From the NCBI RefSeq assembly GCF_002999235.1, contig NZ_CP027236.1, forward strand, positions 186,001-250,000: a stretch of DNA of 64,000 nucleotides, in the 5' to 3' direction. The DNA comes from Actinomyces sp. oral taxon 897 (GTDB taxonomy: Bacteria > Actinomycetota > Actinomycetes > Actinomycetales > Actinomycetaceae). Positions 1-64,000 of the stretch are shown piece after piece (the stretch's first letter is position 1; each line of letters starts with the position of its first letter). The notes under the pieces are model-generated. The model was not told the origin of the DNA, searched no databases, and worked only from the letters and a program-made list of their open reading frames with translations. A program made the translations under genes and the position numbers.

Positions 1-997
1 GGCGCACCAGGCCCACGTTCTGCGCGAAGCAGGTGTAGGGGAAGGAGTTCAGCACCCCGCCGAGCACGGTGGACAGCCCGTCGGCACGCAGGGCGGCGGC
101 AATGTGCCGTGAGGTAATGCGCCTGCCCACGATCTCACCGGTGGCGAACACGTCCCCGGTGGTCTCCACGGCCGTGACTGCCATCACAATGAGCATGGAG
201 ACAATACCGGTCAGGGGGAAGGCCGGTACGCCGAAGAAGAAGGGTGTGGTCACGCTCACGGCGTCGGCCTGGGACACCTGGGAGAAGTCGGTGTCTCCCA
301 GCGCCCAGGCCACGGTGGTGGCGGCGACCAGGCCGACGAGGACCGAGATGGTCCCCATGAACCCCTTGAAGACCCTCTGGACGAGGACGATCGTGGCAAT
401 GGTGCCCAGGGCGTACAGGAGGCCCTTGATGGTCAACCAGGCGACGTCGGACCTGCTGGAGCCCTGGGGGGCGTAGGTGCCCCAGTTGACAATGTCCCCG
501 GCGGAGACGCTCAGCAGGGTGGTGCCCATGACGGTCAGGAGGGTGCCGGTGACCACCGGGGGGAAGAAGCGCAGCAGCCTGGCGAAGAAGGGCGCCGCGA
601 GGAAGGTCGCCAGGCCGGCGACGATAATCGAGCCGTACATGGCGGCCAGGCCCGCGGTCCCACCCGCTCCCGGGGAGGCCGCCAGGCCGATGGCGATGAG
701 CGGGGAGACGGCGGTGAAGGTGACGCCCTGGATGAGGGGCAGCCGCACCCCGATCCTGGGGCCGAGCCCGGCGGACTGGACGATGGTGGCAATGCCGCAG
801 GTGAACAGGTCGGCGTTAATGAGGTGGATCGTGGTGGCGTCGTCCAGGCCCAGCCCCTGGGAGATGACCAGGGGGACGATCACGGCCCCGGCGTAGAAGG
901 CCAGGACGTGCTGGACGGACAGGACCGCAAGACGCTTGACCGCCGGGACGGCGTCGACCGGATCCTTGACGGCGGGGGCCGCGGTGGGACGAGACAT
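1..997 (-). CDS. NCS2 xanthine/uracil-type permease, C-terminus cut by window edge
   Basis: Membrane symporter that would import a purine or pyrimidine base. The frame is open from an ATG at 995-997 to the window edge (332 residues, no stop), so the C-terminus is missing. An AAGGAAG ribosome-binding site lies just before the ATG. The translation is strongly hydrophobic, and the N-terminus reads AVKRLAVLSVQHVLAFYAGA, typical of the nucleobase:cation symporter-2 family. Further in are the family motifs ETTGD and NSFPYTCFAQNVGLV; in characterised members these belong to the substrate site. ETTGD and the QNVG motif fit xanthine/urate carriers better than uracil carriers, but substrate is an inference. 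It is divergent from the esterase at 1464. Confidence 0.85.
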   Translation of the reverse strand, partial: MSRPTAAPAVKDPVDAVPAVKRLAVLSVQHVLAFYAGAVIVPLVISQGLGLDDATTIHLINADLFTCGIATIVQSAGLGPRIGVRLPLIQGVTFTAVSPLIAIGLAASPGAGGTAGLAAMYGSIIVAGLATFLAAPFFARLLRFFPPVVTGTLLTVMGTTLLSVSAGDIVNWGTYAPQGSSRSDVAWLTIKGLLYALGTIATIVLVQRVFKGFMGTISVLVGLVAATTVAWALGDTDFSQVSQADAVSVTTPFFFGVPAFPLTGIVSMLIVMAVTAVETTGDVFATGEIVGRRITSRHIAAALRADGLSTVLGGVLNSFPYTCFAQNVGLVR

Positions 998-1463
998 AGG
1001 GCTTCCTTGTGGAGGAGCAGGAGGTTGACCACCGCATTCTCACCCTTGCGTGTGCTGTGGGTGAAGTCGTCGGCGCCGGGTGGGTGCGGACGGGCGCCGT
1101 GCGGGCCCTGCCGCAGGTCGGCGACCAGCTCGCGGTAGCCCTCTCCGCCCGTGGGCACCGTGCGGGCCCTGCCGCGGGGGCGGGGCCTGGGATTGAGGAG
1201 GCCTACTGCGAGCTGGCGGCCCGGCGGATCCTGTCGGGGCGGGGCCTGGGCCGCGAGGTGGTCCGCCGTCGGCACGGGCCCAGCTACGTGGACGGGGATC
1301 CGGGGGTGCGGCTCGAGCCCTCCTCGGGTGCCGAGCCCCCGGCTACGTGGACGGGATCCGGTAAGGCCCCGTCGTGGGGACGGGGCCCCTAAGGACGGCG
1401 ACGCCGGGGCCTGGCGCGGGCCCGCGGTGGGGGAGGGGAGCGGGGGTGTGCCATAGTTCCCCT
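998..1463. other. Intergenic region, 466 bp, no gene recognised
   Basis: No convincing coding frame on either strand. It holds GC-rich imperfect direct repeats: the 16-mer GTGCGGGCCCTGCCGC occurs twice about 60 bp apart (near 1098 and 1161), and CTACGTGGACGGG followed by ATCCGG occurs twice (near 1284 and 1343). At the right end CATAGT, seven bases before the GTG at 1464, looks like the -10 box of a leaderless esterase transcript. Confidence 0.5.
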
Positions 1464-2831
1464 GTGTCTGGTACCCCGGTACGTCCTACCCGCGACGACC
1501 TGCCCCGTCCTCCCTACGACAGCGCGACCGCCGCGGTCCTGGCCGCGCTCGAGCCGCTGGGCTTCTGGCGCGAGATGACCGTGGACAACCTCCCGGCCTG
1601 GCGCTCCCCCGTGGAGGACTCCCGGGCCGCCTTCCGCAGCGCCCACCCCGGGACCGACCTGACCGAGGACCACCTGACCTCCTTTGACGGCGTCGAGATA
1701 CCGGTAGCCGTCCTGCGCGACGGGGCGCGGGGGGCCGACGACGGGGCCCAGGGGGAGGGCCCGGCTACCGGCCGCCGCGGTGACCCCGGGCACGGTGGCG
1801 ACTCCAGGCACGGTGACCCCGGGCGCCGTGACGGCCTGCCAGCCCACAGGCCCGGTGACGGCCCACTGGCCCAGGATCCCGGTGGTGACGAGCCCGGTGA
1901 CGGCCTGCCGGCCCAGGGGCCCGGTGACGGCCTGCCGGCCCAGGAGCCCGGCCCGCTCTTTGTCTCCCTCCACGGGGGCGGGCTGGTCATGGGCAGCCGC
2001 TACAGCGGCCTGCGCACGGTGGTGCCCTGGATGCGCCGCTACGGGGGCGTCGTCGTCAGCCCGGAGTACCGTCTGGCCCCCGAGTCCCTGTCCCCGACCG
2101 CGGTGGAGGACTGCTACGCCACCGTGTGCTGGGCCGTGGACAACGCCGCCGCCCTGGGAGCCGACCCTGGGCGGGTCGTCCTGGTGGGGGCCAGCGCGGG
2201 CGGGGGGCTGGCACTGGGGGTCCTCCTCATGGCGCGCGACCGCCACGGGCCCCAGGTCCTGGGGGCCCTGGCTGACTACCCCATGCTGGACGACCGCACC
2301 GGCCAGGAGGACGGGTCGGTCTCCGGGCTCCAGTACCTGCACCAGGGCACCTGGCCCTCGGCCTACAACAACGTCGCCTGGGAGGCGGCCCTGGGCCAGC
2401 GGCGGGGGACCGGGGCCGTCAGTCCCTACGAGGCCCCGGCCCGGGCCACCTGGCTCGGCGACCTGCCGCCGGTCTTCCTGTCCGTGGCCTCGGCCGAGCC
2501 CTTCCGCGACGAGGTGGTGGCCCTGGCCAGCGCCCTGTGGCGTGACGGCGGGGTGGCTGAGCTCCACGTCTTCCCCGGTGGTACCCACGCCATGGAGGAG
2601 GTCAGTACCACCTGGCTCGCCCGGGGCCTGGGGGCGGCCCGTGACGCCTGGGTCGAGCGGCTCCTGGTCCCCGAGGATCCGGGGACCAACCTCCTGGCGG
2701 TGGCCCGGGCGGGGACCTACCCGGCCCTCAGCGAGCAGGTGCTGGCAGGGGCCTCACCCCTCGCCCAGGGCCCGCTGGAGGGGCTCGAAGTGCTCCACCA
2801 CGGCGCTGCGGTAGGCCTTGACGTCCCCTGA
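1464..2831 (+). CDS. Alpha/beta hydrolase, acetyl-esterase (HSL) type
   Basis: Serine hydrolase expected to cleave acyl esters; 455 residues. The oxyanion motif HGGG starts at H170, the nucleophile elbow GASAGG gives S244, and D349 (AEPFRDE) and H375 (GGTHAME) complete the triad. The GTG at 1464 was chosen because CATAGT ends about seven bases upstream, a leaderless arrangement; the frame continues upstream without hydrolase similarity. Residues of about 95-165 are a Gly/Pro/Asp-rich insert with repeats of GDGLPAQ, encoded by a roughly 27-bp minisatellite at 1848-1950. The last 26 codons lie antisense to the end of the gntR gene, so the original stop was probably lost. Native substrate unknown. 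Confidence 0.85.
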   Translation: MSGTPVRPTRDDLPRPPYDSATAAVLAALEPLGFWREMTVDNLPAWRSPVEDSRAAFRSAHPGTDLTEDHLTSFDGVEIPVAVLRDGARGADDGAQGEGPATGRRGDPGHGGDSRHGDPGRRDGLPAHRPGDGPLAQDPGGDEPGDGLPAQGPGDGLPAQEPGPLFVSLHGGGLVMGSRYSGLRTVVPWMRRYGGVVVSPEYRLAPESLSPTAVEDCYATVCWAVDNAAALGADPGRVVLVGASAGGGLALGVLLMARDRHGPQVLGALADYPMLDDRTGQEDGSVSGLQYLHQGTWPSAYNNVAWEAALGQRRGTGAVSPYEAPARATWLGDLPPVFLSVASAEPFRDEVVALASALWRDGGVAELHVFPGGTHAMEEVSTTWLARGLGAARDAWVERLLVPEDPGTNLLAVARAGTYPALSEQVLAGASPLAQGPLEGLEVLHHGAAVGLDVP

Positions 2832-3497
2832 CCGGGCGGCGTCGAGCATGGCCCGGTGGGCCCTGGCGGTGGTGATGATGTCAGCGGGGTGGGGGGCGTC
2901 CAGGAGGGGGATCGTCAGGGTGTGGACCGTCCAGAAGGCGTCCGAGAGGTGGCGGAACAGGTGGTTCTCCAACGGGCTCAGGAGCTGGTTGTGGAAGGCC
3001 CGGTCCTGCTCGACGAAGGTGTGCCCGGCGGCGGCACGGTCCTCCATCTGGGTCACCAGGGACTCCAGGGACTCCAGGGCCTGGTCCTGGCGCCCCTTCC
3101 AGGCCTGCGTCACCCTCTCGGCGATGGCCAGGTCCAGGGTGAGGCGGACCTCGACGATGTCGCGCAGGCCCCGGTAGTCGTCACCGGGGTGCAGCAGCCC
3201 CCGGAAGACCAGGGACTCCACCATGGGGCGCATGGAGACGTCGCCGACGAACATGCCGTACCCGTGACGGACCTCGACAATGTCCAGGGCCACCAGGGTG
3301 CGCACCGCCTCGCGCACCGAGGAGCGTGACACGCCCAGGTCGGTGCACAGCTGGGACTCCGTGGGCAGGAAGTCCCCCGGCTGCAGGTGCGAGGTCAGGA
3401 TGTAGTCCTTGATCGCCTGGATGGCGGTGTCCGCCTGGGTGGTGGGTGCATGCGTGAGCACGGTGTAGGCGCTGCCCGGTGTCTCCGTAGGGATCAT
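2754..3497 (-). CDS. GntR/FCD-family transcriptional regulator, probable sialic acid locus repressor
   Basis: DNA-binding regulator of 247 residues. An N-terminal winged helix (about residues 20-80) contains LPTESQLCTDLGVSRSSVRE; the C-terminal all-helical FCD ligand domain spans about 95-235. The ATG at 3497 has a GGAG 11 bases upstream; the frame runs on to 3653 but that part overlaps promoter and operator DNA. It is divergent from the sialic acid transporter genes, and copies of GTCAGAC, which fits the GTNNNAC core of FCD-type operators, occur at three promoters of this locus. Ligand (sialic acid or a derivative such as a ManNAc phosphate) is inferred from the neighbours. Its 3' end overlaps the convergent esterase by 78 bp. 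Confidence 0.9.
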   Translation of the reverse strand: MIPTETPGSAYTVLTHAPTTQADTAIQAIKDYILTSHLQPGDFLPTESQLCTDLGVSRSSVREAVRTLVALDIVEVRHGYGMFVGDVSMRPMVESLVFRGLLHPGDDYRGLRDIVEVRLTLDLAIAERVTQAWKGRQDQALESLESLVTQMEDRAAAGHTFVEQDRAFHNQLLSPLENHLFRHLSDAFWTVHTLTIPLLDAPHPADIITTARAHRAMLDAARSGDVKAYRSAVVEHFEPLQRALGEG

Positions 3498-3604
3498 GGT
3501 GATCGTAACTCCGTTGTTATACCGCGGTTTAAGGATGCGTCGGGTGCCGACGCGCCAAGCCCGTATGACCTGAACCACCATCTGGTCAGGAGTATATGAC
3601 AGGT

Positions 3605-3667
3605 GGTCAGACGTCCTCGGGCCTGCTACAGTCATCCTACCAACGTCAGACATAAGACGTCCGACTT
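3605..3667 (+). promoter_or_regulatory. Promoter and paired GntR operators of the sialic acid transporter
   Basis: Two copies of GTCAGAC lie at 3606-3612 and 3645-3651, the second inside ACGTCAGACAT, followed by a half-site GACGTCCGAC near 3658. Between them, TACAGT at 3627-3632 is a plausible -10 box, so one operator would sit upstream of the promoter and one just after the start site. Both lie between gntR and the binding-protein gene and could also autoregulate gntR. Confidence 0.65.
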
Positions 3668-3680
3668 CAGGAGAACTTCA

Positions 3681-5291
3681 ATGACGATCTCACCTGCTTC
3701 CGCCTCCCGCCGCGACTTCCTCAAGGTATCGGGGGCCCTGGGCCTGGCGGCCGGGCTCGCCGCGACGCTGGCCGCCTGCGGTGGCAGCCAGAAGCCCACC
3801 GGCACCGGCACCGGGGCGGATCCCTCCAAGATCAACAAGGACGGCACCATCACCGCCGGTATCTCGTATGAGCTGGGCACCACCGGCTACGACCCCATGA
3901 TCACCTCCGCGGCCCTGACCATCGCGGCCAACTGGCACACCCTGGAGGGGCTGACCGAGCTCCACCCCGCCACCCGCGAGGTCTACGCGGCCCTGGGCGC
4001 CGAGCTGCCCAAGAAGGTGGACGACACCACCTACGAGGTCACCCTGCGCGACGGCGCCAAGTTCTCCGACGGCACCGCGGTGACCACCGACGACGTCGTC
4101 TTCTCCTTCGAGCGCGTGCTCGAGCCCACCAACAAGTCCACCTACCTCCAGTTCCTGCAGTTCGTGGCCAAGGTCGAGGCCAAGGACGCCACCACGGTCA
4201 CCATCAAGCTCAACTACCCCTTCTCGCTGGTGGCCGAGCGCCTCAGCGTGGTCAAGATCGTCCCCAAGGCCGTCGTCGAGGCCGACGCCAAGGCCTTCGA
4301 CCTCATGCCCACCGGCTCGGGCCCCTACAAGATGACGGACAACAGCGCCGCCTCCCAGAACATCGTCTTCGAGCGCAACGACCACTACAACGGCCCCCAC
4401 CCGGCCCTGGCCAAGACCATGACCTGGAAGGTCATGCCCGACGACACCACCCGCACCAACGCCATGACCTCGAGCAAGGTGCAGGCCATTGACGCCGTGC
4501 CCGCGGCCAACCTCAAGCAGATGAAGGCCCCGGTGACCGTGGCCGCCCAGCAGGGCTTCAGCCTCCTGTTCGCCATGTTCAACCACTCCACCTTCTCTGA
4601 CCCCAAGGCCCGTCAGGCGGTGATGTACGCCCTGGACTACGTCAAGATCTGCGAGACCGGCATGTCCGGGCTGGCCACCCCCGCCACCTGCTTCGTCCAG
4701 GACGGCCACCCCGCCTTCAGGCAGGCCAAGACGGTCTACGGCTACGACGCGGCCAAGGCCAAGTCCCTCCTGTCCGAGGCCGGGGTGACGAGCCTCAGCC
4801 TGCTGTGCACCAACCACGGCTGGTTCTCCTCGGCCCGCCCGATTATCAAGGAGAACCTGGAGGCCCTGGGGGTGAGCGTCGCCTACGACGAGAGGAAGTC
4901 CGCGGACGCCTACCAGCTCATTGACGGCAGCCAGGGGCCCTGGGACGTCCTCATCGCCCCGGGTGACCCCTCGGTGTTCGGCAACGACGCGGACCTGCTC
5001 ATGCGCTGGTGGTACGGCACCGACCTGTGGACCGAGACCCGTATGCACTGGAAGGGCTCGGAGTCCTACACGGCCATCCAGGCCCTGCTGGACGAGGCGG
5101 TCAGGCTCGAGGGTGAGGCGCAGGTCGCCAAGTGGCAGGAGATCTTCGACAAGCTCTCCGAGGACGTGCCGCTCTACCCGATCTTCCACCGCAAGACCCC
5201 CACGGCCTACGACTCCCAGACCTTGTCCGGCTTCAAGCCGATCGCGCTGACCGGCCTGTCCTTCGTGGACGTGGGATCGACCACGGCCTGA
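3681..5291 (+). CDS. ABC transporter substrate-binding lipoprotein (family 5), probable sialic acid binding SatA-type
   Basis: Extracytoplasmic solute-binding protein of the peptide/nickel class (family 5), 536 residues. The ATG at 3681 follows AGGAGAA. The N-terminus has a twin-arginine motif SRRDFLK (R10, R11), then a hydrophobic stretch and the lipobox LAAC, so it should be exported, probably by Tat, and lipidated at C33. The family signature LRDGAKFSDGTAVTTDDVVF follows. Family 5 proteins bind peptides, but the SatABCD system of Haemophilus ducreyi and the sialate importer of Corynebacterium glutamicum belong to the same class. With nanA, nanK and nanE next door and shared operators, sialic acid is the likely ligand. 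Confidence 0.85.
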   Translation: MTISPASASRRDFLKVSGALGLAAGLAATLAACGGSQKPTGTGTGADPSKINKDGTITAGISYELGTTGYDPMITSAALTIAANWHTLEGLTELHPATREVYAALGAELPKKVDDTTYEVTLRDGAKFSDGTAVTTDDVVFSFERVLEPTNKSTYLQFLQFVAKVEAKDATTVTIKLNYPFSLVAERLSVVKIVPKAVVEADAKAFDLMPTGSGPYKMTDNSAASQNIVFERNDHYNGPHPALAKTMTWKVMPDDTTRTNAMTSSKVQAIDAVPAANLKQMKAPVTVAAQQGFSLLFAMFNHSTFSDPKARQAVMYALDYVKICETGMSGLATPATCFVQDGHPAFRQAKTVYGYDAAKAKSLLSEAGVTSLSLLCTNHGWFSSARPIIKENLEALGVSVAYDERKSADAYQLIDGSQGPWDVLIAPGDPSVFGNDADLLMRWWYGTDLWTETRMHWKGSESYTAIQALLDEAVRLEGEAQVAKWQEIFDKLSEDVPLYPIFHRKTPTAYDSQTLSGFKPIALTGLSFVDVGSTTA

Positions 5292-5322
5292 CCCGGGCCC
5301 TGGCCGGGAGGCCTGGAGCCAG

Positions 5323-5354
5323 CGGGGGCGCGTCGCACATGTGACGCGCCCCCG
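5323..5354 (+). terminator. Hairpin between binding-protein and permease genes
   Basis: Perfect 12-bp stem: CGGGGGCGCGTC (5323-5334) pairs with GACGCGCCCCCG (5343-5354) around an 8-nt loop, with no U-run. It probably ends or stabilises the transcript of the binding-protein gene, giving more of that protein than of the membrane subunits. Confidence 0.7.
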
Positions 5355-5356
5355 AC

Positions 5357-5385
5357 TTGTATTCGGACGTCAGACATCAGACAAT
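5357..5385 (+). promoter_or_regulatory. Promoter with embedded GntR operator before the permease genes
   Basis: TTGTAT (5357-5362), a 17-bp spacer and GACAAT (5380-5385) resemble a sigma70-type promoter. The spacer holds GTCAGAC (5369-5375), followed at once by ATCAGAC (5376-5382). Operator binding here would block polymerase directly. The same core is present upstream of the binding-protein gene and of nanA. Confidence 0.65.
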
Positions 5386-5477
5386 AGGAGGGTGAGTACG
5401 CCCGACCGTCACCGGCCGGGCACCTACCGGCCGGCCACCCCTGAGGTGGCGGGGCACCGAAGCAAAGGAGCATTCCT

Positions 5478-6443
5478 GTGTCCAACCTCATTCGCCTGAT
5501 CGGACGGCGCCTGCTCGCGCTGCCGGTCATGGTGCTGGGTGTGACGCTTCTCGTGTTCGTCGTCATGTCGTTCTCATCGGCTGACCCCGCGCGCCTGGCG
5601 CTGGGGGAGGCAGCCTCTGCGGACGCCCTGGAGCAGTACCGAGTCGCCCACCACCTCAACGACCCACTCCTGCAGCGGTACTGGGACTACCTCACGGGGC
5701 TGGTCCACGGTGACCTCGGCTCCTCCTTCACCGGGGTCAGGATCTCCGACCTGGTCTCCTCGGCCTTCCCCATCACCCTCCAGCTGACCTTTATCGGCAT
5801 CTTCGTCGCCGTCATCCTGGCCACCGTCCTGGGCATCGTCGCCGCCCTCTACCGCGACCGGTGGCCTGACCAGGTCATCCGCGTCATCTCCATCGCCTGC
5901 CTGGCCACTCCCTCCTTCTGGCTGGCACTGCTGCTCATCCAGTGGTTCTCCGACGTCCCCGGCGGCACCGGGACCTTCCCCGCCCTGGTCTCCGACTGGG
6001 TCTCCTTCAGCGACGACCCGGGCACCTACGTCCGCCAGATCTTCCTGCCGGCCCTGGCCGTGGCCGTGCCCAACGCCGGGTCCCTGACCCGCGTGGTGCG
6101 CACCGCCATGGTCGAGGAGCTGGACCGCGACTACGTGCGCACCGCCATCGGCGGGGGCATCCCCAAGCACGTGGTGGTGGCCCGTAACGTGCTGCGCAAC
6201 GCGCTCATCACCCCGCTGACCGTGCTGGGCCTGCGTATCGGCTACGCCATGGGCGGCGCCGTCGTCATCGAGATCATCTTCAACATCAATGGCATGGGCC
6301 AGCTCATCTTCGACGGTATCACCCGCAATGACGTCAATATCGTCCAGGGCGTGTCCATCACCGTGGCGCTGGCCTTCATCCTCGTCAACATTGTCGTCGA
6401 CATGCTCTACGTCCTCGTCAACCCACGAATCAGGAGCATCTGA
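5478..6443 (+). CDS. ABC transporter permease, DppB type (probable sialic acid importer)
   Basis: Integral membrane subunit of 321 residues with about six transmembrane segments. The GTG at 5478 has AAAGGAG nine bases upstream. The N-terminus LIRLIGRRLLALPVMVLGVT and the cytoplasmic coupling loop (EELDRDYVRTAIGGGIPKH, about residues 213-233) are those of DppB/OppB permeases. It pairs with the permease half of the next gene, whose ATG overlaps this stop (TGATG). Substrate is assigned from the sialic acid catabolic genes downstream. Confidence 0.88.
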   Translation: MSNLIRLIGRRLLALPVMVLGVTLLVFVVMSFSSADPARLALGEAASADALEQYRVAHHLNDPLLQRYWDYLTGLVHGDLGSSFTGVRISDLVSSAFPITLQLTFIGIFVAVILATVLGIVAALYRDRWPDQVIRVISIACLATPSFWLALLLIQWFSDVPGGTGTFPALVSDWVSFSDDPGTYVRQIFLPALAVAVPNAGSLTRVVRTAMVEELDRDYVRTAIGGGIPKHVVVARNVLRNALITPLTVLGLRIGYAMGGAVVIEIIFNINGMGQLIFDGITRNDVNIVQGVSITVALAFILVNIVVDMLYVLVNPRIRSI

Positions 6444-8593
6444 TGCTGCACCGTCGCACGCTGGAGAGGGCCTCCGCCCCCGGGCAGCGCTTCCAGGGCT
6501 GGAAGGCGCTCCCGACCGGCTCCAGGATCGCCGTCGTCGTCCTGGGCCTCATCGCCCTCGTCGCCCTCCTCGCACCCCTGGTCGCGCCCTACTCCCCCAA
6601 GGCCACGGGACTGGCCGCGGGACAGAGCACCACCTACATCGAGGGCATCGGTGAGGTCACCTCCTCCGACCCGGTCGTGGCCCCCTCCCTGTCCCACCTC
6701 TTCGGCACCGACGCCACCGGGCGAGACATCTTCTCCCGCGCCGTCTACGGCGGCCGGGTCTCCCTGGTCGTAGGGCTGTCGGCCACCGGCCTGGCCCTGG
6801 CCGTGGCCGCCGTCCTGGGGGCCGTGGCCGCCACGGCCCGCAAGTGGATCTCCGAGACCCTCATGCGCGTGCTCGACGTCGTCATGTCCTTCCCCGGGAT
6901 CGCCCTGGCGGCCGTCCTGGTGTCGGCCATGTCCACGCGCCTGCCGATCCTGCCGGTGATCATTATCTCCATCGCGATCCTCTACGTGCCCCAGCTCACC
7001 CGCGTGGTGCGGGCCAATATCATCTCCCAGTTCGGTGAGGACTACGTGTCCGCCTCCAAGGTGATGGGCGCCTCCGTCCCGTGGATCCTGGCCAAGCACG
7101 TGGCCCGCAACTGCATCGCACCGATTATGGTGTTCGCCACCGTGCTCGTGGCCGACGCCATCGTCTTCGAGGCCTCGCTGTCCTTTATCGGTACCGGTAT
7201 CCAGTCCGCCAACACCCCCACCTGGGGCAATATGCTCTCCGAGGGCAAGGCCCTGCTGCTGTCCGGGCACTGGTGGCCCACCTTCTTCCCCGGGCTGCTC
7301 ATCCTCATCACCACCCTGTGCCTCAATATCCTCTCCGAGGGGCTGACCGACGCCATGGCCTCCCCGCGCATCAGGGTCAAGGTCGACGTCCAGGCCGACG
7401 AGGAGGCCATGGAGACCCAGGAGGCCTGGGACGACGCCGCCGACGCCGTGGCCTCCCACGTCAGGACGGCCCAGGGCGAGGTGGTCCGGGACAGGCAGGA
7501 CGTCAGCTCCCTGACCGGGGTGGGCGTCCCCGCCGTGGAGGACGTCCCCCTGGCTGAGCGCCTGGCCTCCCTGCGGGTGGCCGAGCTGGCCCGCCGTGAC
7601 CGCCTCGTCTACGAGGACAGCGGCGAGGAGCCGGTCCTGGAGGTCAAGGACCTGTCCATCGCCTTCCCCGCCCAGCACGGGGACGTCGATATCGTGGACC
7701 GCGTCTCCTTCTCGGTGCGTCCCGGAGAGACCATGGGGCTGGTGGGGGAGTCCGGCTGCGGGAAGTCCATCACCTCCATGGCGGTCATGGGGCTGCTGCC
7801 CCCCACCGCCCGTATGCGCGGCCAGATCCTCTTCAAGGGCCGCAACCTCCTGGAGATGAGCCCCGAGGAGCACAACGCCCTGCGCGGCCACGAGATGAGC
7901 ATGATCTACCAGGACGCCCTGAGCTCCCTGAACCCCTCCATGCTCATCCGCTCCCAGATGAAGCAGCTCACCTCCCGCGGCGGGACCCGCAGCGCCGAGG
8001 AGCTCCTGGAGCTGGTGGGGCTGGACCCGGTGCGCACCCTGAGGAGCTACCCGCACGAGCTCTCCGGCGGGCAGCGTCAGCGCGTGCTCATTGCCATGGC
8101 CCTGACCCGTGACCCCAGCCTGGTCATTGCCGACGAGCCCACCACCGCCCTGGACGTGACCGTCCAGAAGCAGGTCGTGGACCTCCTCAACGAGCTGCGT
8201 GAGAAGCTCGGGTTCGCCATGGTGTTCGTCTCCCACGACCTGGCCCTGGTGGCCAAGCTGGCCCACCGCATCACCGTCATGTACGCCGGCCAGGTGGTGG
8301 AGCAGGCCCCCACCAGCGAGCTGCTGACCAACCCCGTCCACGAGTACACCCGGGGGCTGCTGGGCGCCGTGCTCTCCATCGAGTCCGGTTCCAACCGGCT
8401 CCACCAGGTGCGCGGCACCGTCCCCAGCCCCTCGGAGTTCGTCGACGGCGACCGCTTCGCCCCCCGTTCGGACCACCCCACCGTCGGGCTCCACACCCGT
8501 CCGAGCCTCAAGCCGGTGGCCGGCGCGGAGAACCACTACTACGCCGTCACGCCTGAGCTTGAGGCGGTCCTCGCCAAGGAGGAGGCCCACTGA
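6443..8593 (+). CDS. Fused ABC permease-ATPase (DppC-DppD type), probable sialic acid importer
   Basis: One 716-residue chain joins two subunits that are usually separate. Residues about 1-310 are a DppC-type permease: an N-terminal membrane anchor, then the transport domain with coupling-loop motif YVSASKVMGASV. Residues about 310-390 are a charged linker. Residues about 390-716 are an oligopeptide-type ATPase with Walker A GESGCGKS (about 435), signature LSGGQRQR (about 540), Walker B LVIADEP (about 560) and the C-terminal extension of the OppD family. Fused permease-ATPase subunits occur, as I recall, in sialic acid ABC importers of this class. Start and stop are translationally coupled to the neighbours through TGATG overlaps. 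Confidence 0.9.
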   Translation: MLHRRTLERASAPGQRFQGWKALPTGSRIAVVVLGLIALVALLAPLVAPYSPKATGLAAGQSTTYIEGIGEVTSSDPVVAPSLSHLFGTDATGRDIFSRAVYGGRVSLVVGLSATGLALAVAAVLGAVAATARKWISETLMRVLDVVMSFPGIALAAVLVSAMSTRLPILPVIIISIAILYVPQLTRVVRANIISQFGEDYVSASKVMGASVPWILAKHVARNCIAPIMVFATVLVADAIVFEASLSFIGTGIQSANTPTWGNMLSEGKALLLSGHWWPTFFPGLLILITTLCLNILSEGLTDAMASPRIRVKVDVQADEEAMETQEAWDDAADAVASHVRTAQGEVVRDRQDVSSLTGVGVPAVEDVPLAERLASLRVAELARRDRLVYEDSGEEPVLEVKDLSIAFPAQHGDVDIVDRVSFSVRPGETMGLVGESGCGKSITSMAVMGLLPPTARMRGQILFKGRNLLEMSPEEHNALRGHEMSMIYQDALSSLNPSMLIRSQMKQLTSRGGTRSAEELLELVGLDPVRTLRSYPHELSGGQRQRVLIAMALTRDPSLVIADEPTTALDVTVQKQVVDLLNELREKLGFAMVFVSHDLALVAKLAHRITVMYAGQVVEQAPTSELLTNPVHEYTRGLLGAVLSIESGSNRLHQVRGTVPSPSEFVDGDRFAPRSDHPTVGLHTRPSLKPVAGAENHYYAVTPELEAVLAKEEAH

Positions 8594-9411
8594 TGCCGGA
8601 GAAGAACAGCACCTGGACCCCGCAGGATCCCGTTATCGAGCTGCGTGGCGCCCACGTCGTCCACAAGTCACGCACCGGCAGCCTCCTGCGGCCTGACAAG
8701 GTCCACGCGGTCAACGACGTCTCCCTGACTGTGCGCCGTGGCGAGACCCTCGGCCTGGTGGGGGAGTCGGGGTGTGGGAAGTCCACCACCGCCCGCCTCA
8801 TGGTGGGGCTCCAGGCGCCTACCGCGGGCGAGGTCTACTTCAAGGGCAGGAGGCTGGGGCACCGGGCGTCCGACCGCAGGGCCCTGGGGCGCTCGGTCTC
8901 CATGGTCTTCCAGGACCCGGCCACGGCGCTCAACCCCCGCATGGTCGTGCACGACACGCTCATTGACCCGCTCAACGTCCACGGCGTCGGCAGCCCCAGG
9001 GAGCGCGAGGCCAAGGTGCGCGACCTGCTCCACCTGGTAGGCCTGCCGCCCAGCGCCCTGGACGTGCTGCCCCGGCAGATCTCCGGCGGGCAGCGCCAGC
9101 GCGTGGCCATTGCCCGCGCCCTGGCCCTGGACCCGGATATTATCGTGGCCGACGAGCCCACGAGCGCCCTGGACGTCTCCGTGCGCGCCCAGGTGCTCAA
9201 CCTCCTGCAGGACCTCAAGGCGAGCCTGGGCCTGGGTCTGGTGTTCATCAGCCACGACATCAACACCGTGCGCTACGTCTCCGACCGGATCGCCGTCATG
9301 TACTTCGGCAGGATCCTGGAGCTGAGCACCACCGAGGAGATCTTCGCCAACCCCCAGGAGGAGTACACCCGCACCCTGCTGGGTGCCGTGCCCTCCCTCC
9401 TGGACCGCTGA
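8593..9411 (+). CDS. ABC transporter ATP-binding protein, DppF/OppF type (probable sialic acid importer)
   Basis: Second ATPase of the importer, 272 residues. Walker A GESGCGKS lies at about residue 56, signature ISGGQRQR at about 163, Walker B IIVADEPTSALD after it, then the H-loop SHDI. It forms a heterodimer with the ATPase half of the preceding fusion protein. The ATG overlaps the previous stop by one base. A strong hairpin follows the gene, so the transporter operon ends here and nanA starts from its own promoter. Confidence 0.9.
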   Translation: MPEKNSTWTPQDPVIELRGAHVVHKSRTGSLLRPDKVHAVNDVSLTVRRGETLGLVGESGCGKSTTARLMVGLQAPTAGEVYFKGRRLGHRASDRRALGRSVSMVFQDPATALNPRMVVHDTLIDPLNVHGVGSPREREAKVRDLLHLVGLPPSALDVLPRQISGGQRQRVAIARALALDPDIIVADEPTSALDVSVRAQVLNLLQDLKASLGLGLVFISHDINTVRYVSDRIAVMYFGRILELSTTEEIFANPQEEYTRTLLGAVPSLLDR

Positions 9412-9423
9412 GACGACGGCGGA

Positions 9424-9475
9424 CCTGGCGGTACCGAGTGGGCCCTGGGCACGGGGCCCGCTCGGTACCGCCAGG
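9424..9475 (+). terminator. Strong terminator hairpin after the transporter operon
   Basis: A 22-bp stem (9424-9445 with 9454-9475, one G.T pair) and an 8-nt loop start 13 bases after the transporter stop codon. The right arm ends in GGTACCGCCAGG, and GGTACCGCCAGGG recurs near 9524. The rest of the 9412-9834 gap holds no recognisable gene until the nanA promoter. Confidence 0.85.
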
Positions 9476-9775
9476 GGCCTGCGCTTACCAGGGCGGGTAC
9501 GCGTACGCAGCGGAGCCGCGGCCGGTACCGCCAGGGCCCGCGGCTGCCGGCACCGGGCCCCGGTGCCCGACCGCGTCCCACGGCCTCGTGCCACCCCGCA
9601 GATCCCGCAGACAGTGCACGGCGCACCCGAGCTCGCCCCGGCGCCTTCGGCCCGGGCCCCCGCCACGACCCGCCGGATGTCGTGGACGGGGTGGAGGTCG
9701 CGGACGGAGCGCGGTCCGCGGTCACCGCGATGCGACCCGCCGTCCGCTGCTGGTGCCCCGGCACGGCATGTCTGG

Positions 9776-9806
9776 CATAATCAGATATCCGACGTCAGAC
9801 GTCGGA
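9776..9806 (+). promoter_or_regulatory. nanA promoter with perfect 19-bp GntR operator
   Basis: TCCGACGTCAGACGTCGGA at 9788-9806 is a perfect inverted repeat (9+1+9) centred on GTCAGAC. CATAAT at 9776-9781 is a good -10 box, so the operator would cover the transcription start. This is the best copy of the motif also found near 3606, 3645 and 5369, and the strongest evidence that uptake and catabolism form one regulon. Confidence 0.8.
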
Positions 9807-9834
9807 AACACACTCGACGAGGAGAACTACTTCT

Positions 9835-10755
9835 ATGGACACCCGCTTCACCGGCGTCATCCCCCCGGTCGTCACCCCCTTCACCGTCCAGGGTGAGATC
9901 GACCTCGAGAGCCTGGACAGGCTTATTGACGTCCTTATCGAGGGAGGTGTCACCGGCCTGTTCTCCATGGGCTCCACCAGTGAGGTGGCCTACCTCACCG
10001 ACGCCCAGCGTGATGTCGTCGTGGGACGCACCGTCGAGCGCGTCGCCGGGCGCGTGCCCGTCCTGGTGGGGGCTATCGACACCACCGCCGGCCGGGTCGT
10101 GGAGCAGGCCAGGCGTGCCGCCGCCCTCGGCGCCGACGCCATCGTGTCCACCTGCCCCTTCTACGCCCTGAACTCCGAGGCCGAGTACGCCGCCCACTTC
10201 CGGGCCGTGGCCGCGAGCGTGGACCTCCCCCTGTTCGCCTACGACGTCCCCGTGCGCCTGGGCGGCAAGAAGCTCTCCCGCGACCTCCTGGTGGGCCTGG
10301 GAAGCGAGGGCGTCCTGGCCGGCGTCAAGGACTCCTCCGGTGACGACGTCGCCTTCCGCCGCCTGGTCATGGCCAACGAGGACGCCGGCCACCCCCTGGC
10401 GCTCCTGACCGGCCACGAGCTCGTCGTGGACGGCATGCTCCTGCTCGGGGCCGACGGAGTCGTGCCCGGGTACGGCAACGTCGAGCCCCGTGCCTACCGT
10501 GACCTGTGGGACGCCGCCGTCGCGGGGGACTGGGCCCGGGCCCGCCGGATCCAGGACGAGATCGCCCGGAACTTCGAGTGCGTCTTCGCCGTCACGGGCC
10601 GCTCCGGGGACGCCACCGGGGTCGGGGCCTTCAAGACCGCCATGGCGGCCCTGGGCACCATTGCCACCGCCACCATGGCCTTCCCCGTCGAGCCCCTGGA
10701 GCCCGCGAACGCCCAGGCCGTCCTGGCCGTCCTGAGGAAGAACGGGCTCCTGTAG
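9835..10755 (+). CDS. nanA: N-acetylneuraminate lyase (DapA superfamily)
   Basis: Class I aldolase that would split sialic acid into N-acetylmannosamine and pyruvate; 306 residues, the usual length. The TIM barrel shows the Schiff-base lysine K165 (AGVKDSSG), the catalytic tyrosine Y136 (FAYDVP) and the carboxylate-binding motif GSTSE at 46-50. These positions match Y137, K165 and S47/T48 of E. coli NanA almost exactly. The usual lyase motif is GSTGE; here the fourth residue is Ser. Start ATG 9835 follows GAGGAGAA. Neighbouring nanK and nanE make the lyase call much more likely than dihydrodipicolinate synthase. Confidence 0.88.
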   Translation: MDTRFTGVIPPVVTPFTVQGEIDLESLDRLIDVLIEGGVTGLFSMGSTSEVAYLTDAQRDVVVGRTVERVAGRVPVLVGAIDTTAGRVVEQARRAAALGADAIVSTCPFYALNSEAEYAAHFRAVAASVDLPLFAYDVPVRLGGKKLSRDLLVGLGSEGVLAGVKDSSGDDVAFRRLVMANEDAGHPLALLTGHELVVDGMLLLGADGVVPGYGNVEPRAYRDLWDAAVAGDWARARRIQDEIARNFECVFAVTGRSGDATGVGAFKTAMAALGTIATATMAFPVEPLEPANAQAVLAVLRKNGLL

Positions 10756-10896
10756 GGCCCCTGCGTACGGCCCGGGCCGGGCTGTCCGCGCAGGTGGCGA
10801 CCACGTAGCGGGGCGGTGCGCGCATCGCCGCCCCGCTACGCTGGGACCTGGAGCCAGACGCCCCACCCGGACACGGAATCGAGAGGACCGAAGGTC

Positions 10897-11898
10897 ATGA
10901 GTACCACCGACGCCGCCCCGCCCCTCTCCACGCCCCTGGTCGTGGGGGTGGACCTGGGCGGGACCAAGATGGCGGCCGCCCTGGTCACCGCGGACGGCGC
11001 GCTGGCCGGCCCCCTGGCCTCCGTGCCCACCCCCGCCCGCAGCGGCCCGGAGGCGGTGCTCGACGCCATTGCCTCGGTGGTCGACACCGTCGTGTCGGTT
11101 GGCACCCACCAGGCCCCCGGCGCGCCGGTGACCGTCAGCGCCGTGGGCGTGGGCAGCGCGGGCGTGGTCAACGTCTCCACCGGCACGATCGTCTCGGCCA
11201 CCGACGCCATCACCGGCTGGACCGGCACGTCGGTCGCCACCGGGGTCCGCTCCCGCCTTATCGCCCAGGGCTACGGGGACATGCCCGTCCACGTCGAGAA
11301 CGACGTCGACGCCTACGCCGGGGGAGAGGCCTGGCTGGGCGCCGGACGCGACGCCAGCTCGGTCCTGGTCGTCGCCGTGGGGACCGGGGTGGGCGGGTCC
11401 GTGGTCATTAACGGCACCACCGTGCGCGGCGCCCACTACGTCGCCGGGGAGATCGGGCACGTCCCCGCCCCGGGGGCCGAGAACGAGATGTGCACCTGCG
11501 GGCGCCGTGGCCACCTGGAGGCCATTGCCGCAGGCCCCCAGATCCACCGCCGCTACCTGGCCGCGGGCGGGGACCCGGAGGTGGCCAACGCCTTCGAGGT
11601 CGAGCAGCGGGCCGACGCCGGGGACCCCATCGCCTCCCTGGTCTACCGTGACTCCGCCATCGCCCTGGGCAAGGTCCTGGCCGGGGTGGTCGCCGTCCTG
11701 GACCCCGAGCGCGTGGTCCTCTCCGGGGGCCTGGCCCGCGCCGGGGAGCTGTGGTGGGCGCCCCTGCGCGAGACCTTCCGCGCCGAGCTCATCGACCCCC
11801 TGGCGGACGTACCCCTCGTACGCGCCGAGCTGGGTACCAACGCCCCCATTATCGGCGCCGCCCGCGGCGCCCTCAGGCTCCTGGGCGCCACCGCCTGA
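10897..11898 (+). CDS. nanK: ROK-family sugar kinase, probable N-acetylmannosamine kinase
   Basis: Would phosphorylate N-acetylmannosamine with ATP; 333 residues. The N-terminal phosphate motif GVDLGGTKMAAAL (about 15-27), the sugar-binding ENDVDAYAGGE and the catalytic aspartate region are present. The zinc motif reads CTCGRRGHLE, with His where many ROK proteins have the third Cys; His also serves as a ligand. Start ATG 10897 was chosen by its AAGG and the start of similarity; the frame runs upstream to 10816. It lies between nanA and nanE, which sets the substrate; sequence alone would also allow glucokinase or N-acetylglucosamine kinase. Confidence 0.82.
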   Translation: MSTTDAAPPLSTPLVVGVDLGGTKMAAALVTADGALAGPLASVPTPARSGPEAVLDAIASVVDTVVSVGTHQAPGAPVTVSAVGVGSAGVVNVSTGTIVSATDAITGWTGTSVATGVRSRLIAQGYGDMPVHVENDVDAYAGGEAWLGAGRDASSVLVVAVGTGVGGSVVINGTTVRGAHYVAGEIGHVPAPGAENEMCTCGRRGHLEAIAAGPQIHRRYLAAGGDPEVANAFEVEQRADAGDPIASLVYRDSAIALGKVLAGVVAVLDPERVVLSGGLARAGELWWAPLRETFRAELIDPLADVPLVRAELGTNAPIIGAARGALRLLGATA

Positions 11899-11937
11899 GA
11901 GCGCCCGCCGGGACCCCCCACTGCCAAAGGAAGACAC

Positions 11938-12627
11938 ATGACCAGCCTCCACCCCGTCCTCGCCGCCCTCAAGGGGGGCCTGATCGCCTCCGCCCAGGCC
12001 TACCCCGGTGAGTCCATGCGCGACCCCCGTACCATGGACGAGGTCGCCCAGGCGTGCGTGGCCGGGGGCGCCGTCGGCATCCGCGCCCAGGGCCTGGCGG
12101 ACCTGGCCCTCATCAACCAGCACGTGGACGTCCCCGTCATCGGCCTGTGGAAGGACGGCCACGACGGCGTCTTCATCACCCCGACCCTGTCCCACGCCAT
12201 TGCCGTGGCCGCTACCGGCAGCCAGATCGTGGCCCTGGACGCCACCCGGCGTCCCCGCCCCGACGGCCTGACCCTCGCGCAGACCGTCGTCGGCCTCAAG
12301 GACGTCTTCCCCGAGATCCTGGTCATGGCGGACTGCGGGTCCCTGGAGGACGCCCGGGCCGCCCAGGACGCGGGTGCCGACGTCATCGGCACCACCCTGG
12401 CCGGGTACACCGGGGAGCGGCCCCGCACCGAGGGCCCCGACATTGAGCTCATTGACCAGGTCGCCGCCATCGCCCAGGTCCCCCTCATCGTGGAGGGACG
12501 GGTGCACACCCCCGCCCAGGCCGCCCAGGCCATGGACCACGGTGCCTTCGCCGTGGTGGTCGGGACCGCCATCACCCACCCGACGACGATCACCTCCTGG
12601 TTCGTGGAGGCGGTCACCCGACGCTAG
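11938..12627 (+). CDS. nanE: N-acetylmannosamine-6-phosphate 2-epimerase
   Basis: Converts ManNAc-6-phosphate to GlcNAc-6-phosphate; 229 residues, the normal length for NanE. The TIM-barrel motifs are clear: GLIASAQAYPGESM near the start, GLWKDGHDG, the catalytic region IVALDATRRPRP, LVMADCGS, and PLIVEGRVHTP followed by VVVGTAITHP at the phosphate site. An AAAGGAAG stretch precedes the ATG. It is the last gene before a strong hairpin at 12693, so nanA-nanK-nanE form one short operon under the operator at 9788. The product needs NagA (not in this window) and then NagB (16453). Confidence 0.93.
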   Translation: MTSLHPVLAALKGGLIASAQAYPGESMRDPRTMDEVAQACVAGGAVGIRAQGLADLALINQHVDVPVIGLWKDGHDGVFITPTLSHAIAVAATGSQIVALDATRRPRPDGLTLAQTVVGLKDVFPEILVMADCGSLEDARAAQDAGADVIGTTLAGYTGERPRTEGPDIELIDQVAAIAQVPLIVEGRVHTPAQAAQAMDHGAFAVVVGTAITHPTTITSWFVEAVTRR

Positions 12628-12692
12628 GACGTCGGGCACACAGACCTTGTGAGGCCGCCGGGTACGGCGGACCTTCTCAAGGGTGGGGAACA

Positions 12693-12728
12693 CCGGTGGG
12701 GCGTGTCTGTCTGGACGCGCCCCACCGG
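12693..12728 (+). terminator. Terminator hairpin after nanE
   Basis: A 15-bp stem (12693-12707 with 12714-12728, one G.T pair) around a 6-nt loop. The remaining sequence to 13040 is GC-rich with no gene seen; a more AT-rich patch just before hup (12955-13005, with CATACC and CATAAC) probably holds the hup promoter. Confidence 0.85.
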
Positions 12729-13039
12729 CGTCCCGTCCCGGGGCCGTCCGGGCTCCACGTAGCGCGTTCCCGGGGCCGGGTAGGGGGGCGCTGCGCCCCG
12801 TAGCGTGGGCGACCTGTGCAGGCCAGGTGGGGTCGGGGCGGGCGCCGGGGCGGCGGGGTACCCGCCGGGACGTGTGACTGGCGCTACGCTACGGTCCCTC
12901 CGGGGCGCCACCCGGGCCGTGATCCGCGTCCGCCACGCCGGGATAGGGGCGTCATACCTGGCAAAATGGACTTTCTGCGCATAACGTGACACCAGCGGCG
13001 CCGCCATCGAGGCGCCGACCGACTACCGAGAGGCAACAC

Positions 13040-13321
13040 ATGTCCGTCAACCGCACTGAGCTCATTGCCGCCATCGCTGAGAAGGCTGGTCTGACCAAGA
13101 CCGACGCCGACACCTTCCTCGGCGCCTTCCAGGACGTCCTGGTGGAGAACGTCGCCAAGGGTGAGGCCGTCAAGATCACCGGTCTCATGGGGGTCGAGCG
13201 CGTCGAGCGCGCCGCCCGCACCGGTCGCAACCCGCGCACGGGCGAGGAGATCCAGATCCCGGCCGGCTACGGCGTCAAGCTCACTGTCGGCTCCGCCCTC
13301 AAGAAGGCCGTCCAGGCCTGA
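13040..13321 (+). CDS. hup: HU-family nucleoid DNA-binding protein
   Basis: Small basic dimeric DNA-bending protein of 93 residues, the standard HU length. It begins VNRTELIAAIAEKAGLTK and has the flexible arm signature RTGRNPRTGEEIQIPAGYGV. GAGAGG lies seven bases before the ATG at 13040. It lacks the long Lys/Ala-rich tail of mycobacterial HupB. Codon use is that of a highly expressed gene, and a clean terminator follows, so it is monocistronic. Confidence 0.96.
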   Translation: MSVNRTELIAAIAEKAGLTKTDADTFLGAFQDVLVENVAKGEAVKITGLMGVERVERAARTGRNPRTGEEIQIPAGYGVKLTVGSALKKAVQA

Positions 13322-13350
13322 GCCCCACCCGCGTCCCTGACGCGGTCCGG

Positions 13351-13386
13351 CAGCGCGCCACCCAGCGGTGGCGCGCTGCTCTTATT
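13351..13386 (+). terminator. Intrinsic terminator of hup
   Basis: Perfect 12-bp stem CAGCGCGCCACC / GGTGGCGCGCTG (13351-13362 and 13367-13378), 4-nt loop CAGC, then CTCTTATT, one of the few T-rich tails in the window. Confidence 0.92.
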
Positions 13387-13673
13387 GGCCCTACCTCCTC
13401 CCGCGCCAGCGGCCCCGACCCCGTCCTGGCCGTGGTGCCCGACGGCGGCCAGGGCGGTGGGGCGGCCGGGGCGGTCCTGACGCCACCCCGGACCGCGTCG
13501 ACCACCGGGTAGCGGGGCGGCGGCCGTCTGCCCGTGGGCACCGCGGAGGGGGCTCCGAGCCTCCCCCTGGAGCCGGGCCAGGGGAGACCACCTCCCCGGC
13601 ACCACGGAGGGGGCGCAGCTGCCTCGTCCTCGAGGAGGAGGTCGGCACCCGGCGTCCGCCCTACCGTAAGGGC

Positions 13674-14537
13674 ATGACAGACGTCACGGTGAAGCCGTCC
13701 CCCGACGGCGTCCCTAGCCACTCCGCCCCTCCTGCACCGGGTGCCACTGCACCCTACGCGCACGGTGCTCACCCAGGTACCAGCGCCCTGGCCCTCCAGG
13801 GCCTGTACAAGGCCTACGGACAGACCCTGGCGGTGAACGACCTCTGGCTGGATATCCCCGCGGGCAGCCTCTACGCCATGGTGGGCCCCAACGGCGCCGG
13901 CAAGACCACCACCCTGTCCATGGCCACCGGCCTGCTCACCCCCGACTCCGGGCGCGCCCTCGTCCACGGGGTGGACGTGTGGGCCGAGCCCGTCCGCGCC
14001 AAGGCCCTCATCGGGGTCCTGCCCGACGGCCTGCGCACCTTCGACCGGCTCAACGGCCTGGAGCTGGTCACCTACTCCGGGCTCCTGCGCGGCACGGACC
14101 GGGACACGGTGGTACGTCGCGCCACCGAGCTCCTCCACGTGCTGGAGCTGTGGGAGGCCGGGACCACCATGGTGGCCGACTACTCCGCGGGCATGCGCAA
14201 GAAGGTCCACCTGGCCTGCGCCCTGGTCCACTCACCCAGCGTCCTGGTCCTGGACGAGCCCTTCGAGGCCGTGGACCCGGTCTCCGCCCAGACCATCCAG
14301 GCGATCCTGACCGACTTCGTGCGCGCAGGCGGCACCGTGGTCATCTCCAGCCACGTCATGGCCACCGTGGAGCGCCTGTGCGACCACGTGGCCGTCATTA
14401 ACGCCGGACGGGTCGTGGCGGCGGGGACCGTCGCCGAGGTGGCCGACGGCATGGACCTGGACCAGCGCTTCGCCCAGCTCGTGGGTGCCCGGGTACGGAC
14501 GGAGGGGCTGTCGTGGCTGCGACCCTCGTCCGACTGA
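13674..14537 (+). CDS. ABC transporter ATP-binding protein, exporter type
   Basis: ATPase of 287 residues. After a Pro/Ala-rich N-terminus of about 40 residues come Walker A GPNGAGKTT (about 72), an unusual signature YSAGMRKK in place of LSGGQ, Walker B VLVLDEPFEAVD and the switch His in SSHVM. Such DUF-like signatures are common in ABC-2 exporter ATPases. The ATG at 13674 lies close behind TACCGT, suggesting a leaderless transcript. The next gene starts 25 bp before this one stops and encodes a membrane protein, its likely partner. Substrate unknown. Confidence 0.88.
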   Translation: MTDVTVKPSPDGVPSHSAPPAPGATAPYAHGAHPGTSALALQGLYKAYGQTLAVNDLWLDIPAGSLYAMVGPNGAGKTTTLSMATGLLTPDSGRALVHGVDVWAEPVRAKALIGVLPDGLRTFDRLNGLELVTYSGLLRGTDRDTVVRRATELLHVLELWEAGTTMVADYSAGMRKKVHLACALVHSPSVLVLDEPFEAVDPVSAQTIQAILTDFVRAGGTVVISSHVMATVERLCDHVAVINAGRVVAAGTVAEVADGMDLDQRFAQLVGARVRTEGLSWLRPSSD

Positions 14538-16252
14538 GGTGGCGTCTGACCCTCAACGCCGTGCGGAGCAGCGTCTGGGCCGTTATCGGCCTCCTGGCGG
14601 GCGGGGCGTACGCCGTCGGCGCAGTCAGTGTCCTGACCGGTGGGGCCGTCCTCCTGGGGGCCGCCGGTGACGTCACCAGCGTCTCCCTGGTCCTGGGGGC
14701 CCTCGGTGCCCTCCTCGTCGCGGGGTGGACCCTTGTCCCGCTGCTCCTGACCGGCCAGGACGGGACCCTGGACCCCCGCGCCCTGGCGGCCTGGGTCGCC
14801 CCCTCCCGCACCCTGGCCCGGGGCCTGCTCGTGGCGGCCGCCTGCGGGCTGCCGGGCCTGGCCACCGGCGTCGTCTGCCTCCTGCCGCTGCTGGTGTGGG
14901 CCCTGTCCGGGCAGTGGGCGGCGGTCGCCTCCGCCCTGGTCATGGCCCCGGTGGCCCTGGCCACCTGCGTGATCCTCTCGCGCGTGGTCGTCACCGCCGC
15001 CGGACTGTCCACCACCCGCAGGGGCCGGGACAGGGTCGCCCTGGTGGCAGTGGCGGCGGTGCTCCTGGGCTCACTGGTCCCGAGCCTGCTCAACGGCCTG
15101 GCCCTGGGCGAGGGGCTGGAGGCGCTGCGCCCCGTGGCCCGCGCGGTGGGGCTGACCCCCCTGGGGTGGACCTTTGCCGTGCCGGGCCTGGTGGCCACCG
15201 GTCAGTGGGCCCTGGCCGCGGCCTGCGCCCTGGGGGCGGTGGCGCTCCCGGTGCTGCTCATGGCCCTGTGGTACCGGGTCGTCCGCCGCGTCATGGTGAC
15301 CCCCGTCAGCGGCTCCGGCCCCTCCCACGGCTACGCGGTGGTCACCAGGAAGCCGGACAGGTCCTCGTCGGCAGCCGGTTCCGCCGGTGACGCAGCCGGC
15401 ACCGACGCCGACAGCCTGGTGGACGTCCTGCCCTGGGCCCGGCGCCTGGGGCGTCTCATGCCCGTCCCCGCCGCCGCCGTGGCCGCACGCTGCCTGCGCT
15501 ACTGGCGCACCGACCCGCGCTACCTCGCCCAGCTCCTGGGCCTGTGCCTGGTCCCCGTGCTGCTCGTGGTCGTGGTGGCCGTGGGCCCCGCGGCGGGTAC
15601 CAGCGTGGTGGGGCACCTGGCCTGGGGCGGCGCCCCGGCCGGGCTCCTGGCCCTGCCCGTCGTGCTCGGTCTCCTGACAGGATGGAGCCTCCACGACGAC
15701 CTCGGCTACGACTCCACCGCCCGGTGGAGCCACCTCAGCGCCGCCCTGTGCGGGCGTGACGACCTGCTGGGCCGTATCGTGGCCGCCGCCCTGTGGCAGA
15801 TCCCCGTCATCGTGGTGTCCACGCTCCTGGTCGCGGGGTGGACAGGGCACTGGCGCTGGGTGCCCGTGGTCCTGGGGACGGCCCTGGCCCTCCTGGGCTG
15901 CGCCTACGGCTGGTCCGCGGTCACGAGCGTCCTCATGCCCTACGAGGTCAACGCCCCGGGGGACAGTCCCCTGCGCTCGCGGACCAGCGGCACGGCGCTG
16001 CTGGCCTCCCTGGTCCAGATGGCGGGGTGGGTGGTCCTGGCCGCCGTCACCGCCCCGGTCTGGGGGGCCGGGATCCTCGTCGTCCTGGCCGGCTCCTGGG
16101 CCTGGGGTACGGCGGTGGCCCTGCTGGGCCTGGGGTGGGGGCTGGCCGGCACCTGCCTGGGCGTCCACCGTGCGGGCGTACTGCTGGAGCGGCGCGGGGC
16201 CCGGCTACTGGCCACCATCCGTTCCTGGCCCGGGCACGACCAGCCCGGCTGA
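14513..16252 (+). CDS. Large multi-spanning membrane protein, partner of the upstream ATPase
   Basis: Integral membrane protein of 579 residues with roughly twelve hydrophobic segments, beginning VRLRWRLTLNAVRSSVWAVI and ending with a long hydrophobic block. It overlaps the ATPase gene by 25 bp from a GTG start, so the two are probably translationally coupled and form an ABC-2-type exporter. A soluble stretch of about 50 residues near 265-315 (SSSAAGSAGDAAGTDADS) separates two halves, suggesting an internal duplication. I do not recognise a specific family or substrate. Confidence 0.75.
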   Translation: MAATLVRLRWRLTLNAVRSSVWAVIGLLAGGAYAVGAVSVLTGGAVLLGAAGDVTSVSLVLGALGALLVAGWTLVPLLLTGQDGTLDPRALAAWVAPSRTLARGLLVAAACGLPGLATGVVCLLPLLVWALSGQWAAVASALVMAPVALATCVILSRVVVTAAGLSTTRRGRDRVALVAVAAVLLGSLVPSLLNGLALGEGLEALRPVARAVGLTPLGWTFAVPGLVATGQWALAAACALGAVALPVLLMALWYRVVRRVMVTPVSGSGPSHGYAVVTRKPDRSSSAAGSAGDAAGTDADSLVDVLPWARRLGRLMPVPAAAVAARCLRYWRTDPRYLAQLLGLCLVPVLLVVVVAVGPAAGTSVVGHLAWGGAPAGLLALPVVLGLLTGWSLHDDLGYDSTARWSHLSAALCGRDDLLGRIVAAALWQIPVIVVSTLLVAGWTGHWRWVPVVLGTALALLGCAYGWSAVTSVLMPYEVNAPGDSPLRSRTSGTALLASLVQMAGWVVLAAVTAPVWGAGILVVLAGSWAWGTAVALLGLGWGLAGTCLGVHRAGVLLERRGARLLATIRSWPGHDQPG

Positions 16253-16385
16253 GGGCCCAGGGACCGGCCTGACGTCGCCCTCGGCGGCGCGACCAGCCTG
16301 GCAGGGGCCCGGGACCAGTCCGCCAGGACCCACCGGCAGGGCGTCAATAACGTCCTGGCTGACTCAGTGGCATACGATTCAATCA

Positions 16386-16409
16386 GAAGCACGCACTGAG
16401 GTGTGCTTC
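16386..16409 (+). promoter_or_regulatory. Palindrome upstream of nagB
   Basis: GAAGCACGC (16386-16394) and GTGTGCTTC (16401-16409) form an inverted repeat with 8 of 9 matches around ACTGAG. CATACGATT just upstream (16371-16379) resembles a -10 region. It could be an operator for an amino-sugar regulator or a hairpin in the nagB leader. It is unlike the GTCAGAC operators of the nan genes, which suggests separate control. Confidence 0.5.
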
Positions 16410-16452
16410 GCGCGCCCAGCGCCCCGTACGTCCACATAGTGAAGGAAGCACC

Positions 16453-17193
16453 GTGGAGCTCATTGTCCTGGACACCGCGGAGGCCATTGCCTCCCGCGCC
16501 GCCGACGCCATTGAGGCCCTCCTGGCCTCCAAGCCCAACGCCATCCTGGGGACCGCCACCGGTTCCAGCCCGCTGCCCCTCTACGACGAGCTCACCCGCC
16601 GCTACGAGGCCGGGCGCATCTCCTTCGCCCAGGTCGAGGGCTTTATGCTCGACGAGTACGTGGGCCTGCCCGAGGGGCACCCCGAGCGCTACGCCACCTT
16701 CATGGAGCGCAACCTGCGCTCCCGCGTGGACATGCGCCCCGGCTCCCTGCACGGCCCCGACGCCCTGAGCGAGGACCTCCAGGCCGCCTGCGACGCCTAC
16801 GAGGCCGCCATGGCCGCCGCCGGCTACTGCGACCTGCAGATCCTGGGCATCGGCGCCGACGGCCACATCGGCTTCAACGAGCCCGGCGGCCCCCTGGACT
16901 CCACCACGCACATCGACAAGCTCACCGAGCAGACCCGCCGTGACAACGCCCGCTTCTTCGACGGCGACATCGACGCCGTCCCCACCCGCTGCATCACCCA
17001 GGGGCTGGGCACGATCATGAGGGCGCGCAAGCTCGTGCTCATCGCCACCGGTGAGAACAAGGCCGAGGCCGTCGCCCACCTGGTCGAGGGGGAGATCGAC
17101 CCCCGCTGGCCCGCCACCGTCATGCAGAACCACGCCGACGCCCTGGTCCTGGTGGACCCGGCGGCAGCCAGCCTGCTCAGGCAGCGGCACTGA
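16453..17193 (+). CDS. nagB: Glucosamine-6-phosphate deaminase
   Basis: Converts glucosamine-6-phosphate to fructose-6-phosphate and ammonia; 246 residues, the short form without the C-terminal allosteric tail region of E. coli NagB (266). Visible are the phosphate-binding GTATGSSP near residue 35, the catalytic aspartate in FMLDEYVGLP, the active-site loop GIGADGHIGFNEP (Asp, His and Glu) and LIATGENKAEAV. The GTG at 16453 follows GAAGGAAG. It supplies the last step of sialic acid and GlcNAc breakdown, 4 kb away from nanE and behind its own promoter region. Confidence 0.93.
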   Translation: MELIVLDTAEAIASRAADAIEALLASKPNAILGTATGSSPLPLYDELTRRYEAGRISFAQVEGFMLDEYVGLPEGHPERYATFMERNLRSRVDMRPGSLHGPDALSEDLQAACDAYEAAMAAAGYCDLQILGIGADGHIGFNEPGGPLDSTTHIDKLTEQTRRDNARFFDGDIDAVPTRCITQGLGTIMRARKLVLIATGENKAEAVAHLVEGEIDPRWPATVMQNHADALVLVDPAAASLLRQRH

Positions 17194-17210
17194 GCCGCCG
17201 GTCCCGCTGC

Positions 17211-17290
17211 CGCCAGACCGGCGCCCGTCCGCCAGACCTGTCCGCCAGACCCGTCCTGCGGACCGGAGGCGGCCAGGCGCCGGTCTGGCG
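17211..17290. repeat. Inverted repeat with short direct repeats downstream of nagB
   Basis: CGCCAGACCGGCGCC (17211-17225) is perfectly inverted at 17276-17290. The 50-nt loop has two further copies of GTCCGCCAGACC. The whole could fold into a terminator for nagB; the repeats also suggest slippage or a small mobile repeat. Confidence 0.6.
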
Positions 17291-17391
17291 CGGGGAGAAG
17301 GACTCGTGCGTGATGTGGCCCACCGGAGAGCCTGCCCACAGCAGGCAGTCCTGAGGCGACGCCGACGACGCCCTAGACTAGACTTATCAAT

Positions 17392-17760
17392 ATGGCAGGC
17401 CAGCGTGTGATCCCGGACCCGACGAGCAGCGTCGACCCCGGTGCGCCCGGCGGCCCCGGGGACGAGCCCTCCCAGGGCGTCGGGACGGCCGTCCTGGAGC
17501 GCGAGGAGCTCCAGTCCACCGATGACGGCGACGCCGACCGCTTTGCCCACTACGTGCGTAAGGACAAGATCGCCGCGGCGGCGGCCACCGGACGCCCCGT
17601 CGTCGCCCTGTGCGGCAAGGTGTGGACGCCCGGGCGGGACCCGTCGCAGTACCCGGTGTGCCCCACCTGCAAGCAGATCTACGAGCAGATGCGCTCCGGG
17701 GACGAGGGCGGGCCGTCCCGCCGCTTCCCGCGCTTCCCCTTCGGCCGAGGCGGCCAGTGA
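17392..17760 (+). CDS. DUF3039 protein, putative zinc-binding
   Basis: Small actinobacterial protein of 122 residues and unknown function. The N-terminal 45 residues are Gly/Pro-rich. The conserved core runs from DRFAHYVRKDKI through PVVALCGKVW to YPVCPTCKQIYEQM; one His and three Cys could bind a metal. The ATG at 17392 follows TAGACT at about the leaderless distance. In many actinobacteria DUF3039 is encoded directly before the helicase found here; the two genes overlap by 4 bp (GTGA), which supports a shared nucleic-acid role. Confidence 0.88.
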   Translation: MAGQRVIPDPTSSVDPGAPGGPGDEPSQGVGTAVLEREELQSTDDGDADRFAHYVRKDKIAAAAATGRPVVALCGKVWTPGRDPSQYPVCPTCKQIYEQMRSGDEGGPSRRFPRFPFGRGGQ

Positions 17761-19562
17761 GCCCGCGGCGCAGCCAGGCCGCCCACCCCAACCAGCCCTC
17801 GATCTTCGCCGCGGAGAACCTCTCCCCGGCGTACCCGCAGCGTGCAGCCTGGGGCACCTCACGTCCGCTGCGCGCCTGGCAGGCCGCGGCCCTGGAGAGG
17901 TACCTGGCCGCCATGCCGCAGGACTTCCTGGCGGTCGCCACCCCCGGGGCGGGCAAGACCACCTTCGCCCTGCGCGTGGCCGTGGAGCTGCTGCGCCCCG
18001 GTGAGGTCCACCAGGTCACCATCGTCTGCCCCACCGAGCACCTGAAGTTCCAGTGGGCGGAGGCCGCCGCCAAGGTCGGTATCCGCATCGACCCCTCCTA
18101 CACCAACTCCCAGGCCACGCTCGCCTCCCACTTCGACGGCGTCGCCCTGACCTACGCCCAGGTCGCCGCCAACCCCAACCGGCACCGGGCCCGCACGGCG
18201 GCCACCCGCACCCTGGTCATCCTCGACGAGATCCACCACGGCGGGGACGCCCTGAGCTGGGGGGACGCCATCCGCGAGGCCTTTACCCCGGCACGTCGGC
18301 GCCTGGCCCTGACCGGGACCCCCTTCAGGAGCGACACGGCGCCGATCCCGTTCGTGCGCTACACCGAGGACTCCGCCGGCGCCAGGAGGTCCCGGGCCGA
18401 CTACGCCTACGACTACTCCGACGCCCTGCGCGACGGGGTGGTGCGCCCCGTGATGTTCCTGTCCTACACCGGCCAGATGCGGTGGCGCACCAGGGCCGGG
18501 GACGAGGTCGCCGCCCGCCTGGGCGAGCCCCTGACCAAGGACATGGAGGCCCAGGCCTGGCGCACCGCCCTGGACCCCGCGGGGGAGTGGATCCCCGCGG
18601 TCCTGGCCGCCGCCGACCAGCGCCTGACCGAGGTACGCCGTCAGGTGCCTGACGCCGGGGGGCTGGTCATCGCCGCCGACCGGGAACGGGCCCGGGCCTA
18701 CGCGCGGGCGCTGCGCTCCATCACCGGCCAGGCGCCCACCGTGGTGCTCTCCGACGACACCGGGGCCTCCAGCCGGATCGAGTCCTTCGCCGCCTCCAGG
18801 GACCGCTGGATGGTGGCGGTACGCATGGTCTCCGAGGGGGTGGACGTGCCCCGCCTGGTGGTGGGCGTCTACGCCACCTCCGCCTCCACGCCCCTGTTCT
18901 TCGCCCAGGCGGTGGGGCGCTTTGTGCGCTCACGTGCCCGGGGGGAGACCGCCAGCGTCTTCCTGCCCTCCGTCACCCCGCTGCTGGCCCTGGCCGGTGA
19001 GATGGAGGTGGCCCGTGACCACGTCCTGAACGCCCCCGGGAAGGACGACGCCTCCCTGCCCTCCCCCGAGGAGCGGCTGCTCGCCGAGGCCAACCGGACC
19101 GAGCAGGCCAGCTCCGACCTCCTGCCCGGGTTCGAGGCCATGGGCAGCCAGGCCGAGTTCGACCGGGTCCTGTTCGACGGCGGCGAGTTCGGCACCGGGG
19201 CCGTGGTGGGCAGCGTGGAGGAGCAGGAGTACCTGGGCCTGCCGGGGCTCCTGGAGCCCGAGCAGGTCACCGTCCTGCTGCGCCAGCGCCAGGACAGGCA
19301 GATCGCCTCCCAGAGGAAGCAGGCCTCTGCGGCCAGGCAGCGGGAGGGCTCCGGGGCGGACGACGCCCGACGCCGGGCCGCGGCCCGCAGGGAGCTCTCC
19401 GGTCTCGTGGCCGCCTGGGCCCGTCGCTCCGGCCAGCCCCACGGTGTGGTCCACAACGAGCTGCGCCGCGTGTGCGGCGGCCCGGAGGTGGCCGCCGCCT
19501 CCACCGAGGAGATCGAGAAGCGGGTGGAGACCCTGCGCCGCTGGTTCGTGGGCAGGCGCTGA
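17757..19562 (+). CDS. DEAD/DEAH-box helicase, superfamily 2
   Basis: ATP-dependent nucleic-acid helicase of 601 residues. Motif I ATPGAGKTT (about residue 62), motif II as DEIHH (about 157), motif III LTGTPFRSD (about 182), motif V VSEGVDVP and motif VI AVGRFVRSR (about 385) are present in order. A basic coiled region (QRQDRQIASQRKQ) and a C-terminal helical domain follow. The GTG at 17757 overlaps the DUF3039 stop and starts just before the conserved N-terminus; the frame extends upstream as an overlap only. This helicase-DUF3039 pair is typical of actinobacteria. Substrate (DNA or RNA) is unknown. Confidence 0.9.
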   Translation: MSPRRSQAAHPNQPSIFAAENLSPAYPQRAAWGTSRPLRAWQAAALERYLAAMPQDFLAVATPGAGKTTFALRVAVELLRPGEVHQVTIVCPTEHLKFQWAEAAAKVGIRIDPSYTNSQATLASHFDGVALTYAQVAANPNRHRARTAATRTLVILDEIHHGGDALSWGDAIREAFTPARRRLALTGTPFRSDTAPIPFVRYTEDSAGARRSRADYAYDYSDALRDGVVRPVMFLSYTGQMRWRTRAGDEVAARLGEPLTKDMEAQAWRTALDPAGEWIPAVLAAADQRLTEVRRQVPDAGGLVIAADRERARAYARALRSITGQAPTVVLSDDTGASSRIESFAASRDRWMVAVRMVSEGVDVPRLVVGVYATSASTPLFFAQAVGRFVRSRARGETASVFLPSVTPLLALAGEMEVARDHVLNAPGKDDASLPSPEERLLAEANRTEQASSDLLPGFEAMGSQAEFDRVLFDGGEFGTGAVVGSVEEQEYLGLPGLLEPEQVTVLLRQRQDRQIASQRKQASAARQREGSGADDARRRAAARRELSGLVAAWARRSGQPHGVVHNELRRVCGGPEVAAASTEEIEKRVETLRRWFVGRR

Positions 19563-19686
19563 GACACGTCCCGCCCCCACAGGGGCCACCCCGGCCTGTA
19601 CTCGGCGACGGGTAAGGCCGAGCACGCCCCGCCCCCACGGGGGCTACCTGCCCGCGGGCGGCCGGGGCGCGCATAGGGTGGGGAGT

Positions 19687-20538
19687 ATGCAGCACCTCCT
19701 GACCACGCCCACCGGTACCACCCTGTGCGTGGAGCAGACCGGGGTCGCCACCGGGCCCCTCGTCCTGGCCCTGGAGGGGCACAGCGCCCAGCTCATCCAG
19801 ACCCCTTCCGCCTGGGCGCGGACGCTGGCCGGCGCAGGCTGCCACGTGGTCCGCGTGGACAACCGCGACGTCGGGCGCTCGCAGCGCTTTGACGTCCCCG
19901 GCCAGGACGCCTACACCCTGGTGGACATGGCCCAGGACGTCCACGGGCTCCTGGAGGTGCTCGATGCCGGTCCGGCGGTGGTCTGCGGGCACTCCATGGG
20001 TGGGGCGGTGGCCCAGCTCCTGGCCCTGGACCACCCTGAGGACGTCGTCGGCCTGGTGCTCATGTCCACGTGGGCGGCCAGCGCCCCGGCCGCGCCCAGG
20101 TCCGCCGTGCCCGCCCCCTTCACCGACGAGGAGGGCTTCGTGGCCTACGAGCAGGTGGCCCTGCCCCGGGGCGCCGGGAGCCGCTACCCCTTGGTCCCCT
20201 CCCAGGTCGAGGCCCTGGCGCGGGCCATGTGGGCCCGTGGTGTGGACTGGGACGGGATCGAGCGCCAGTCCCTGGCGATCAGCCGCACCCCGCCGTGGGC
20301 CCACCGCCTGACCGAGCTGGCCGCGCGGTGCCGGGCCGGGGAGCTGGGGGTGGACATTGTCCACGGCACGCAGGACACCACCGTCGATCCTGCTGCCGCC
20401 GCCGCGCTGCACCAGGCCCTGCCCGGTTCCCGCCTCCACCTCGTGCCCGGCATGGGTCACCTGTGGCCCGCGGCCCTGGCCGTGCCGGTCGCCGAGGCCG
20501 CTCTCGCCCTGGTCCCGTCCGCCTCCTCGGGTCCCTAG
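19687..20538 (+). CDS. Alpha/beta hydrolase
   Basis: Single-domain hydrolase of 283 residues. The nucleophile elbow is GHSMGG (about S102), after the strand motif RVDNRDVGRS; the acid is probably the Asp in HGTQDTTVDP and the base the His in GMGHLW. CATAGG about ten bases before the ATG at 19687 fits a short-leader or leaderless transcript. The family includes esterases, lactonases and haloperoxidase-like enzymes, so the substrate cannot be named. The stop overlaps the convergent pncB by 4 bp. Confidence 0.87.
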   Translation: MQHLLTTPTGTTLCVEQTGVATGPLVLALEGHSAQLIQTPSAWARTLAGAGCHVVRVDNRDVGRSQRFDVPGQDAYTLVDMAQDVHGLLEVLDAGPAVVCGHSMGGAVAQLLALDHPEDVVGLVLMSTWAASAPAAPRSAVPAPFTDEEGFVAYEQVALPRGAGSRYPLVPSQVEALARAMWARGVDWDGIERQSLAISRTPPWAHRLTELAARCRAGELGVDIVHGTQDTTVDPAAAAALHQALPGSRLHLVPGMGHLWPAALAVPVAEAALALVPSASSGP

Positions 20539-21920
20539 TGCTGGACGGCGGTGCGCCCGTCCAGGTCCACGTGGTGGGTCGGGACGGCCGCCTCGCCCTC
20601 GTTCAGGCGCCAGGCGTCATAGGGCAGCTCGGCACGCGAGGCCCGGTGGCGCTCCGCCGCGGCCGCCAGCGCCGCGGCGCCCCGGTGCTCCTCCACGATC
20701 CTGCCCTGCTCCACCAGCGTGACCTGCAGGGGGCGGGCGCCGGCGTCCTCCAGGGCGCACAGCGCCTCGATCTCGCTCACGGCGGAGACAATGAGCTCCT
20801 CGCAGGCGCTGCCGGACTCGTCGCGCACACGCCCCGCCCACTTGCGGCCGCCCACCGTGGACTTGCCGCCCTCGGAGAACTTGGCGACCTCCGCCATCCG
20901 CCCGTCAGCGCCCTCCCGCTCGACGAGCTTGTAGACCAGGGCCGCCGTCGGGCGCCCCGAGCCGGTGACGAGCTTGGTGCCCACGCCGTAGGAGTCCACC
21001 GGGGCCGCACCCAGCGCGGCGATCGCGTACTCGTCCAGGTCGTTGGTCACCGTGATCCTGGTCCCCGTGGAGCCCAGGGCGTCGAGCTGGGCGCGGACCT
21101 TGAAGGCCTCGGCCACCAGGTCCCCGGAGTCCAGGCGTACCGCCCCGAGCTCACCGCCGGCGGCGCGGGCGGCGGCCACGGCCCGCTCCACCCCCCGCTC
21201 AATGCCGTAGGTGTCCACCAGGATCGTGGTGCCCGTCCCCAGGCTCGCGACCTGCGCGGCGAAGGCCTCCTCCTCGCTGTCGTGCAGCAGGGTGAAGGAG
21301 TGGGCGGAGGTGCCGTAGGTGGGGATGCCGTACAGCAGGCCGGCCTCCAGGTTGCTGGTGCCCACGAACCCGCCCACCACGGCGGCGCGGGCGGCGGCCA
21401 CGGCGGCCTGCTCGTGGGCGCGCCTGGCCCCGAAGTCCACGCAGGGCCGCCCGTGGGCGGCGATCGTCATGCGGGAGGCCGCTGCGGCCACGGCGCAGTC
21501 GTAGTTGTAGACGGACAGGGCCAGGGTCTCCAGGATGCAGGCCTCGGCAAAGGTCCCCTCCACCGTCAGCAGGGGGGAGCCCTCGAAGTAGCACTCCCCC
21601 TCGGCGTAGCCGCGGATCGTGCCGGAGAAGCGGTAGCCGCGCAGGTAGTCCAGGGTGGTGTCGTCAACCACCCGGGTACGGTGCAGGAAGTCGATCTGCT
21701 CGTCGGTGAAGGTGAAGGCCTCCACCGCGTCCAGGAGACGCCCGGTGCCGGCCACGACGCCGTAGCGGCGGGAGGCCGGCAGACGTCTGCCGAAGAGCTC
21801 GAAGACGCTACGGCGTCCGGCCGTGCCCGAGCGCAGGGCGCCCTGGAGCATGGTGAGCTCGTACATGTCGGTCAGGAGGGATGTCGACGGACGGGGGGCA
21901 GCGGCCTGCGTTACTGTCAT
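20535..21920 (-). CDS. pncB: Nicotinate phosphoribosyltransferase
   Basis: NAD salvage enzyme joining nicotinate to PRPP; 461 residues, normal for the actinobacterial form. The N-terminus LLTDMYELTMLQGAL, the stretch VDFGARRAHE around the active-site region, GTSNLEAG and LDSGDLVAEA with VTNDLDEYAI are family hallmarks. It is divergent from clpS. In actinobacteria pncB commonly lies next to clpS, which supports the identification of both. Confidence 0.95.
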   Translation of the reverse strand: MTVTQAAAPRPSTSLLTDMYELTMLQGALRSGTAGRRSVFELFGRRLPASRRYGVVAGTGRLLDAVEAFTFTDEQIDFLHRTRVVDDTTLDYLRGYRFSGTIRGYAEGECYFEGSPLLTVEGTFAEACILETLALSVYNYDCAVAAAASRMTIAAHGRPCVDFGARRAHEQAAVAAARAAVVGGFVGTSNLEAGLLYGIPTYGTSAHSFTLLHDSEEEAFAAQVASLGTGTTILVDTYGIERGVERAVAAARAAGGELGAVRLDSGDLVAEAFKVRAQLDALGSTGTRITVTNDLDEYAIAALGAAPVDSYGVGTKLVTGSGRPTAALVYKLVEREGADGRMAEVAKFSEGGKSTVGGRKWAGRVRDESGSACEELIVSAVSEIEALCALEDAGARPLQVTLVEQGRIVEEHRGAAALAAAAERHRASRAELPYDAWRLNEGEAAVPTHHVDLDGRTAVQH

Positions 21921-22046
21921 GACACCACCTTAGCGACTGCCTGTCCTCGCCGGAAGACGCCTGGCGGGCCCGGATCCGTCCCGGTCTCGCTGAGCGCGCA
22001 GAGACGCTGCGGCCGCACGTGGGCCAGGCCACGTACCCTGGATGGT

Positions 22047-22361
22047 ATGTCAGCATCCGCGCCTGTCATGGAGCCCGAGACCCGGTCCCGCGCCCAGCAC
22101 CTGTGGCGCACCGTCGTCCATGATGACCCCGTCAACACGATGGACTACGTCACATGGGTCTTCCACTCCTACTTCGGCTACCCCGTGCCGCGGGCCCACC
22201 ACCACATGCTCCAGGTCCACACCCGGGGCCGGTCCACCCTGTCCACCGGGCCGCGGGAGCGCATGGAGGTGGACGTGACCGCTATGCACTCCTACGGCCT
22301 GCGCGCCACCATTGAGCCCGTCGCCCCCGGCGACGGTGTCGACGCCACGGAGCGGTCCTGA
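22047..22361 (+). CDS. clpS: ATP-dependent Clp protease adaptor ClpS
   Basis: N-end-rule adaptor that hands proteins with bulky N-terminal residues to ClpC/ClpA; 104 residues. Characteristic motifs are VVHDDPVNTMDYVTWVF, forming the substrate pocket, then the histidine-rich helix PRAHHHMLQVHTRGRS. The stop overlaps the next ATG by one base (TGATG), coupling it to the DUF2017 gene. Confidence 0.95.
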   Translation: MSASAPVMEPETRSRAQHLWRTVVHDDPVNTMDYVTWVFHSYFGYPVPRAHHHMLQVHTRGRSTLSTGPRERMEVDVTAMHSYGLRATIEPVAPGDGVDATERS

Positions 22362-23215
22362 TGCGCGCCTTCGAGCCCGTGGCCGAGGGCTGGTCCAGCG
22401 CCCTGGAGCCCTGGGAGAGGGAGGCCGTGGTGGACATGCTCTCCCAGGTGGAGGACCTCCTCGTGTCCGACGCCGCCAGGGCCCCGTCCCCCGCCCCGCT
22501 GTACACCGGGTCACGGGTCGGGGAGAGCCCGCGTGACCACGAGATCCTGGTCTCCCTGGACTTCGCCGTCCAGGAGCCCACCGGGCCCGCCCGCCCCACC
22601 GGGCCCGCCCGCCCCACCGGACCCGCCGGTCGGCACCAGGCGGGCGGACGGGACACGGCTCCGACGGGCCCGGCACCCCTGACCCCGGCCGGGGCCCCCG
22701 GGAGCGCCGGCACGGCCTGCGGCCACGACGGCGCTACCAGCCGCCACGACGGCCCGGGCAACGGCGTCGGTGACGGTGGCGGCTCCCCGTTCCCGCCCCG
22801 TCTACCGGCACTGGAGGCGCTCCTGCCGGACGCCTCGGAGGATCCGGACCTGGCGGTGGACGTGGCCAGTGTCACCCGTGACCGCCTTCGGGCGATGAAG
22901 ACCGAGCGGATCGGGGCGGTCCTGGCTGAGCTCCAGGAGCCCAGCGGCCGCGACGGCACCGTCCTGGTGCGGCGGGGTGAGGAGGGGGCCTGGCTGGGCG
23001 CCCTCAACGACACCCGCCTGGTCCTGGCCACCTTCCTGGGGATCCGCTCGGCCCGGGACGCTGAGCGCGTCCACGCCCTGGCCTGGCACGGCGTCCCCGC
23101 CGCCAAGGGCACGAGGGCCCACGGCAGGCGGGTGGCGGCACTGAGCTACGAGATGCTGACCTGGTGGCAGGAATCACTGCTGTGCGTGCTCTTGGGGAGG
23201 TCGCCGGGCGCATAG
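22361..23215 (+). CDS. DUF2017 family protein
   Basis: Protein of unknown function, 284 residues, long for this family (usually about 180-200). The N-terminus RAFEPVAEG and the C-terminal half from PALEALLPDASEDP to LTWWQESLLCVLLG match the family as I know it. Between them, about residues 70-145 are an inserted Gly/Pro/Thr-rich segment that begins with three TGPARP units, encoded by an 18-bp tandem repeat at 22577-22627. The clpS-DUF2017-murI order is typical of actinobacteria, but the link to Clp proteolysis is only by position. Confidence 0.88.
   Translation: MRAFEPVAEGWSSALEPWEREAVVDMLSQVEDLLVSDAARAPSPAPLYTGSRVGESPRDHEILVSLDFAVQEPTGPARPTGPARPTGPAGRHQAGGRDTAPTGPAPLTPAGAPGSAGTACGHDGATSRHDGPGNGVGDGGGSPFPPRLPALEALLPDASEDPDLAVDVASVTRDRLRAMKTERIGAVLAELQEPSGRDGTVLVRRGEEGAWLGALNDTRLVLATFLGIRSARDAERVHALAWHGVPAAKGTRAHGRRVAALSYEMLTWWQESLLCVLLGRSPGA
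22577..22627 (+). repeat. 18-bp tandem repeat inside the DUF2017 gene
   Basis: Unit CCCACCGGGCCCGCCCGC at 22577-22594 and 22595-22612, and a third partial copy to 22627 with one change. The period keeps the reading frame and encodes PTGPAR units. Confidence 0.9.
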
Positions 23216-23224
23216 GGTCGCAGC

Positions 23225-24253
23225 GTGGATAACGCAGCCATCGGAATGTTCGACTCTGGGGTCGGCGGCCTCACGGTGGCTCGCGCGGTCCTGGACCAGC
23301 TCCCCGGTGAGGAGCTCCTCTACATCGGCGACACCGCCCACACCCCCTACGGCCCCCGGCCCATTAGCGAGGTCCGCGCCCTGGCCCTGGGCATTATGGA
23401 CGAGCTGGTGGACTCCGGGGTCAAGATGCTCGTCATCGCCTGCAACACGGCCTCCGCCGCGGTCCTCCACGACGCGCGCGAGCGCTACACCCTGGGGAAG
23501 GGCGTGCCCGTGGTCGAGGTCATCCACCCCGCCGCCCGCGCTGCCGCCCGCGTCACCCGCAACGGACAGGTCGGTCTCATCGCCACCCGGGGGACCGTGG
23601 ACGCCCACGCCTACGACGACGCCCTGGCCGCTGTCCCCGGTGTCACCCTCACCAGCCAGGCCTGCCCCCGGTTCGTCGAGCTCGTGGAGAGGGGGGTCAC
23701 CACCGGGGCGGAGGTGCTCGACGTCGCCGAGGACTACCTGGCCCCCGTCAAGGCCGCCGGGGTGGACACCCTCATCCTGGGCTGCACCCACTACCCGCTC
23801 CTGGCCGGGGCGATCTCCTACGTCATGGGGGAGGAGACCACCCTGGTGACCTCCTCCGACGAGACCGCCAGGGACGTCTACCGCACCCTGGCCGCCCGCG
23901 ACCTCCTGCGCCCGGCCGACGCCCCCGCTCCGCACCACGAGTTCCGGGCCACCGGGGACGCCCAGTCCTTTGAGCGGCTACGGCGCCGCTTCCTGCCGGA
24001 CATTGAGCGGGTGACCCGGGCCGGCGGCCGCCCCGCCACCGGGAACCCGGCCCCCGACGGCCCCGTGGGCGCCACCGGACACCGGCCGCCGTCCCCGGGT
24101 CTGCCGGTACCCCCTCCCGGTCCCGCCGCCCGCCCGGGGCAGGGCATCCCCGTGGCCGCCCTGCCCCAGGCGTCCACGCCCCTGCCCGTCCTGGCCGCGC
24201 CCCAGGCCACCGCCTCCCTCGGTGGCTCCCCCGACCTGAAGGACCGTCCATGA
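23225..24253 (+). CDS. murI: Glutamate racemase with C-terminal proline-rich tail
   Basis: Makes D-glutamate for peptidoglycan. Residues 1-265 are the catalytic domain: [16 protein letters not shown] at the N-terminus, PYG after GDTAHT, the first catalytic Cys in IACNTAS and the second in LGCTHYPLL. Residues about 266-342 are a Pro/Ala/Gly-rich tail absent from typical MurI (about 265-275 residues). GTG start at 23225, ten bases after the DUF2017 stop. The stop overlaps the next gene by 4 bp (ATGA). Confidence 0.95.
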
Positions 24254-25044
24254 AGCTCACGATTATCGGCTGCACCGGCTCCATGTCCGGCCCACGTGCC
24301 GTGGCCTCCTCCTACCTGGTCCAGGCCTGGGGGCGGGGCCCGGACGGCGGACGGCGCCGGTTCTCCGTGGTCCTGGACCTGGGGCCGGGCTCCATGGGGC
24401 AGCTGCTCAACCACCTCGACCCCGCCGAGCTCGACGCCCTGGCGATCTCCCACTGCCACGCCGACCACATGGTGGACATGGTGGGGATGCACGTCTACCG
24501 GCGCTGGAACCCTGCTGGGCCCCTGGACCCCGTGCTGACCCTGGGGCCCACCGAGCTCATGGGGCGGCTGCGCGGCGTGGACGGCGTCGGCCCGGAGGAG
24601 TCCTACGCCACCGAGTTCAGCTTCCACGCGGCCGTGCCGGGTACGCCGGTCCGGGTGGGGCCCCTGACCATCACGCCCTTTGCCGCCTACCACCCGGTGG
24701 AGGCCTACGGCTACCGGGTGGAGGGGCCCCGTGAGACCGGGACGGGGGTGGCGAGCCTGGCCTTCACCGGGGACACCGACATGTGCGAGGGCATCGTGGC
24801 CATGGCCCGGGGCGTGGACCTCCTGCTGGCCGAGGCCGCCTTCGTGGAGGGACGTGACACGGTGCGCGGCATGCACCTGACCGGGCGCCGCGCCGGGCAG
24901 CTGGCGGCGGGCGGGGGAGCGGGCCGTCTGGTCCTGACCCACATCCAGCCCTGGACGGACCCGGCCGTGCCCGTGGCCGAGGCCAGGGAAGTCTACCCCG
25001 GTCCCGTCGACGTCGCCGCCTCGGGCGCCTCCTGGGAGATCTGA
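24250..25044 (+). CDS. Metallo-beta-lactamase-fold hydrolase
   Basis: Zinc hydrolase of 264 residues. The metal motif [10 protein letters not shown] is at about 74, a second His region is [12 protein letters not shown], the bridging Asp lies in FTGDTDMC, and the last ligand is the His in LVLTHIQPW. The fold resembles RNase Z and cyclic nucleotide phosphodiesterases. It follows murI directly, as in many actinobacteria where it precedes rph and rdgB; here rdgB-rph lie on the other strand at 27.3-28.9 kb. Substrate unknown. Confidence 0.9.
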
Positions 25045-25047
25045 GCC

Positions 25048-25593
25048 GTGGGAGCCAGGCGGGGACGAGCCGACCCGGACGACGGTAGCCGACCGGCCCC
25101 CTCAGGGGGCCGGATCACCTACGTCCCCGTGCTGCCCGACGGCGAGGACTGCCCCTGGGTGCGTGAGCGCGCCACCCGATGGTGGCTGGTCGTGCCCGCC
25201 GACCTCCTGGCGGTGGTGCTCGTGGCGGTCTTCGGCGCCGCCTCCCAGCGAGCAGGGGGGCAGGCGTCGGCCTGGGTGCTCCAGGGGGTGGCGAGCCTGG
25301 TCCCGGGCTGGCTGGCGGCCTGGGCGCTGCGCCGACGGGGCGGGGATCACCTGGAGCTGGCGTGGCCCGACGGCGCCCTGGTGGTGGGGGTGACCGCCTT
25401 GACCTGGACGGTGCTGCACATGCTGCTTGACGGTTTTACAAGCCTAGTGACCTGGATATCAGTCATAGCGGTTTTTCTAATGGTGTTCTTAGATGGTTGG
25501 CGCTGGCTCTACGGTTTTGTGCGGGCTCACGACTCCCTGACTCCCCGGGGGGTGGCCCGGAGGATCGCCGCGCAGGACGCCGAGGCCGGGTAG
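25048..25593 (+). CDS. Four-segment membrane protein (DUF3054-like)
   Basis: Protein of 181 residues with about four transmembrane helices: ADLLAVVLVAVFGAAS, an amphipathic middle with GWLAAWALRRRGGDHLELAWP, ALVVGVTALTWTVLHMLL, then WISVIAVFLMVFLDGW. The pattern suggests the DUF3054 family, but I am not sure. GTG start three bases after the previous stop. Codons 128-158 (25429-25522) use ACA, CTA, ATA, TCA, GTT and TTA, which are very rare elsewhere in this window, although the encoded helix looks normal. Confidence 0.7.
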   Translation: MGARRGRADPDDGSRPAPSGGRITYVPVLPDGEDCPWVRERATRWWLVVPADLLAVVLVAVFGAASQRAGGQASAWVLQGVASLVPGWLAAWALRRRGGDHLELAWPDGALVVGVTALTWTVLHMLLDGFTSLVTWISVIAVFLMVFLDGWRWLYGFVRAHDSLTPRGVARRIAAQDAEAG

Positions 25594-25758
25594 CCGCGAG
25601 CCGCCTGGTAGCCGTTCCCGCTGTACCCGCCCCGGTGGTTCGGACCCGGTGGTTCGCCTCCGTCTCCCCGCCCGGCCGCCGGCCCCGCTCCTGGACCGTT
25701 GCGTTTTCCGGCCTGGTGTCGCGGGTACGGAGGCGCCGGGCTTGCTACCGTGTACCCC

Positions 25759-27198
25759 ATGAGGCAGCGACGCTCTGTCCATCCACACGACCCCAGGCGC
25801 CGGTTCCGTCTGGCTGTCACCGGTGTCCTCCTCCTCGGCGTCCTCGGGGGGATCGGTGCGTATACGCTCAGTCACTTAGGACAGGCTCTGCCCGGGACCA
25901 CGGTGGCCGGGCAGGACGTCTCCGGAATGGACCGCGCCCAGGTCGAGGACCTGGTCACCCGGCGCGCCGCGACGGCGACCGTGACAATCAGCGTGGAGGG
26001 CACGACGCTGACGGTGCCCCTGGGGGACCTGGCCCAGGTCGATGCGTCGGCCACCGCCGGCGCCGCGGTTAACGGCAACGCCTCCCCCTGGCGCCTCATC
26101 CGCTCCCTGGTCAGCCAGCGGGAGACCGGCGTGGTGGCCCGCATAGACCCCCAGGGCGTCACCGACCTGCTCCACAGGCTCAACTCCTCCCTGGCCAGCC
26201 CGCCCCAGGACGCCACCGTCTCCTGGGACGAGGCCAGCGGCTCGTTCGTGGTGGCACCCGGGGCGCCCGGCAGCACCGTCGGGCGCGGCGACCTGGAGAC
26301 CGCCGTCCAGGACGCCGCCAACGGCCTGGCTGACGCCCGCAGCACCCTGGAGCCGGTCCAGGGTGAGCCCGAGGTGACCACGGCAGAGGCCCAGGAGGCG
26401 GCCCAGGCCGCCACCGCCATGCTGTCCACCGACCTGTCCGTGAGCGTGGGTGAACGGTCCCACACGCCGTCGGCCTCCCAGAAGGCTGCCTGGATCGAGT
26501 TCCCGCTCAGCGGGGGCACGGTGGTGCCCACCGTCTCGGCCACCAAGGTGGGCCAGTGGGTGGACACGATCGTCGCCAAGGTGGACCGGGCGCCCGTCAA
26601 CGGCGTCAACGACGTGGACTCTGACGGTGACGTCCTCCAGCCGGCCCGTCCGCCCCTGCCGGGGCGCACCGTGGACAACGCCGCCGCCGTGACCGCCTCC
26701 CTGGTCCAGGGCCTCCAGAGCGGCCAGGCCGTGACCAGCGCGCTGACCTGGACCGAGACCCCTGCGGGCACGGACGAGCGCGTGGTTCCCTCCGGCCCGG
26801 AGCGCTTTGCCTACCGGGCCCGGGGGCACGAGAAGTGGATCGACGTCAACCTCACCGACTCCACCCTCACCACCTACGAGGGCCGGGAGGTGGTCCACGG
26901 CCCCGTCCTGGTCAACCACGGGGACGCCGACCACCCCACGTCCACCGGCACCTACCGGGTCTCCCAGCGTCAGGCCCAGCAGGACGTCGGCTGCTCACCG
27001 GAGGAGTCCTCCTGCCAGCGCGACGTGCCCTGGGTGGTCTCCTGGGACCAGGGTGCCCTCCACGGGGCGCCTGACACCCAGGACTTCGGCGTGGGGACGG
27101 ACGGGTCGGCCCACGGCTACGTGACCATGCCCGTTGCCGACGCCCAGGCGGTCTGGGACTGGGCGGAGGTCGGCACGGTGGTGGTCGTCCACGACTGA
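25759..27198 (+). CDS. L,D-transpeptidase-like (YkuD) protein lacking the catalytic Cys
   Basis: Membrane-anchored wall protein of 479 residues. A short basic N-terminus and one hydrophobic segment (about 16-36) are followed by a VanW/PG-binding-4-like region (from about 45, GTTVAGQDVSGMDRAQVEDL) and a second related repeat, then a C-terminal YkuD domain from about 350 (WIDVNLTDSTLTTYEG). The active-site signature should read SHGC; here it is SAHGYVTMP, with Tyr454 (codon at 27118-27120) in place of Cys and an extra Ala. Without the thiol it cannot do the standard transpeptidation and may only bind peptidoglycan. The ATG at 25759 was chosen by the basic N-terminus. Confidence 0.85.
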   Translation: MRQRRSVHPHDPRRRFRLAVTGVLLLGVLGGIGAYTLSHLGQALPGTTVAGQDVSGMDRAQVEDLVTRRAATATVTISVEGTTLTVPLGDLAQVDASATAGAAVNGNASPWRLIRSLVSQRETGVVARIDPQGVTDLLHRLNSSLASPPQDATVSWDEASGSFVVAPGAPGSTVGRGDLETAVQDAANGLADARSTLEPVQGEPEVTTAEAQEAAQAATAMLSTDLSVSVGERSHTPSASQKAAWIEFPLSGGTVVPTVSATKVGQWVDTIVAKVDRAPVNGVNDVDSDGDVLQPARPPLPGRTVDNAAAVTASLVQGLQSGQAVTSALTWTETPAGTDERVVPSGPERFAYRARGHEKWIDVNLTDSTLTTYEGREVVHGPVLVNHGDADHPTSTGTYRVSQRQAQQDVGCSPEESSCQRDVPWVVSWDQGALHGAPDTQDFGVGTDGSAHGYVTMPVADAQAVWDWAEVGTVVVVHD

Positions 27199-27332
27199 GT
27201 AGCCGACGGCTCGGCCGGGGCTGCGGCTCAGTTGGGGGCTACGGCTCGGCCGGCTACGGGATGACAGGCCGCAGCAGGCCCGCCCAGGCTGCCAGGCCCC
27301 TCCTGGACCAGGTGGGCCCGGCGCGCTCGCCC

Positions 27333-28061
27333 TCAGAGGAGTCGGGCCAGGACCGGGGCGAGGTCGCGCAGGGCCTGCCCGCGGTGGGAGATCGCGTTCT
27401 TCTCCTCAGGGCTCATCTGCGCCGTGGTGCGCCCTGAGCCGCCGGGGGCGTCCTCGCTGGCGGGTACGAACACCGGGTCGTAGCCGAAGCCGCCCTCACC
27501 GCGCGGGGCCGTCAGGAGCCGCCCCTCCATGGAGCGCTCGACCACCGTGACCACTGGGGTCTGCGCCAGGAGGCCCCCGCCCGGTGACGTCGCCCCGCCC
27601 CAGGCCCTGCCGCCCGGGGCCCACCCCCGGGGCACCGCGAGCACGGCGGCGCAGGTGAACCGCGCCCGACGGTGCGGTGCGCGGATGTCACGGAGCTGGT
27701 CCAGCAGGAGGCGCAGGTTCGCGGTGTCGTCGCCGTGGCGTCCGCACCAGCGGGCGGAGAAGATGCCCGGGGCCCCGCCCAGGACGTCCACGCACAGGCC
27801 TGAGTCGTCCGCGACGGCGGGCAGCCCGGTGGCCTCGGCCAGACAGCAGGCCTTGGTGCGGGCGTTGGTGGCGAAGGTCAGGCCGTCCTCGACCGGCTCG
27901 GGGGCGTCCAGGGAGGCGGCGGAGACGACCGCCTCCGGGGCCAGGCCCGGGACCAGAGGGGCCAGGATGGCCCGGAGCTCACTGAGCTTGCCCTGGTTGT
28001 GGGTGGCCAGGACCAGGCGTGCGCCCTGAGGCACCCGTACGGTGGGGGAGGTAGCGTTCAC
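27333..28061 (-). CDS. rdgB: XTP/dITP pyrophosphatase (RdgB/HAM1)
   Basis: Removes non-canonical purine nucleoside triphosphates; 242 residues, slightly long. The N-terminus [49 protein letters not shown] and the C-terminal [13 protein letters not shown] with [11 protein letters not shown] are family hallmarks. A roughly 20-residue insert ([18 protein letters not shown]) interrupts the region after the central strand. It overlaps rph by 4 bp, as is common in actinobacteria. It is convergent with the transpeptidase-like gene; the 134-bp gap repeats GGCTACGGCTCGGCCGG-like segments. Confidence 0.95.
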
Positions 28062-28858
28062 GCCTCCGCCTCCGGGTCTGCCGCCCCCGTGGAGGAGACG
28101 GTGAAGGTCTGCCCGTAGGGGCCCGCCAGGGCGCGGTACTGCAGGGCGGTCAGCTCGGCGTTGCCCTTGGCCGCCAGGTCCAGGAGGGCGTCCAGCTCGC
28201 CGCGGTCAAAGGGGGCGTGCTCGGCGGTGCCCTGGATCTCGATAAAGCGTCCGCTGCCGGTCTGGACCACGTTCATGTCCGTCTGAGCGCGCACGTCCTC
28301 CTCGTAGGGCAGGTCCAGGCAGGGGACGGAGTCGATCATGCCCACCGAGACCGCTGACAGGGAGTCCGCCAGGACGGGCCTGCCGCCGTGGGGCTTGACC
28401 AGGCCCTTGGAGGTGCCCCAGGCCACCGCGTCGGCCAGGGCTACGTAGGCCCCGGTGATCGCGGCGGTGCGGGTCCCGCCGTCGGCCTGGAGGACGTCGC
28501 AGTCCAGGGCGATGGTGTTCTCCCCCAGGGCGGACACGTCGATAACGCCTCGCAGGGAGCGCCCGATGAGCCGGGAGATCTCATGGGTGCGCCCACCGAC
28601 CCTGCCGCGCACCGACTCACGCGCGGAGCGCTCGGAGCCCGCCCGTGGCAGCATGGCGTACTCGGCGGTCACCCAGCCGGCGCCCCCTCCCTTGCGCCAG
28701 CGCGGTACGCCCTCGGTGAAGGAGGCGGCGCACAGGACGCGGGTGCGGCCGAAGGTGATCAGGACGCTGCCCTCGGCGTGGTCGAGCCAGTGACGGGTGA
28801 TGGTGACGGGACGTAGCTCGTCGGTGGCGCGTCCGTCCTTGCGGGAGGGGTCAGTCAT
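28058..28858 (-). CDS. rph: Ribonuclease PH
   Basis: Phosphate-dependent 3'-5' exoribonuclease that trims tRNA and rRNA ends; 266 residues. The N-terminus [21 protein letters not shown], the phosphate-binding [38 protein letters not shown] and [11 protein letters not shown] are typical. ATG at 28858 on the minus strand. In Deinococcus radiodurans the Ro orthologue Rsr works with 3' exonucleases including RNase PH during 23S rRNA maturation, so it is a candidate partner for the rsr/Y RNA locus at 41.7 kb. Confidence 0.97.
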
Positions 28859-29015
28859 GGTGCCAGGTTACCCGTCGGCGCCGTGGCGTCCCGTCCTCCT
28901 GGTGGGGTATGGCCCCGTGCCCCGCCGTTGGGTAGCCTCGTGGCAGCCCGGTCGGCACCGCTCCTGGTCGTGCCCAGGCCGGGCGGACCGGAACCGAGTA
29001 CTGACGGAGGCTGTC

Positions 29016-29309
29016 ATGACCTACGTGAACATAACGGCGCTCGCCTTCCCCGCGGGCGCCCAGGAGGAGATCGAGAGGCGCTTTGCCGCGCGCCAGCGCG
29101 GTGTGGACGCCTCGGCGGGCTTCCAGGGCTTCGAGCTGCTGCGCCCGGTGGTCGGGGGGGACCGCTACTTCGTGGTGACCAGGTGGGACACGCGTGAGCA
29201 CTACGAGAGGTGGCTGGCGGCGCGCCCGGTCGACGGCCACCAGGACGACGTGCGTCGGGGCATGAGCGTGGACGTCCTCGGCTTCGAGGTCGTCCAGCTC
29301 GGGCAGTGA
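29016..29309 (+). CDS. MhuD/IsdG-like haem-degrading monooxygenase (ABM domain)
   Basis: Small dimeric ferredoxin-fold enzyme of 97 residues that would open haem and release iron. From memory it is close to Mycobacterium tuberculosis MhuD: VNITALAFPAGAQEEIERRF, then FQGFELLRPVVGGDRYFVVTRW. The Asn near residue 5, Trp in TRWD and a His in VDGHQDD correspond to the Asn-Trp-His triad of the IsdG family, though the His alignment is uncertain. ATG at 29016 behind GGAGG. The iron-chelate transporter at 61.8-64 kb may serve the same need, but they are not linked. Confidence 0.82.
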   Translation: MTYVNITALAFPAGAQEEIERRFAARQRGVDASAGFQGFELLRPVVGGDRYFVVTRWDTREHYERWLAARPVDGHQDDVRRGMSVDVLGFEVVQLGQ

Positions 29310-29349
29310 GCCCGTCGGCAGCGGACGGCGTGTGAGAGGAGAGGACGCG

Positions 29350-30003
29350 TTGACGACGACTGTCATCGTCCAGGAGAGCGTCGAGCACTACGAGCCCCCG
29401 CAGAGGGCGACGGCCAACCTTGAGATCGGCTTTGCTGAGTTCAGCCGGGAGCAGGCGCACCAGCGGGTCTCCGAGGTGCTCGGTGACGTGCGCGCCCAGG
29501 TGGAGGGGATGTACGACGGGAGCAGGGGGCCGGTGACGTGGTACTCCGTCTCCGGCGCCAGGACGTGGGTCCGCAAGGACGAGGACGGCACCAGGTTTCG
29601 TGAGGAGGTCGTCGTGAGGGCCAAGTTCAGCGACTTCCCCCGGCTCGGCTCCTGGCTGGACTCCGTCCTGCGACGTCAGGGCGTTCGCCTGAGGTCCGTC
29701 ACCTGGTCCGTTACCGAGCGTCGGCGCAAGGAGCTTGAGGCCCAGCTGCGGAAGGCTGCCGTGAGGGCGGCCATGGGCAAGGCGGAGCAGTACGCCGCGG
29801 CTGCCGGTATGCGTGTCGTCTCGGTCAGGACGATCGCCGACCGGGGCTACCTCGCTAAGGGCGCCGGACACCCCGGTGCGGCCGCGGCACCGAGCCGGGG
29901 CGGGAAGGCTCCTGGGGCGTCCACCACCTCCGACACCTACCAGTTCAGTCCGGAGGACATCCTGATGAGCGCCTCCGTCGAGGCTGAGTTCCTGGCGGAG
30001 TGA
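29350..30003 (+). CDS. SIMPL-domain (DUF541) protein
   Basis: Protein of 217 residues from a TTG start at 29350, chosen because GAGAGGAGAGG lies just before it (a GTG at 29332 is possible). The SIMPL-like core runs from ATANLEIGFAEFSREQAHQRV to ELEAQLRKAAVRAAMGKAEQYA, ending in a strand VEAEFL. No signal peptide is visible, unlike many members, so it seems cytoplasmic. Function unknown; relatives are outer-membrane or cell-envelope proteins and an interaction partner of a mammalian kinase. Confidence 0.8.
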   Translation: MTTTVIVQESVEHYEPPQRATANLEIGFAEFSREQAHQRVSEVLGDVRAQVEGMYDGSRGPVTWYSVSGARTWVRKDEDGTRFREEVVVRAKFSDFPRLGSWLDSVLRRQGVRLRSVTWSVTERRRKELEAQLRKAAVRAAMGKAEQYAAAAGMRVVSVRTIADRGYLAKGAGHPGAAAAPSRGGKAPGASTTSDTYQFSPEDILMSASVEAEFLAE

Positions 30004-30132
30004 GCTATACCTCACCCTGTTGGCCCGGAAGGGGGCCGACCCCGTCAAAAGGGCCCGTCCGGGTTCCGGGCCTGCCAGCGCCACCCTGGTCCTCCAGGAC
30101 CCTGCCCACCCGGGGTCCGGGCCGTGGGCCCG

Positions 30133-30217
30133 TGGTGCGCGAGAAGGGACTCGAACCCTCACGCCCGAAGGCACCAGGACCTAAACCTGGGGCGTCTACC
30201 AGTTCCGCCACTCGCGC
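30133..30217 (-). tRNA. tRNA-Leu (anticodon UAG), CCA encoded
   Basis: Class II cloverleaf read on the minus strand. Acceptor GCGCGAG pairs with CTCGCGC; the anticodon stem CCAGG/CCTGG closes loop TTTAGGT, so the anticodon is UAG (reads CUA). A long variable arm (GTGCCTTCGGGCGT) and T-arm GAGGG TTCGAGT CCCTT follow. ACCA is encoded at the 3' end. Confidence 0.97.
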
Positions 30218-30438
30218 TCGCCGGGACAGCCTACCTGATGGGACCAGGCCCTCTGCGCCCGGCCCCGGCGCCAGCAGGTGCGAGCCTGCCCCGGGGCGCG
30301 GAATCCTCGCGCCCCGGGGCAGGGCTGGTGCTCGGCGCCGGGCGCGCACTCGTCAGGCCGGGGCCTCTCCGGCACGCTACCGGCCGCGGCCTGCGCGGTC
30401 GCTGCCTGGCGGGCCGCTCAGGCAGCGCCGCGGGCCGC

Positions 30439-30615
30439 TCAGGCAGCCAGGGACAGGGCGTCCCGGGCCGCGTCCAGGCGCGCCAGGGCCCGCTCCAGGC
30501 GGGAGGGGGCGACGCCGTCGCCCAGGGAGCTCACCTCGGCGTGGGCGGCGTCCAGCTCGCGGAGGGCGGCCTTAAGGTCGCGCGTGCGCGGTGCGGTGGT
30601 CATGGTGTGCCTCAT
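30439..30615 (-). CDS. Small hypothetical protein, 58 residues
   Basis: A short frame with a good AAGGAG eight or nine bases before the ATG at 30613-30615. The product is mainly helical with heptad-like Leu/Ala spacing (LKAALRELDAAHAEV, then LERALARLDAARDAL), a likely short coiled coil or helical hairpin. I do not recognise a family. It lies between tRNA-Leu and the tRNA-Lys pair. An 18-bp direct repeat (GCGGGCCGCTCAGGCAGC) sits at its 3' end near 30409-30446. Confidence 0.55.
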   Translation of the reverse strand: MRHTMTTAPRTRDLKAALRELDAAHAEVSSLGDGVAPSRLERALARLDAARDALSLAA

Positions 30616-30885
30616 TGTCAGTCTCTCCTTCTCGTCGTGCTGGCCCGCAGGCCGCCCCGGGCGGACGGCAGGTGGATCCTGCGACCCGGGGGAGGGCCCC
30701 TGACGGCCTGGTAGCCGTAGTGCCCCAGGGCGTCGCCGCACTGGGCAGGGGCTCACGCGGAGGGCAACGCCGAACCGTCGGCGGGTGTTCCCAGGGGCTT
30801 GGCTCCGAGCAGTGGCCGCTGCGTCCGGTCGTGGACCGCAGGGCGGGCGTCGCGCCCGTGCTGGATAGGCCGTAGCCTGTCCGCG

Positions 30886-30961
<76 letters not shown>

Positions 30962-31004
30962 GACGTCGGTACGAGGACCGACGGCGCCCCCTTGTGAGGA
31001 GCCG

Positions 31005-31077
<73 letters not shown>

Positions 31078-31182
31078 GACGCTGCCAGACGTGATGGCCT
31101 CGCAACGGATGGGAACTCTACGGGCACCGGGTCGGGTTGTCCAGCCCGGGAACGGCGAAAACCCTGGAATGTGCGGTAAATC

Positions 31183-31620
31183 TCATTGCTTGCGGTCCGT
31201 GCGGCGCTTCCTGGCCTGGCGGGCCCTCTTCTGGGCCTCCACGGAGGCCTGGCGGGCCCGGTCGCGTCTGGACAGCCCCGGGGAGGCCGGGGGACGCCCG
31301 GCGTCAGCCACCTCCTGGGCCTCGGGCTCGCTGATCCTGCCGGTGCGGGAGAAGCTGCGGAACTGTGCCAGCCTGCGGGCGTCCTCCTCGCCCAGGCGGC
31401 TCCACAGGGGCAGGCCGAGCTTCTTCCTCTCCCGGAGCCGTTGCGCCACCTGCCAGCCCATGAGGGCCACGAGGCAGAAGGTCGCCGTGCCCCACAGGCC
31501 GTTCGCGGCGCGGTTGGTCAGGATAATGACGGCGCCGCTGGCCGTGCCCGCCAGCAGGATCGTGACGAGGACGACGGCGCTCAGGGACAGCCAGTACCTC
31601 TGGGCGGGGCTGGGTCGCAT
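31183..31620 (-). CDS. Hypothetical two-segment membrane protein with basic C-terminal tail
   Basis: 145 residues. Two transmembrane helices near the N-terminus (LSAVVLVTILLAGTASGAVI and GTATFCLVALMGWQVA) are followed by about 85 cytoplasmic residues rich in Arg and Lys, ending QKRARQARKRRTDRKQ. AGGAG lies six bases before the ATG at 31620. The positively charged tail might bind nucleic acid or ribosomes, but that is a guess. It lies 27 bp downstream of pip on the same strand, so the two may be cotranscribed. No family recognised. Confidence 0.7.
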   Translation of the reverse strand: MRPSPAQRYWLSLSAVVLVTILLAGTASGAVIILTNRAANGLWGTATFCLVALMGWQVAQRLRERKKLGLPLWSRLGEEDARRLAQFRSFSRTGRISEPEAQEVADAGRPPASPGLSRRDRARQASVEAQKRARQARKRRTDRKQ

Positions 31621-31647
31621 GGTTGCTCCTAGGGGCTGAAGTGTTGG

Positions 31648-32709
31648 TCAGGAGGCCGGGGCGGGTCCGGCAGGCGTGGGAGGACCGAGGCGGGCCATGC
31701 GGTCCGTGGCCTCCAGGAGGGCGCTCAGCGTCTCCGGCTCGCTGAGGGCGTGCCCGGAGGCGGGGGTCACCACGAGCTCGGCCTGGGGCCAGGCGCGGTG
31801 CAGGGCCCAGGCGGTGCCCATGGGGCAGGGGATGTCGTAGCGGCCCTGGACGATGGTGCCGGGGATCCGGTGGGCGGCCAGGACGTCCGCCCCGGCAATG
31901 AGCTGGCCGTCCTCCATCCAGCCGCGGTGGATGAAGAAGTGGTTCTCAATCCGTGCGAAGGCCGTGGCGAAGGCCGGATCCTGGACCTCGTCAATATGGT
32001 TCTGGTCGCGAAGAAGGGTGGAGGTGGCGGCCTCCCAGGTGGTCCAGGCCCGGGCGGCCGGGCCGTGGACCGCGGGGTCGGGGTCGCCCAGCAGCTCGTG
32101 GTAGCGCCGTATGTAACCACCAGGGGCGACGTCGGGGCCCGCCGCGGCGACAAAGGCCTCCCACTGGTCGGGGTAGATCATGTCCGCGCCCGCGCCCTCG
32201 TAGTACCAGTCCAGCTCACGTGCGCGCAGCGTGAAGATCCCCCGTAGCACCAGCGCCAGGACGTGCTCGGGGTGCCTCTCGGCGTAGGCCAGGGCCAGGG
32301 CCGACCCCCAGGAGCCGCCGAAGACCAGCCAGGAGCTGATCCCCAGGTGCGCGCGCAGGAGCTCCAGGTCGGCCACCAGGTGCCAGGTCGTGTTCGCCGA
32401 CAGGTCCGCCTCCGGTGCCCACGCGGGCGGGCGGGAGCGTCCGCAGCCGCGCTGGTCGGTCAGCACGATCCGGTAGCGGGCGGGGTCGAAGCAGCGCCGG
32501 TGCCAGGGGGAGCAGCCGCCGCCCGGGCCGCCGTGCAGGAAGACCGCCGGCAGGCCGTCGGGGTTGCCGCACTCCTCGTAGTAGACGCTCTGGCCGTCAC
32601 CGACGTCCAGCATGCCCGTGGCGTAGGGCTCGATCGGGGGGTAGAGGCGGCGTCGACCCGCGTCCGGCCGTGGTCGTGTCCACGTGGGCGAGGAGGTGGG
32701 GTGACTCAT
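31648..32709 (-). CDS. pip: Proline iminopeptidase (S33 family)
   Basis: Cytoplasmic serine peptidase that removes N-terminal proline; 353 residues. The oxyanion motif HGGPGGG (about 59), the segment DQRGCGRSRP, the nucleophile elbow GGSWGS (about S132), the acid Asp in VQGRYDIPCP and the base His in PASGHALSE are all present. The N-terminal 20 residues before YPPIEPYATGML are variable. ATG start at 32709; divergent from the ATP-grasp gene. Confidence 0.94.
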   Translation of the reverse strand: MSHPTSSPTWTRPRPDAGRRRLYPPIEPYATGMLDVGDGQSVYYEECGNPDGLPAVFLHGGPGGGCSPWHRRCFDPARYRIVLTDQRGCGRSRPPAWAPEADLSANTTWHLVADLELLRAHLGISSWLVFGGSWGSALALAYAERHPEHVLALVLRGIFTLRARELDWYYEGAGADMIYPDQWEAFVAAAGPDVAPGGYIRRYHELLGDPDPAVHGPAARAWTTWEAATSTLLRDQNHIDEVQDPAFATAFARIENHFFIHRGWMEDGQLIAGADVLAAHRIPGTIVQGRYDIPCPMGTAWALHRAWPQAELVVTPASGHALSEPETLSALLEATDRMARLGPPTPAGPAPAS

Positions 32710-32859
32710 AGGGGCATTGTGTCACCGGTGGTGCCGGCCCATGACCGGGGCGGGGCCGCTGGCCGCTGGGGGGCGGTGGCGGGCGACTGGAGGATCACGT
32801 ACCTCGTTTCCCGGCGCGGTGAGAGGACCACGTGGGGCATCTCACGGTAGTCTAGGGTC

Positions 32860-33780
32860 GTGACCAAGCCGATCGTGACCCTGGCTACCTCCGCCGACTT
32901 TCCGAACCTTGACGAGGACGACCGTGGCCTGCCTGACGCCCTGCGCGAGCGCGGCATCGAGCCCCGTGTGGCCATCTGGGACGACCCCGCCGTGAACTGG
33001 GACGACGCCGGTGTCGTCGTCATGCGCAGCGTGCGCGACTACGCCACGAAGGACAAGTACGCCGCCTTCCTGGAGTGGGCCCGCTCCCTGTCCCGCGTGG
33101 CCAACCACTCCGACGTCGTGACCTGGAACTCTGACAAGCACTACCTGGGGCGCCTGGCCGACCTGGGCGTACCCATGATCCCCACCACCTGGCTGGAGCC
33201 CACGGCGGGCCTGTCCAAGCACCAGGTCCACACCCGCTTCCCCGCGCAGGGGGACTTCGTGGTCAAGCCCGCCATATCCTCGGGCGGGCGGGGCACCGGC
33301 CGCTACACGTCCACGCACGCCGGGAGCCGTTCCCAGGCCATTAACGACGCCATGCACCACCTGCGCCACGGCCGCTCCGTCATGGTCCAGCGCTACCTGC
33401 AGGAGGTGGACCGCGGGGGGGAGATCTCCCTGGTCTACTTCAACGGCATCCTGTCCCACGCCGTGGACAAGGCCCCTATGCTCCACCCCCGCTTCCGCTC
33501 CACCGACGAGGTCCACGAGGAGATCGTGACGGCCCGGGAGCCCAGTGAGCAGGAGTGGCTGTGGGGCGAGCGGGTCCGCAAGGCCATCCACGGCCTCATT
33601 AAGGAGCACGCCGGGCGTGATATCCAGCTGCTCTTCAACCGCGTGGACATGGTGGGCGACGGCCAGGGCGGCTTCTACCTCATGGAGGTCTCCCTCATTG
33701 ACGCGGGCCTCTACCTGGGCTCGACACCGGATGCCCTGGACAACTTTGCCGACGCCATCGCCCAGCGTGTCTTCTGGTAG
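32860..33780 (+). CDS. ATP-grasp protein of unknown substrate
   Basis: 306 residues with an ATP-grasp fold: an N-terminal PreATP-grasp domain (IVTLATSADFPNLDEDDRGL to about 100), the ATP-binding lysine region GDFVVKPAISSGGRGTGRYT (about 127-147), RYLQEVDRGGEISLVYFNG and the Mg-binding end FYLMEVSLIDAGLYL. It resembles RimK-like and antibiotic-type ligases that join carboxylates to amines. TAGTCTAGGGTC directly before the GTG at 32860 suggests a leaderless transcript. No biosynthetic partners are nearby, so it is probably a conserved housekeeping orphan. Confidence 0.82.
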   Translation: MTKPIVTLATSADFPNLDEDDRGLPDALRERGIEPRVAIWDDPAVNWDDAGVVVMRSVRDYATKDKYAAFLEWARSLSRVANHSDVVTWNSDKHYLGRLADLGVPMIPTTWLEPTAGLSKHQVHTRFPAQGDFVVKPAISSGGRGTGRYTSTHAGSRSQAINDAMHHLRHGRSVMVQRYLQEVDRGGEISLVYFNGILSHAVDKAPMLHPRFRSTDEVHEEIVTAREPSEQEWLWGERVRKAIHGLIKEHAGRDIQLLFNRVDMVGDGQGGFYLMEVSLIDAGLYLGSTPDALDNFADAIAQRVFW

Positions 33781-33789
33781 GCTCCCTCC

Positions 33790-34170
33790 ATGCGCACCAT
33801 CCTTAATGTCATCTGGGTAATATTCGGCGGTTTCTGGCTGTTCCTGGGCTACTTTTTGGCCGGGGTCATTGCCTGCGTACTCATTATAACCATCCCTATT
33901 GGAGTGGCCTCCTTCCGCATTGCCGGGTACGCCCTGTGGCCCTTCGGCCGTGAGGTCGTCCCCACCCGGGGTGCGGGGGTCATGACCGGGCTCGCCAATG
34001 TGGTGTGGTTCCTGGTGGCCGGGCTCTGGCTGGCCCTCGGGCACCTTATTACCGCGACCCTGCAGGCGATCACGATTATCGGCATCCCCCTGGCCGTCGC
34101 CAATATCAAGATGATCCCGGTGACCTGCTTCCCCTACGGCAAGCAGGTGGTCAGCACCCGCTGGCGCTGA
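33790..34170 (+). CDS. YccF-domain inner membrane protein
   Basis: 126 residues with two YccF repeats: ILNVIWVIFGGFWLFLGYF with IPIGVASFRIAGYALWPFGR, and GLANVVWFLVAGLWLALGHL with IGIPLAVANIKMIPVTCFPYG. About four membrane segments. Function unknown in any species I know. ATG starts nine bases after the ATP-grasp stop, probably in the same transcript. Confidence 0.92.
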   Translation: MRTILNVIWVIFGGFWLFLGYFLAGVIACVLIITIPIGVASFRIAGYALWPFGREVVPTRGAGVMTGLANVVWFLVAGLWLALGHLITATLQAITIIGIPLAVANIKMIPVTCFPYGKQVVSTRWR

Positions 34171-34389
34171 CCGCGGAGGCGCTCCCGGCCCAGGGGCGGG
34201 TCCGGTGCGCGCGGGACCGGTACCGACGCGGGCCCGTCTGCGCGGTCCCGCCAGGTGTGCCCACCACGCGCGGATACGGTGGCGTGGGGCGAGGTCTGCG
34301 AGCTGGCCGGGTCGGTCGTGGTAAGGCGCTGCCCCGTGCTGCCCCCGGTTCCGGCCCGCGGGGCGCTCCTGCGGGCAGCCGCGCCTGCC

Positions 34390-35052
34390 TCAGCGTGCCG
34401 GTCGCGTCATGGCCCAGTAGTCGGGCATGTCCGCGGGGGGCCTCAGGGTGGTGGCGTCCTCAAACCCGTGACGGGTGTAGAGGCGTGCGGCGGCGCGGGT
34501 CGTGGCCTCCAGGTGGGCGACGGCGTGGTCGGCGTCGACCCGTTCCAGGCCGTGGCGCAGCAGTGCCGAGCCGGTACCGGTCCCACGAGCGGTAGGTGCG
34601 ACGGCGATCATGTACAGGTACCAGTGCGGGTCGCGGGGGCTGGCGGACTCGCACAGGGCGGCGTCGAGCCGGATGAGCTCCCAGGCGTCGCCCAGGACCT
34701 CCAGGTCCAGCCCCTCCGGCAGCTCCTCGGGGTCCGGCAGGGGGCGGTTGGTCCCGGTCTGCCGGGGCGCGTCCCACAGGGCGGTCCCCAGGATCCTGTC
34801 CTCGGCGTCCACGGCCAGGTCCACCACGGCAGGTGCCTGCGGGTCCAGGTAGTGGGTGGACAGCTCGACCCGGTGCAGGTGGTCCAGGGCCGCGTACGGG
34901 TCCGGGGCCGCGGCCGTGATAGCGCTCATGAGCGGGTCGGCTGCGAAGACGCCTGTCAGCAGGCTGGTGACGGCGTCAAGATCCTCGGGGACGGCGGGAC
35001 GGATCGCGACGGTAGGGAGGGGACCTGGCATGGTGCCATCCTGCCCCGTCAT
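34390..35052 (-). CDS. GNAT-family N-acetyltransferase
   Basis: Acetyl-CoA-dependent transferase of 220 residues or 214 from the internal ATG at 35034. The fold is visible: IRPAVPEDLDAVTSLLTGVF, the central strand HWYLYMIAVAPTARGTGTGSALLRHG with the CoA-binding pyrophosphate loop RGTGTG, then LEATTRAAARLYTRHGFE. The substrate cannot be predicted. Upstream, two copies of a 26-bp repeat lie between it and rsgA. Confidence 0.87.
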   Translation of the reverse strand: MTGQDGTMPGPLPTVAIRPAVPEDLDAVTSLLTGVFAADPLMSAITAAAPDPYAALDHLHRVELSTHYLDPQAPAVVDLAVDAEDRILGTALWDAPRQTGTNRPLPDPEELPEGLDLEVLGDAWELIRLDAALCESASPRDPHWYLYMIAVAPTARGTGTGSALLRHGLERVDADHAVAHLEATTRAAARLYTRHGFEDATTLRPPADMPDYWAMTRPAR

Positions 35053-35056
35053 TCTG

Positions 35057-35142
35057 GGCGGAGCCTGAGTGGCGGGCCTACCGCCCGCGCACTACCAGGA
35101 GTGGCTGCGCGTCACCGGCGGAGCCTGAGTGGCGGGCCTACC
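35057..35142. repeat. Pair of 26-bp direct repeats between the acetyltransferase and rsgA
   Basis: A 26-bp sequence at 35057-35082, beginning GGCGGAGCCTGAGTGGCGGG, is repeated exactly at 35117-35142, 60 bp apart start to start. It includes the region upstream of the acetyltransferase start, so it may be a duplicated promoter or regulatory element, or a small dispersed repeat. Confidence 0.85.
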
Positions 35143-35264
35143 CGTCCTCGGTGGGGACAGGTTCCTGGAGTGGCAGGGCTGGCCCCGCACGCCACCGGCA
35201 GACGCGAGGGGACGCAGACGGAGCCCTGGCGGGGAGGGCGCTGTCCCCCGTCCCAGATCCCGGC

Positions 35265-36518
35265 TCAGAGCCTGGTGGGGTCCTCGGCCTCCAGCGCGGG
35301 GGCGAGCAGGCGCCGGAAGGAGTCCACCCGTGCCCGGCGCACCGCCAGCGCACCTGCCTCCTGGGCGGGTCCCACGGCCCCGGCGGCCCACTCGTCCAGG
35401 GCGCACTCGAGCTGGTCGGCCTCGTGGGTGCAGCCGCGCGGGCAGTCCCGGGCCACCTCCACCAGATCCGGGAAGCCCCGCAGCACGTCGGCACTGGAGA
35501 CGTGCGCCACCCCGAAGGAGCGTACCCCGGGGGTGTCAATGACCCAGCCGCCACCGGGCAGCTGGAGGGCCTGGAGGGAGGCCGAGGTGTGCCGCCCGCG
35601 CCCGGTGACCTCGTTGACGCCCCCGGTGGCCCGGTCCGCACCAGGGACCAGGTTGTTAATGAGGGTTGACTTCCCGACCCCGGAGTGCCCCACGAGGACC
35701 GATACCCTGCCCGTCAGGGCGGAGCGGACCGCCTCGATGCCGGTCGGGTCGGCCGGTCCGCTGCCGGCTGCCCCGGTGGTCCCCTCCGTGCCGGGGCCCG
35801 GGGCCGCCGGGTCCTCGGCACCGGGCCCCGTGGCACCGGGCCTGGCGCCGTCGTCCCCGCCGCCGGCTCGGCCCCCTGGCCCGGTAGGCCCGTCGGGCCT
35901 GCCGCCGGGGGTTCCCGCGCCCTGGGCTCCCAGGCGGGTGGCCAGTGAGCGTACCCCCAGCGGCTCGTAGAGGCGCAGCAGCGGGGCGGCGTCGGCCAGG
36001 TCAGACTTGGTCAGCACCAGCAGCGGCTCCATCCCGGCGTCATAGGCCGCCACGAGGTAGCGGTCGATCATGCGGGGGCGCGGCTGGGGGTCGGCTACCG
36101 CGGTGACAATGACCAGGAGGTCGGCGTTGGCCACCACGGGTCTCTCGGTGCCCGCGGCGTCGCCGTCCTCGGCGGAGCGACGCAGCAGGGTGCAACGCGG
36201 CAGGGTGCGCACCAGGCGGGCCAGGGTGTCCTTGCGCCCGGACACGTCACCGACCACGGACACCCGGTCGCCCACCACCACCTTGCCCCGGCCCAGCTCA
36301 CGCGCCTTGACGGCGGTGATGTCCCCCCTGCCGTCCTGGGTGAGGCCGGTCTCCTCCAGGCGGACACGGTAGTGCCCGCGGTCGATGCGGGTCACCGTGC
36401 CCAGGTGCGCGCCCTCGTGCGCGGGGCGCTGCTTGGTGCGTGGGCGTGAGCCCCGGCCCGGGCGGACGCGCACCCGGGGGTCGTCGGTGCCGGTGTCCCG
36501 GCTGCCTCGGCGTGTCAC
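35265..36518 (-). CDS. rsgA: Ribosome small-subunit-dependent GTPase RsgA
   Basis: Circularly permuted GTPase that checks 30S subunit maturation; 417 residues, about 60 more than usual. An N-terminal basic OB-fold (THLGTVTRIDRGHYRVRL) is followed by G4 VLTKSDL (about 168), G1 GHSGVGKST (about 277), G3 DTPGVRSFG (about 325) and a C-terminal zinc motif (Cys, Cys, His, Cys in DCPRGCTHEADQLEC). Residues about 198-262, between G4 and G1, are a Gly/Pro/Ala-rich insert. It overlaps aroA by 4 bp, an order common in actinobacteria. It acts on the ribosome in the cytoplasm. Confidence 0.95.
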   Translation of the reverse strand: MTRRGSRDTGTDDPRVRVRPGRGSRPRTKQRPAHEGAHLGTVTRIDRGHYRVRLEETGLTQDGRGDITAVKARELGRGKVVVGDRVSVVGDVSGRKDTLARLVRTLPRCTLLRRSAEDGDAAGTERPVVANADLLVIVTAVADPQPRPRMIDRYLVAAYDAGMEPLLVLTKSDLADAAPLLRLYEPLGVRSLATRLGAQGAGTPGGRPDGPTGPGGRAGGGDDGARPGATGPGAEDPAAPGPGTEGTTGAAGSGPADPTGIEAVRSALTGRVSVLVGHSGVGKSTLINNLVPGADRATGGVNEVTGRGRHTSASLQALQLPGGGWVIDTPGVRSFGVAHVSSADVLRGFPDLVEVARDCPRGCTHEADQLECALDEWAAGAVGPAQEAGALAVRRARVDSFRRLLAPALEAEDPTRL

Positions 36519-38290
36519 TCAGCCGACCCCTCCGCACCCTGGGGCGTTAAGGCCGCTGGAGCGTCTGCCGGGGCGGGTGCTGCGGCCGCACCTGACGCCC
36601 CGGCGGATGAGAGCATGTGTGACCACATGGTGGGGAAGCCCGGCAGGGTCTTGGAGGTCGCGGACACGTCCTCCACCTCCACCCCCGCCACCCCCAGGCC
36701 GACGACGGCGGCGAAGGTGGCCATACGGTGGTCGGCGTAGGTGCGCAGGCGGGCCGGGTGCACGGGGGAGGGGTCAATGGCCAGCCCGTCGGCGACCTCG
36801 TAGGCGCTCCCGCCCAGCCGCCTGGTCTCCGCCACCAGGGCCGCCAGGCGGTCCGTCTCGTGCCCGCGCAGGTGGGCCAGCCCCCGTAGGCGGGAGGCCT
36901 GTCCCTGGGCGCCCGCGAGCACGGTCAGGGCAGCGACGGTGGTGGCCAGCTCCCCGACCTCACCCAGGTCCACGTCCACGCCCCGGAGCCTGCCGTCGCC
37001 GCGGACCGTGAGGGTCAGTGACCCGTCGGCCTGCCGCCTGGTGGTGACGTGCCCACCCAGGCGGGGCAGGAGGCGGCGCCAGGCGTCACCTGCCTGGGTG
37101 GTGGTGGCGGGCCAGCGGGGGACGCTCACCCGTCCTCCCGCCACCAGGGCGGCCGCCAGGAAGGGGCCCGCGTTGGACAGGTCCGGCTCGATCACCACCC
37201 TCCCGCCCGACGGCGCCCCCGGGTGCACGCGCCAGGTGCGCTGCCCTGGGACCTGGGTGGGGTCGGGCTCGTCCACCACCACGCCACGGTCACGCAGGCA
37301 GGCCACCGTCATGGCGACGTGGGGCAGGGAGGGCACCGGGCCGGTGGGGGTGACCTCCAGGCCGTCCGGCAGGAGCGAGCCGACCAGGAGCAGAGCGGAC
37401 AGCATCTGGGAGGAGTCTGAGGCGTCCACGTGGACCCGGGCCGGGCCCGCTATGGTACGCACCGCCGTCGGAGCGCTCCTGACGGCGGGCGCCACCGTGC
37501 CCGCTGCGGACGCCGCACCGGGCGCGCGCGGTCCCTCGGATCCCGTGCGGACCGTTCTCGCGGCGAACAAGTACCGTTCTCGCGGCGAACAAGTACCGTT
37601 CTCGCGGTGGGGGGCGGGGCGGGGGGTCACCCGTACCGGCAGGTGACCGGCCTCACCCAGGTAGTCGATGCTGGCCCCCAGGTGCTCCAGGGCCTCCAGG
37701 AGGGGACCCAGGGGGCGGCGGCGGGCGGCGGTGTCGCCGTCAAAGGTCACAGGGGCGTCGGCCAGGACCGCCAGGGGCGGGACGAAGCGCATGACCGTCC
37801 CTGCCAGGCCGCAGTCCACCCGCGCCCCGCTCCCCACCGCGAAGGGGCGGGGCGCGGGCGTGACCCGCAGGTGCGTGCCCGCCTGGTCCAGGGGCTCCAC
37901 CCGCGCCCCCAGGGTGGTCAGGGCGGCCACCATGAGGTCGGTGTCACGGCTGCGCAGGACACCGACCAGCTCACTGGGGCCGCTGGCCACCGCCGCCAGG
38001 AGCAGGGCCCGGGCCGTCAGGGACTTGGAGCCCGGCAGCTCCACCACCGCGTCCAGGGGGCCACGGGCCTGCGGGGCCGGCCACGGTACCGGCGCCCCGG
38101 TAGCTCCGGGCGCGCGCCCCGCCGGCAGGGCCCCTGGCCCGCGACGCACCGGCGCCCCCTGCCGTCTGCCAGCGGCGCTGACGCCTCCCTCCAGCTCGCG
38201 GCGCACCGGCGCGCTGTCGCCGGGCAGCCGTCTGCCGGTACCGCTACCGGCGGTCGGGGTGCCTCCCACCACGTCCTCCGCGCCGTTCAC
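36515..38290 (-). CDS. aroA: 3-phosphoshikimate 1-carboxyvinyltransferase (EPSP synthase)
   Basis: Shikimate-pathway enzyme joining PEP and shikimate-3-phosphate; 591 residues against about 430-450 normally. After a 75-residue disordered N-terminus come ELPGSKSLTARALLLA, CGLAGTVMRFVP, SQMLSALLL, the catalytic aspartate in EPDLSNAGPFLAAAL, LRGHETDRL and TYADHRMA. Residues about 215-262 are an insert that contains a 22-bp tandem repeat (37551-37607), and the C-terminal 25 residues are Ala/Pro-rich. All catalytic motifs are intact, so it should be active. It overlaps icd and rsgA by 4 bp each (an icd-aroA-rsgA operon). Confidence 0.95.
   Translation of the reverse strand: MNGAEDVVGGTPTAGSGTGRRLPGDSAPVRRELEGGVSAAGRRQGAPVRRGPGALPAGRAPGATGAPVPWPAPQARGPLDAVVELPGSKSLTARALLLAAVASGPSELVGVLRSRDTDLMVAALTTLGARVEPLDQAGTHLRVTPAPRPFAVGSGARVDCGLAGTVMRFVPPLAVLADAPVTFDGDTAARRRPLGPLLEALEHLGASIDYLGEAGHLPVRVTPRPAPHRENGTCSPRERYLFAARTVRTGSEGPRAPGAASAAGTVAPAVRSAPTAVRTIAGPARVHVDASDSSQMLSALLLVGSLLPDGLEVTPTGPVPSLPHVAMTVACLRDRGVVVDEPDPTQVPGQRTWRVHPGAPSGGRVVIEPDLSNAGPFLAAALVAGGRVSVPRWPATTTQAGDAWRRLLPRLGGHVTTRRQADGSLTLTVRGDGRLRGVDVDLGEVGELATTVAALTVLAGAQGQASRLRGLAHLRGHETDRLAALVAETRRLGGSAYEVADGLAIDPSPVHPARLRTYADHRMATFAAVVGLGVAGVEVEDVSATSKTLPGFPTMWSHMLSSAGASGAAAAPAPADAPAALTPQGAEGSAE
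37551..37607. repeat. 22-bp tandem repeat inside aroA
   Basis: Plus-strand units start ACCGTTCTCGCGGCGAAC and are followed by AAGT: 37551-37572, 37573-37594 and a 13-base partial copy at 37595-37607. The period is not a multiple of three, so each copy is read in a different frame of AroA (giving ENGTCSPR, then ERYLFAAR). Confidence 0.92.
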
Positions 38291-40521
38291 AGGGCGTCAA
38301 TGAGGGTGTTGAGGGTGGTGCTGGGACGCATGACCGCGGCCGTGGCGACCGGGTCGGGCCGGTAGTAGCCGCCAATGTCCACCGGGTGGCCCTGGACGGC
38401 GAGCAGCTCGGCCTGCACCTGGGCGCTGGTCGTCTCCAGGGCGTCGGCCAGGGGCGCGAAGGCCCGGGCCAGGTCGGCGTCGGCGTCCTGTGCCGCCAGG
38501 GCGCGCGCCCAGTACAGGGCCAGCCAGGCGTGCGACCCGCGGTTGTCGATCCCGCCCAGGCGGCGGGTCGGGGAGCGGTTCTCCTCCAGGAGCCTGCCCG
38601 TGGCGGCGTCCAGGGCGTCGGCCAGCACGGTGGCGCGGGCGTTGCCGCTCACCTCGGCCACGTGCCGCAGGGCCTCGGCCAGGGCCAGGAACTCGCCCAG
38701 GGAGTCCCAGCGCAGGTAGTCCTCCTGGAGGAGCTGACGCACGTGCTTGGGGGCGCTGCCGCCCGCGCCCGTCTCGTACAGGCCCCCGCCGTTCATCAGC
38801 GGCACCACCGAGAGCATCTTGGCGCTGGTACCCACCTCCAGGATGGGGAACAGGTCGGTGAGGTAGTCGCGCAGCACGTTGCCGGTCACCGAGATGGTGT
38901 CCTGCCCGCGCCGGGCCCGTTCCAGGGACAGGCGGGTGGCCGCCACCGGGTCGAGGAACCGGATGTCCAGGCCGGTGGTGTCCTCATCGGCCAGGTAGCG
39001 CTCCGCCAGGGTGCGGATGACGGCGTCGTGGGCCCGGGCGGGGTCGAGCCAGAACACCGCCGGCGCACCGGTGGCCCGGGCCCGGGACACGGCCAGGCGC
39101 ACCCAGTCGCGTACGGCGTCGTCCTGGGTGGTGCAGGCCCGCCAGATGTCACCGGCGCCGACCGTGCTGGACAGCAGGACGCTGCCCGGGCGCGCCCCGG
39201 CGCCGTGAAGCACCACGACCTCCACGGTGCCCGGGACGGGGACGACGAAGGTCTTGTCGTGGCTGCCGTACTCCTCGGCCCTGCGGGCCATGAGACCCAC
39301 GTTGGGCACCGAGCCCATGGTGGCCGGGTCCAGGGCCCCGTGCTCCTTGCAGTCCTCGATGACGGCGGCGTAGACGCCCGCGTAGGAGGAGTCGGGGATG
39401 ACGGCCAGGGTGTCCGCCTGCTGCCCGTCCGGCCCCCACAGCCTGCCGCCAGCCCTGATCATGGCCGGCATGGAGGCGTCGATAATGACGTCATTGGGGG
39501 CGTGCAGGTTGGTGACGCCGTGGTCGGAGTCCACCATGGACAGGCGCGGGCCCGCGGCCAGCTCCGCGGCGACGGCGGCGCGGATCTCCTCACCCTGCTC
39601 CAGGGCGTCCAGCCCCGCCAGGATCGAGGCCAGCCCGTCCTCGGCGCGCAGGCCCGCGGCGGCCAGGACGTCGCCGTAGGAGGAGAAGACGCCCGGCAGG
39701 GCGGCGCGCACCGCGTGGCCGAAGATGACCGGGTCGGAGACCTTCATCATGGTGGCCTTCAGGTGCAGGGAGAGCAGGAGCCCCTCGTCCCTGGCGGCGC
39801 GCAGCTGGTCGGCCAGGAAGGCGTCCAGGGCGGCGGCCCCCAGGTGCGTGGCGTCCACCACCTCCCCGGCGGTCACCGGCAGGGACTCCCGCAGGACGAC
39901 CGTCTCGCCGCCCCCTTCCGGGCGCAGCCGGATCTGCAGCGTGCCCGCCTCGGGGACGATGACGCTGTGCTCGTTGTGACGGAAGTCGTCGGCTCCCATG
40001 GTGGCCACCCGGGTGCGGGAGGCGGGGGACCAGGCGCCCATGGGGTGCGGGTGGGAGCGGGCGTAGGCCTTGACGGCCGCCGGGGCGCGCCGGTCGGAGT
40101 TACCCTCACGCAGTACCGGGTTGACGGCGCTGCCCTTGACGGAGTCGTAGCGGGCGCGGACCTCGCGCTCGGCCTCGGTGGCGGGGGAGTCGGGGTAGTC
40201 GGGCACGGCCACGCCCTGGGAGCGCAGCTCGGTAATGGCGGCCTTGAGCTGGGGCAGGGAGGCGGAGATATTGGGGAGCTTGACAATGGTGGCCCGGGGG
40301 GAGCGGGTCAGGGCCCCCAGGCGCCCCAGGTCGTCGTCAGCCAGGTCGAAGGCCGCCTGGATCCGTCCCGCCAGGGAGATGTCCGCCGTCCCCACGCTCA
40401 CGCCGGCGACCTTGGCAAACCCTCGCACAATGGGCAGGAGGGAGTGGCTGGCGAGCATGGGAGCCTCGTCGGTCCAGGTCCACACAATGTCGCTGGGGCT
40501 GTCTGAGGGGGTTACGGTCAT
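38287..40521 (-). CDS. icd: NADP-dependent isocitrate dehydrogenase, monomeric type
   Basis: TCA-cycle enzyme; 744 residues, the usual size for the monomeric IDH-II class. Diagnostic segments are [20 protein letters not shown] at the N-terminus, [67 protein letters not shown] and [10 protein letters not shown]. The ATG at 40521 was chosen because the frame upstream (to 40728) is a repeat-rich region without similarity. Its product feeds the Kgd reaction encoded at 50.9-54.8 kb. It is the first gene of an apparent icd-aroA-rsgA operon. Confidence 0.97.
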
Positions 40522-40611
40522 GGCTGGTCTCCCATCCTGTGGCGTACGGGTAGCCTGAGCGTATCGCGAGGGCGGGCTGGGCGTGCGGCGACAGGGCGCC
40601 CAGCCCGCGCT

Positions 40612-40700
40612 GGTACGGGGGCTGCGCGTGCGGCCAAGAGCCCGCCCACTCCAACCTGGCGTCCGCCACGGGGTACGGGGGCTGGGCGTGCGGCCAAGAG
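40612..40700. repeat. Direct repeats upstream of icd
   Basis: A 29-bp sequence starting GGTACGGGGGCTG and ending GCGGCCAAGAG occurs at 40612-40640 and 40672-40700 with one mismatch, 60 bp apart. A shorter related copy, GGCTGGGCGTGCGGC, lies at 40575-40589. They fill the 267-bp gap between icd and the DoxX gene. Confidence 0.85.
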
Positions 40701-40788
40701 GTCCGCGAGGAGGGCCCAGCTCGCGCACGGGGGCGGCCAGTGTGCTGGCCGGGACCCGACGGGTGGTCCCGGGCCCTGCCGGGGCGGC

Positions 40789-41265
40789 TCAGTGGGGCTG
40801 TGCGCCGCCCGCCGGCCTTGGGCCGTCCGGCGTCGGGCCGTCGGCCTGCGCCCCCAGGAGCCCGCCCTCCCGGTCCACGGCGGCCAGGAGCAGTCCCGCT
40901 CCGAGCGTGGCCCGACGTACCCAGCCCAGGACCGCCTCGCGCCACTCCTCCTGGTCGCGGGACAGCCACAGCGGGTGGTTGACGAGGGTGAGGGGGACAT
41001 TGAGGGCGGCCAGGGCCAGGGCGCAGCTGCGTGGTGCCCGCCCGCTGGCCAGCCCCAGGCCCGCCGCGACGCTCACGACCCCCGCGGCCCGGGTCATCAT
41101 GCGCACGTCGGCGTTCAGGAGCGGGGGCAGCCCCAGGCGCTCCCAGGGGGAGTAGACCCGCTGGAACCTGCGCACGTGGCCTGCGGGGCGGGTGACGGCG
41201 TCGACGCCCTCGACGACAAAGGTCGCTGCGAGGACGGGGCGGGCGAAGGTGCGCAGGAGGTCCAT
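40789..41265 (-). CDS. DoxX-family membrane protein
   Basis: 158 residues with four membrane segments: LLRTFARPVLAATFVVEGVDA, a loop FQRVYSPWERLGLPPL, MMTRAAGVVSVAAGLGLA and LALAALNVPLTLV, then LGWVRRATLGAGLLLAAVDR. The pattern fits DoxX/SURF4-like proteins, some of which take part in thiol and oxidative-stress responses. ATG at 41265; upstream codons in the same frame have no similarity. The C-terminal 25 residues are Gly/Pro-rich. Confidence 0.82.
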   Translation of the reverse strand: MDLLRTFARPVLAATFVVEGVDAVTRPAGHVRRFQRVYSPWERLGLPPLLNADVRMMTRAAGVVSVAAGLGLASGRAPRSCALALAALNVPLTLVNHPLWLSRDQEEWREAVLGWVRRATLGAGLLLAAVDREGGLLGAQADGPTPDGPRPAGGAQPH

Positions 41266-41640
41266 GGACCAATCCTGGCCCACGCGCCCCCCGGCAGGAG
41301 GGTACTTCAGCCAGTCCCCGCCGTTCGTGTCGCCGGCACCCGCGGGGCCCGTGGGGTCGCCGCCGGGGGCGGGGGCCCCACGGTGGTCGCTCTGGCGTGC
41401 GCGGGGGACCGTGGCGCCCAGGACGGGGGCAGGCCGTGAGCACCCCCGGTGTCGCCGGCGCCCGTGGGGGCCCGGCGTCCGATGGCCCCGCGGGCCGCAT
41501 CCGCCCTGGTGGCCTCTGCCGCCCCTGCGCCTGGTCCGTCCCGGCACCGCCGGCGTCCTGCGCTGCCGGGACGGCGGGCGGCACCAGGCCTCTGCGGGCA
41601 CCCAGGACGAGGGGCACCCAGGACGAGTCCCGTCAAGGGC
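41266..41640. other. Intergenic region between DoxX gene and Y RNA array, no gene seen
   Basis: About 375 bp of GC-rich sequence with several short inverted G/C tracts but no frame I can support on either strand. It ends at the TTGACA box of the first Y RNA promoter. Confidence 0.5.
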
Positions 41641-41670
41641 TTGACACCGTATAGGTGGTACCTCTACACT
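41641..41670 (+). promoter_or_regulatory. Promoter of Y RNA A
   Basis: Consensus -35 TTGACA (41641-41646), 18-bp spacer, -10 TACACT (41665-41670). Start expected near 41677, exactly where the RNA stem begins. Confidence 0.88.
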
Positions 41671-41676
41671 CGCCTC

Positions 41677-41816
41677 GTCCGAGCGGGCCGGAAGTGACCG
41701 GTTACCGTCGAAAGGATCAGCAGGTCCGGGGTTCGAGTCCCCGTCGGTGCTCGCGCCGGTAGCTCAGTAGGCAGAGCGGCTGGCATTCCGGTCACGCCCA
41801 CCATGACCGCCCGGAC
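41677..41816 (+). ncRNA. Y RNA A: Rsr-associated RNA with a complete circularly permuted tRNA-like domain
   Basis: About 140 nt. The outer stem GTCCGAGCGG (41677-41686) pairs with CCGCCCGGAC (41807-41816, one mismatch). A 7 x 11-nt internal loop (GCCGGAA opposite GCCCACCATGA) leads to an 8-bp inner stem (41694-41701 with 41788-41795) and TTACCG. The enclosed domain reads: anticodon-stem strand TCAGC (41717), variable AGGTC, T-arm CGGGG TTCGAGT CCCCG (41727-41743), a 7-bp acceptor stem TCGGTGC/GCGCCGG closed by only TC, linker TA, D-arm GCTC AGTAGGCA GAGC (41762-41777), G, and GCTGG closing the anticodon stem. This is the topology of bacterial YrlA RNAs, where the Y stem replaces the anticodon arm. 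The two-nt acceptor loop means the last pair must open. Expected to bind Rsr. Confidence 0.88.
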
Positions 41817-41856
41817 CTCACCCCGTCCTCTGAGCCCCTCCTGGCGGGCTGCGTCC

Positions 41857-41886
41857 TTGATCTACGGGCAGGTGCTGGCCTATAAT
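41857..41886 (+). promoter_or_regulatory. Promoter of Y RNA B
   Basis: -35 TTGATC (41857-41862), 18-bp spacer, perfect -10 TATAAT (41881-41886). Start expected near 41893. Confidence 0.88.
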
Positions 41887-41891
41887 GGTCC

Positions 41892-42026
41892 CTGCCCGGG
41901 CGGGCCGAACGAGGGATGGTTATCGTCTCTTAAACGAAACCCAGCTTTCGGGGTTCAAGTCCCTGACACCAGGCTCGTGGCAGAGCGGCTGGTCTCCACC
42001 CCTCAATCTCCACGACCGTCCGGGCC
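41892..42026 (+). ncRNA. Y RNA B: T-arm and D-arm without an acceptor stem
   Basis: About 135 nt. The outer stem GCCCGGGCGG (41894-41903) pairs with CCGTCCGGGC (42016-42025). The internal loop is GCCGAAC opposite an 11-nt strand ending ACGA, followed by a 9-bp inner stem (41911-41919 with 41996-42004, one mismatch) and TTATCG. The tRNA-like part has anticodon-stem strands CCAGC (41941) and GCTGG (41988), a T-arm CGGGG TTCAAGT CCCTG (41949-41965) and a D-arm GCTC GTGGCA GAGC (41973-41986). Only seven nucleotides (ACACCAG) join T-arm and D-arm, so there is no acceptor stem. It shares layout and loop motifs with RNA A but little sequence. Confidence 0.85.
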
Positions 42027-42049
42027 CCACGCCCAGGACACGCCGGGCT

Positions 42050-42079
42050 TTGACGCCCGCCAGGCGGAGGGGATACACT
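42050..42079 (+). promoter_or_regulatory. Promoter of Y RNA C
   Basis: -35 TTGACG (42050-42055), 18-bp spacer, -10 TACACT (42074-42079). Start expected near 42085-42087. Confidence 0.87.
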
Positions 42080-42084
42080 TGGGC

Positions 42085-42323
42085 GGTGTCCGGGCGGGCC
42101 GGAGATGGCCAGTTATCGCTGCAGGTTGAATCAGTTCAGGTCAGGGGTTCGAGTCCCCTGCGGCGTTACTGCTGTACTCACCGGTACCGCCGTGACCGGT
42201 AGTTCAGGCGCAGACGCTTACGTCTTATTCGTCGTTAGCTTAACGGTAGAGCGTTCTGATTCAGTAGGTGGCCTCGGCCAGCTACCTTTAACGGTCATCA
42301 CCTTACACGACCGCCCGGACACC
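42085..42323 (+). ncRNA. Y RNA C: enlarged tRNA-like domain with acceptor-stem extension
   Basis: About 239 nt. A perfect 13-bp outer stem joins 42085-42097 to 42311-42323. The internal loop is GCCGGA opposite 11 nt ending ACGA; the inner stem GATGGCC/GGTCATC is at 42104-42110 and 42293-42299; TTATCG follows. The module has a 7-bp anticodon-type stem GAATCAG/CTGATTC (42128, 42256), a T-arm AGGGG TTCGAGT CCCCT (42143-42159), acceptor strands GCGGCG (42160) and CGTCGT (42230), linker TA and a D-arm GCTT AACGGTA GAGC (42238-42252). Between the acceptor strands lie 64 extra nt with hairpins ACCGGT/ACCGGT and AGACG-CTTA-CGTCT. A further hairpin (42263-42286) precedes the inner stem. Confidence 0.84.
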
Positions 42324-42445
42324 ACCTTCTATCCCCCGGGCCGCACGTCCTGAGCCGATGCTGCCACCACCCACACGCTCCTCGGCTCCTCCCTGCCTCC
42401 AGACGTGCAGGAGCCTGTCCGTCAGGAAGGCTGTCGAGGGGAGGC

Positions 42446-42475
42446 TTGCCCTGCAGGTGTGTAGGGGTCTACACT
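42446..42475 (+). promoter_or_regulatory. Promoter of Y RNA D, nearest promoter to rsr
   Basis: -35 TTGCCC (42446-42451, weaker), 18-bp spacer, -10 TACACT (42470-42475). Start expected near 42482. No other clear promoter lies between here and rsr, so it may also drive rsr. The 42324-42445 stretch before it has no feature I recognise. Confidence 0.75.
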
Positions 42476-42481
42476 CCTTGC

Positions 42482-42623
42482 TGTCGGCACAGACCGGCAC
42501 CTGCGCGGGATGGCGGCGGGCCGGAGGCTCCCCGGTTATCGACTGGCACAGCTGGGTTCGATTCCCGGCCCTCTTCGGAGGAACTCGGGGACCACACCCA
42601 CGCCCGCCACCACCCGCGCAGGT
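42482..42623 (+). ncRNA. Y RNA D: reduced form with a T-arm and UUCG hairpin, no D-arm
   Basis: About 142 nt including a 17-nt leader. The outer stem is the longest: an 11-bp part (42499-42509 with 42613-42623), one bulged A, then ten positions with one C.A mismatch (42511-42520 with 42603-42612). CCGGA opposite ACACCCACG forms the internal loop; inner stem GG-TCCCCG/CGGGGACC with a bulged C; then TTATCG. The loop has a T-arm CTGGG TTCGATT CCCGG (42552-42568) and then CCTC-TTCG-GAGG (42570-42581), a stable UUCG hairpin where the acceptor and D-arm would be. It sits 120 bp before rsr and could belong to the rsr mRNA leader. Confidence 0.82.
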
Positions 42624-42625
42624 TC

Positions 42626-42642
42626 GCACGGCCGGGCCGTGC
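42626..42642 (+). terminator. Possible terminator or attenuator between Y RNA D and rsr
   Basis: Perfect 7-bp stem GCACGGC/GCCGTGC with a 3-nt loop directly after the 3' end of Y RNA D. No U-run. It may end Y RNA D while allowing some read-through into rsr. Confidence 0.5.
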
Positions 42643-42742
42643 GGTGGGCCAGCTGGCTGCCGGGTGGCGCGCCTGCCAGTCTGCCGCGGCAGGTACGCAG
42701 CCCGGCCGTCGCCCAGGAACAAGTCGTCCGGAAGGGGAGGAC

Positions 42743-44341
42743 GTGGACGTACTGAGGAAGATCAACACCCGGATTACGCCGCAGCACCAGAAGGCCACCA
42801 CCAAGCAGGTGGCCAACTCCGCCGGCGGCTACGTCTTCGCCCTCGACGACGTCGCGCGCCTGCGACGCTTCCTCATCCTGGGCGTGGACGGCGGCACCTA
42901 CTACACCAGCGCCCACGCCCTGGCCGTTGACAACGTCAAGGTCCTGGAGCGCCTGGCCTCCGAGGACCCGCGCACCCTGGTCGACACGATCGTGCAGGTC
43001 TCGACCAGCGGCGCGGCGCCGAGGCAGAACCCGGCCCTGTTCGCCCTGGCCTACGCCACCTCCGTGCCGCAGTCCCGCGACGCCGCCCTGGGCGCGCTGC
43101 CCCAGGTCGCCCGCACCGGCTCGCACCTGTTCACCTTCGCCCGCTACGTCGAGCAGTTCCGCGGCTGGGGGCGCGGTCTGCGTCGTGCCGTCGGCTCCTG
43201 GTACACCGGCCGCGACGCCGACAGCCTCGCCTACCAGGCGGTCAAGTACCGTCAGCGCGAGGGCTGGAGCCACCGCGACCTGCTGCGCCTGGCGCACCCG
43301 CGCACCGACGACGCCAGCCTGCGGGCCACCTTCGACTGGATCACCCACGCCGGCCTCGGGGAGACGACCCCCGCCCTCATTGAGGGCTTTATCAAGGCGC
43401 AGCAGGCCACCGACGCCGCCGCCTGGGCGCGGATCGTCCGCGACTACTGCCTGACCTGGGAGATGCTGCCCGCCGCCGCGCTGACCCAGCCCGTGGTGTG
43501 GGAGGCCCTGCTCGACGTCGGCGTGCCCATGACCGCCCTCATGCGCCAGCTGCCGCGCCTGACCCGCCTGGGGCTGCTGCCCGCGATCGGCGGGCGCACC
43601 CAGGAGGTCTGCGCGCAGCTGACCGACGCCAGGCGCCTGCGGGCCGCCCGCGTGCACCCGATCAGCGTGCTGGTCGCCCAGCGCACCTACGCCTCAGGTA
43701 CCTCCTACCGCGGTACCACGGAGTGGACCCCCACGACCAAGGTCACCGACGCCCTGGACGCGGCCTTCTACGCGGCCTTCGGCGCGGTGGAGCCCTCAGG
43801 CAGGCGCACCATGCTGGCCCTGGACGTCTCCGGGTCCATGGACTGGTCGGTCTCGGGCATGGGGATCACCGCCCGGGAGGCCTCAGCGGCCCTGGCCCTG
43901 GTGCAGCTGGCCACCGAGCCGGAGGCGGTGGCCTACGGCTTCTCCGACGCCGGTACGGCCAGCAGCTGGCGCAATCCCGCCCTGACCCCGCTGGACATCT
44001 CCCCGCGACGCCGTCTCGACGACGCCCTGGCCGTGGTGGACGCCATCCCCATGGGCGGCACGGACTGCGCGCTGCCCATGCTGTACGCCATCAAGCAGAA
44101 GCTGGAGGTGGAGACCTTCGTGGTCTACACCGACAACGAGACCTGGGCTGGCAAGGTGCACCCCTACCAGGCGCTGCGGCGCTACCGGGAGCGCAGCGGC
44201 ATTGACGCGCGGCTCATTGTGGTCGGCATGACCTCCACGGGCTTCTCCATCGCCGACCCGGACGACCCGGGCATGCTCGACGTCGTCGGCTTCGACGCCG
44301 CGGTACCGAACCTCATCTCGGAGTTCGCCCGTGGCCTCTGA
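42743..44341 (+). CDS. rsr: Rsr, Ro60 orthologue (TROVE plus vWA domains)
   Basis: Ring-shaped RNA-binding protein that holds Y RNAs and misfolded or structured RNAs; 532 residues, close to human Ro60 (538). The GTG at 42743 begins VDVLRKINTR, the usual TROVE start, just behind GGGGAGG; the open frame upstream is noncoding Y RNA sequence. Residues 1-350 are the helical-repeat TROVE domain (VANSAGGYVFALDDVARLRRFLILG, with YVEQFRGWGRGLRRAVGSWY). Residues about 355-532 form the vWA domain with an intact MIDAS: LALDVSGSM and the Thr in GGTDCALPM. In bacteria Rsr plus Y RNA gates exonucleases such as PNPase. An 18-bp terminator follows. Confidence 0.97.
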   Translation: MDVLRKINTRITPQHQKATTKQVANSAGGYVFALDDVARLRRFLILGVDGGTYYTSAHALAVDNVKVLERLASEDPRTLVDTIVQVSTSGAAPRQNPALFALAYATSVPQSRDAALGALPQVARTGSHLFTFARYVEQFRGWGRGLRRAVGSWYTGRDADSLAYQAVKYRQREGWSHRDLLRLAHPRTDDASLRATFDWITHAGLGETTPALIEGFIKAQQATDAAAWARIVRDYCLTWEMLPAAALTQPVVWEALLDVGVPMTALMRQLPRLTRLGLLPAIGGRTQEVCAQLTDARRLRAARVHPISVLVAQRTYASGTSYRGTTEWTPTTKVTDALDAAFYAAFGAVEPSGRRTMLALDVSGSMDWSVSGMGITAREASAALALVQLATEPEAVAYGFSDAGTASSWRNPALTPLDISPRRRLDDALAVVDAIPMGGTDCALPMLYAIKQKLEVETFVVYTDNETWAGKVHPYQALRRYRERSGIDARLIVVGMTSTGFSIADPDDPGMLDVVGFDAAVPNLISEFARGL

Positions 44342-44361
44342 CCCGCTGAGTGGTGTACGTA

Positions 44362-44404
44362 CCAGGGGGGTGGCCGTCCTGGCAGGGGACGGCCACCCCC
44401 CTGG
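44362..44404 (+). terminator. Terminator of rsr, perfect 18-bp stem
   Basis: 44362-44379 is perfectly complementary to 44387-44404 around a 7-nt loop; the stem includes GGGGGGTGGCC. It starts 20 bases after the rsr stop, so the next gene is separately transcribed. Confidence 0.93.
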
Positions 44405-44510
44405 CGCCCGGCGCGCTGCCTCAACGGTCCGCGGCCACGCCGACGTGGACAGTCCCGGCCGTACCCGGGGAGGCGGTCAGGGCGTCCTGCGGGACCGTGC
44501 GCCCCGCAGG

Positions 44511-44726
44511 GTGGGCAGCTCTGACCCCCTGGCGGCACGCGCCGCCGAGCTGCATACCAGGGCCCTCGAGGCCGACGCCCTCGCCGCCCGGTACCGGAAT
44601 GAGCGTGACGCGCTCATCTGGCGGCTGCGGGCCGACGAGCCGGGGCGCTGGTCCTACACGGCCCTCGCCCGGGCCCTGGGCTGCAGCCGCGAGCTCATTG
44701 CCCAGATCGTGCGCCGGGCCCAGTAG
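44511..44726 (+). CDS. Small helix-turn-helix protein
   Basis: 71 residues from the GTG at 44511; the same frame is open from 44331, but the upstream part covers the rsr terminator, so the downstream start is preferred. A helical stretch [20 protein letters not shown] is followed by a helix-turn-helix, [20 protein letters not shown], resembling sigma region 4 or a phage-type regulator. Similar small proteins occur in many actinobacteria without known function. It sits between rsr and sigR but neither link is shown. No strong ribosome-binding site is visible. Confidence 0.65.
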
Positions 44727-44838
44727 GGCAGGCGGCCAGGCGGCGCCAGGACCGACGCCGGTCGCAGCGGTGAGGGGCGACCAGCTGAGCAGGTCCCGTG
44801 GTCGGTGCGCACCAAGGGCGGGCTCGGTACACGGACGG

Positions 44839-44865
44839 GGAATGAAACCGGGGTACGTGCCGGTT
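44839..44865 (+). promoter_or_regulatory. SigR/SigH-type promoter upstream of sigR
   Basis: GGAAT (44839-44843), 18-bp spacer and GGTT (44862-44865) fit the oxidative-stress ECF promoter form GGAAT-N18-GTT. The start would fall near 44873-44875, at the in-frame ATG 44875. It suggests autoregulation of sigR. The rest of the 44727-45057 gap shows no separate gene. Confidence 0.65.
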
Positions 44866-45057
44866 GGCCAGGGTATGAGCGTGAACCACCCCTCCGGGCC
44901 GCCAGCGCCCCCGCGGCCTGCCACCTCCCGCCCCGCCTCCGGGACCCGGGCGGGGCGACCGGGGCAGCCAGGCAGGCGTCCGGGCCGACGCGCCACCCGC
45001 AGGGGGCGGTACGGCGGGTGCGGCCGACCAGGGCCGGGACCGCTAGGCTCGTGGGTG

Positions 45058-45846
45058 ATGATGCCTACCAAGGACCAGACAGACCAGACCACCCCCGACG
45101 AGGTGGTCGATCCCCGGGACCCCGCCCCCGCCACCATGGGCGGGGACGTCACCGGCGGGGCCGACGCCCTGGTCGGTGCCCCAGGGGACCAGGGGGAGGG
45201 GGACGCCGGTGGCGCCGCGGACGCCGCCACCCACCAGGACGCTGACGTCCTGGACCGGGCCCCGGCCGACGAGGACGAGGCCGCCCGCGCAGCCAGGTTC
45301 GAGGCCGAGGCCATGCCCTACCTCGACCAGCTCTACGGCGCCGCCATGCGCATGACCCGCAACCCGGCCGACGCCGAGGACCTGGTCCAGGACACCTACG
45401 TGCGGGCCTTCGCCTCCTTCCACCAGTACCGCCCGGGAACCAACCTCAAGGCCTGGCTGTACCGGATCCTGACCAACACCTTTATTAACTCCTACCGCAG
45501 GAGGCAGCGTCAGCCGCTCCAGACCGACGCCGACGCGGTGGAGGACTGGCAGCTGCACCGGGCCGCCTCCCACGACTCGGTGGGCCTGCCCAGCGCCGAG
45601 TCCCTGGCCCTGGACTCCCTGCCGGACTCCGACATCAAGGACGCGCTGGGCCAGCTCAGCGAGGACCGTCGCCTGGCGGTCTACCTGGCGGACGTCGAGG
45701 GCTTCTCCTACAAGGAGATCGCCGAGATTATGGACACCCCGATCGGTACCGTCATGTCACGCCTGCACCGGGGGCGCCGCCAGCTGCGCGGGCTCCTGGC
45801 TGACTACGCGCGCGAGTACGGCTACGGGCAGACGGAGGGCAAGTGA
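45058..45846 (+). CDS. sigR: ECF sigma factor, SigR/SigH type (redox stress)
   Basis: Alternative sigma factor of 262 residues from ATG 45058. About 80 acidic, probably disordered residues precede region 2 ([50 protein letters not shown]) and region 4 ([32 protein letters not shown]). TAGGCT just upstream would make a leaderless housekeeping transcript from this ATG. The frame stays open to ATG 44875, which lies at the expected start of the SigR-type promoter, so a 323-residue isoform is possible, as known for sigma-R prime in Streptomyces. Its stop overlaps rsrA (TGATG), its zinc anti-sigma partner. Confidence 0.92.
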
Positions 45847-46226
45847 TGGCACAGGACATGGACCGGCCCGGCAGGACGGCAGGCACGGGCGCCGACCCCG
45901 GCTGCTCCTGCGCGGAGGCGCGCGCCCACCTGGAGGCGTTCCTGGACCAGGAGTGCACCGCCGACCTCACCGAGCGCCTGGCCCGGCACGTGGACACCTG
46001 CCCGCACTGCTCACAGGTGGCCGACGCCGAGTGGCACCTGCGTGAGATCCTGCGCTCGCGGTGCGCCGAGCAGGCCCCGGCGGCCCTGCGCGAGCGGGTC
46101 CGCTGGAGCCTGTCGGTCATGCGCAGCGAGTCGGTGACGGTCTCAGCGGTCAGGACCACTGGCACTAAGGGAGTGGTGGGCACGACGGTGACCGCCGTGG
46201 AGAGCGTCACCTACCGGCACCCCTAA
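45846..46226 (+). CDS. rsrA: RsrA-type zinc anti-sigma factor
   Basis: Redox-sensitive anti-sigma factor expected to hold SigR until oxidised; 126 residues. The ZAS signature is present: His48-x3-Cys52-x2-Cys55 (HVDTCPHC) with upstream Cys20 and Cys22, one of which would be the fourth zinc ligand, plus Cys37. In Streptomyces RsrA, disulphide formation among these residues releases SigR. The ATG overlaps the sigR stop by one base (a GTG one codon earlier is possible). The C-terminal 45 residues are variable and rich in Val and Thr. The 210-bp gap that follows, before the convergent LRV gene, contains no gene I can see. Confidence 0.92.
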   Translation: MAQDMDRPGRTAGTGADPGCSCAEARAHLEAFLDQECTADLTERLARHVDTCPHCSQVADAEWHLREILRSRCAEQAPAALRERVRWSLSVMRSESVTVSAVRTTGTKGVVGTTVTAVESVTYRHP

Positions 46227-46436
46227 AGCGCGGGGCCGCGCTCTCGCGGCCACCAGCCGCGGGCCGCACCCCGCCCTTCCCGGACCGGGGATGGGTATGT
46301 GCCCAGGAACAGGTTTCCGTTCTGGCCCCTATCCGCTCCAAGGCAGGTCAGGGTAGAGACGCTCTCGAGTACCTGTCATGTCTGTTCGAGTCCCATACGT
46401 TTCTGTTCTGGGTCCGAATAAGTCGTAGGGCCCTGC

Positions 46437-48899
46437 TCAGTCCCAGAAGATACCTTGCTGGATCACGGTGAATGCGCCGGACTCGTCAGTACGCAGAAGG
46501 AAAGAGTTATATGGGCGACTTTCGGCTGCTGGGATAGGACTGGTGTCCACCAGGCAGATAAAGTCTCCTGGTTGTGCCTTGATGGCGTGCAGGATCGTGG
46601 TGACTTCGCGAGACACTCCATTTACCTTCATAATCGTCGTCTGCTTGACAATTGTGGGTTCGCTCATGGACGGGAGTATGGTGCAGCCGGTAACATACTT
46701 ACCTGCCGGAGTGATTTCCTCGCGCGCGGTCTTAGGGCTGTGGATATCGTATTTTGGTGCCTGAATAGTCTTGAGGAGCTCGGGATCCGTTATATCCGCC
46801 ACGGCGTCGTCCTCCCCGGCGGCGACGTGGTCGTACCAGGCCTGGACGGCCTTGGTGCTGGGCGGACGCACGGTGCCGCGCGGCACCGTGTAGGACAGGT
46901 CGATCCGGGTGAACGCGGTGCCGTCCCAGACGTAGGCCAGGTGCGCTGTGGCGCTGCGGGCGGCGGAGTGGGTGACGGAGTCGTCCCCGTAGATACCGAG
47001 GCCTGGCAGGTCGAAGGTGACCGTGGAGCCAATGACCTCCAGGTTCTGGACCAGGGCGTCGGGCAGGCGCCCGCCGACGTTGTAGCCGTCCTGGTCGATG
47101 CTGGCCAGCAGGGACAGGGAGGAGTCGTACAGGCCGATGGAGTTGTACGTGTAGGGGCTCCCCGTGTTGCAGCTCATGGCCACCAGGTTGAGGGTCCGGC
47201 CCTGATGCACCAGGGGCAGGACCGTCTTGATCGTGGCAAAGGGCGGGATATTGGGGTTGCGGCTGGCGCTCCCGTCGCTGAAGGTGACCTGCCCTGAGCT
47301 GGGGACGCCGCTGAGGCCGTTCAGCCACGTCCGGCAGTACCCGGGCAGCTCCAGGGTGGCGTCCTTGATGTCCTCCATGGTCAGGCCCGGGTCCGGGGTG
47401 GAGACGGGGCCCGGGGTGGGCGTCGCGGCGTCGGCGCCAAAGACCGCCGAGGTCAGCCGGGAGCCGTCCTCCACCAGCAGGGTGTCGCCGTCCATGGCCC
47501 AGCTGGCCACCTGAGCCGGGACGTTCCAGGTGGTCTGGCCGGTGCGGGCGTCCACCCCGTAGACGCCGTCGGCCCGGGCCAGCACCAGTGTGCTCCCGCG
47601 CAGCTGGAGCAGGGGGGCGCTGTCCGTCCCCATGGCGTTGAGATCGGCCTCCGTGGACGACAATGACAGGGACCACAGGGTCTTGGAGCCCTCGGTGGCG
47701 GTGATGTCGGTGCCCTGGGAGCACAGCTGGACGGTGGTGGTGTCCACGGTCCGGCCCGCCAGGAGGGTGTCGACCTGGGCCTGCGCGCACCAGGCGGGCC
47801 TGCTGGAGGAGCCTGCGGCTCTGGTGAAGACGGTGTCCTGGTCCGCGGGCTGGTCCGAGGTGTCGGTGACCGGCTCCTGGTCGGCGGTGACCGTGCCGTC
47901 GGACACGGAGATACGCAGGGTGCCGCAGGTCAGGGAGGAGCCGTCAACGGCGCAGCTGGTGGTCGCCGGCGGCAGGGGCACGGCCCACTGCAGCGAGCTG
48001 CCCTCAGGCGGCAGGGCCACCACGACGTCCCGGGAGCCGTTGGTCATCCGGGCCACGGTGGTGCCCTCGACGGTGGCCAGCGTCTGGGAGGAGTCGTCGT
48101 CGTTGAGACGACGCAGGTGGTAGTCGTGCAGCGCCTCCAGGCTGGCGGAGGCCCTGACCGCGGGCACGAGGCCGGAGGACCGGGAGGCGGTCGGCAGGGA
48201 CAGGAACCAGCCGCCGCCGACACCCAGTGCCAGGCAGAGCACCATGCTGCAGGCGATGACCGCGATACGCCTGCGGCTGTAACGCCCCCGGCGACGTCCT
48301 GACCGCCTGCCCGGCGTCAGCGTGCCGGTCAGTGCGGCGTTCAGGGCCGGGTCCGTGCTGGCGGGCACCGCGCTGACCGGAGCGCCGGCTGAGTCGGTAG
48401 CGGCGGGGGCGGCGCTGAGTGAGTCCGTCCCCGCCGCCCCCGCCGCCTCTGCCGACGTGGAGGCGGCAGGTGCGGCCTCCGCCGGTGAGGTGGCAGCTGG
48501 CGCCTTGCCACCGGGAGGCTGCGGCCCGTCAGGGTGCTGTGGCGAGGATGCCGACGGCGCGTTGACGTCCGGGCCCTGGGCACTGACCTGGGCGCTGAGC
48601 TCGCCGGCGTGGACGGTGTCCTCCTCGCCGGTGGCCTCACCGGCCGGGGCCTGGAGTGGGTCCGGTGGGCCCTGGATCACGGACTCCGCCAGGCGCGCCT
48701 GGGCGGCCTGGGCGATCTGCGGGTCAGGGCTGGAGGCCAGCCAACGGACCAGGTCCTCGTAGGTGGCGGGGTTCGTGGCCAGCGCCAGGTGCAGGTCGGG
48801 ACGCTCGGCAGCCAGCCGGGCGAGCTCGGTGACAGGGGTCTGGGGGTCGGCGGCCGCGCGGGCGTCGTCATCGGCGGGTGGGGAGGGCTCCTCGCTCAT
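46437..48899 (-). CDS. LRV-repeat membrane protein with large extracellular domain
   Basis: 820 residues. The N-terminal 60 residues (DPQTPVTELARLAAERPDLH, then ATNPATYEDLVRWLASSPD) look like a variant leucine-rich repeat. An Ala/Pro/Thr linker follows, then one membrane segment at about 215-235 (VIACSMVLCLALGVGGGWFL) and about 580 outside residues with a PQQ-like strand (LVLARADGVYGVDARTGQTTW). The ATG at 48899 is preferred over 48908 because GATAAT ends seven bases before it (leaderless). The last 115 codons (46437-46790) are clearly lower in GC than the rest. Role unknown; perhaps an envelope sensor or adhesin. Confidence 0.75.
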   Translation of the reverse strand: MSEEPSPPADDDARAAADPQTPVTELARLAAERPDLHLALATNPATYEDLVRWLASSPDPQIAQAAQARLAESVIQGPPDPLQAPAGEATGEEDTVHAGELSAQVSAQGPDVNAPSASSPQHPDGPQPPGGKAPAATSPAEAAPAASTSAEAAGAAGTDSLSAAPAATDSAGAPVSAVPASTDPALNAALTGTLTPGRRSGRRRGRYSRRRIAVIACSMVLCLALGVGGGWFLSLPTASRSSGLVPAVRASASLEALHDYHLRRLNDDDSSQTLATVEGTTVARMTNGSRDVVVALPPEGSSLQWAVPLPPATTSCAVDGSSLTCGTLRISVSDGTVTADQEPVTDTSDQPADQDTVFTRAAGSSSRPAWCAQAQVDTLLAGRTVDTTTVQLCSQGTDITATEGSKTLWSLSLSSTEADLNAMGTDSAPLLQLRGSTLVLARADGVYGVDARTGQTTWNVPAQVASWAMDGDTLLVEDGSRLTSAVFGADAATPTPGPVSTPDPGLTMEDIKDATLELPGYCRTWLNGLSGVPSSGQVTFSDGSASRNPNIPPFATIKTVLPLVHQGRTLNLVAMSCNTGSPYTYNSIGLYDSSLSLLASIDQDGYNVGGRLPDALVQNLEVIGSTVTFDLPGLGIYGDDSVTHSAARSATAHLAYVWDGTAFTRIDLSYTVPRGTVRPPSTKAVQAWYDHVAAGEDDAVADITDPELLKTIQAPKYDIHSPKTAREEITPAGKYVTGCTILPSMSEPTIVKQTTIMKVNGVSREVTTILHAIKAQPGDFICLVDTSPIPAAESRPYNSFLLRTDESGAFTVIQQGIFWD

Positions 48900-49111
48900 A
48901 GGGGACATTATCGGCGTCCCGGGCCCCTACGACGCCCATATACGCGGGTCAGTTCCTGCCTCTGACGTCATTTGTGCACGCCCGACGGTGGAGTGTGCCC
49001 GTTCCCACACCGGATCACGGGGGCCGGCTGGCCCCGGTAAACCCGGTTGTGCGAGAATCCCTCGTGTTCCGAGCCCCCTCGTGGGGCCAGTCCAGACACG
49101 AGGAGGCAGAT

Positions 49112-49186
49112 ATGAGCAAGCGTGGTCGTAAGCGCCGTGCGCGCGCCAAGTCCGCGGCCAACCACGGCAAGCGTCCCAACGCCTGA
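49112..49186 (+). CDS. bL37-like ribosomal protein, 24 residues
   Basis: A tiny, very basic protein reading SKRGRKRRARAKSAANHGKR and ending PNA. The start ATG 49112 lies behind GAGGAGG, and the ANHGKRPN ending is, as I recall, that of the actinobacterial large-subunit protein bL37 seen in mycobacterial ribosome structures. It is shorter than most gene finders accept. A perfect 16-bp terminator follows closely, so it is a monocistronic gene with its own signals. Confidence 0.85.
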   Translation: MSKRGRKRRARAKSAANHGKRPNA

Positions 49187-49215
49187 GCCGGGTCCCGCCG
49201 CGTACCCTGAGCAGC

Positions 49216-49253
49216 ACGGCGGCCGGTCACCTCTGGGGGTGACCGGCCGCCGT
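49216..49253 (+). terminator. Terminator after the bL37-like gene
   Basis: Perfect 16-bp stem, 49216-49231 with 49238-49253, six-nt loop. It starts 30 bases after the stop codon. The sequence to 49405 contains no gene I can support. Confidence 0.92.
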
Positions 49254-49405
49254 CGTGTGCAGGCGCGTGACCAGCGGGCGCGGAGGCGGGTTCGCTCGGC
49301 CCCTGGGACCGATGGCGGGACCAGCGGGTGCGGGAGACGACGCAGCGTCCCCGGGCCGGCTGGTCCGGGCGGGGCGCGCTCCGCCCGTGCTCCGGGGCGG
49401 CCCCG

Positions 49406-50089
49406 CTAGCGTCCCAGGGCCCGCAGGATCGCCCGGACCTGGTCGGGGTCCGTGCCCGTACCGTCCGGGGCGGGGGCGCGCATGTGGACCTCCCTGGCGC
49501 CCGTGCGCTCCACCACCTGGGCCACGTTGCCCGCCCGCAGGCCTCCTGAGACCAGGACGGTGATCCGCTCCCCGGCCTGGCGCACCAACCCGGCCAGAGG
49601 ACCCACCTGGGCCGCGCCGGGGTGGCCCCCGGTAGTCAGCACCCGGTCATAGCCCAGGGCAATAAGCTCCTCCAGGGCCCGCCCCTGGTCGGGCACCTGG
49701 TCAAAGGCCCGGTGGAAGGTCAGCGGGGCCGCCCCCGCGGCCTGGCGCAGGGCGTGGGCGGCAGCCGTGTCCACCTGGCCGTCGGCCCGCAGCGCCCCCA
49801 CCACCAGTCCCAGTCTCACCGGGGCCCGGTGCCCCAGGGAGAGCAGCGAGGTCACGGTCCGGACCATCTGCCCCACCTCCTGCGGGGAGTAGGCGAAGCC
49901 GCCGGGGCGGGGACGGACCAGGACCTGCAGGCCCCCGTCCGGGGCGTGGGCCAGGCACTCGCGCACCAGCCCCAGGGGCGGGGTGAGCCCGCCGCAGGAC
50001 AGGTCCTGGCACAGCTCGACCCGGTCCGCCCCGGCCCGGCGGGCGACCAGGACCCCCTGAAGGTCCTCCACGCACAGCTCGACGAGCAC
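49406..50089 (-). CDS. cutC: CutC-family protein (PF03932)
   Basis: TIM-barrel protein of 227 residues, first linked to copper tolerance in E. coli; its real activity is uncertain. Motifs are VELCVEDLQGVLVARRAGADRVELC at the N-terminus, CGGLTPPLGLV, VRPRPGGFAYS, TFHRAFDQVPD, RVLTTGGHPGA and VLVSGGLRAGNV. The GTG at 50089 was chosen because GGAGG sits five bases upstream; the frame is open much further, through the SGNH gene, without similarity. It is 89 bp behind the SGNH hydrolase on the same strand. Confidence 0.92.
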   Translation of the reverse strand: MLVELCVEDLQGVLVARRAGADRVELCQDLSCGGLTPPLGLVRECLAHAPDGGLQVLVRPRPGGFAYSPQEVGQMVRTVTSLLSLGHRAPVRLGLVVGALRADGQVDTAAAHALRQAAGAAPLTFHRAFDQVPDQGRALEELIALGYDRVLTTGGHPGAAQVGPLAGLVRQAGERITVLVSGGLRAGNVAQVVERTGAREVHMRAPAPDGTGTDPDQVRAILRALGR

Positions 50090-50178
50090 ACCCGCCTCCG
50101 CCAGCACGCCGGCCCCCGGCGCCCCCGCCCCCGGGGACGGGAGGGTGCCCTGGGCGGGGCGTCGGGCCCCCTGCCGTC

Positions 50179-50763
50179 CTACCGGAGCTGGTGCACTCCC
50201 AGCCACTCGTACCACCCCCTGTGCAGGACCAGCCAGGCCAGGAGCCCGTAGCCGGCCTGGCCCGGGTACCTCCCGCCTGAGGCGGCCACGTCCGTGCTCC
50301 ACTGGTCGTGGTTGCGCAGCGGCGCAAAGGTCTCCACAAAGGGGATGCCGCGGCGGTAGCAGACGTCCTCGACGGCGCGCGACAGGGAGGCGGTCGCCTC
50401 CAGATCCGCCATAGGCAGCGGGGGAGGACCCACCACCAGGCAGGAGCGGCGCTCCCCCATGGCCTTGTCCACGATATTGGCCACCGCCAGGCGGCTGCGT
50501 GCTGGCGATACCCCGGCCATGACGTCGCCCATGCCAATACCCAGGACGAGTCGGTTGGTCCCGGCGTGGGTGGAGCGGGGCACGACCTCCGCCTGCCAGC
50601 GCTCGGCCAGCTGCGCCGTCGTCTCCCCGGGGATCGCCAGCGTGGTCCACAGGATGGTGCGCGGGGTGCGGGCCATGACCCGCCCTACCCAGCCCAGGGC
50701 ACGCGCGTCCCCGTAGCCGGCTACGAGCTCGTCGCCGACGAAGTGCAGCCTGTCCCCGTCCAC
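50179..50763 (-). CDS. SGNH/GDSL-family hydrolase
   Basis: 194 residues. The block I region HFVGDELVAGYGDARALGWVGRV has Asp where the family usually has the Ser of GDS (GDEL instead of GDSL), so the nucleophile may be missing or displaced. Later blocks are recognisable: GETTAQLAERW (block II Gly), LVLGIGMGDVM in place of the GxND block, and the C-terminal SGGRYPGQAGYGLLAWL where DxxH would be. The GTG at 50763 follows AGGAGGA. It may be a degenerate or non-catalytic member. Same strand as cutC. Confidence 0.75.
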   Translation of the reverse strand: MDGDRLHFVGDELVAGYGDARALGWVGRVMARTPRTILWTTLAIPGETTAQLAERWQAEVVPRSTHAGTNRLVLGIGMGDVMAGVSPARSRLAVANIVDKAMGERRSCLVVGPPPLPMADLEATASLSRAVEDVCYRRGIPFVETFAPLRNHDQWSTDVAASGGRYPGQAGYGLLAWLVLHRGWYEWLGVHQLR

Positions 50764-50888
50764 GCATCCTCCTGGCTGTCTCTGCGACCCCCGGCCACAG
50801 TCTCTCACGCTGGCACCAGTGGGTCGCCAGCAGGCCGACGACGGCCGCCAGCCACGCCTGCGCCAGCCGGGCCTGCGCCAGCCACGCC

Positions 50889-54818
<3,930 letters not shown>

Positions 54819-55247
54819 AGCTCGAAACTCCTCAACTGGTCTTGTGGTTCGGCGGCACGAGGCGGCCTGGTGGCGCACACCATCTTACGGTCCCCGCCAC
54901 ACGAACCACGCAGGAACAGCGGCTATGTCGCACGGTCGGCGGGGACCGTGCCCGTCCGGCCGGTCGTAGGCCTGCTGGGCCGCACGGCCGGCAGGGACCG
55001 GGTACCGGCCCGCGCCGCCGGGCGCCTGCAGGAGTGCGGACCGGGGTTCGCCCAGAGGGTGGGGCGACCCCCTTAGTCGCTCCTGCCTGTCAGGCAGTGA
55101 CGGTGATAACGTGCAAGGTACTATGCGACAACGCCGCCGAGCCCGCCGACGCTCCGCCAGCCACCCCACGCCCCACGCCGACCGCCCCCACCCCGTGCCC
55201 GCCCACCCGGTGTGGTACCCGGGCGCCCCCGCAGGAGGGGACACCCC
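54819..55247. other. Divergent intergenic region between kgd and the CNNM/CBS pair
   Basis: About 430 bp. No gene recognised. A more AT-rich patch near 55095-55125 (GTGATAACGTGCAAGGTACTATG) probably holds the promoter of the rightward CNNM operon, with GATAAC or TACTAT as -10. The kgd promoter should lie near 54850-54920. Confidence 0.45.
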
Positions 55248-56615
55248 GTGACCCACGTCCTCATGATCCTCCTGGGGGTCCTGCTCACCGCCGGCACCGC
55301 GGTCTTCGTGGCCGCCGAGTTCGCCCTGGTCACCCTGGACCGTGCCACCGTGGAGACCCGGGCCGCCAGCGGGGACCGGCGCGCCGCCCACCTGCGCGGC
55401 TCCCTGTCCCACCTGTCCCTGTTGCTGTCCGGGGCGCAGGCCGGGGTCACGCTGACCACGGTCCTGCTGGGCTACACGGCCCAGGCCGCGCTCGCGGACC
55501 TGCTGAGCCAGGCCCTGGGCCCTCTCCTGGGGACGGTCGCCGCCGCCACCGCGGGGGTGGCCGCCGCCCTGGTGGTGGTCAACGCCTTCTCCATGGTCTT
55601 CGGCGAGCTCGTCCCCAAGAACGCCACCCTGGCCGACCCCCTGCGCGCGGCCGGCTACGTGGTGCCCGTCCTGGAGTGGTTCACCGCCCTGACCAAGCCG
55701 GTGGTCCTGGCGCTCAACGGCACCGCGAACTGGGTCCTCACCCGCCTGGGCATCACCCCGGCCGAAGAGATCTCGGGCACCCGCAGCGCCGCCGAGCTGG
55801 CCGCCCTGGTGCGGCACAGCGCTGAGGAGGGGACCCTGGACGTGTCCACCGCCGCGTTGCTGACCCGTTCCATCGGGGTGGGGCGGCTCACCGCCGTGGA
55901 CGTCATGACCGACCGCGGGCGCCTGCACACCGTGGACGAGGAGGACACCGCCGCCTCCGTCATCGCCCTGGCCCGCGTCACCGGCCACTCCCGCTTCCCG
56001 CTGATCGGCCAGGACGTGGACGACGTGCGCGGTATCGTCCACCTGCGCCGTGCCGTGGCCGTGCCCTACGAACGGCGTCACGAGGTCTCGGCGGCCTCCT
56101 CCTCCCTGGTCACCCCCGCCCCCCGGGTACCCGAGACCATGCCCCTGGCCAGCCTGCTGCTGGAGCTGCGCGCCCAGGGCAGCCAGATGGCCGTCGTCGT
56201 CGACGAGTACGGGGGCACCGCCGGGGTGGTGACCCTGGAGGACGCCATTGAGGAGATCGTCGGGGACGTGGCGGACGAGCACGACCGCCGTCGTGCCAGC
56301 GCGCACGCCACCCACACCGGGGACTGGATCGTCCCGGGCTGGATGCGCCCCGACGAGCTCGCCACACGCGCACGCATCCACCTGCCCGACGACGGCCCCT
56401 ACGAGACCCTCGCCGGCCTGGTCATGACCAGGCTGGGCAGGATCCCCCAGGTGGGGGACGAGGTCAGCGTCGCCCAGGTCGTGCTGCGGGTGGAGGCCAT
56501 GGAGGGGCGCCGGGTCACCCGCCTGCGGATCGTCCCCACCGCCCCGCCGGACGACGCCGAGAGCGCCCCGGGGCACGCGGACGCCCCCGGTACCACTGGC
56601 AGGAGGGGACAGTGA
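55248..56615 (+). CDS. CNNM-domain and CBS-pair membrane protein, first copy
   Basis: 455 residues. A CNNM/DUF21 membrane domain occupies about 1-190 ([20 protein letters not shown], ending with [15 protein letters not shown]), a CBS pair about 205-350 ([25 protein letters not shown]) and a CorC/HlyC transporter-associated domain about 365-440. Relatives include HlyC/CorC proteins and Mg2+ or Co2+ efflux proteins. GTG at 55248 behind GCAGGAGGGG. The next gene, a paralogue, overlaps by 4 bp, so they may work as a heteromer. Ion specificity is not readable from the sequence. Confidence 0.92.
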
Positions 56616-57712
56616 ACTCAGTGGCAGCCCTGATCACGACCGTCCTCCTCCTCGCGGGCAACGCCTTCTTCGTAGGTGCCGAGTTCGCGGTCACCTCCGC
56701 GCGGCGCGCCTCCCTGGAGCCCCTGGCCCAGGCGGGTGACAGGCGTGCCCGCACCGCCCTGTGGGCCCTGGAGCACGTCTCACGCATGCTGGCCACCGCC
56801 CAGCTCGGCGTCACCCTGTGCTCCACCACCCTGGGCATGGTGGCCGAGCCCGCCATCGCCCACCTCCTGTCCGCCCCGCTCCGGGCCCTGGGGGTGTCGG
56901 CCTCCGGGGCCCACGGCGTGGCCGTGGTCCTCGCCCTGCTCCTGGTGGTCTACCTCCACGTCGTGGCCGGTGAGATGGTGCCCAAGAACATCTCCATCTC
57001 CTCCCCGGAGAACGCCGCCCGCTGGCTCGCCCCGCCCCTGGTGGCGCTCTCGCGCCTGTTCGGCCCGGTCATTACGGCCCTCAACGGGTACGCCAACTGG
57101 CAGCTGCGGATGCTGCGTATTGAGCCGCGCGAGGAGGTCCCCGCCGCCTTCACCGCCCAGGAGGTGGCCTCTATCGTGGAGATGTCCACCGCCGAGGGGG
57201 TCCTGGAGGACGACTCCGGCCTGCTGACCGGTGCCCTGGAGTTCTCCGAGGAGACCGCTGGCAGCGTCATGGTGCCCCTGGACCACCTGGTCACCCTGGA
57301 CGAGGGCTGCACCCCCCAGGACGTGGAGGCCGCGGTGACCGCGACCGGCTTCTCCCGCTTCCCGGTGGTGCGCCGCCCCGCGACGTCGGCGCCCGCCCCC
57401 CAGGAGGTGCCCCGGGAGCAGGCGGCTCCGGTCATTGTCGGCTACCTGCACCTCAAGGACGTGCTGGACGCGGACGGTCCGGCCCGTCACCGTCCGGTCC
57501 CCGCCTGGCGGGCCCGGGCCCTGGTCCAGGTGGGCGCGCAGGAGGAGGTCGAGGACGCCCTGGCGGCCATGCAGCGTTCGGGCGCGCACCTGGGCGCGGT
57601 CCAGGACGAGACCGGTGCCACTGTTGGCGTCGTCTTCCTGGAGGACATCCTGGAGGAGCTCATTGGTGAGGTGAAGGACTCCATGCAGCGTGACGACCAC
57701 CAGCGACATTAG
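56612..57712 (+). CDS. CNNM-domain and CBS-pair membrane protein, second copy
   Basis: 366 residues, paralogous to the preceding gene but without the C-terminal CorC/HlyC domain. The CNNM domain (AGNAFFVGAEFAVTSARRAS, AGEMVPKNISISSP) covers about 1-190. The CBS pair (about 205-355) has an insert after FSRFPVVRRP (ATSAPAPQEVPREQAAP) and ends GVVFLEDILEELIGEV. GTG start inside the previous stop (GTGA). Tandem long and short CNNM genes like this are common in actinobacteria. Confidence 0.92.
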   Translation: MNSVAALITTVLLLAGNAFFVGAEFAVTSARRASLEPLAQAGDRRARTALWALEHVSRMLATAQLGVTLCSTTLGMVAEPAIAHLLSAPLRALGVSASGAHGVAVVLALLLVVYLHVVAGEMVPKNISISSPENAARWLAPPLVALSRLFGPVITALNGYANWQLRMLRIEPREEVPAAFTAQEVASIVEMSTAEGVLEDDSGLLTGALEFSEETAGSVMVPLDHLVTLDEGCTPQDVEAAVTATGFSRFPVVRRPATSAPAPQEVPREQAAPVIVGYLHLKDVLDADGPARHRPVPAWRARALVQVGAQEEVEDALAAMQRSGAHLGAVQDETGATVGVVFLEDILEELIGEVKDSMQRDDHQRH

Positions 57713-58021
57713 GGCGACCCGGCCCGTGGCGGTCCCGGCCGGGCCTGGCGTGCCCGCGCGGGTCGCGCCCGCGCCCCTGGACGAGGAGGACCCGGGTCAG
57801 CCGGTGGCGTGCCCGCGCCGCGCCTGCTCCTGCCGCGGGCCCGGCTCGGTGGTCGCCCGTGAGCGGGGACGGCGCCGTGGCGGTCCTGCAGCGGGTGTGA
57901 GCAGGAGTCCTGGCGTCCCGGGGCGTACCTGGCTACTCTAGGAGGTGTCCAGGGCGGTGCGGAGGGCCTTGGGCAGCCGTCCGCGGACGGCTCGGTAGGA
58001 GCAGTGAGGGGGACCACAGGC

Positions 58022-59308
58022 GTGAGTACGCAGCCCGAGCAGCCGCTCACCCGGCGGCAGCGTCGTGAGCTTGAGCGTGCGGCTGAGGCCGCAGCAGGTC
58101 AGGCCGACACCCAGGAGGCCGGTGCCTGGACGCCCTCCTCGACGAGAAGGTCAGGACAGGATTCCCGCCCCGTCACCCCGTCCGCTCCGCCCGAGCCGGG
58201 GCCACCGCCGCCCGGGCTCTTCCGCTCCGCCCCGTCCCCGGACCTCCTGGGGCCCCCCGAGCCGCCAGCGCCTCCTGAGCCGCCAGTGGCCCCAGAGCCA
58301 CCGGCGCCCCCGGGCGGTCGTCCCACCAGCTCCCTGGCCCCGCTCCCGCAGCCACCGGGGTCGGCCCGTGCGCCCCGTCGCGCGGACCAGGAGCCCACGC
58401 TGAAGGTCCCGCCGCCCGGACTGGCCTCCCTGGAGGGCCGCTACGACCGTCTCGGCGCCGCGAGCGCCCGGGACGCCCGCCAGCGTGAGGCGGACATCGC
58501 CTGGCTGCGTGAGCACCGCCGGACCGGTATGGGGACCCTGGCCCGCACCGGCATCCTGGCGGCCCTGGCCGCGGTGACGGTGGTGGCCCCCCTGACCAGC
58601 TACTCGGGGCTGGGGGCCTCGGCCACCACCGTGGGCCCGGCCCAGGCGCGTGCCAGCGCGCGGGCCTCCTCGGTGGCCGCCGCCGTGCTGGGGTCGGACG
58701 CGGACATTGACTCCTCGACGGACAACTCCATGAACAACGTGCCTGACGCCGCCACCCTGGCACGTATCCGTGACGCCTACGCCAATGCCAAGGCCACCTG
58801 TACGGCCCCGGCCCCGGGGGCCAGTGGTGAGATGGCGGCCTTCAGCCCCGCGCCCTCCCTCGTCTACCCCATGGTGGAGGGGACCTACACCCTCTCCTCT
58901 CCCTACGGCTACCGTCTTCACCCCACCCTGGGGGTGCTCAAGCTCCACGCGGGGATGGACATGTCGGCCCCTGCGGGCACCCCCATCTACGCGGCGGCGG
59001 CGGGCACGGTGGTGGAGGCGGGCATGGTGGACGGTACCGGCACCGTGACCATCCAGCACGAGATCGACGGGAAGACCTGGTACACGAGCTACCTGCACAT
59101 GTACGAGGACGGGATCTACGTCAAGGTCGGTGACAAGGTCAAGGTGGGCCAGCTCATTGCGGGCGCGGGGTCGACCGGCTACTCCACGGGGCCCCACCTG
59201 CACTTTGAGGTCCGTACCGCCAATGACACCTCTGACGAGACCACCGTGGACCCCGCCGCCTGGCTGGTGGAGCACAAGGCCGCCCAGCTGACCACGGACT
59301 GCCTGTGA
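58022..59308 (+). CDS. M23-family (LytM-type) peptidoglycan peptidase
   Basis: 428 residues. A cytoplasmic N-terminus (LTRRQRRELERAAEAA) leads into a Pro-rich stretch (about 45-125); a hydrophobic segment near 178-198 (LARTGILAALAAVTVVAPLT) is the anchor or signal. The C-terminal M23 domain (about 285-415) has SPYGYRLHPTLGVLKLHAGMD, with the first zinc His and Asp, and GPHLHFEV with the last two His. All zinc ligands are present, so it is probably an active endopeptidase outside the membrane. GTG 58022 follows GAGGGGGA. The 309-bp gap before it holds no gene; TACTCT near 57933 is a candidate -10 box. Confidence 0.92.
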   Translation: MSTQPEQPLTRRQRRELERAAEAAAGQADTQEAGAWTPSSTRRSGQDSRPVTPSAPPEPGPPPPGLFRSAPSPDLLGPPEPPAPPEPPVAPEPPAPPGGRPTSSLAPLPQPPGSARAPRRADQEPTLKVPPPGLASLEGRYDRLGAASARDARQREADIAWLREHRRTGMGTLARTGILAALAAVTVVAPLTSYSGLGASATTVGPAQARASARASSVAAAVLGSDADIDSSTDNSMNNVPDAATLARIRDAYANAKATCTAPAPGASGEMAAFSPAPSLVYPMVEGTYTLSSPYGYRLHPTLGVLKLHAGMDMSAPAGTPIYAAAAGTVVEAGMVDGTGTVTIQHEIDGKTWYTSYLHMYEDGIYVKVGDKVKVGQLIAGAGSTGYSTGPHLHFEVRTANDTSDETTVDPAAWLVEHKAAQLTTDCL

Positions 59309-60144
59309 GGGGCGTGGTACGACGTCGTTCCTCCCGTCCCGTGGAGGTGGTGGCGCACCGCGGCGGTGCGGCTGAGGCCCCGGAGAACACCTGGTCCGCC
59401 GTGGAGCACACCGTGGACGCGGGTCTGACCTGGATGGAGACGGACCTGCGCGCCACCGCTGACGGGGTGGTCCTGCTGTGGCACGACCCGGACCTGGTGC
59501 GTACCACCGGGGTGGAGGGGGTCCTGCGCGACCTGACCTGGGAGGAGGTCTGCGAGGTGGACGCGGGGGACGGGCGGGCCCCGGTGCGGCTGGCGGACGT
59601 TCTGGCCTCCTTCCCCTCCCTGGGCCTGAACGTGGACCTCAAGGAGGACGCCGTGGTGGCCCCGGCCCTGGCGGCGGTCGGCCGTGCAGGGGCCTGGCGG
59701 CGGGTGCGGTTCGCCTCCTTCTCCTCCCGGCGCCTGCGCCAGGTCCGGCGTCGGGAGCCCAGGGCCCGTACCAGTCTGGGTACCACGGAGGTGGTCGGGC
59801 TGGTGTCTCGCTCGGTCAGTGCCGTGGGGGTGGGTGCCCTGAGCGGGCGCGGGCTGCTCCAGGACCCCGGTACGGGGCGGTGGGTGAGGCCGCGGCCCGG
59901 GGTGGTGCGTCGCCTGGTCCGGCCGTCCTGGCTCGGACGGGCTGACGCCGTCCAGGTCCCTGTCAGGCGGTCCGGGGTGGTTGTGGTGGGGCCCAGGGTC
60001 GTGGCGGCTGCTCACGAGGCGGGTCTGGAGGTCCATGTCTGGACGGTCAACGACCCTGCCCAGATGCTCTGGCTGGAGCGTATGGGGGTGGACGCCGTGG
60101 TCACGGACGTGCCCACCCTGGCGCAGGAGGTCCTGGGCGGCTAG
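59305..60144 (+). CDS. Glycerophosphodiester phosphodiesterase
   Basis: TIM-barrel GDPD of 279 residues that hydrolyses glycerophosphodiesters to sn-glycerol-3-phosphate and an alcohol. The catalytic motif AHRGGAAEAPENT (about 17-29) has the first His, Arg and Glu; METDLRATADGVVLLWHDPDL provides the metal-binding Glu and Asp and the second His; NVDLKE and VWTVNDPAQM follow. No signal peptide, so cytoplasmic. The GTG overlaps the M23 stop by 4 bp. Confidence 0.94.
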   Translation: MRGVVRRRSSRPVEVVAHRGGAAEAPENTWSAVEHTVDAGLTWMETDLRATADGVVLLWHDPDLVRTTGVEGVLRDLTWEEVCEVDAGDGRAPVRLADVLASFPSLGLNVDLKEDAVVAPALAAVGRAGAWRRVRFASFSSRRLRQVRRREPRARTSLGTTEVVGLVSRSVSAVGVGALSGRGLLQDPGTGRWVRPRPGVVRRLVRPSWLGRADAVQVPVRRSGVVVVGPRVVAAAHEAGLEVHVWTVNDPAQMLWLERMGVDAVVTDVPTLAQEVLGG

Positions 60145-60311
60145 GTCAGCGGGGTCCGGGCGAGCTGGCACCCAGAATGACAGGTGCTGAGCGGAGAAGG
60201 TAGCTTTCGGTCGAGAGTGATCAGATGTATGCTGTTCGCTGTGACCTGCCTGACCGTCTGCGGGTCACTCGTCGCATGGAGACCGCCACGCGAGCACAGG
60301 ATTTGTGAGGT

Positions 60312-61760
60312 ATGACGCACGTGACTACGGCTGCTGACATTGTCCCCATCAGTTTCGGAACCGGCGGCTGGCGCGCCGTCATCGCCGACGGCTTCACCCG
60401 CTTCAACGTCGAGCGCGTGGCCCAGGCCCTGGCGGACCGTATCCACGCCGAGGGCGTGGCGGACAGGCCCGTCGTCATCGGGTACGACCAGCGGTTCCTC
60501 TCCCCGGAGTTCACCTGGTGGGCCGCGGAGGTGCTGGCCGGCAACGGCATCCGCGCCCACGTCATCGACCGCGCCGCCCCCACACCCATGATCATGTGGA
60601 CGGTCCGCGACCTGGGCTGCGCCTACGGCGTGGCCGTGACCGCCTCCCACAACCCCGCCGCCTACAACGGCCTGAAGATCTTCACCGCCGGGGGCCGTGA
60701 CGCCGAGGTGGAGGTCACCACCCCGCTCCAGGAGCACGCCAACACCCTCCACGCCCCCGACGTCAGGCGCCTGGAGCGCAGGACCGCCCTGGCGCAGGGG
60801 GCCATCACCACCCAGACCTCCATGAACTGGTACATCGACGCCATCCTGGACGCGGTGGACCTGGAGGCGATCCGCCACGCGCACCTCAAGATCGTCCTGG
60901 ACCCCATGTTCGGGGTCTCGCGCACCTGCCTCCAGACGATCCTCATGACGGCGCGCTGCGACGTGGACACCATCCACGAGCGCCGCGACACCCTCTTCGG
61001 CGGGCGCCTGCCCAGCCCGTCGAGCGCCACCACCTTCGCCCTGGCCAAGGAGGTCCTGGAGCGCGGCGCGGCCCTGGGTATCGCCACCGACGGCGACGCC
61101 GACCGTCTGGGGGTCATTGACGACACCGGCGCCTTCCTCCACCCCAACCAGATCCTCGTCCTGCTCTACGACTACCTCCTGGAGGACAGGGGCTGGCACG
61201 GCCCGGTGGTGCGCAACGTGGCCACCACCCACCTGCTGGACCGGGTGGCCGCCGAGCACGGCGAGACCTGCTACGAGGTCCCCGTGGGCTTCAAGTGGGT
61301 CTCCGCCGCCATTGACAGGTACGACGCCGTCCTGGGCGGGGAGTCCTCCGGCGGTCTGACGGTGCGCGGCCACATCGCCGGCAAGGACGGCATCTACGCG
61401 GGCGCGCTCCTGGTGGAGATGGTGGCCAGGCGGGCCAAGCCGCTGTCCCGGATCTACGCCGACATCGTGGCACGCTACGGCCGTCTCGAGATGGTCGAGT
61501 CCAGCCTGGAGTTCGACCCCGAGGTCAAGGAGCCCCTGACCCGCCGCATTATGGTCCAGCGGGACCTGCCCGACTTCGGCCTGGAGGTCAGGACGGTCTC
61601 CACCGCCGACGGGTGCAAGGTCGTGTTTGCGGACGGCAGCTGGGTCATTACCCGCTTCTCCGGCACCGAGCCCCTCCTGAGGGTCTTCGCCGAGGCCGGG
61701 ACCACCGAGCAGGCCCAGCGCCTGGTGGACACCGTCCAGGACTACTACCAGCTGCACTGA
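60312..61760 (+). CDS. Alpha-D-phosphohexomutase (phosphoglucomutase/phosphomannomutase family)
   Basis: 482 residues with the four domains of the family. The N-terminus has FGTGGWRAVIAD; the phosphoserine loop is TASHNPAAYNG (about 114); the metal loop DGDADRLGV is at about 259; the sugar loop GGESSGGLT is at about 343; the phosphate-binding RFSGTEPLLRVF is near 453. The GTGGWRA start and short length fit actinobacterial Pgm/PMM-like enzymes. Glucose-1-phosphate versus mannose-1-phosphate cannot be decided. ATG at 60312 with weak GAGG upstream. Ends at a shared terminator. Confidence 0.92.
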   Translation: MTHVTTAADIVPISFGTGGWRAVIADGFTRFNVERVAQALADRIHAEGVADRPVVIGYDQRFLSPEFTWWAAEVLAGNGIRAHVIDRAAPTPMIMWTVRDLGCAYGVAVTASHNPAAYNGLKIFTAGGRDAEVEVTTPLQEHANTLHAPDVRRLERRTALAQGAITTQTSMNWYIDAILDAVDLEAIRHAHLKIVLDPMFGVSRTCLQTILMTARCDVDTIHERRDTLFGGRLPSPSSATTFALAKEVLERGAALGIATDGDADRLGVIDDTGAFLHPNQILVLLYDYLLEDRGWHGPVVRNVATTHLLDRVAAEHGETCYEVPVGFKWVSAAIDRYDAVLGGESSGGLTVRGHIAGKDGIYAGALLVEMVARRAKPLSRIYADIVARYGRLEMVESSLEFDPEVKEPLTRRIMVQRDLPDFGLEVRTVSTADGCKVVFADGSWVITRFSGTEPLLRVFAEAGTTEQAQRLVDTVQDYYQLH

Positions 61761-61765
61761 GGTGC

Positions 61766-61802
61766 CGGGAGGGCCGCGGGCCCCGTCCCGGCGGCCCTCC
61801 CG
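61766..61802. terminator. Bidirectional terminator between the hexomutase and iron ABC genes
   Basis: Perfect 12-bp stem CGGGAGGGCCGC/GCGGCCCTCCCG (61766-61777 and 61791-61802) with a 13-nt loop. It lies between two convergent stop codons and can serve both. Confidence 0.85.
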
Positions 61803-61839
61803 ACGTCGGGGTGAGGATCCTGCCCGCGCCGTGGGCCCC

Positions 61840-62598
61840 TCAGGAGTAGTACAGGGCCAGGCGGTGCCCGTCGAACTCGCGCACCGTTATGGCCTGGCCG
61901 TAGATCTGCTCCAGCACCGGGGTGGTCATAATCTGCGCGGGTGTGCCGTGGGCGGCCACCCGCCCGTGGCGCAGGGCCAGGATGGAGTCGGCCCACACGG
62001 AGGCGTAGTTGACGTCGTGCAGGACCAGGACCACGGTCCTGCCCAGCTCGTCGGCGGCCGCGCGCAGGCGGCGCATCATCTGCGTGGCGTGGGTCATGTC
62101 CAGGTTGTTGAGGGGCTCGTCCAGGAGGACGTAGGGCGTGTCCTGGGCCAGCACCATGGCCACGAAGGCCCGCTGACGCTGCCCCCCGCTCATCTGGTCC
62201 AGGCGGCGGGTGGCCAGGGCCTCCAGGTCCATCCACTCGATGGCCTTCTCCACCGCCCTGTGGTCCGCCTCGGTGGGCCGTCCCCCGTTGTGGGGGAACC
62301 GGCCGAAGGACACCAGGTCACGCACGGTCAGGCGGACCGTGAGCTGGTTGTCCTGGCGCAGCACGGCCATGGTGCGGGCGAGCTCGCGGGTGTCGGTGCG
62401 GCTGACGTCCAGGCCGCCGACCGTCACGGTCCCGGCGTCGGCCCCCAGCAGGCGGGCGATAATGGACAGCAGCGTGGACTTGCCCGCCCCGTTGGGGCCG
62501 ATGAGGCAGGTGACGCCGCCCGCGGGCAGGTCCACGGTAATGTCGTCGAGGACCAGGGAGCTTCCGTAGGACTTGGAGACCTGGTCGATGGAGATCAC
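61840..62598 (-). CDS. Iron-chelate ABC transporter ATP-binding protein (FecE/FepC type)
   Basis: 252 residues. Walker A GPNGAGKSTL (about 36), signature MSGGQRQR (about 138), Walker B YVLLDEPLNNLD (about 158) and H-loop LHDVNYAS are present, with the ending EIYGQ-like (LEQIYGQAITVREFDG) seen in siderophore ATPases. GTG start at 62598, overlapping the permease stop by 4 bp. It energises the two FecCD permeases encoded upstream. The binding protein is not in the window and probably lies beyond the right edge. Confidence 0.93.
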   Translation of the reverse strand: MISIDQVSKSYGSSLVLDDITVDLPAGGVTCLIGPNGAGKSTLLSIIARLLGADAGTVTVGGLDVSRTDTRELARTMAVLRQDNQLTVRLTVRDLVSFGRFPHNGGRPTEADHRAVEKAIEWMDLEALATRRLDQMSGGQRQRAFVAMVLAQDTPYVLLDEPLNNLDMTHATQMMRRLRAAADELGRTVVLVLHDVNYASVWADSILALRHGRVAAHGTPAQIMTTPVLEQIYGQAITVREFDGHRLALYYS

Positions 62599-63545
62599 GA
62601 GTGCCTTCCTTCCCGCACGAGGAGGGTAATGAGCAGGAGCCCCCCGAGGAGCTCGACAATGACGGACAGGACGGTGGACCACTTCAGGACGTGCTGGAGC
62701 ACGGTCTGGCCCCCTACCAGGGTGAGGACCGCGCACAGGGCGGACGCGGGCAGGGTGACACCGTGGTGGTAGGTCCCCGCCAGGCGGTATCCCAGGTGGG
62801 CCACGAGCAGCCCCAGGAAGGTGATCGGGCCGACCATGGCGGTGGACACCGACACCAGGACCGCCGCCAGGACCAGGACGAGGCGCGTCTGGCGGTCCAC
62901 GTCCACCCCCAGGGAGGCGGCCAGGGGGCGGCCCAGGAGCAGCACGTCCAGCACGTGCCGCCGGTGCCACAGGGCCAGGGAGGTCAGTGCCACCACGGCG
63001 CCGCCGGCCCACAGCAGGTCCGTGCTCACGTTGCTGAAGGAGGCGAAGAGCCGGGACTGGAGGATGAGGTACTCGTTGGGGTCCAGCAGGCGCTGGATGA
63101 AGACGACCACCGAGCGCAGGAGGGTGCCCAGGATGACGCCTGCCAGGACCAGGACGTGGATCTCCCGGCCGCTGCCCAGCAGCGTGCTGACGAGGAGCAC
63201 GGAGACGACGACCATGACCAGGGTCGTCAGGGCGAACTGGGCCAGGGAGGGGATCCAGGCCAGGGCGGCACCACCCAGGACGAGCACCACGAGGGTCTGG
63301 ACCATGGCGTACAGGGCGTCCAGCCCCATGATCGAGGGCGTCAGGATGCGGTTGCCGGTCACGGTCTGGAAGACGACGGTGGACACCGCCACGGCCCACC
63401 CCACGATCCCCAGGGCAGCCAGGGTCGGCAGGCGGAAGCGGAGCGTGAGGGAGGGGTTGGGGGAGCCCACCAGGAGGAAGGCGGCCACGGCGAGGGCCGC
63501 CAGGAGGGTCAGGAGCGCCAGGCGCACGGCGGGACGGGCGGTCAT
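62595..63545 (-). CDS. Iron-chelate ABC transporter permease, second subunit (FecCD family)
   Basis: 316 residues with about nine or ten membrane segments. LTLRFRLPTLAALGIVGWAVAVS resembles the FecCD R-x-PR entry region, and ILTPSIMGLDALYAMVQT, AMVGPITFLGLLVAHLGYRL and HHGVTLPASALCAVLTLVGG are the conserved later motifs. ATG at 63545, overlapping the first permease by 4 bp. This subgroup looks like the enterobactin/vibriobactin type (CeuC, VctG) rather than haem transporters, but the ligand is inferred. Confidence 0.93.
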   Translation of the reverse strand: MTARPAVRLALLTLLAALAVAAFLLVGSPNPSLTLRFRLPTLAALGIVGWAVAVSTVVFQTVTGNRILTPSIMGLDALYAMVQTLVVLVLGGAALAWIPSLAQFALTTLVMVVVSVLLVSTLLGSGREIHVLVLAGVILGTLLRSVVVFIQRLLDPNEYLILQSRLFASFSNVSTDLLWAGGAVVALTSLALWHRRHVLDVLLLGRPLAASLGVDVDRQTRLVLVLAAVLVSVSTAMVGPITFLGLLVAHLGYRLAGTYHHGVTLPASALCAVLTLVGGQTVLQHVLKWSTVLSVIVELLGGLLLITLLVREGRHS

Positions 63546-64000
63546 CGGGTGCTCCTGAGCAGCATGATGAGGAAGAGGAGGGAGCCGACCACACCCATGA
63601 CGAGCCCCACGGAGATCTCGTAGGGGTGGTTGACCAGGCGCCCCAGGACGTCGCAGGCCAGGACCATGACGGCGCCGCCGACGGCCATCCACGGCAGGGA
63701 GCGGCGCAGGCTGTCCCCTGCCACCAGGGAGACCATATTGGGCACCACCAGGCCCAGGAAGGGCAGGGAGCCGACCACCACCACCGTGACCGCGCTGGTC
63801 AGGGAGACGATCACCATGCCCAGGGCCATTGTACGGTCGTAGGCCAGGCCCAGGCCCACGGCCCGGTCCCGCCCCAGCCCGGCCACGGTGAAGCGGTCCG
63901 CGGCGAACCAGGCCACCAGGGTCATGACCCCCACCCCCCACAGGAGCTCGTAGCGTCCGGCGACCTTGCCGGAGAGGTCGCCGCTGGTCCAGGCCCCCAG
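63542..64000 (-). CDS. Iron-chelate ABC transporter permease, first subunit (FecCD family), N-terminus cut by window edge
   Basis: At least 152 C-terminal residues; the frame is open to the edge and the start is beyond it. Membrane segments include MTLVAWFAADRF, the coupling loop AGLGRDRAVGLGLAYDRTMAL, VVVGSLPFLGLVVPNMVSLVAGD and the family ending GRLVNHPYEISVGLVMGVVG. With the second permease and the ATPase it forms one operon reading leftward. Confidence 0.92.
   Translation of the reverse strand: MGAWTSGDLSGKVAGRYELLWGVGVMTLVAWFAADRFTVAGLGRDRAVGLGLAYDRTMALGMVIVSLTSAVTVVVVGSLPFLGLVVPNMVSLVAGDSLRRSLPWMAVGGAVMVLACDVLGRLVNHPYEISVGLVMGVVGSLLFLIMLLRSTR

Follow-up and report, generated by a model that had tools for sequence, protein, structure and literature searches.

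Four Y RNAs lie upstream of rsr, the gene of a Ro60 orthologue, in the 64,000-nucleotide stretch of DNA from Actinomyces sp. oral taxon 897 analysed here (the window). We propose, with a probability of roughly 0.8, that these RNAs (Y1 to Y4) bind the Rsr ring and that their heads act as interchangeable adaptors for that one ring, with Y4, rsr and a small helix-turn-helix (HTH) protein possibly controlled through a palindromic operator.

The array and the adjoining Ro60 gene

The locus comprises the following features:

41641..41670, + strand: Y1 promoter (TTGACA-18-TACACT)
41677..41816, + strand: Y1, class I Y RNA with a complete permuted-tRNA domain (covariance model, 96.6 bits)
41857..41886, + strand: Y2 promoter (TTGATC-18-TATAAT)
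41894..42025, + strand: Y2, class I Y RNA whose D-arm is shortened in the alignment (covariance model, 43.4 bits)
42050..42079, + strand: Y3 promoter (TTGACG-18-TACACT)
42085..42323, + strand: Y3, enlarged class I Y RNA (covariance model, 53.8 bits across 42088-42320)
42446..42475, + strand: promoter-like site of Y4, probably shared by rsr (TTGCCC-18-TACACT, looser pattern)
42460..42473, no strand: palindrome TGTAGGGGTCTACA, candidate operator over the -10 box of the Y4 site (motif match)
42500..42622, + strand: Y4, class II Y RNA with a T-arm and one hairpin, without a D-arm (covariance model, 48.2 bits across 42510-42613)
42743..44341, + strand: rsr, Ro60 orthologue of 532 aa (TROVE and vWA_Ro60; structure 2nvo, E 3.7e-123)
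44511..44726, + strand: gene of a conserved HTH protein of about 70 aa downstream of rsr, candidate regulator (homologues in relatives)

The promoters of Y1 to Y3 were given by a stricter promoter scan, which misses the site before Y4. This promoter-like site probably also serves rsr, and Y4 may lie inside the 5' leader of that gene.

The rsr product displayed TROVE and vWA domains over the Pfam cut-offs, and the Rsr of Deinococcus radiodurans (RYPER complex) was its best match among solved structures. It also kept His185, the equivalent of the Y RNA-binding histidine H187 of Ro60, and the motifs DVSGS, GGTDC and YTDNE, which hold the residues that we take to form the MIDAS. These features mark the product of the neighbouring gene as a true Ro60 orthologue. 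The equivalog model NF041674 (RNA-bind_Rsr) matched over nearly its full length, at 533.3 bits against a cut-off of 900. Y1 to Y4 are thus encoded beside a Ro60 orthologue, a mark of bacterial Y RNAs that is also displayed by the YrlA type.

A common foot and tRNA-like heads

All four RNAs share a foot composed of a GC outer stem, a single bulged cytidine (at 41688 in Y1, 41905 in Y2, 42099 in Y3 and 42521 in Y4), two further pairs and an internal loop, after which come an inner stem and TTAYC. The accessible text of one study names the bulged cytidine and H187 of Ro60 as binding determinants (PMC4030889). The conserved paired lower stem with its bulged cytidine is another mark of bacterial Y RNAs. 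The suggested likeness of the Ro-binding stem to that of animal Y RNAs is supported. Single-sequence folding was weak for Y1, Y2 and Y4 (the fold z of Y3 was -5.36), so comparative evidence was taken as the main proof.

The covariance model was derived from 50 class I Y RNAs of other actinobacterial families, with the window held out. These were drawn from 59 class I candidates in loci of named genomes; left out of the alignment were three Actinomycetaceae sequences, the distant L076 and L078, and another four (L005:3789, L007:3700, L029:3813, L030:3707). Sorting into classes required a pairing score of at least 12, which placed 17 candidates in no class. Searched with this model, the window returned exactly four matches, Y1 to Y4 (E 3.5e-17 to 8.7e-7; next match E 0.2), although the scores of Y2 and Y4 were modest. 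This confirms the observation, made from the letters of the window, of four Y RNAs before rsr. The original prediction also stood or fell with covariation of the stems in relatives, and two-sided changes were found in 25 of the 35 pairs of the model. Within the 50-RNA alignment, 95.4% of the cells were paired, against 79.4% in shuffles, and the covariation score reached 0.463, against 0.169 in shuffles and 0.07-0.13 in slid versions. The C of GGGCCG was invariant (50/50), and the elbow residues were conserved in 47-49 of the 50 RNAs. For class II, RNAalifold detected two-sided change in 8 of 16 pairs and paired the foot otherwise than in class I.

Judged by their sequences, Y1 to Y3 are permuted-tRNA (YrlA-like) RNAs, an already known architecture, and Y4 retains the T-arm alone. 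The expected tRNA-like domains were therefore present, and at least one RNA of the array carries one, as Y1 to Y3 do; the claim that all four RNAs differ in structure is not supported: these three form one architecture class, and each of them resembles the lone class I RNA found in other Actinomyces more closely than it resembles the other two. The head of Y1 consists of a T-arm, an acceptor-like hairpin, a D-arm and an anticodon-stem equivalent. Y3, at 239 nt with the outer stem included, was the longest among 184 upstream matches; it holds additional material separating the T-arm from the D-arm, with two D-arm-like pieces at 42200 and 42236 in a D-arm pattern scan. In the comparison with permuted tRNAs, the permuted score exceeded the unpermuted one in 387 of 416 pairs, and Y1 could be aligned without gaps to two tRNAs of its own genome, tRNA-Thr and tRNA-Lys, in permuted form. 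We do not claim a recent origin of Y1 from one of these tRNAs, as the permutation is a known architecture and a shared tRNA consensus could explain the gapless alignments.

The idea of tRNA-like sequences that have decayed or arisen by chance draws on a tRNA-Asp call that ARAGORN, and ARAGORN alone, places on part of Y4, and on matches of about 32 bits between the upper part of the covariance model and tandem tRNA junctions. It is contradicted by the covariation, the full-length matches of the held-out model (down to E 3.5e-17) and the restriction of matches to the rsr strand, and we regard it as vanishingly improbable. No match to RF00005 (tRNA) was found in the array at Rfam's cut-off, and we reject tRNA genes as its content.

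Y RNA arrays of relatives and known systems

At E <=0.1, the model matched 194 times, in 85 rsr loci, and each match shared the strand of rsr. Among 63 actinobacterial rsr loci, the window included, four Y RNAs were counted in 18, three in 10, two in 29 and one in 6. This tally covers loci with at least 1200 bases upstream, keeps near-copies (e.g. L011, L014, L089) and leaves out eight matches with E 0.014 to 0.093. The view that four per locus is exceptional is rejected by these counts. What sets the array apart is the length of Y3 and the presence of three tRNA-like copies, as the other Actinomyces loci examined hold at most one. A similar order of heads recurs in several families. The survey tree lacks four rows taken out by hand (L011, L014, L043, L061).

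Within the genus, full-length Y RNA matches were detected in 7 of 10 genomes with an rsr match and in 0 of 39 without, by a search of more than 40 genomes with stricter filters that missed Y3 itself. The exceptions were two genomes with a lone class II RNA below the genome-wide cut-off (G005, G033) and one with an rsr remnant only (G034). Chen, in 2014, reportedly described likely Y RNAs close to Ro60 in over 250 species, at least one per species having a tRNA-like domain; several Y RNAs per species are therefore probably already known. The loci of G033 (L085) and G005 (L003, with 951 nt of upstream sequence covered) depart from that rule, with a lone class II RNA near rsr.

The YrlA type (RF02553; Salmonella YrlA, structure 6CU1) displays the same order of T-arm, acceptor-like hairpin and D-arm as Y1 to Y3. 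Published descriptions, as far as they are accessible, give YrlA a basal stem and a tRNA-like domain that combines D, T and acceptor elements (PMC8394870), circularly permuted relative to tRNA (PMC11472068). The YrlA model scored Y1 at 35.1 bits, against a gathering cut-off of 69, and did not list Y2 to Y4; at the cut-off, it had no match in the loci of nine relatives. Y3 also greatly exceeds the 90-150 nt given as the length of YrlA (PMC8394870), and the accessible account of the Salmonella operon names yrlB and yrlA (PMC7790460), whereas the window holds four Y RNA genes. RtcB (PF01139) had no match in the examined genome sequence; we thus reject a link to RtcB, and the locus lacks this element of the rsr-yrlBA-rtcBA RNA repair operon. 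The Y RNA gene of Deinococcus radiodurans also adjoins rsr, and Chen, in 2000, is said to have found several small RNAs bound to Deinococcus Rsr. With vertebrate Y RNAs, no head in common was seen; the GTTAYC stretch that follows the inner stem is similar to the human GUUAUC.

Possible roles of the RNAs and control of the locus

By analogy with Deinococcus and Salmonella, Y1 to Y4 would bind the ring encoded by the adjoining rsr. The foot would dock close to the conserved histidine on the outside of the ring and gate its cavity, and the head would be the effector part, able to link the ring to a further machine, PNPase for example. Tethering and gating of Rsr by a bacterial Y RNA are described in the accessible parts of several reports (PMC7790460, PMC4726728, PMC8394870, PMC3997798). 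The heads of Y1 to Y3 would be circularly permuted tRNAs with the anticodon loop opened and the acceptor ends sealed, which could present a tRNA elbow to tRNA-binding enzymes without charging or codon reading. Y4 would present the T-arm alone. Most probably, the RNAs would serve one ring as adaptors that can be exchanged for one another.

The extra Y RNAs could instead be near-redundant copies that cover the Rsr ring and set the level of free Rsr, a matter of dose and gate without separate partners. The foot is the part common to all classes, stem-only RNAs of about 70-78 nt, hardly capable of tethering, occur in relatives (L015, L032, L033, L036, L047), and Y1 and Y2 both have the lone class I RNA of L084 as their closest match, as expected from local duplication. 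The recurrent head order and the conserved elbow residues speak for separate roles, and we consider redundancy unlikely, though a serious competitor. Much less probable is a cis-acting role, with the structures controlling rsr as elements of its leader, for instance as tRNA-like decoys affecting transcription or processing of its message. In just 5 of 66 relatives' loci was a promoter-like site found within 25 nt of the rsr-nearest Y RNA, which may thus be part of the rsr leader; this test is lenient toward such a reading, as a leader that exceeds the limit, like the one of Y4, escapes it too. However, Y1 to Y3 have their own promoters and start up to 1066 nt before rsr, and in other bacteria, according to the accessible literature, Y RNAs are bound by Rsr (PMC4726728, PMC8394870).

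Besides the adaptor role, expression of Y4, rsr and the HTH protein may be controlled by the palindrome at the Y4 promoter. TGTAGNNNNCTACA occurs once in the examined sequence of the genome. The open frame of the HTH gene reaches back to a GTG at 44331 and so overlaps the end of rsr. We defined the palindrome as TGTAG-N4-CTACA with one mismatch tolerated, and compared its occurrence over a Y RNA promoter with that of an HTH gene after rsr: of 76 loci, 27 had both, none the palindrome only, five the gene only and 44 neither. This co-occurrence suggests that the HTH protein is a dedicated regulator of the Y RNA/rsr gene set. The raw counts give a Fisher p of 7e-16 with non-independent rows; among independent pairs, three to four of five agree and none oppose, too few events for significance (sign test p 0.125-0.25). 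A fold search with the HTH protein gave no match at E <0.001, the best (E 0.21) being a mitochondrial ribosomal protein; the remainder of the 50 listed consisted chiefly of sigma factors and HTH transcription factors, along with further mitoribosomal chains. Pfam MRP-L20 matched at 22.7 bits, below its threshold of 30.4, and is precomputed for many homologues too. These mitoribosomal matches make an RNA-binding role possible and lower the odds of a regulator.

Tentatively, and at somewhat less than even odds, actinobacterial Ro60 loci could be seen as a self-regulated, stress-switched cassette that combines rsr with as many as four Y RNA adaptors, in recurrent order, and with an HTH protein acting via the promoter palindrome. 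Here, the tRNA-like adaptor would have been multiplied to three, one of about 239 nt.

These arrays form a large comparable set with distinct heads on one type of foot, so that the adaptor idea can be put to the test. Arachnia propionica, the present name of Propionibacterium propionicum, is represented by two strains with four Y RNA matches each (L025, L028). A triggering of lupus autoimmunity by the Ro60 orthologues that human commensals carry is under discussion in the accessible text of PMC11277228, according to which Propionibacterium propionicum Ro60 RNPs, precipitated by patients' antibodies, contained bacterial Y RNAs. Given the four matches per strain, a full RNA inventory of such particles would be useful. 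Meanwhile, the candidate operator and HTH gene would give a handle on the timing of the system's expression in Actinobacteria.

Four Y RNAs upstream of a Ro60 orthologue

Four RNAs lie upstream of the Ro60 orthologue gene rsr, on the same strand. The features of the locus are as follows:

41677-41816 (+), Y RNA Y1
41894-42025 (+), Y RNA Y2
42085-42323 (+), Y RNA Y3
42460..42473, palindrome TGTAG-N4-CTACA, a candidate operator
42500-42622 (+), Y RNA Y4
42743..44341 (+), rsr, encoding the ring protein Rsr
44511..44726 (+), gene for a ~70-aa helix-turn-helix (HTH) protein, its frame open from a GTG at 44331

The rsr product (532 aa) contains TROVE and vWA_Ro60 domains and matches Deinococcus Rsr 2nvo with an E-value of 3.7e-123, confirming the predicted orthology to Ro60. 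The NCBIfam Rsr equivalog model matches over nearly the full length, with a score (533) below its cut-off of 900. Residues equivalent to K170, R174 and H187 are retained, as are the MIDAS motifs; K170 and R174 we take to be binding residues. H187 is described as a binding residue (PMC4030889).

A model was built from 50 class I Y RNAs (those with a permuted tRNA head), all from families other than Actinomycetaceae, and the window was left out of training. Exactly four matches at E <0.01 were found in the window, in agreement with the original prediction of four Y RNAs before rsr. Over 85 rsr loci the model gave 194 matches at E <=0.1, all 194 on the rsr strand. Among 49 genomes of Actinomyces, the nearest named relatives of the window Rsr, an rsr match was present in 10, the window's own included; full-length Y RNA matches occurred in 7 genomes, each with rsr; the 39 genomes lacking an rsr match yielded none. 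This genus-wide search used stricter filters and missed Y3 itself, so weak RNAs in other genomes may have been missed. In G005 and G033 rsr is present and the Y RNA is a weak class II match only. In genome G034, rsr is reduced to a remnant that contains an internal stop (C1:705888-706262), and the A. ruminis rsr (L061) is split in two matches, by decay or assembly error.

The named rsr loci compared were the best 80 of 128 confirmed relatives. The 5′ core motif GGCCGR...GTTAYY was counted in 89 loci, 4 of which duplicate named loci: there were 162 copies in the 290 kb upstream of rsr, 6 in 437 kb downstream and 9 on the opposite strand; 3 of the 9 opposite-strand matches are in L088, a locus stored in reverse sense. 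Inner and outer stem pairing at 161 cores had a median of 14.8, versus 10.0 in shuffled downstream sequence, and since this median equals the 99th percentile of the shuffles (14.8), roughly one in two single candidates is non-significant by pairing alone.

Structure, heads and number of the Y RNAs

The foot of the Y RNAs, their putative Rsr-binding stem, has an outer stem and a single unpaired C, then two pairs and an internal loop, and finally an inner stem, after which comes TTAYC. The unpaired C is invariant (50/50 class I RNAs), and this bulged C corresponds to the position reported to bind Ro60 in animals (PMC4030889, PMC4726728). RNAalifold predicted 33 pairs for the 50 RNAs, 25 of them with two-sided changes. 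In a fixed structure of 35 pairs, 95.4% of cells were paired (79.4% in shuffles, 39-48% in slid versions) and the covariation score was 0.463 (0.169 and 0.07-0.13); relatedness inflates the shuffle control and leaves the slid control unaffected, and the structure, being partly derived from the same rows, has a built-in advantage over the slid versions. The predicted covariation of the stems in relatives was thus observed.

We compared 13 Y RNAs with the 32 kinds of tRNA recovered from 30 loci of the window's own genome, joining the 3′ half ahead of the 5′ half. The permuted order scored higher than the normal one in 387 of 416 comparisons, which bears out the tRNA-like domains proposed earlier. 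It was higher for all 32 tRNAs with Y1, whose gapless local alignments reached 87.5 with permuted tRNA-Thr(GGT) and 86.5 with tRNA-Lys(CTT) versus 50.5 for the best unpermuted tRNA, for 31 with Y2, for 25 with Y3 and for only 20 with Y4, which has no D-arm. Class I RNAs carried the T-loop TTCRANT in 49/50 and a D-arm with GG in 47/50. As such a permutation is already known for Salmonella YrlA (PMC11472068), this result confirms rather than discovers.

Partial matches of ~32 bits, covering only the T-arm to D-arm part, occurred in many genomes; the two in the window's own genome, the only ones located, span tandem tRNA genes, one being the window tRNA-Lys pair. This pair (30889-31077, (-)) consists of two tandem genes with equal score and the same anticodon, and its junction (T-arm, acceptor, D-arm) matches the Y RNA model in the upper portion. 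Permuted tRNA domains might arise naturally from such a junction. ARAGORN reports a tRNA-Asp at 42507-42576 (+), part of Y4, where Rfam reports no such tRNA; annotation pipelines may enter Y4-like Y RNAs as tRNA genes.

Among 63 actinobacterial loci for which 1200 or more upstream bases were available (window included, near-copies kept), 6 had one Y RNA, 29 two, 10 three and 18 four, so that four per locus, originally thought unusual, is ordinary. Heads were of class I, class II (T-arm only) or class III (no tRNA part, often closest to rsr), with stem-only RNAs of 70-78 nt as an extra type (L015:696-773, L032:3899-3968, L033:3893-3968, L036:3732-3807, L047:3747-3822). The latter seem little beyond a Ro-binding foot and are perhaps pure gates. 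By script labels, L009 and L024 show a clean I, I, II, III order; it recurs in L010, L017, L019 and L022, where the first RNA fails the T-arm pattern, and by eye in L008 and L027, where the script labels the third RNA T plus D. The window order is I, I, I, II, with no class III match. Y1, Y2 and Y3 share 79, 77 and 73% identity (best match of each) with the lone class I RNA found in other Actinomyces, whose loci have at most one in the 0.95-4 kb examined, and 56-68% among themselves. From sequence, these values are as expected if class I genes multiplied in the window lineage, the sequences being too short for proof. With a matched stretch of 233 nt, Y3 exceeds every other one of the 184 upstream matches, the next reaching 168. 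Two Deltaproteobacteria/Myxococcota MAGs have Y RNA matches downstream of rsr (L064:6547-6671, L080:6688-6798); L080 also holds TGTAGTGCACTACA at 1618 nt past the rsr start.

Promoters and a candidate switch

In relatives, a promoter-like site ended 2-25 nt upstream of 45/174 Y RNAs versus 4/9380 control positions within rsr, a limit that overlooks longer leaders such as that of Y4 (~34 nt from -10 box to matched stretch). The RNA closest to rsr had such a site in only 5/66 cases and may therefore be cut from the rsr leader. A strict scan picked up no promoter in the interval from Y4 to rsr, but it also missed the promoter-like site of Y4. By eye, a GTCGGC...-type hairpin separates the palindromic promoter from the class II Y RNA in Actinomyces: it is seen in L084, L085, L087 and L089, and in imperfect form at window 42476-42499.

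The palindrome TGTAG-N4-CTACA lies across the -10 box of a single Y RNA promoter. Exact copies numbered 24 in 104 kb upstream of rsr versus 1 in the remaining 606 kb of the same loci. TGTAGGGGTCTACA was found in 9 Actinomyces genomes, all 9 with rsr, and in 0 of the other 40; the general pattern occurs once in the window's own genome.

In 33 of 85 loci, rsr is followed by a small HTH protein, whose match always starts 1570-1786 nt from the rsr start; some loci end too early to reveal it. AlphaFold2 predicted an HTH together with a long helix (mean pLDDT 91). The protein (window 44331-44726 (+) and 32 other loci) is a "hypothetical protein" wherever a source names it, and its weak Pfam match is to a model for a mitochondrial ribosomal protein. 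In 27/31 loci the rsr stop codon ends 8-11 nt after an in-frame GTG, in a scan that sought the start nearest the rsr end. Because this GTG also belongs to an Arg-Gly codon pair conserved in rsr, and Actinomyces source annotations start the gene later, rsr-HTH translational coupling is likely only in L030, L047 and L062, where the conserved domain begins right at the GTG.

In 76 loci, palindrome (at most one mismatch) and HTH gene occurred together in 27, the palindrome alone in 0, the gene alone in 5 and neither in 44. Mapped onto the Rsr tree, the association is backed by 3-4 of 5 independent pairs and opposed by 0, which is not significant. We hypothesize that the HTH protein binds the palindrome; given the weak mitoribosomal matches, it may instead bind RNA.

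A known kind of system with a possibly new part

Several Y RNAs per species have already been reported in bacteria. The literature searched, a scope outside which the main bacterial Y RNA papers fall, nowhere describes the arrays, palindrome or HTH gene. We therefore do not claim the array as a new kind; it appears to be a known kind of system, of which the candidate switch would be the newest part. RtcB is absent from the window's own genome. In Deinococcus, Rsr is tethered to PNPase and gated by Y RNA (PMC7790460, PMC4726728, PMC3997798). By analogy, the Y RNA array would provide interchangeable adaptors for one Rsr ring, and its members may also serve as gates of that same ring.
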